A stretch of 18,346 bases of DNA, taken from Lachnospiraceae bacterium. Lineage in GTDB: Bacteria > Bacillota > Clostridia > Lachnospirales > Lachnospiraceae. This document shows positions 1-18,346 of the stretch, one piece after another. Position 1 is the stretch's first letter, and each line of letters starts with the position of its first letter. The stretch is taken from NCBI GenBank assembly GCA_014804495.1, contig JAAUZS010000065.1, positions 13,411 to 31,756 of the forward strand, read 5' to 3'. Below the pieces are notes generated by a model. That model searched no databases. It saw nothing but the letters and a program-made list of their open reading frames with translations, and had not been told where the DNA came from. A program made the translations under genes and the position numbers.

Positions 1-312
1 AGCCAGACCGAAAAATCCCAGATTCAGAATAAGGCGAAGGCGTTTGCGCTGTTGAAGGCTAAACTGTATGACATGGAGCAGCAGCAGAGACATGATGCTG
101 AAGCAGAGATGCGCAGGAGTCAGATAGGTACAGGAGACCGCTCGGAGAAAATCAGAACCTACAACTTCCCACAGGGCCGCGTGACCGACCATCGTATTAA
201 TCTGACCATTTATAAACTGGATAAAGTCATGGACGGCGATATTCAGGAAATTCTGGATGCCTGCATTGCAGCCGATCAGGCGGCGAAACTGGCGAAGATG
301 AATGAAAACTGA
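1..312 (+). CDS. prfA: Peptide chain release factor 1, C-terminal part (5' truncated by window)
   Basis: The reading frame is open from base 1 to the TGA at 310-312, so about 103 C-terminal residues are present and the start lies outside the window. Release factor 1 recognises UAA and UAG stop codons on the ribosome and triggers release of the finished protein. The diagnostic segment after the GGQ loop is visible: [20 protein letters not shown], followed by [16 protein letters not shown] and a C-terminal helix ending in [10 protein letters not shown]. Retention of TYNFPQxRVTDHR indicates RF1, although RF2 is similar here; the [11 protein letters not shown] tail fits RF1 better. The catalytic GGQ and the PxT codon-recognition motif are upstream of the window and cannot be checked. 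No terminator is visible after the stop, and the following frame overlaps its last codons. Confidence 0.95.
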
Positions 313-566
313 AATATTCTTATGTCAGAACTTGGAGCCAACTGGTAAGAAAAGATGTTCCATTGTCAGGATTTGGTGGTTGTACACTTGGTAATTTATA
401 TAAAGTAAATATAGATATTGGTGGTATTTTATATCCGAATATGCATATTATTGCAAACAATGATATAAATGCCACCTTTAATCTTATTTTGAGCTCGACT
501 ATGTTTGCGGGACTTATTTACCAGATTGATACGGTTAATCATGTGTTGAACGATTATTCAACATAA
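306..566 (+). pseudogene. Fragment resembling the C-terminal half of a retropepsin-like aspartyl protease
   Basis: A frame is open from base 306, inside the last codons of prfA, to the TAA at 564-566 (86 codons). It has no ATG at its beginning and no ribosome site; the first usable start would be TTG at 363. The product contains SGFGGCTLGNLYKVNIDIGG, then a stretch like NLILSSTMFAGLIYQIDT. This has the pattern of the second half of small bacterial retropepsin-like domains: a glycine-rich turn, an IG strand, and a hydrophobic 'LLG..fL....i.ID' end. The half that would carry the catalytic D-T/S-G motif is absent. I read it as a gene remnant joined to the 3' end of prfA by deletion. Family assignment is from pattern memory and is moderate at best. 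The alternative is a chance ORF or an unrelated small protein. Confidence 0.4.
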
Positions 567-572
567 AGTTGT

Positions 573-601
573 TTTACATTCGCAATATGGACATATATAA
601 T
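573..601 (+). promoter_or_regulatory. Promoter of the XRE-FlhA-like regulator gene
   Basis: TTTACA at 573-578 (5 of 6 to consensus) and a perfect TATAAT at 596-601 are separated by 17 bp. The start codon follows at 673, giving an untranslated leader of roughly 65 nt. A GGAGG ribosome site lies at 661-665, seven bases before the ATG. Confidence 0.75.
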
Positions 602-672
602 AGGGGATAAAGAGAAATATGTAAGCTCATTTATATTGTATCTGGAAATATTGGCGAATTGGAGGACTTTAT

Positions 673-1428
673 ATGGAAAATCAAATCGGAAACATAATCA
701 GTCAGTGCAGGCAGAATCGGAAAATGACGCAGGAAGAATTTGCATCAAGACTCGGAGTGACTCCGCAGGCGGTAAGTAAATGGGAACGTGGAATTGGGTT
801 ACCGGATATGATGCTGTTTGTTGACTTATGTCGATTGCTTGATGTGAGCGCAGACACCATTTTGGGATTAAAAACAAGTTCCATAGTAGAGAATAGCAGC
901 GTGGCTTTTGAGAGGGAAATCAGGGAAAATATTATTGCCGAACCGCTGCTTATTGAATTTGGGGAAGACATTATTCCATGCTTTAAAGTTGGACTTGAAA
1001 CAGATTATATCAATGAAAAACGTCGCAAACTTTCATCCGAATGTGGAATGTTGATACCGATTCTACATATTAGGGATAATGTGGAATTAGCTCCGAATGA
1101 GTATCAAATCAAGTGCTATGATAAAGTAATGATTAATAACAGGCTTGACATTGATAATTACAATAAGATGGCGGGCTTTGAACATATTATTGAACAAGTA
1201 TATGGACTATGCAGGGAACATTATGATGAGATATTAAATAAGGAGCTTGTAAAAACACTGGTTGACAATATTAAGGAACAGCATCCCGGAGTGGCTGACG
1301 ATCTGGTGCCGGAGAAAATAAGTTATTTGACGCTGGAAAAGCACTTGAAGGAAATTGTAAAGGATAAAGGAAATATAAGGGATTTTATCCATATTTTGGA
1401 AGATTTGGAATCAAAAAAAATTCTTTAA
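673..1428 (+). CDS. XRE-family regulator fused to an FlhA-like (FHIPEP) cytoplasmic domain
   Basis: 251 residues; the start is set by GGAGG at 661-665. Residues about 5-65 are a classic XRE helix-turn-helix (MTQEEFASRLGVTPQAVSKW, then PDMMLFVDLCRLLDV). Residues about 90-246 match, in order, the conserved blocks of the soluble domain of FlhA/FHIPEP type III export proteins: EPLLIEFG (90-97), the RRKL/ECGMLIP block (118-129), IRDN (133-136), PNEY (141-144), a helical stretch at 171-200 like the FlhA segment before LVDNIKEQHP (196-205), and GNIRDFIHILEDL (233-245). Relative to FlhA, about 50 residues of the middle appear missing (near 163-171), and the final FlhA subdomain and all membrane segments are absent. 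DNA binding is well supported; the FlhA-like part probably senses or oligomerises (inference). It is not a flagellar export gene: no other flagellar gene is in the window. A lipoprotein gene follows 75 bp downstream with its own promoter. Confidence 0.8.
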   Translation: MENQIGNIISQCRQNRKMTQEEFASRLGVTPQAVSKWERGIGLPDMMLFVDLCRLLDVSADTILGLKTSSIVENSSVAFEREIRENIIAEPLLIEFGEDIIPCFKVGLETDYINEKRRKLSSECGMLIPILHIRDNVELAPNEYQIKCYDKVMINNRLDIDNYNKMAGFEHIIEQVYGLCREHYDEILNKELVKTLVDNIKEQHPGVADDLVPEKISYLTLEKHLKEIVKDKGNIRDFIHILEDLESKKIL

Positions 1429-1436
1429 AATCAATA

Positions 1437-1465
1437 TTGACATTGGATGCAAAAGCTGATATCTT
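1437..1465 (+). promoter_or_regulatory. Promoter of the lipoprotein gene
   Basis: Perfect TTGACA at 1437-1442, 17 bp spacer, TATCTT at 1460-1465 (4 of 6). It lies between the regulator stop (1428) and the lipoprotein start (1504), so the lipoprotein can be transcribed independently of the regulator. Confidence 0.6.
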
Positions 1466-1503
1466 ATTTATTGTTATTTATGAATAAGGGAGGAAAAAAA
1501 CAT

Positions 1504-2172
1504 ATGAAAAGAAAATTTGCAATTATTTTAGCATGTATCATGGTAGTTGGAGTACTTGGAGGTTGTGGGAATTCATTTGATGCGTCAGCATATTTGAAGG
1601 CGTTACTGGATAATTCTTATAAGAATGATTCAAGCCAGCTGGTATCAATGAAAATCGCAACAGCTGAGGAAGCAGCAGAGATTTATGAGGAAGGTCTGGA
1701 CGCTGAGGTAAAAGAAATTGCTTCTGCAGCAGGTTCTCTTTCAGCAGAGCAGGAAGAGGAGTACAAAAAGGTATTTGCTGATGTTCTTGCTGGAGCTAAA
1801 TATACTGTTGGCGATGCTGAAAAGCAGGATGACGGTTCTTACGTAGTAACAGTAACTTATGAGCAGATGAATGTATTTGAGCCGGCTATGGTATCTTATA
1901 TGGATGCTGTCATTGCGCAGAGCACAGAATGGCAGAATGCAGCTCTTAACGGTGAAGCAGTTCCGTCTGATGATGAGATGATGGATTGGATTATCACGAC
2001 ATTGAAGGACAGCATTGCAGAATCTCTTAAGAGTGTAACTTATGATGAGCCTCAGACAGCTACAGTTAAAATCAGCATTGTAAATAATGTATGGACACCA
2101 AGTACAAGTGATCTTGCAAACTTGGAAGAAGTATTCTTTGATCTTGACGATGCATCTGCTGCATTACAGTAA
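1504..2172 (+). CDS. Putative secreted lipoprotein of unknown function
   Basis: 222 residues from the ATG at 1504, chosen because GGGAGG sits at 1488-1493 and because the product then begins with a clean lipoprotein signal: MKRK, a hydrophobic stretch at residues 5-18, and the lipobox LGGC with the lipidated Cys at residue 21. A longer frame from 1447 would add 19 residues with no ribosome site. The mature protein is acidic and rich in Ala, Glu and Asp, with a repeated helical pattern (residues about 45-90) and a strand-rich part carrying YTVGDAEKQDDGSYVVTVTY. It resembles the small DUF4854/DUF5105-like lipoproteins common in Lachnospiraceae, which have no known function; this is a resemblance, not a firm assignment. 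It would be anchored on the outer face of the membrane. It has its own promoter and is followed by a strong terminator, so it is a single-gene unit. Confidence 0.8.
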   Translation: MKRKFAIILACIMVVGVLGGCGNSFDASAYLKALLDNSYKNDSSQLVSMKIATAEEAAEIYEEGLDAEVKEIASAAGSLSAEQEEEYKKVFADVLAGAKYTVGDAEKQDDGSYVVTVTYEQMNVFEPAMVSYMDAVIAQSTEWQNAALNGEAVPSDDEMMDWIITTLKDSIAESLKSVTYDEPQTATVKISIVNNVWTPSTSDLANLEEVFFDLDDASAALQ

Positions 2173-2207
2173 TGGTGTAAATACACAGACAGGGAATGAT
2201 TGACATG

Positions 2208-2243
2208 ATCCCCACAGGAAGTGCTCCCGTGGGGATTTTTTTT
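2208..2243 (+). terminator. Rho-independent terminator after the lipoprotein gene
   Basis: Perfect 8-bp stem, ATCCCCAC at 2208-2215 and GTGGGGAT at 2229-2236, loop of 13 nt, then a run of T to 2243. It lies 36 bp after the lipoprotein stop. It also argues against the longest possible start of the next gene (2196), which would place the hairpin inside its coding region. Confidence 0.9.
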
Positions 2244-2276
2244 GATAGCATAGTAAAGAAAGGAATGGTTATTGGA

Positions 2277-3380
2277 ATGGAATACAGGGTGAACAAAAGG
2301 ACGGGAGATAAAATCAGTGTGATTGGCTTGGGAACAAGCTATATATCGGAGGCTTCAGAGAAGGAAGCGATAGATGCCATTGTTTACGCGTATGAGCGCG
2401 GCATAAATTATGTGGATTTAGCCACTGCCGGTGCGAAGACATTTTCTTATTATGCGAAAGCGTTGGGAAGCCTGAGAAAGCAAATGTTTTATCAGGTGCA
2501 TTTTGGCGCAAATTATGAGACCGGAGAATATGGCTGGACTACTAATCTGGATAAGGTAAAAAGTCAGGTTGACTGGCAGCTTAAGACATTGAGAACAGAT
2601 TATATTGATTATGGATTTATTCACTGCCTTGATGAAGAAAAAGACTGGATTTCGTATCAAAAAAACGGTGTACTGCAATTCTTGCTTGATATGAAGGATA
2701 AGGGCGTAGTCAGACATATCGGACTGTCTTCTCATACGCCGGCTCTTGCCAGACAAGTACTTGATACCGGAATGGTAGATCAGCTCATGTTTTCCATCAA
2801 TGCAGGATATGACTACCAGCATGGCGATTATGCCAACGGAAGCGCAAGCGAGAGAATGGAATTATATCGATACTGTGAGAAAGAGGGAGTGGGGATTTCT
2901 GTCATGAAGCCTTTTTCCGGAGGTCAGCTTCTGGAAGGGAGAACATCTCCGTTTGGCATGGCGTTATCACAATATCAGTGCATCCAGTATGCATTGGATA
3001 AGCCGGGGGTTTTGACAGTCCTTCCGGGTATACGTAATGTGGAGGATGTAAAGAAACTGCTGGGCTTTTTCGAGGCGGATAGTAAGGAACGTGACTATTC
3101 TATCATTGGCTCTTTCACGCCGCATGATGCAGCAGGCACCTGTGTGTACTGTAACCACTGTCAGCCGTGTCCTGTCGGATTGAATGTGGGGTTGATAAAT
3201 AAATATTATGATCTGGCAAAAGCGGGTGATACCATGGCAGTAGAGCACTATAATAATCTGAACCTTCATGCGGATGATTGTATTGAGTGCGGACATTGTG
3301 AGTCGCGCTGTCCTTTCCATGTTTCTCAAATGACGAGAATGAAGGAGATTGATGAATACTTCAAAATGATGTTGCCCTAG
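2277..3380 (+). CDS. Aldo/keto reductase with C-terminal 2x[4Fe-4S] ferredoxin domain
   Basis: 367 residues from ATG 2277; AAAGGA lies 12 bp before it (ATG 2265 is a possible alternative). Residues about 10-300 form the AKR barrel: the VIGLGT start, GINYVDLA with D47, and TDYIDYGFIHC with H116. Residues about 320-360 carry two cysteine clusters, CVYCNHCQPCP and CIECGHCESRCP, typical of paired [4Fe-4S] clusters, so the enzyme is a cytoplasmic redox protein that may couple a carbonyl or quinone-like substrate to ferredoxin-level electrons. The usual AKR tetrad is incomplete: aligned by motif, the catalytic Tyr position is Gly52 and the catalytic Lys position is His75 (in QVHFG). I recall a clade of ferredoxin-type AKRs with a similar His, so this may be a family trait. 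Substrate unknown. No clear promoter is visible between the preceding terminator and the start. Confidence 0.88.
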   Translation: MEYRVNKRTGDKISVIGLGTSYISEASEKEAIDAIVYAYERGINYVDLATAGAKTFSYYAKALGSLRKQMFYQVHFGANYETGEYGWTTNLDKVKSQVDWQLKTLRTDYIDYGFIHCLDEEKDWISYQKNGVLQFLLDMKDKGVVRHIGLSSHTPALARQVLDTGMVDQLMFSINAGYDYQHGDYANGSASERMELYRYCEKEGVGISVMKPFSGGQLLEGRTSPFGMALSQYQCIQYALDKPGVLTVLPGIRNVEDVKKLLGFFEADSKERDYSIIGSFTPHDAAGTCVYCNHCQPCPVGLNVGLINKYYDLAKAGDTMAVEHYNNLNLHADDCIECGHCESRCPFHVSQMTRMKEIDEYFKMMLP

Positions 3381-3400
3381 GCGTCTGTTTGTGCTATAAT
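3372..3400 (+). promoter_or_regulatory. Promoter of the DUF4143-type ATPase gene
   Basis: TTGCCC at 3372-3377 (4 of 6), 17 bp spacer, perfect TATAAT at 3395-3400 with an extended TGC just before it. The -35 overlaps the last codons of the aldo/keto reductase gene. It probably drives the ATPase and possibly the two-component genes behind it, since no terminator separates them. Confidence 0.8.
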
Positions 3401-3438
3401 TAGAAAAACGTCGCACAAAATGAAAAGGTGGATTTTAA

Positions 3439-4728
3439 GTGTTAGAGAGAAAAATATCGGAATATTTGAAAGAATGGAAACAGAAAGAGAAGAAAAAAGC
3501 GCTTCTTGTCACCGGCGCCAGACATACCGGTAAGACTTACAGTATACGTCGCTTTGGAAAGGAACAGTATACAAATCTTGTGGAGATCAATTTGCTTGAA
3601 AACAAGGCGGCAAGGGATATCTTTACGGATGTTTCGGATATTGGAGAACTTATTGCTAAGCTTACCGCTTACATAGGAAACAGTCTGAAATCCGGAAAGA
3701 CTTTGATTTTTCTGGATGAGATTCAGGCGTGTCCGAAGGCAAGAAACGCCGTTAAACTGTTCGCGGATGACGGAAGGTTTGACTGTATAGAAGCAGGTCA
3801 GCCTGAGTCTTCTTTTTATTATGAAGAAGTATATGAGATGTATCCCCTTGATTTGGAGGAATTCTTATGGGCGAATGGTATCAGGGGCGCCGATATAGAA
3901 TATGTAAAGGAATGCTACGATTTTAATATGAAAGTGAGCGGAAGCGTTCATGAAATGCTAAAAAGGCTTTTTAAGGCTTATGTCGCAGTGGGAGGAATGC
4001 CTGAGGCTGTTCAGTTGTTTGTGGATACACATGATATGGCGCAGGTAAAAGAAAAGCAGAAGAGCATTCTGGAACTTTTTATGCAGGATATTGAGAACTC
4101 CGAGAATAACGGAACAAACAGAGATAAGTCTAAAATGAAGAAAATAATGGAATTCATTCCGGCACAGCTAAATAAAGCTAATAAGCGGTTTATGCTGGCG
4201 GATATACGCAAAAGTGCGAGAATGGAGCGGTATGAACAATGCTTTGACAGATTGGCGGATACGGGAATGACGCTGCCCTGTTATAATGTGAGCGAACCGA
4301 AAGCCCCATTGAAGAACACCCAGAAGAATAATCTTTTCAAGCTGTATCTCGCGGATTCAGGGCTGCTATGCACTATGCTTCCTGAGAATGTTCAATTTGA
4401 AGTTTTACAAAATAATATTGAAATAAATAATGGTAGTATTCTGGAAAATGCATTGGCTCAAATTCTTACAGCTAACGGATTTGTGCTCAGGTATTATAAT
4501 GAAAAGAATAAGGGAGAACTGGATTTCCTGCTTCAGAAAGGCAAAGAAGCGATTCCTGTTGAGGTCAGGACGGGGGATTCTTATAAAGAGCATAGTGCGC
4601 TTGACTATGTGCTAAGTAAAAAAGAATGGAATCTAAAAGAGGGAATTGTTTTCTGCGACAGAAATGTGGAGAAAAACGGCGCAATCAGATACCTGCCGTG
4701 GTATATGAGTATGTTTTTACGGGAGTGA
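3439..4728 (+). CDS. AAA-type ATPase with DUF4143 (ATP-binding protein)
   Basis: 429 residues, GTG start supported by AAAGGTGG ending 7 bp before it. The N-terminal AAA_14-like ATPase has a Walker A GARHTGKT at residues 26-33 and Walker B LIFLDE at 89-94. The C-terminal DUF4143 part (about 200-429) includes GSILENALAQ, GELDFLL and PVEVRTG, the remnants of a PD-(D/E)xK nuclease fold in which the usual Lys of ExK is Arg. The usual GS sensor after the ATPase strand reads AGQ here. These proteins are widespread and frequent in clostridial genomes; their role is poorly known (defence or toxin-like functions have been suggested). It is cytoplasmic with no membrane segment. The response-regulator gene starts 33 bp downstream. 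Confidence 0.88.
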   Translation: MLERKISEYLKEWKQKEKKKALLVTGARHTGKTYSIRRFGKEQYTNLVEINLLENKAARDIFTDVSDIGELIAKLTAYIGNSLKSGKTLIFLDEIQACPKARNAVKLFADDGRFDCIEAGQPESSFYYEEVYEMYPLDLEEFLWANGIRGADIEYVKECYDFNMKVSGSVHEMLKRLFKAYVAVGGMPEAVQLFVDTHDMAQVKEKQKSILELFMQDIENSENNGTNRDKSKMKKIMEFIPAQLNKANKRFMLADIRKSARMERYEQCFDRLADTGMTLPCYNVSEPKAPLKNTQKNNLFKLYLADSGLLCTMLPENVQFEVLQNNIEINNGSILENALAQILTANGFVLRYYNEKNKGELDFLLQKGKEAIPVEVRTGDSYKEHSALDYVLSKKEWNLKEGIVFCDRNVEKNGAIRYLPWYMSMFLRE

Positions 4729-4761
4729 AAGATTGATATATCAGGGCAAAGGGAATAGCAT

Positions 4762-5457
4762 ATGAAGAAAAGAATCCTTATAATTGAAGATGATAATGAC
4801 TTGGCCGCAATCACAAGCGATATGCTGAAAAGTTACGGATATGATGTATGGATTGCCGGAAATTGTGAAGAAGCTTTTGATATCCTGACTGACAGACAGT
4901 TTGAGCTTCTGCTGATGGATATCAATCTGCCTGACGGCAGCGGATTCGACGTGTGTAAAGAGCTTCGTCTGTTATCAAAGGTGCCTGTCATTTTTGCCAG
5001 TGCAAGAACAAGTGAGGACGATAAAATTATGGGTCTGGATATGGGCGGCGATGATTATCTGGCAAAACCTTATTCTCTAAAGGAACTGCTGGCAAGAATC
5101 AATGCCCTTATTCGCAGGACATACGGTGAAGATGGCAGCTTGCCGGTTTATCGCTTCGGAGACATCAAAGTGGACGTAGGAGCGCGGATTGTAGAGCGCG
5201 GCGGTGAGGAAATAAAGCTGGCGCTGCGGGAATTTGACCTTTTGGCATATATGTGCGCACATCCGAATCGTACTATTACTAAAGAGGAGCTTCTTCACGA
5301 GGTATGGGGCGCGTTTTCGGAGGCAGAGACGGCAACCGTGGCAGTACATATCAGATGGCTTAGGGAGAAACTGGAGAAAGATGCGGCGAATCCTGAGTTC
5401 ATCAAGACAATATGGGGAAAAGGCTATCTTATGGCCGGTATTTGTGAAGAGGAATGA
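4762..5457 (+). CDS. OmpR/PhoB-family response regulator
   Basis: 231 residues, ATG with AAAGGGA about 7 bp upstream. The receiver domain (1-115) has the acidic pocket EDD (9-11), phospho-acceptor D53 in LMDINLPDGSG, the switch Ser in FASAR and the conserved Lys in LAKPYS. The C-terminal winged helix (about 130-228) has LREFDLLAYM, the TITKEELLHEVWG recognition region and VAVHIRWLREKLE, ending with IKTIWGKGYLM. It binds DNA as a phosphorylated dimer in the cytoplasm. The kinase gene starts 43 bp downstream and is the obvious partner. By analogy with the usual clostridial RR-HK-ATPase-permease cassette, its likely target is the ABC exporter at 10581-13954, now displaced by 3.9 kb (inference). 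Confidence 0.95.
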   Translation: MKKRILIIEDDNDLAAITSDMLKSYGYDVWIAGNCEEAFDILTDRQFELLLMDINLPDGSGFDVCKELRLLSKVPVIFASARTSEDDKIMGLDMGGDDYLAKPYSLKELLARINALIRRTYGEDGSLPVYRFGDIKVDVGARIVERGGEEIKLALREFDLLAYMCAHPNRTITKEELLHEVWGAFSEAETATVAVHIRWLREKLEKDAANPEFIKTIWGKGYLMAGICEEE

Positions 5458-5500
5458 AGGAATAAATCAGCAGACTTAAGAAGGAGTATAGTTGTAAAAA

Positions 5501-6691
5501 GTGAAAAAACAGCTTATAAAATCTGCGCTGATATTAATTGGCATTTTTTTAGTCGTGGCGCTTTGTGTGGAATATTTTCTGGAAAGAAATATAATAGGAA
5601 CAGATGCAGAAAACGAACTGGTATTATTGAATGAAATAGAGCAGCTAACTACAGATGGAGAAGGCTATAATCCGGCACAGGAGGAAATCGGAGCGCTGCA
5701 AGAGCGTTTACAGAAGGAGACGGCGCTGGCGCAGCAAAGCAGCATAAGGAAGGTTTCTGCAATTTATGTATGCTTTATTCTTTTTTGCCTGATTGCAGGC
5801 TTTTTTTATATTTATTATAAGGTATTGCGACCTTTTTCTAAACTAGAAAAGTACGCAGAACAGGTTGCTAAGGGCAACTTTGACTTTTCGCTGGAATATG
5901 AAAGAGAGAATTTTTTCGGAGCCTTTACATGGGCGTTTGACCATATGAGAAAGGAAATCGTCAGGGCGAGAGAAAATGAGGCGCAGGCTGTAAGCGAAAA
6001 TAAGACTATTATAGCGACGTTGTCGCATGATATTAAAACGCCTATTGCATCCATCCGTGCATATGCGGAAGGGCTTGAGGCTGGCTTGGACTCAGACTAT
6101 GAGCAGCGGGAGCGTTACCTAAAAGTTATTATGAAAAAATGCGATGAGGTGTCCGGTCTTGTAAACGATTTGGTTTTACATTCGCTCTCAGAACTGGAAA
6201 AGCTGGAAATAAAAGAGCAGAAAATCAGTATGAAAAAAGTATTGGAGGAAACCATACAGGACCTGGAATATCCACATATATCTTTAGAACAGCCTGTTCC
6301 CGACGCAGAGTTTATTGCGGATGAAAAGCGCATGTCGCAGGTGCTGCTAAATATTCTGGAAAATGCAAAAAAGTATGCGCCTGATGCCGAAGTCCGCGTA
6401 TGGGCGCTGAATACTAAAGAACGTTATGAGATTCATATAAGGGATTACGGAGACGGGATTCTGCCGGAGGATATGCCCTTTGTGCTTCAGAAATTTTACA
6501 GAGGGAAAAATGTGGGAGATAAGCCGGGCTCTGGACTTGGACTGTATATTGTGAACTATATAATGGAAAGGATGGGGGGAGGCATTGAACTGGAAAACCA
6601 TCGGGATGGGTTGGAGGTTGTGGTGTGGATAATGCAAAAGGCAGATAACCGAAGTTACCTGCCTGAAAATTCGAATGAAATAGGTGGGTGA
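5501..6691 (+). CDS. Membrane sensor histidine kinase (HAMP, HisKA, HATPase)
   Basis: 396 residues, GTG start; AAGGAG at 5481-5486 lies 14 bp upstream, a rather long spacing. Membrane segments at about 7-25 and 86-107 enclose an extracytoplasmic loop of about 60 residues rich in Glu and Gln. A HAMP-like linker (108-160) leads to the HisKA helix with phospho-acceptor His176 in TLSHDIKTPIASI. The ATPase domain has the N box ILENAKK (285-291), the G1 box DYGDG (315-319) and the G2 box GSGLGL (343-348). It phosphorylates the adjacent response regulator. The loop makes it unlike BceS-type kinases, which lack an extracytoplasmic domain. About 16 residues follow the usual end of the catalytic domain. 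No terminator is visible, and a strong leftward promoter points at its 3' end. Confidence 0.95.
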   Translation: MKKQLIKSALILIGIFLVVALCVEYFLERNIIGTDAENELVLLNEIEQLTTDGEGYNPAQEEIGALQERLQKETALAQQSSIRKVSAIYVCFILFCLIAGFFYIYYKVLRPFSKLEKYAEQVAKGNFDFSLEYERENFFGAFTWAFDHMRKEIVRARENEAQAVSENKTIIATLSHDIKTPIASIRAYAEGLEAGLDSDYEQRERYLKVIMKKCDEVSGLVNDLVLHSLSELEKLEIKEQKISMKKVLEETIQDLEYPHISLEQPVPDAEFIADEKRMSQVLLNILENAKKYAPDAEVRVWALNTKERYEIHIRDYGDGILPEDMPFVLQKFYRGKNVGDKPGSGLGLYIVNYIMERMGGGIELENHRDGLEVVVWIMQKADNRSYLPENSNEIGG

Positions 6692-6754
6692 CAATCCACA
6701 TCTCCTAACAATGGGCGACGGCCGCCTGTTCCGTCCTCAGATTTCATTCAATAT

Positions 6755-6804
6755 AGTTTACTCGTTTAGTAACTTAATTATACAATAAATTTAGTTTGTG
6801 TCAA
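6755..6804 (-). promoter_or_regulatory. Consensus leftward promoter with dyad operator, no clear gene behind it
   Basis: On the minus strand TTGACA (6804-6799) and TATAAT (6782-6777), both perfect, are 16 bp apart. Directly after the -10 is an imperfect dyad at 6774-6755: AGTTACT and AGTTTACT-type arms around CGTTT, shaped like a repressor site. The -35 overlaps the last codons of the PBECR-like gene. Transcription would run into the 3' end of the kinase gene in antisense. No convincing ORF with a ribosome site follows. Confidence 0.6.
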
Positions 6805-7159
6805 GTCTTTTCAATGTGCCTTTTTCCAGATACCGTTCGGCATTGCAAGTGCTTAGTAAATGTAAAGTCTTTGCAAAGCACTTTCCCTCGGATGTAATTT
6901 TAACAGCTACACGTATGTATTCATCATCTATTTTGTACAGTTTTACAAAGAGAATGGAACCATCTTTTGGATTTATGCCCACATAATCGGGAAAATTTAT
7001 TATCATGCCAATATCTTTGTAATACTTGTCGTATTCGTATGGATGCCTGTTTTTGATATGTTCTATATTGGATTCGCCGATAAATACCGGGGTATTCGGT
7101 TCAATTTTTAAATCTAATCTATTAATAACAGATTGAGAAATATAACCAACTATTTCCAT
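6791..7159 (-). CDS. PBECR-type (barnase/EndoU/RelE-like fold) nuclease domain protein
   Basis: 122 residues, ATG at 7159 with AAAGGAACTG just upstream. The whole protein fits the small phage-associated PBECR nuclease pattern: VGYIS at the start, ESNIEHIKNRHPYEYDKYY (His-x5-His type block), MIINFPDYVGINPKDGSI, LFVKLYK, and IRVAVKI followed by CFAKTLHLL and a C-terminal YLEKGTLKRL. Such domains are RNase-like toxins or phage effectors; the catalytic role is inferred from family memory, and I cannot name the subfamily (PBECR2 or 3) with certainty. No antitoxin-like partner lies next to it on the same strand. A promoter lies about 180 bp upstream, leaving an unusually long leader. AT-rich composition fits an acquired gene. 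Confidence 0.65.
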   Translation of the reverse strand: MEIVGYISQSVINRLDLKIEPNTPVFIGESNIEHIKNRHPYEYDKYYKDIGMIINFPDYVGINPKDGSILFVKLYKIDDEYIRVAVKITSEGKCFAKTLHLLSTCNAERYLEKGTLKRLDTN

Positions 7160-7245
7160 TATCAGTTCCTTTCATGGCTGCTATATGTGATTTAGTGAGG
7201 GATATCTTACCACGTTCTGTTGGATTATTTCTTTGGGAGTTCGTT

Positions 7246-7314
7246 TTAATAATCATAGATAAAATGTTTTTTTAGCAGATTTGTCATTTTTAGATATTTA
7301 ATAGAATGTAACAT
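7246..7314 (-). pseudogene. Short ORF in the leader of the PBECR-like gene, possibly the start of a broken gene
   Basis: On the minus strand AGGAAGAG precedes an ATG at 7314 that opens 22 codons (MLHSIKYLKMTNLLKKHF, then IYDY and a stop at 7248-7246). Directly after the stop another frame stays open for about 40 codons (KTNSQRNNPTERGKISL...) until a stop inside the PBECR-like gene. One base removed near 7246-7250 would join the two. I read this either as a translated leader peptide or as the frameshifted remnant of a gene. No family recognised. Confidence 0.3.
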
Positions 7315-7341
7315 CTCTTCCTAAATATGGTTTATAAAGAG

Positions 7342-7370
7342 ATTATACCATAATAGTAAGGAAATGTTGA
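7342..7370 (-). promoter_or_regulatory. Leftward promoter upstream of the PBECR-like gene
   Basis: Minus strand TCAACA (7370-7365, 4 of 6), 17 bp spacer, perfect TATAAT (7347-7342) with an extended TGG before it. The PBECR-like start codon is about 180 bp further, so the leader is long and contains the short ORF at 7314-7246. Confidence 0.55.
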
Positions 7371-7419
7371 GTGATAAATTTAGTTTTACCAGATTTCTCA
7401 GTTCCTTTATTTTACATTA

Positions 7420-8226
7420 TTACAATAACCACCCATATGAGTTCCTGATTTCTCCGCCGGAAATCAAATATGCTTTCATATTTCTTTGCAGAGTAGTATT
7501 TTCCGGTAATGTCTTATAATCAGTAGTAGCTTTGGTATTATACAGCCATTCAATAAATTCAGTGTCCACCTCACCTTTATCATAAATTTCAAACCGTTTT
7601 TGGAAATTTATAATGTTTGATTCTTCACTTAACATTTCTTTAAGCTGGCTATCCAAAAGCCATGAATGGCAGCAATATTTTTTATCGGCGATTTCCGGAT
7701 AATATTCTGCAAAAAAGATTCTAGAACATTCTAGTGAATTATCGACTGCATGCGGTGAAAAGTCAGCATCAGATGGAATATGCAGATTTATAATAATGTC
7801 GTTATCAATATGCATAATCTCATATTCCAGTTCACCGATTCTGAACAAATGACAGCCCGCCTGTCTGGTAGTCCACCAGTATCTGTCAAAATATAGCCTG
7901 CCTGTTATTCTGAAAGTTTCATTAATAAAGCGTGTGTAACATTTCATTGTGTCAAAGTAAATTTTATCGCTGATACCCTTTGCTTTATAAATATCATAAA
8001 TATCAGCAGAAGCTTTTAACATACAGGTAAGCATCCTGATATTTTCCTCGTCATGGCCGAGGATAACCTGGAGTTCAAGCCTTGCTTCTTTCATTTTTTC
8101 GTACACTAAAAAATCCTTCAATTGTTTATTTACTGCACTAAAATCGAAGTTGTTTGCAAAATCAAATACACGGGTTTTGATTTCAGACTGTATATTTATT
8201 TCATCACATAGTTTAAATAATGTCAT
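7420..8226 (-). CDS. GNAT-like acyltransferase domain protein (DUF5596/GNAT_C type)
   Basis: 268 residues, start 10 bp after the stop of the XRE regulator gene, so the two form an operon. The C-terminal half carries a recognisable chain of motifs: HIPSDADFSPHAVDNSLECS, RIFFAEYYPE, CHSWLLDSQLKEMLSEESNI, FQKRFEIYDKG, and TLPENTTLQRNMKAYLISGG. This is the pattern I associate with two-domain acyltransferase-like proteins (an N-terminal NAT_N/DUF5596 part plus a GNAT C-terminal part). The N-terminal 110 residues are helical (EARLELQVILGHDEENIRML). No signal peptide or membrane segment, so it acts in the cytoplasm; the acceptor substrate is unknown. The start has only a weak AGG ribosome site, consistent with translational coupling to the upstream gene. 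Confidence 0.75.
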   Translation of the reverse strand: MTLFKLCDEINIQSEIKTRVFDFANNFDFSAVNKQLKDFLVYEKMKEARLELQVILGHDEENIRMLTCMLKASADIYDIYKAKGISDKIYFDTMKCYTRFINETFRITGRLYFDRYWWTTRQAGCHLFRIGELEYEIMHIDNDIIINLHIPSDADFSPHAVDNSLECSRIFFAEYYPEIADKKYCCHSWLLDSQLKEMLSEESNIINFQKRFEIYDKGEVDTEFIEWLYNTKATTDYKTLPENTTLQRNMKAYLISGGEIRNSYGWLL

Positions 8227-8236
8227 TCAGATATAC

Positions 8237-8659
8237 CTATTCCTGTTTTTTCAAGTATTTCAGGATATTGTGGCACACGACAGCAAAACATAAACCTATG
8301 ATCATTCCTGCGGCGATAATTAACGCCATCTCACTATATCTGAATCTGTTTGCCGAAAAAGACCAAATACCCGCTATTGTTCCGCAAAAAAAGGCAAGAG
8401 CGATATATATTTTTATAATTGCCTTTTCATTGTCGTCACATTCTTCTTTCAAAATACGCTTAGTGTCATTACCTACCAATTCATCTATACTTTTATTAAG
8501 TGCACCGGATAGAAGTATTAATTGTTCAGGATTTGGCGAAGTTTCTCCTAACTCCCAGTTTGAAATGGTTTGTCTTGTGACATTTACTTTTTGGGCCAGT
8601 TGTTCTTGTGAAAAACCTTTTTCTTTTCTTAAAGTGTAAATATTTTTTCCTAATTCCAT
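8237..8659 (-). CDS. XRE-family transcriptional regulator with two membrane segments
   Basis: 140 residues from ATG 8659, chosen because AAGGAGG lies just upstream; a longer frame to 8749 would run through the promoter and operator. Residues about 3-62 are a strong XRE helix-turn-helix (IYTLRKEKGFSQEQLAQKVN, VTRQTISNWELGETSPNPEQ). After a charged linker (NDTKRILKEECDDNEKA) come two hydrophobic segments (about 81-103 and 110-133) and a basic tail. The architecture is that of small membrane-tethered clostridial repressors. It precedes the acyltransferase gene in the same operon. An inverted repeat around its -10 box points to autoregulation. Confidence 0.88.
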   Translation of the reverse strand: MELGKNIYTLRKEKGFSQEQLAQKVNVTRQTISNWELGETSPNPEQLILLSGALNKSIDELVGNDTKRILKEECDDNEKAIIKIYIALAFFCGTIAGIWSFSANRFRYSEMALIIAAGMIIGLCFAVVCHNILKYLKKQE

Positions 8660-8673
8660 TTTCCCGTACCTCC

Positions 8674-8711
8674 TTGCAAATAGTATAACTGATTTGGTAT
8701 TTGCAAAACAA
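8674..8711 (-). promoter_or_regulatory. Promoter and inverted-repeat operator of the XRE-acyltransferase operon
   Basis: Minus strand TTGTTT (8711-8706), 18 bp spacer, TATACT (8687-8682). Perfect 9-bp arms TTGCAAATA (8674-8682) and TATTTGCAA (8698-8706), 15 bp apart, enclose the -10 and touch the -35. A protein bound there would block RNA polymerase, so repression by the encoded XRE protein is the simplest reading. Confidence 0.65.
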
Positions 8712-8870
8712 CCAAACACTTTTGGAATCTGTGCAAAGAGTTTTAACATTCCTCATAATTATTAATTATGCTAAAATATAATACCACAATTATATATAGT
8801 TCTTAAAGACTTCTTAATAATTATTCTGATATCATATCTACGTGCGGTTACAGCATATAATTGGGGTCTG

Positions 8871-9040
8871 ATGATTAAGCGAAAAACCTTTGATTTTGAC
8901 CGACCCATGGGACTCCATAAGAATCTTAACAACCGTTGGATCAAGATTGCTGACAGTATACCCTGAGACGAATTCGAAATAAAATATACCAGTCTGTTCC
9001 CACTAGCCTGACTTGAAATGTTGCAAAGCTTATAAAAATG
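8871..9040 (+). pseudogene. Decayed N-terminal fragment of an IS5/IS1182-type transposase
   Basis: From the ATG at 8871 the frame reads MIKRKTFDFDRPMG, then LNNRWIKIADSIP, a TGA at 8964-8966, and DEFEIKYTSLFP. Replacing the TGA by TGG gives IPWDEFEIKYTSLFP, the hallmark of the N-terminal domain of IS5/IS1182-like transposases. After a frame change at about 9003-9010 the next block, NVAKLIKM (after a second TGA where Gly is expected), matches the TGNVAKxLRMALG motif of the same domain. The rest of the transposase is absent and no terminal inverted repeats are seen. This is an old IS scar in the 415-bp space between the leftward XRE operon and the rightward transporter gene. Confidence 0.7.
9008..9036 (+). 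promoter_or_regulatory. Probable promoter of the GPH transporter gene, inside the IS scar
   Basis: CTGACT at 9008-9013 (4 of 6), 17 bp spacer, TATAAA at 9031-9036 (5 of 6), about 39 bp before the start codon at 9075. It lies in the decayed transposase sequence. Confidence 0.4.
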
Positions 9041-9074
9041 ACTTAATCAGCAGACAATAAATAAAGGAGAAGAA

Positions 9075-10493
9075 ATGAAGAGGTCTGAAAGAAATGCATA
9101 TTGGCTTAGTATGTTTGGTCAAAATATATTATATTGCATTATATCAACAGGATTGTTGTATTATCTACAAAACATTATCTTTATCCCTGTTACATTTATT
9201 GGTATAGTAATAAGTATTGCTCAGATAATGGATGCAGTTAAAGATCCTGTAATGGGACTTATTATTGATAAAACAAAATCGAAATATGGAAAATGTAAGA
9301 TATATTTGATTTGGGGAGTTCCGATTATAACAGTTGCGACAATATTACCTTTTTTAAATGGAACCTATAGCAATTTAAATTCAGTAAATAGTAACATACT
9401 GATTCTAACATGGTTTTTTTTATCGTATATATTGTGGGTCATTGCATTTACATTAATTGATATACCGCTATGGAGTCTGGCCTCGTGCATCACGGAAGAA
9501 AAAAGTAAAAGAGAAAATTTACTGATGGGAGCTAGAGTTGCAGCCAGTATTGCAGGTGGTCTTGTTCCACTAATGATCGTGCCGCTTTCTCAAGCAGTTG
9601 CCAGCAAGCTAGACAAAACACTCGGTAATGAAAATGCACTAAAATATGGCACCATCGGAATTGCTACAACATTAGTAATAGTAGGTATTGCTCTCATGAT
9701 TCCCAATAATATTATATCTAAAGAAAGAGTGTTAAGTAAAAAAGAAACGGATTTGTCTATTAAGGAGATTCTAAAATATGTATTCTCCAATGAACCATAT
9801 ATTAGGTTGCTTCTTTCAGGAATTATAAGAAGCCCTATCATGATATTAGGTATTGCTGAAATGACAATGTTTTCATATTATTTTGGAAATAATGGACGAG
9901 AGCCGTATGTTTTTTATATGATTTTCCTAGGTGGTGGATATTTGATAGGACAAATTTTATCTACAATAATATCACCCAAGCTACTAGATAAACTTGGAAA
10001 AAGGAGAATGTACATAATGGTAAGCGGCTTCGCATCCGTAGCATGCGCGTTCTTTTGGGTATATTATAAATTTAATGCTACATCTTTGATTGAAGCTTAT
10101 AAAATGATTGTTGTGCTTTTGATTTTTATATTTGAAGGGAGTGGTGTAGGTATTTTAAATTATTTACAATCTATCATGATTGTTGATTGCGTAGATTATC
10201 AAGAAAGATATATGGGAGCGAGACTTGATGGAATCTTTATGTCAGGACAATCATTAGTAATAAAGATTTCAACCGGAATTGCAACTTTAGTGATGTCTTC
10301 TTGCTACAGTATGGCAGGATTTACCGATATAAATATTCAGAATATAAACGAATTGCTGTACAATGGTGCAAATTTTAGAACTGATATTTTGTTTGCGCCA
10401 TATCGGGATATTATTTTTTTTGTATGCTCTATTCCCGCTGCAATTGGTCTTTTGATATCAATTGTTCCAATGATTAAATATGATATAAACTAA
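9075..10493 (+). CDS. GPH-family (MFS_2) sugar:cation symporter
   Basis: 472 residues, ATG with AAAGGAG 6-12 bp upstream. It is hydrophobic throughout with about 12 membrane segments. The family motif is clear in the first third: DAVKDPVMGLIIDKTKSKYG followed by KCKIYLIWGVP, the 'aDP..G...D.T.s..Gk.rp..l' signature of glycoside-pentoside-hexuronide symporters. Other fitting blocks are DIPLWSLASCITEEKSKREN and ARVAASIAGG, and DCVDYQERYMGARLDGIFMS near 370-400. It imports a sugar or glycoside with Na+ or H+ in the membrane. No glycoside hydrolase or sugar kinase lies beside it, so the substrate cannot be guessed. Codon use is distinctly more AT-rich than in the flanking two-component and ABC genes, consistent with separate acquisition. 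It sits between the kinase and the ABC ATPase genes. Confidence 0.88.
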   Translation: MKRSERNAYWLSMFGQNILYCIISTGLLYYLQNIIFIPVTFIGIVISIAQIMDAVKDPVMGLIIDKTKSKYGKCKIYLIWGVPIITVATILPFLNGTYSNLNSVNSNILILTWFFLSYILWVIAFTLIDIPLWSLASCITEEKSKRENLLMGARVAASIAGGLVPLMIVPLSQAVASKLDKTLGNENALKYGTIGIATTLVIVGIALMIPNNIISKERVLSKKETDLSIKEILKYVFSNEPYIRLLLSGIIRSPIMILGIAEMTMFSYYFGNNGREPYVFYMIFLGGGYLIGQILSTIISPKLLDKLGKRRMYIMVSGFASVACAFFWVYYKFNATSLIEAYKMIVVLLIFIFEGSGVGILNYLQSIMIVDCVDYQERYMGARLDGIFMSGQSLVIKISTGIATLVMSSCYSMAGFTDINIQNINELLYNGANFRTDILFAPYRDIIFFVCSIPAAIGLLISIVPMIKYDIN

Positions 10494-10580
10494 CATATGT
10501 AATTAGCTACAATACATACCCGAATAGAAAGCATTATGAAAATAAATAGAATGTACGTTTGAGAAAGGATAAGAACGATT

Positions 10581-11342
10581 ATGAAGAAAGTTATCATGAA
10601 ATCTAATGACCTCTGTAAGAGTTTTGCGAATAACGGGGGACAGAATCATGTCCTTGACATGATTAATATGGAAATTTACAATGGGGATTTTACGGTTATT
10701 ATGGGTTCGTCAGGAGCCGGAAAATCCACGCTGCTTTATGCCTTAAGCGGTATGGACAGTCCTACAAGCGGCGAAGTGTATTATAAAGAGCGTGCTATAA
10801 GCAGGTTAAAAGAAAAGGATATGGCGGCGCTGCGTGCGTTTGAATTCGGCTTTGTATTCCAGCAGGCGCATCTTGTCAGCAATCTGACTCTTTTGGAAAA
10901 TGTTACGATAACCGGATATCTGGATAAAACTAAGAAAGAGAAGGAAGTAAAGGAGCGAGCAGTAGAACTGCTTCGCAGAATGAATGTGGAAAAGGCTATG
11001 ATGCGGCTTCCGTCGCAGGTGTCGGGCGGAGAAGCGCAGCGCGCCGCCATTGCAAGGGCGATGATTAATGAACCGGGGATTATTTTTGCCGACGAGCCTA
11101 CAGGGGCGCTTAATAAGCGGAATACCGAAGAGGTGTTGAAGCTTTTAACAAATCTGAATGATAAAGGGCAGAGTATTTTGATGGTAACGCATGACATTAA
11201 GGCTGCAATACGTGCGACAAGGCTTCTGTATCTGGAAGATGGAAGGATTATAGGAGAAATGCCTATGCCGCCTTACCATGAGGAGGATGCCAGAAACAGG
11301 GAGAAGCAGGTGGATGCGTGGCTGGCGTCTATGGAGTGGTAG
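10581..11342 (+). CDS. ABC exporter ATP-binding protein (LolD/MacB-type)
   Basis: 253 residues, ATG with GAAAGGAT about 11 bp upstream. All ABC ATPase motifs are intact: Walker A GSSGAGKST (42-50), Q-loop FVFQQ (91-95), signature VSGGEAQR (147-154), Walker B IIFADE (167-172) and switch His204 in MVTHD. The LYALSGMDSPTSG and DEPTGALN blocks are typical of ATPases that work with FtsX-type permeases in exporting or removing antimicrobial peptides and other substrates. Partner permease: 11576-13954. The usual tight coupling between such genes is broken by a 136-bp palindromic element. No convincing promoter is seen in the 87 bp before the start. Confidence 0.93.
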   Translation: MKKVIMKSNDLCKSFANNGGQNHVLDMINMEIYNGDFTVIMGSSGAGKSTLLYALSGMDSPTSGEVYYKERAISRLKEKDMAALRAFEFGFVFQQAHLVSNLTLLENVTITGYLDKTKKEKEVKERAVELLRRMNVEKAMMRLPSQVSGGEAQRAAIARAMINEPGIIFADEPTGALNKRNTEEVLKLLTNLNDKGQSILMVTHDIKAAIRATRLLYLEDGRIIGEMPMPPYHEEDARNREKQVDAWLASMEW

Positions 11343-11370
11343 GGGCAAAAATCTGTATTATAAGACGGTC

Positions 11371-11506
11371 GTTGTACAATATAGACAAATCAACGCAGGC
11401 ACGCTTGCGCTACGCTCAGCCGCAGCGGTACTAAGGTGCCAAAATACGGCACCTAAGGACCGGCGGCATCACAGTACCTGCTTTTGATTTGTCTATATTG
11501 TACAAC
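11371..11506. repeat. 136-bp palindromic element between ABC ATPase and permease genes
   Basis: The outer arms are a perfect 21-bp inverted repeat, 11371-11391 against 11486-11506 (arm begins GTTGTACAATATAGAC). Inside, CGCAGGCAC and GTACCTGC continue the pairing imperfectly, and at the centre AGGTGCC (11434-11440) and GGCACCT (11448-11454) form a second strong stem, extended by GCCGC/GCGGC tracts. The interior is much more GC-rich than the arms. No ORF of note inside. Size and shape fit a small non-autonomous (MITE- or REP-like) element or a stable RNA hairpin processed from the ABC mRNA. Confidence 0.85.
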
Positions 11507-11575
11507 TACATGTTGATAATATGAAGTTTTGTAATTGCCTAATGAGAATGGATAGAAAGAGGAAGGGATATTATT

Positions 11576-13954
11576 ATGAAGTACTTTACTTTGTTAAGGG
11601 CTAATATTAAGAGTCAGAAGGGAAGCTTTGTTGGGATTTTTATGCTTATTTTCATTATAACTGTGTCGTTGTGTGCGGTGTTGTCTATATGGAAAAATTC
11701 CGGTTCATATGAAGAAGAGCAGATAGATAGGCTTGGGTTTGGAGATATTACGTGGTGGGTTATGAGGATTAATTCGGAGTCTGAGGATATGAAAAGGCTT
11801 ACCGGACAGATAAGTGGAGTTGATGATGTGGAAGCTGTGGAGGTGAGGGATTGTGTATTTTGCGACGTTTATCATGTAATCGGAAATGATGATTCAACTA
11901 TTGTAAAAGGCACAATAATTGCATTGGCATGGGATGATGTACGGTATGATTATCATGTTTATAACAGCAGTCTCACCGGAATAGAAGAGACAGTGGAAGA
12001 TTTGAAGGAAGGAGAAGTATATGTATCTCCTGCATTTCAATCCTTATATGGTGCACAGATTGGCGATGTCTTGGAAATCGAGATAACAGGCGAGCAGGAT
12101 GTGGCGTGCTATACCATCAAGGGCTTTTTTGAGGACCCTATAAGCGGAAGCGCAATGATGGGAATGAAGGATGTGCTGATGACCAAGGCTGATATGCAGA
12201 GGCTTACTGATAAATATGAAGCCGCCGGGGACAGGCAGATGGGCCGCATGGGAAGTATGCTTCATGTATTTAAAGCAAAGAACAGCAGCTTAAATATGGG
12301 AGAGTTTCAACGCCTGCTGGGTGATGAAACCGATTTATACAAAGCTTTAAGTTTTTCATATTCTAAATCTACAATAATGGGTTTCATGCTTATTTTGCAG
12401 GATATATTTTCCGGTTTCCTTCTTGCGTTTGTTCTGATACTGCTTATTACTACCATGATTATAATAGGGCATAGCATAAGCAGCAGTATCGAGCAGGATT
12501 ATGTGGACATGGGCATCATGAAGGCAGTGGGATATACAGGTATAAGACTTCGCGCGTTGCAGGTGTTGCAGTATCTTTTGGTAGTTCTCTGCGGAATGGC
12601 GCTGGGCGTACCGGCTTCATCATTCGTCGTGAGATTGATAGAGCGGATGACGGTTACGACTACCGGACTGGTCATACCCTCAAATATGCCTGTAGGTATA
12701 AGTTTTCTGGTACTTGGGGCAGTCGGGCTGTTTATAATGGGATTTGTCTATATCAGAACAGCGAAAATTAAAAAGGTTCTGCCGATTCAGGCAATCCGCG
12801 GCGGGGCGGGGGACATATATTTTAAAAGCAGACTTACAGCTTCAATTCGCCAAAGAGGTATAAACTTTAGGTTAGCGTACAGGCAGTTGATATCCGGTAA
12901 GAAACAGTACATCAGCGCATGTTTCATATCGGCGCTTTTGGTATTCTTTTTGGCATTAACAGCAAGAGTCGATGCATGGATAGGAGAAGACGGACAGGGA
13001 CTTATGGAGTCTTTTAATGCTGTACCTTATGATTTCGGCGTTCAATATGATGACGAGGAGACGAAAAAGGAAGCAGAAGAATGGATTGACGCTCAGGCGG
13101 GAATCATATGCCAATATGAATTTAAAATGACCAGAGCTGCAATCAATCAGATAGAATATTTGATGAATGTTACTTCTGCACCCGAATATTTTAATATACT
13201 CGAAGGAAGAACCTGCCTGTATAATAATGAAGCGGTTATAACGGATTTTGTGTCAAAAGAGCTTGGCATCGGTATAGGAGATACGGTTTCGATTAATTAC
13301 AGTGGAGAAGAAAAGGATTTTATCATAAGCGGCATCTATCAGTGCGCAAATGATATGGGAACGAATTTCGCCATCAGCAAAGAAGGCATTGAACGGTTTG
13401 GAGAAGAGGCAGAATTATCTTATTATTGGTACTATCAGCTTAGGGACCCTTCTATGGCAGCAGAACTCACCGACAGCCTGAATGAAATGTACAAAGAAGC
13501 AGTAAATATTGATACAAATACATGGTCGGGAGTAGACAGCATAGTGCTTGCCATGTCAGCGCTGACAAAACTGATGTATGTAATAACTATAGTTTTCATA
13601 TTGGTAACGGTATATTTGACAGGTAGTAAGGTTTTATATCGGGAACAGCACGATTTGGGCATATATAAATCTTTGGGATTTGTATCGGAGAAGTTAAGGC
13701 TTGCCTTTGCCCTGCGGTTCGGCATGGTGGCGGTAGCCGGGTCACTGTTGGGAATAGCATTGAGCGCGTTTTTGACCGACCCTGTGGTTTCGGCTATGCT
13801 TGCGATGTGTGGAATCAGTCATTTTACTTCTGCATTGAATCCGTTTAATATGGTGATGCTTGCCGGAATTGTGAGCGGACTGTTCTTTGCTTTTGCTTAT
13901 CTTGCTGCTAAGAAGATAAAGAAGGTGGGAGTGGGGATTCTGATTGTGGAGTAA
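11576..13954 (+). CDS. ABC exporter permease, FtsX-like, 8 predicted membrane segments
   Basis: 792 residues, ATG with AGGAAGGG ending 8 bp upstream. Topology read from hydrophobicity: TM1 at about 18-40; a first extracytoplasmic domain to about 255; three TMs in the first FtsX domain (about 265-300, 325-352, 375-395); TM5 at about 440-462; a second extracytoplasmic domain to about 655; and three TMs in the second FtsX domain to the C-terminus. Conserved FtsX features are QDYVDMGIMKAVGYTG and EQHDLGIYKSLGFVSEKLR, the coupling motifs after the first TM of each domain. This two-FtsX, two-ectodomain plan differs from the 10-TM BceB type with one large loop. It works with the ATPase encoded upstream; substrate unknown, with peptide or lipid-like compounds typical for the class. 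No terminator follows clearly. Confidence 0.92.
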   Translation: MKYFTLLRANIKSQKGSFVGIFMLIFIITVSLCAVLSIWKNSGSYEEEQIDRLGFGDITWWVMRINSESEDMKRLTGQISGVDDVEAVEVRDCVFCDVYHVIGNDDSTIVKGTIIALAWDDVRYDYHVYNSSLTGIEETVEDLKEGEVYVSPAFQSLYGAQIGDVLEIEITGEQDVACYTIKGFFEDPISGSAMMGMKDVLMTKADMQRLTDKYEAAGDRQMGRMGSMLHVFKAKNSSLNMGEFQRLLGDETDLYKALSFSYSKSTIMGFMLILQDIFSGFLLAFVLILLITTMIIIGHSISSSIEQDYVDMGIMKAVGYTGIRLRALQVLQYLLVVLCGMALGVPASSFVVRLIERMTVTTTGLVIPSNMPVGISFLVLGAVGLFIMGFVYIRTAKIKKVLPIQAIRGGAGDIYFKSRLTASIRQRGINFRLAYRQLISGKKQYISACFISALLVFFLALTARVDAWIGEDGQGLMESFNAVPYDFGVQYDDEETKKEAEEWIDAQAGIICQYEFKMTRAAINQIEYLMNVTSAPEYFNILEGRTCLYNNEAVITDFVSKELGIGIGDTVSINYSGEEKDFIISGIYQCANDMGTNFAISKEGIERFGEEAELSYYWYYQLRDPSMAAELTDSLNEMYKEAVNIDTNTWSGVDSIVLAMSALTKLMYVITIVFILVTVYLTGSKVLYREQHDLGIYKSLGFVSEKLRLAFALRFGMVAVAGSLLGIALSAFLTDPVVSAMLAMCGISHFTSALNPFNMVMLAGIVSGLFFAFAYLAAKKIKKVGVGILIVE

Positions 13955-14019
13955 AGTGCGATAGAATTATGAAGTGTCGGAGAAGTTTCAAAAGTACATA
14001 ATATAGCCTTTTCAGATTA

Positions 14020-14048
14020 TTGTATTTTAACTGTACGATGTGTATAAT
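14020..14048 (+). promoter_or_regulatory. Possible promoter of the antitoxin-like gene
   Basis: TTGTAT at 14020-14025 (3 of 6), 17 bp spacer, perfect TATAAT at 14043-14048. The start codon is 158 bp further; the leader contains two hairpins at 14085-14127. Confidence 0.5.
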
Positions 14049-14084
14049 ATATGATATAAAAGCTCAGGCTCGGTAGTCTAAGAA

Positions 14085-14127
14085 AACACAAGCGATGCTT
14101 GTGTTACAAGAATTACTTCGTAATTCT
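14085..14127. repeat. Two adjacent perfect hairpins
   Basis: Hairpin 1: AACACAAGC (14085-14093) and GCTTGTGTT (14097-14105), 9-bp stem, 3-nt loop. Hairpin 2: AGAATTAC (14109-14116) and GTAATTCT (14120-14127), 8-bp stem, TTC loop. Neither is followed by a T run, so they are not ordinary terminators. They lie in the leader of the antitoxin-like gene and overlap a longer frame of that gene that lacks a ribosome site. Confidence 0.8.
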
Positions 14128-14205
14128 ATTGGAATGATATACTTTAGTCGCTTCTGTGGCTATGATATAAGAAGAAAATGTTTGTTGAGTGGTGATAAAA
14201 GTAAT

Positions 14206-14496
14206 ATGGATATAAACTTTGAATGGGACGAAGAAAAAGCAAGAATGGTATCGTTTAAGCTGGAGCAAGGAACAAAGATAACAAATGAGGAAAAGAAAAT
14301 GTTAGAAGAAGCAAAAAAGCTTCCTCTTGTTTATGATGAGGATTCTCCGGAATTAACAGTTGAGATGGAAAAAGCATTTATAGAAGCCAGAAGGAATAAG
14401 CCCTATAATGCAGAGCCTATTACTGTATATGTATCTCCTATGACAATTAAGAAGGCAAAGACCATTGGGGGGAATTATATTGATATTTTAGGATGA
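14206..14496 (+). CDS. Antitoxin-like small protein (BrnA-like C-terminus), truncated by a TGA
   Basis: 96 residues from ATG 14206; the ribosome site is weak. The frame is open further upstream but through the hairpins. The N-terminus has FEWDEEKARM, then a charged helical part (ITNEEKKMLEEAKKLPLVYD). DEDSPELTVEMEKAFIEAR followed by PITVYVSPMTIKKAKTIGGN resembles the ribbon-helix-helix end of BrnA-like antitoxins, where a strand, a helix with AKxxG and a final 'lsRlL' helix follow each other. Here TGA (14494-14496) stands where that Arg is expected; the frame continues as LLDKAVNEYVTM to TAA at 14533-14535. No toxin gene is adjacent. Family assignment is tentative; the protein may be non-functional, or shortened but active. 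Confidence 0.5.
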   Translation: MDINFEWDEEKARMVSFKLEQGTKITNEEKKMLEEAKKLPLVYDEDSPELTVEMEKAFIEARRNKPYNAEPITVYVSPMTIKKAKTIGGNYIDILG

Positions 14497-14572
14497 TTAC
14501 TTGATAAAGCTGTTAATGAGTATGTTACTATGTAATGAGTTTTGCGGAAAGGTCTGCGAAAGTTGAATAGAG

Positions 14573-14601
14573 TTTACATCTCAGCTGCGATATACTTATA
14601 T
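14573..14601 (+). promoter_or_regulatory. Possible promoter of the 32-residue ORF
   Basis: TTTACA at 14573-14578 (5 of 6), 17 bp spacer, TTATAT at 14596-14601 (4 of 6). The small ORF starts at 14648. Confidence 0.4.
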
Positions 14602-14647
14602 AGTAACCATACAATCAACATTTACATTGTAGAAAGCAGGTGATTAC

Positions 14648-14746
14648 ATGGGCATGACTGATGAGCAGTTTGAGGTATATAACGCTTTAATAAACTTTAT
14701 TGATGAATTAATTGATAAGGAGACAGACGAAAAAGAAAAGCTGTAA
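14648..14746 (+). CDS. Small protein of 32 residues, function unknown
   Basis: The ATG at 14648 is preceded by AGCAGGTGAT at a fitting distance. The product begins MGMTDEQFEVYNALINFIDE and ends with a charged Lys/Glu tail, predicted to be one or two amphipathic helices. A possible promoter lies upstream and a terminator at 14800-14851, so the unit has every part of a small gene. The MTDEQFxxYxxLI start reminds me of short clostridial accessory proteins of unknown role; I cannot name a family. This gene occupies part of the 487-bp space between the antitoxin-like gene and the next CDS; the rest holds the promoter, the terminator and AT-rich sequence. Confidence 0.5.
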   Translation: MGMTDEQFEVYNALINFIDELIDKETDEKEKL

Positions 14747-14799
14747 ATACGTAAAAAAATATTCTTGCAAACAATAAAGAAGTAAATTAATCGCATCAG

Positions 14800-14851
14800 G
14801 GTGTAAGGTCACTATTGAATTATTAATGATAATAAGGCTTTACACCTTTTT
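14800..14851 (+). terminator. Probable terminator after the 32-residue ORF
   Basis: GGTGTAA (14800-14806) pairs with TTACACC (14840-14846), with a further pair beyond one mismatch, around a loop of about 33 nt that can fold on itself (ATTAT/ATAAT). It is followed by TTTTTACTTTATTTT. The large loop lowers confidence. Confidence 0.6.
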
Positions 14852-14983
14852 ACTTTATTTTAACTTGCAAGTTCTCATTAAAGATAATTATTCTCTTGCA
14901 ATATAAGAATGAGCATTGCAGCTTTTTTGTGGGACTGGAAGCTGGGATGAATTTAAAGATAATTGTAAAGGAGAAAGGGAAAG

Positions 14984-15436
14984 ATGAAATTTGAATATCG
15001 GTATTTAAGTGAGGAAAGAGCGGCGGAGATTGATGCGCTGGGATTGAGAGGTCCAGACGGTTATAAAGTTCGTATTAATTATTCGGAATGTGTAACTAAT
15101 GAGGATGAGTCAATTGTATTTCAAAAGATTTATTTTGCGCGTTTTTATAATGCTGATGAAGATTATGACTGCTATCTTTTGATTTATAAAGAGCATCAAT
15201 ATATTTTGGAAGTGGAAAATAGATGGCGTAAAGAATTAAGAAATGAGACGGTATTACATTATTTCCAGTCTCTTATTTTTACAACAATAAAAGAATATAA
15301 TGATTGTTCTTCAAAAGAAGTATTATCAGTATTGAAGGATGTTATTTATGAGCGAGAAAAGAATCTTTGTTCAGGTATTTTATTTGGGGAAGATATGCCA
15401 GAGGAAATAATATATATGGGGAAAAAAGATGAGTAA
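14984..15436 (+). CDS. Hypothetical protein, 150 residues
   Basis: ATG at 14984 with AAAGGAG about 10 bp upstream. The product is acidic with no signal peptide or membrane segment. It begins MKFEYRYLSEERAAEIDALG and has a strand-rich centre (IVFQKIYFARFYN, CYLLIYKEHQYILEVENRW) and a helical C-terminal part (VLHYFQSLIFTTIKEYND, SKEVLSVLKDVIYEREKN). The look is that of a small cytoplasmic immunity-type or accessory protein, but I recognise no family and make no functional claim. A 21-codon ORF overlaps its stop by 8 bases in another frame. AT-rich like the rest of this accessory patch. Confidence 0.75.
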   Translation: MKFEYRYLSEERAAEIDALGLRGPDGYKVRINYSECVTNEDESIVFQKIYFARFYNADEDYDCYLLIYKEHQYILEVENRWRKELRNETVLHYFQSLIFTTIKEYNDCSSKEVLSVLKDVIYEREKNLCSGILFGEDMPEEIIYMGKKDE

Positions 15437-15494
15437 AGTGAATGAGGCATTACAAAGGATATTTGAAACACTTGGCACAAACGAGAGTGTTTAA
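15429..15494 (+). CDS. Short ORF overlapping the end of the 150-residue gene
   Basis: The ATG at 15429 lies inside the last codons of the preceding gene and opens 21 codons (MSKVNEALQRIFETLGTNES, then Val and TAA). The overlap suggests translational coupling. The product is a single amphipathic helix. It ends 43 bp before the palindrome at 15538, so it could be the surviving start of a longer partner gene that was truncated. The rest of the 326-bp space to the aminopeptidase gene is the palindrome and AT-rich leader. Confidence 0.35.
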   Translation: MSKVNEALQRIFETLGTNESV

Positions 15495-15537
15495 ATTCTT
15501 GATTTTGGGAGAGCGAAGTAGTATCGTAGTATATGGT

Positions 15538-15698
15538 GGGCAGATTGCATAAAATATTCTCGATACTGCCTTGCGAAGGAATATGAGATTTTCTTAATAT
15601 TCCGCCCGATAGTGTCCGGTCCCGGTAATATCACCGGAATATTTAGAAAATCCATATTCCGAAGTCAGGCGCGAGAGAACATTTTATGCAATCTGCCC
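15538..15698. repeat. 161-bp palindromic element upstream of the M18 aminopeptidase gene
   Basis: The outer arms are a perfect 18-bp inverted repeat, 15538-15555 against 15681-15698 (begins GGGCAGATTGCATAAAAT). Inner arms 15578-15604 and 15635-15660 pair almost completely: GGAATATG/CATATTCC, GATTTTCT/AGAAAATC and AATATTCCG/CGGAATATT, with one bulged A and one T-T mismatch. The loop is about 30 nt and contains CCGG repeats. Its sequence is unrelated to the 136-bp element at 11371-11506. No T run follows on either side. Confidence 0.85.
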
Positions 15699-15762
15699 TC
15701 TCAGCCTATAAAATCCACTTTTACCTTTAACTTTAACACCATAGAAAGGACTCAAAAATTAT

Positions 15763-17034
15763 ATGAACCATAAAAAAACCCTACAGAAATTATTCACCTT
15801 CATTGATCAAAGCCCAACCTGCTTCCACGCAGTTGAAAATATGGAGAAAATGCTGGACAAAGAAGGCTTCACCAGACTGGAAGAAAGAGAACTCTGGCAT
15901 ATTGAAAAAAATGGAAAATATTATGTCAATCGCAACGGCTCTTCACTCATAGCCTTCACCGTACCGGATAAAAAACCGTCCGGTTTTCATATGGTGGCAG
16001 CGCACAGCGATTCTCCATGCTTTAAAATAAAGGAATCCCCTGAGATAGCGGTGGATAATTTTTACCTGAAACTGAATGTAGAGAAATACGGAGGAATGAT
16101 TCTTTCTACATGGCTTGACAGACCGCTTTCTGTTGCGGGAAGAATCATGGTAAAGGAAAATGACAATATATGCAGCCGCTTGGTGAATCTGGATAAGGAT
16201 GCGGCGATAATTCCTAACCTTGCCATTCACATGAACAGTAATATGAATAAAGGGGTTGAATACAATCCCCAGACAGATATGCAGCCGATTATAGGTGATG
16301 CGTCTCTTAAAGGAGACTTTTTAAAGCTTATTGCAAAAGAGGCAGATGTAAAAGAAAAAGAAATATTGGGGTGCGACCTTTTTCTATACAATAGGGATAA
16401 GTGCCGTTTGATTGGAGCGGATGACGCCTTTATCGCAGGACCGAGACTGGATGACCTTGAATGCGCCTTTGCAGGAATGACTGCGATAGCTAATGAGATG
16501 CCGAAAAACTTCATTAATCTCTGTGTGGTTTTTGATAACGAGGAGGTCGGCAGCGGTACAAAACAGGGCGCGGCATCTACCTTTTTAAAGGATACGTTAG
16601 ATAGAATATGCAGCGGACTTGGAATAGGAAAAGAAGAATACCACTGCATGATTGCCGACAGCTTTTTTATTTCAGCAGATAACGCCCATGCGCTTCACCC
16701 TAATAATCAGGGAAAAGCTGATGTGACGAACCGGCCTGCGATAAACGGGGGAATCGTCATTAAATATCACGGCAGTCAGCGTTACGCTACGGATGCGTAT
16801 TCTGCAGCCGTTATGAAAGACATTTGTAACAGGGCGGATGTGCCTTATCAGTCATATGCTAACCGTTCTGATATTGCGGGAGGCTCGACGCTCGGTAATA
16901 TTGCTATGTCGCAAGTGTCTGTGAATGCAGTCGATATCGGACTGCCTCAGCTTGCCATGCATTCCGCATTTGAGACAGCGGGAGCGAAGGATATCGGTTA
17001 TCTGATAGAAGCATTGAGGGAATTTTACAGGTAA
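15763..17034 (+). CDS. M18-family aspartyl/leucyl aminopeptidase (zinc)
   Basis: 423 residues, ATG with GAAAGGACT upstream, close to the usual length for bacterial M18 enzymes. It is a cytoplasmic dinuclear-zinc peptidase that removes N-terminal residues from peptides. Metal-site motifs are intact: AAHSDSP (His81, with Asp83), GPRLDDLE (Asp230), FDNEEVGSGT (catalytic Glu260 and ligand Glu261), SADNAHALHP (Asp306) and AMHSAFET (His400). The N-terminus has SPTCFHAVENM, typical of the family. A complete gene with good codon use, probably a core or housekeeping peptidase. It is followed by a 218-bp intergenic region and a terminator. The large palindrome lies in its 5' leader region. Confidence 0.95.
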   Translation: MNHKKTLQKLFTFIDQSPTCFHAVENMEKMLDKEGFTRLEERELWHIEKNGKYYVNRNGSSLIAFTVPDKKPSGFHMVAAHSDSPCFKIKESPEIAVDNFYLKLNVEKYGGMILSTWLDRPLSVAGRIMVKENDNICSRLVNLDKDAAIIPNLAIHMNSNMNKGVEYNPQTDMQPIIGDASLKGDFLKLIAKEADVKEKEILGCDLFLYNRDKCRLIGADDAFIAGPRLDDLECAFAGMTAIANEMPKNFINLCVVFDNEEVGSGTKQGAASTFLKDTLDRICSGLGIGKEEYHCMIADSFFISADNAHALHPNNQGKADVTNRPAINGGIVIKYHGSQRYATDAYSAAVMKDICNRADVPYQSYANRSDIAGGSTLGNIAMSQVSVNAVDIGLPQLAMHSAFETAGAKDIGYLIEALREFYR

Positions 17035-17045
17035 GAGGCCTATAA

Positions 17046-17109
17046 TTCCTATGAAAAAATACATTTTTTTGTAAAAGTTCCTATGAATAATTACATTTTT
17101 CTTGCAGAT
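17046..17109. repeat. Tandem repeat, two copies of 32 bp
   Basis: 17046-17077 and 17078-17109 share TTCCTATGAA, then AA-rich sequence, TACATTTTT and TTG, with a few substitutions. It lies directly behind the aminopeptidase gene and runs into the -35 of the next promoter. Confidence 0.6.
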
Positions 17110-17147
17110 AATGATGTAAACATGGTAATATTCTCTATATAGAGAAT
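17102..17147 (+). promoter_or_regulatory. Promoter with an 18-bp perfect palindrome at the start site
   Basis: TTGCAG at 17102-17107 (4 of 6), 18 bp spacer, TAATAT at 17126-17131. ATTCTCTATATAGAGAAT (17130-17147) is a perfect palindrome covering the -10 end and the probable start site, as repressor operators do. The transcript would reach only the terminator at 17208-17246. Confidence 0.5.
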
Positions 17148-17186
17148 GTGCAGCGTTCGTGTCAGTATAGGGATTGAGGGAAATTT

Positions 17187-17207
17187 ATGGAACGCTATCT
17201 TAAATAA
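17187..17207 (+). other. Six-codon minigene between promoter and terminator
   Basis: ATG at 17187 preceded by TTGAGGG at a normal distance; it reads MERYLK and stops at TAA 17205-17207, immediately before the terminator stem. It may be a leader peptide whose gene has been lost, part of a small RNA, or chance. Confidence 0.25.
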
Positions 17208-17246
17208 AGGGTTGCCGCACTAATTTACTTTAGTGCGACAACCTTT
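17208..17246. terminator. Terminator hairpin between convergent transcription units
   Basis: GGTTG-C-CGCACTAA (17210-17223) pairs with TTAGTGCG-A-CAACC (17230-17243): a 13-bp stem with one C-A mismatch and a 6-nt loop. A short T tract follows on the plus strand and a CTTTATTT tract on the minus strand, so it can serve both the rightward unit and the leftward AraC-GGDEF gene. Confidence 0.8.
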
Positions 17247-17252
17247 CCTGCA

Positions 17253-18050
17253 TTACATTTTACTTTTATCAATTGCACTGTGCAGTCCGGAAAATACCTC
17301 ATCTTTACTATGACATTCTTTCAGACTTATAGTAGTTACATGAAGAGTCAGGGGGATTTCCTGATTCCCATATGAAAAAGTGTTATTATTCATGTTTCTG
17401 ATTTTGTCCGCAATCTGTTCTGCATAAGCGGCGTCACTGCTGGCTGTTAATATACAGAATTCATCACCGCCGATGCGGAATACAACATCTTCTTCACCGG
17501 CTGATACCGTAAGGCGCCGCATCTGCTCCAAAATTGCTAAATCTCCGGCTTTTCTGGATATTTCATTTATTGGTATCATGTGTTTAATGTCACAGGTTAC
17601 AAAGTAACAGTCTTTTCTTTCTTTAAATAAATCATATAATTCGCTGATATCTACAGGTTTTTTTTGCATAATATAATTATCTCCTTTCTCCGAAGGCGCG
17701 TATAACCTCGGAAATAATTCCGTGAATTTTGCTGTGCGAAATTCAGATGGTTTACAGTTCCAGATTTGTGTAAATGCGCGCGCAAATGATTCGTGAGTGC
17801 TGTATCCGTATTCAAGGGCAATGTCCAGAATAGGAATTTCGGGATATTGCGATATTTTTTTTGCAGCTAACATCATTCGTCTACGGACGATGTATTCATG
17901 TACGGAAATGTTATGCACACTACGAAATAATTTTTCGAGAGTGGATTTTGAACAAAAACATATGCCTGCGATGTCCTCGGTCTTGATTTCATCACTAAGA
18001 TGTAACTCTATATACTCAAGCGCAGCCATCAAAAGCTCTATGTTCCGCAT
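17253..18050 (-). CDS. AraC-type regulator fused to a short GGDEF domain
   Basis: 265 residues, ATG at 18050 with GGGTGA 5 bp upstream. Residues about 8-107 are an AraC HTH pair: IAGICFCSKSTLEKLFRSVH, EYIVRRRMMLAAKKIS, and IPILDIALEYGYSTHESFAR with the PSEFR end. Residues about 136-265 form a shortened GGDEF domain: CDIKHMIPIN (Asp154, Asn162), KAGD (Asp170), and an intact FRIGGDEFCIL with GGDEF at 194-198. The usual domain start with D.LTGLYNR is missing, and the second Asp of 'DID.FK' is Lys. It may make cyclic di-GMP, or only bind a nucleotide as a control domain; the sequence does not decide. Cytoplasmic. The extended -10 TGATATAAT (minus strand, -10 at 18087-18082) is its likely promoter. 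Confidence 0.85.
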   Translation of the reverse strand: MRNIELLMAALEYIELHLSDEIKTEDIAGICFCSKSTLEKLFRSVHNISVHEYIVRRRMMLAAKKISQYPEIPILDIALEYGYSTHESFARAFTQIWNCKPSEFRTAKFTELFPRLYAPSEKGDNYIMQKKPVDISELYDLFKERKDCYFVTCDIKHMIPINEISRKAGDLAILEQMRRLTVSAGEEDVVFRIGGDEFCILTASSDAAYAEQIADKIRNMNNNTFSYGNQEIPLTLHVTTISLKECHSKDEVFSGLHSAIDKSKM

Positions 18051-18081
18051 AAATCACCCTTCTTTACGATATCGTGAGTTT

Positions 18082-18087
18082 ATTATA
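18082..18087 (-). promoter_or_regulatory. Extended -10 box of the AraC-GGDEF gene
   Basis: TATAAT on the minus strand preceded by TGA (extended -10). The -35 position is weak (AAGCTG). It is about 32 bp upstream of the start codon. Confidence 0.55.
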
Positions 18088-18131
18088 TCAAAGATAACTG
18101 TTTGCAGCTTGATATTTTGAGTAAAATTATC

Positions 18132-18190
18132 TTGACATATACCCCTAGAGGGTATATATTATTTTGTAAATAAATACCCCTAGAGGGTAT
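18132..18190 (+). promoter_or_regulatory. Promoter with twin CsoR/CstR-type operators
   Basis: TTGACA (18132-18137), 17 bp spacer, TATATT (18155-18160). ATACCCCTAGAGGGTAT occurs twice without any change, at 18139-18155 (in the spacer, reaching the -10) and at 18174-18190 (just before the ribosome site), 35 bp apart. A GC tract flanked by ATAC/GTAT matches the remembered operator type of CsoR/CstR-family repressors, and such a protein is encoded immediately downstream. Confidence 0.85.
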
Positions 18191-18203
18191 CAAAGGAGCA
18201 AAA

Positions 18204-18346
18204 ATGTCACAAAATAATGAAAAACAGCAGATAGAAAATATTGAAAGCGCGGAAAACTGCCAAGAAACTTCCTGCGAATGTTCCAATAAGACTAAGGAAC
18301 GTTCACCAAAGGAATATAAAGATATGATGAACCGCCTGAAACGGAT
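18204..18346 (+). CDS. CsoR/CstR-family metal- or sulfur-sensing repressor, 5' part (cut by window end)
   Basis: ATG at 18204 with AAAGGAG at 18192-18198. Forty-seven residues are visible. The end, SPKEYKDMMNRLKR, is the start of the family's first helix (normally continuing RLKRIEGQVRGI), and together with the operators this makes the call firm. The first 34 residues form an acidic N-terminal extension with three cysteines (ENCQETSCECSNK: Cys19, Cys24, Cys26), which is not part of the usual core. The core Cys/His ligands that separate copper-sensing CsoR from persulfide-sensing CstR, or from nickel and formaldehyde relatives, lie beyond the window. It is likely autorepressed. Downstream genes, outside the window, would tell its effector (copper ATPase or chaperone versus sulfur enzymes). 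Confidence 0.85.
   Translation, partial: MSQNNEKQQIENIESAENCQETSCECSNKTKERSPKEYKDMMNRLKR

Follow-up and report, generated by a model that had tools for sequence, protein, structure and literature searches.

Why should a gene that joins a DNA-binding domain to a piece of the flagellar export gate lie in DNA where no flagellar gene is near, and what might its product regulate? We investigated one such gene in a Lachnospiraceae genome (G000). The window, meaning the whole stretch of DNA that was analysed, is 18,346 nt long, and no flagellar genes were found within it. In the product of the gene, an XRE DNA-binding domain is joined to a trimmed FlhA cytosolic domain that has kept D1 and D3 and lost D2 and D4. 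Its parts are as follows.

661..665, + strand: ribosome binding site GGAGG, read from the sequence
673..1428, + strand: XRE-FlhAC fusion gene, 251 aa (open reading frame with profile and PDB-sequence matches)
673..870, + strand: XRE helix-turn-helix domain, residues 1-66
910..1143, + strand: FlhA D1-like part, residues 80-157 (profile and PDB matches)
1144..1164, + strand: short loop at the place of FlhA's D2, the chaperone-cleft subdomain (alignment with Lachnospiraceae-type FlhA; profile gap 411-444)
1165..1425, + strand: remaining D1 and D3-like part, residues 165-251 (profile and PDB matches)

The N-terminal domain matches HTH_3 over residues 9-61 (1.6e-14, 54.1 bits against a cut-off of 23), and two stretches after it match PF00771, FHIPEP (2.5e-21, 76.3 bits against a gathering cut-off of 29.1). 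The top matches among PDB sequences are FlhA cytosolic domains (3mix, 1.4e-17), and a profile of the fusion family's second domain finds 3mix at 1.3e-24. This domain has the FlhA D1/D3 fold. By full-length score the protein is not an FlhA, as it reaches 71.5 bits with the TIGR01398 equivalog, far below the cut-off of 772.1. The window DNA matches the FlhA profile at profile positions 322-410 and 445-533 of 657. The FlhA membrane domain is absent, as the profile match starts only at 322 and residues 1-66 are the helix-turn-helix. D2 with its chaperone cleft and D4 are absent as well (profile positions 411-444 and 534-657 without match, in agreement with the FlhA alignment), and the protein ends where D4 starts in FlhA. 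The earlier note, made from the letters alone, had read 673..1428 as an XRE domain fused to an FlhA-like domain without the middle piece, the last subdomain or the membrane part. Both the fusion and the three gaps are borne out, and the comparison with PF00771 and FlhA-C that the note had proposed came out above the cut-off, with FlhA cytosolic domains as the best PDB sequences.

We next consider which functional sites of FlhA remain, with FlhA residue numbering transferred by us onto an alignment of 15 fusion rows. In FlhA, the docking site of FliT-FliD and FliS-FliC is the D1/D2 cleft with Asp456 and Leu461 (PMC5932034, partial text); this chaperone cleft is missing from the window's fusion because D2 is absent. 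FliJ contacts the FlhA linker and the cleft between D4 domains (PMC8166844, partial text), and D4, part of this published binding cleft, is absent too. The D1 and D3 surfaces of FlhA are touched by the linker of the neighbouring subunit (PMC8166844, partial text), a ring contact also described in PMC8213127 (partial text). At the position of Trp-354, the ring-linker tryptophan, the window has R84 and only 2 of the 15 rows have W, so this tryptophan is not conserved in the fusion family; the position of Asp-356 is N86, invariant across the 15 rows. Gly-368 belongs to the GYXLI switch motif of FlhA (PMC9431611, partial text). It aligns with G97, a glycine in 15/15 rows, and the L413 position is retained in 14/15. 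With G97 kept and D2 and D4 lost, the fusion preserves the core fold and the hinge glycine, but not the docking surfaces.

The gene is part of a regulator family made from an export-gate piece that is real, widespread and often mislabelled. The protein database holds 611 fusion homologues at E<=1e-20, and all of the 120 matches listed (of 611) contain PF00771 together with an HTH family. Five of these 120 are named, four of them as "FHIPEP family type III secretion protein" or "flagellar biosynthesis component FlhA"; one matching database row bears the label Gastranaerophilales. Within the genus, short frames with the FlhA-type domain occur in 16 of 77 genomes, one copy having 94% identity in its FlhA-type part. 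In named genomes, 40 loci that encode the FlhA-type domain were located. The titles of 35 are Lachnospiraceae or its genera (Roseburia, Butyrivibrio, Acetatifactor, Lachnoclostridium, Anaerocolumna, Anaerosporobacter, Mobilitalea), and the remaining five are Clostridia bacterium (2), Ruminococcus sp., Clostridium sp. and bacterium. Of 397 genomes sampled from the family Lachnospiraceae, 17 have the fusion among the matches listed, a count made by hand that may miss split or weak copies. We also looked for carriers outside the family by searching 391 genomes sampled from the class (E<=1e-16). Beyond G000 there were only three matches, two in FlhA-length frames and one of 315 aa, and on this sample carriers outside the family were rejected. 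In a tree of 80 rows, with a weak backbone and long branches meeting, FlhA is set apart at 100/100 on a very long branch (2.65 changes per column), and three fusion forms that retain D2 cluster together (98/95). Taken together, the sequence, the model and this large conserved family support the note's proposal that the FlhA fold was recruited into a DNA-binding regulator.

Damaged copies occur in the family sample: the copy in G249 is interrupted by internal stops, that in G424 is a fragment, and in G121 a portion of D1 is missing. Defective copies, whether broken, fragmentary or with internal deletions, are seen at loci L135 (G249), L145 (G424), L070, L075 and L225 near 4615-4900, and the L225 remnant still has the full operator described below.

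Comparison of the regions upstream of the fusion genes revealed a putative operator, which does not figure in the earlier note, at the fusion's own promoter.

545..562, + strand: putative operator, upstream dyad GTTGA-N8-TCAAC (pattern match G000:C65:13955-13981; consensus of 31 relatives)
559..571, + strand: putative operator, core dyad CAAC-N5-GTTG adjoining the -35 (comparison of fusion upstream regions)
573..601, + strand: predicted promoter TTTACA-17-TATAAT, 11/12 consensus matches (position conserved in relatives)

The half-sites in the window lie at 545-549, 558-562 and 568-571, and the majority pattern upstream of relatives is GTTKA-N8-TNAAC-N5-GTTG[TC]TTTACA-N17-TATNAT. We used 53 loci (57 less four duplicates, near-copies still included), and 732 other genes of >=100 aa from the same loci served as controls. 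The motif GTTG[TC]TTTAC lies <=220 nt upstream of 31/53 fusion genes and 0/732 other genes. For the bare dyad CAACN5GTTG within the same distance the counts are 21/53 against 10/732, and for a relaxed operator pattern 33/53 against 2/732, one of these two control sites (L071 9842-9866) being located between a fusion gene and a divergent gene. A matrix was built from the 31 seed sites, whose own scores are in-sample, so that it is tested by the other 22 genes only; 11 of these 22 exceed 11.9 bits, the top score among 245 shuffled sequences. Overall, the operator is found at 42 of the 53 fusion genes (31 by pattern and 11 by matrix). The 11 genes that do not reach the threshold include the D2-retaining forms, whose operator has another layout with the same core: in each of the four, a pair of CAAC-N5-GTTG-type dyads lies exactly 27 bp apart, and two of these genes carry one mismatch in the second dyad. 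A putative operator at the fusion's own -35 is thus conserved in sequence, and the comparison gives good support to autoregulation: the fusion protein likely controls its own promoter. Repression, not activation, is suggested by the site lying at the -35 of a near-consensus promoter.

Upstream of L126, L127, L128 and L044, operator-like sequences with low matrix scores have half-sites that, by eye, seem shifted by one base. The intergenic dyads at L071 and L072 may also serve the divergent neighbours, a GH25 gene (L071, Pfam) and a LacI-sensor/GGDEF-like gene (L072, by eye).

We then looked for further targets. Across 52 carrier genomes there are 38 sites with the full operator pattern. Sorted by hand, 15 of them belong to the fusion gene, one precedes an HTH-only remnant of such a gene (in G472) and 22 lie elsewhere. 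Further full-operator targets in these 52 genomes were rejected, since the 22 sites elsewhere compare with 26 for the reversed pattern and show no excess over background. In G000 itself, the sole exact CAACN5GTTGYTTTAC site is the fusion's own promoter. Allowing <=2 mismatches gives 56 sites against 35 for the reversed pattern, and given this excess some weaker targets may exist in G000. We also scored flagellar upstream regions in 20 carrier genomes, all 20 with flagellin-domain matches, of which 30 of 130 were fetched. None of the regions upstream of 19 flgB genes (maximum 3.8 bits) or of the 30 flagellin genes (maximum 8.0 bits) scored above shuffles. On these scores we rejected the idea that the operator directly governs flgB or flagellin operons, and with 0/19 and 0/30 regions above shuffles no flagellar regulon is shown.

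A conserved partner gene was likewise rejected, as gene neighbourhoods are common to close clades only. The gene downstream in the window (1504-2172) encodes a predicted lipoprotein and is otherwise a neighbour only in a sister genome; a promoter-like TTGACA-17-TATCTT at 1437-1465 lies just behind the fusion gene and ahead of the lipoprotein gene. The short, D2-less forms have scattered, non-flagellar neighbourhoods. Three of the four D2-retaining relatives adjoin flagellar genes: in G507 and G508 the distance between the fusion and a flgN-like gene is 87 and 46 bp, and after the flgN-like gene come fliS, fliD, flaG and fliW, and in the third it adjoins a FliD_C-type gene. These D2-retaining forms fail to align at the key residues of the chaperone cleft.

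Elsewhere the window encodes a small protein that contains a phage-type nuclease domain, PBECR3 (6791-7159, - strand; 2.5e-20), and another XRE protein, which has a hydrophobic C-terminal half but does not match FHIPEP (8237-8749, - strand). At L051 and L130, other XRE genes lie on both flanks of the fusion in the same direction.

FlhA is present in 40/40 named carriers; 38 have it at full length, and in the other two it is truncated by contig ends. It is also present in 16/16 carriers of the genus set, which overlaps with the named-carrier set and is uninformative on association because 75 of 77 genomes of the genus match FlhA anyway. In the family sample, among the matches listed, FliP occurs in 16/17 carriers against 190/380 other genomes (Fisher p 1.9e-4) and FlhA in 15/17 against 194/380 (p 1.9e-3), p-values that are indicative only, as the genomes do not form independent samples and neither their size nor common descent was corrected for. 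For FlhA, 12 of the 15 carriers were seen as rows and three inferred from the match number, and in the other genomes every match was taken as FlhA; G347, without an FlhA match but with FliP, was counted as flagellated. The exception, G249, is 76% complete, lacks both FlhA and FliP, and is the genome whose fusion copy has internal stops. The flagellated carriers in this sample, among the matches listed, are spread over 16 genera, and the fusion is absent from many flagellated genomes. The tie of the fusion to flagella is good but correlative. The note's remark that the segment has no flagellar genes holds for the window, yet it masks a connection: nearly all carriers are flagellated, and three of the four D2-retaining relatives sit beside flagellar genes.

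The reading we prefer, and to which we give about even weight, predicts that the fusion represses its own promoter through the conserved operator and responds to the flagellar export machinery. XRE subunits would bind the half-sites GTTKA, TNAAC and GTTG, and binding would block RNA polymerase because the GTTG half-site adjoins the -35. The FlhA-type core would join subunits and make DNA binding cooperative. DNA binding would then be altered when the protein touches the FlhA ring itself or some component of flagellar export, and the level of the regulator would follow the assembly state of the flagellum. A tentative extension is that the protein is a DNA-bound offshoot of the export gate, in which a soluble D1-D3 core on a transcription factor would read the state of gate or chaperones in the cytosol and feed it back to expression. 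On this view the form that still has D2 and lies next to fliS, fliD and a flgN-like gene would be ancestral and would sense chaperones, and the window's type would have arisen from it by trimming.

Several other explanations need to be weighed against this autorepressor tied to flagellar export. That the gene is a chance fusion or an assembly artefact could be suspected from the 182 contigs of the G000 assembly, and is practically ruled out by the 611 homologues, the 94% identical copy in a second genome and the conserved operator. It is possible, if rather doubtful, that the FlhA-type part is a structural dimerisation or oligomerisation module only, unconnected with flagella, the co-occurrence reflecting common descent in motile Lachnospiraceae. 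The loss of chaperone cleft, D4 and membrane part, the scattered neighbourhoods, the flgB and flagellin upstream regions without operator, and the length of the FlhA branch all fit a mere module. The carrier statistics do not, with 16 of 17 carriers (among the matches listed) flagellated against half of the others, across many genera and with a decayed exception, nor does the position of three of the four D2-retaining forms next to flagellar genes.

The sign of the autoregulation could also be the opposite. With its core dyad directly upstream of the -35, centred near -42, and the -10 left uncovered, the operator would suit a class II activator, as exemplified by lambda CI at PRM. We regard this as on the unlikely side, since a promoter with 11/12 consensus matches and 17-bp spacing should need no activator. 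Much less probable is a soluble decoy that inserts into or caps the FlhA ring, with DNA binding serving autoregulation only: D1 and D3 are the surfaces met by the neighbouring subunit's linker in FlhA (PMC8166844, partial text) and every named carrier has FlhA, but the linker tryptophan is not kept and a decoy has no need of an XRE domain.

The fusion shows which half of FlhA's cytosolic domain is able to live alone, and a family of this size named as FHIPEP or FlhA can inflate counts of export gates. A search of the open literature by title and start of abstract (subscription journals mostly outside) gave no description of an XRE-FlhA fusion among the matches listed, in line with the note's suggestion of an undescribed regulator class.

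Compared with the FlhA cytosolic domain (PF00771; TIGR01398), the fusion has the same D1 and D3 fold, Gly-368 and L413 position. It differs in having an N-terminal DNA-binding domain and no membrane domain, D2 or D4, in its length (251 aa against ~685 aa for FlhA frames of the genus) and, for the window's gene, in its location away from flagellar genes. Second domains of XRE regulators include peptidase, TPR, cupin and SinR-type modules. Unlike the XRE/HTH_3 one-component regulators of the ImmR, P22 c2 and SinR type, the fusion has a second domain derived from the export gate. FlgM-FliA and FliT-FlhDC are flagellar checkpoint regulators in which export state feeds back to transcription, and the known flagellar checkpoints rely on chaperones and anti-sigma factors that are secreted or set free. 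The fusion shares with these two systems the idea that export state acts on transcription. It would differ from them in that, if our reading is right, the regulator itself bears a piece of the gate, and a regulator built from the gate itself would be another checkpoint logic.
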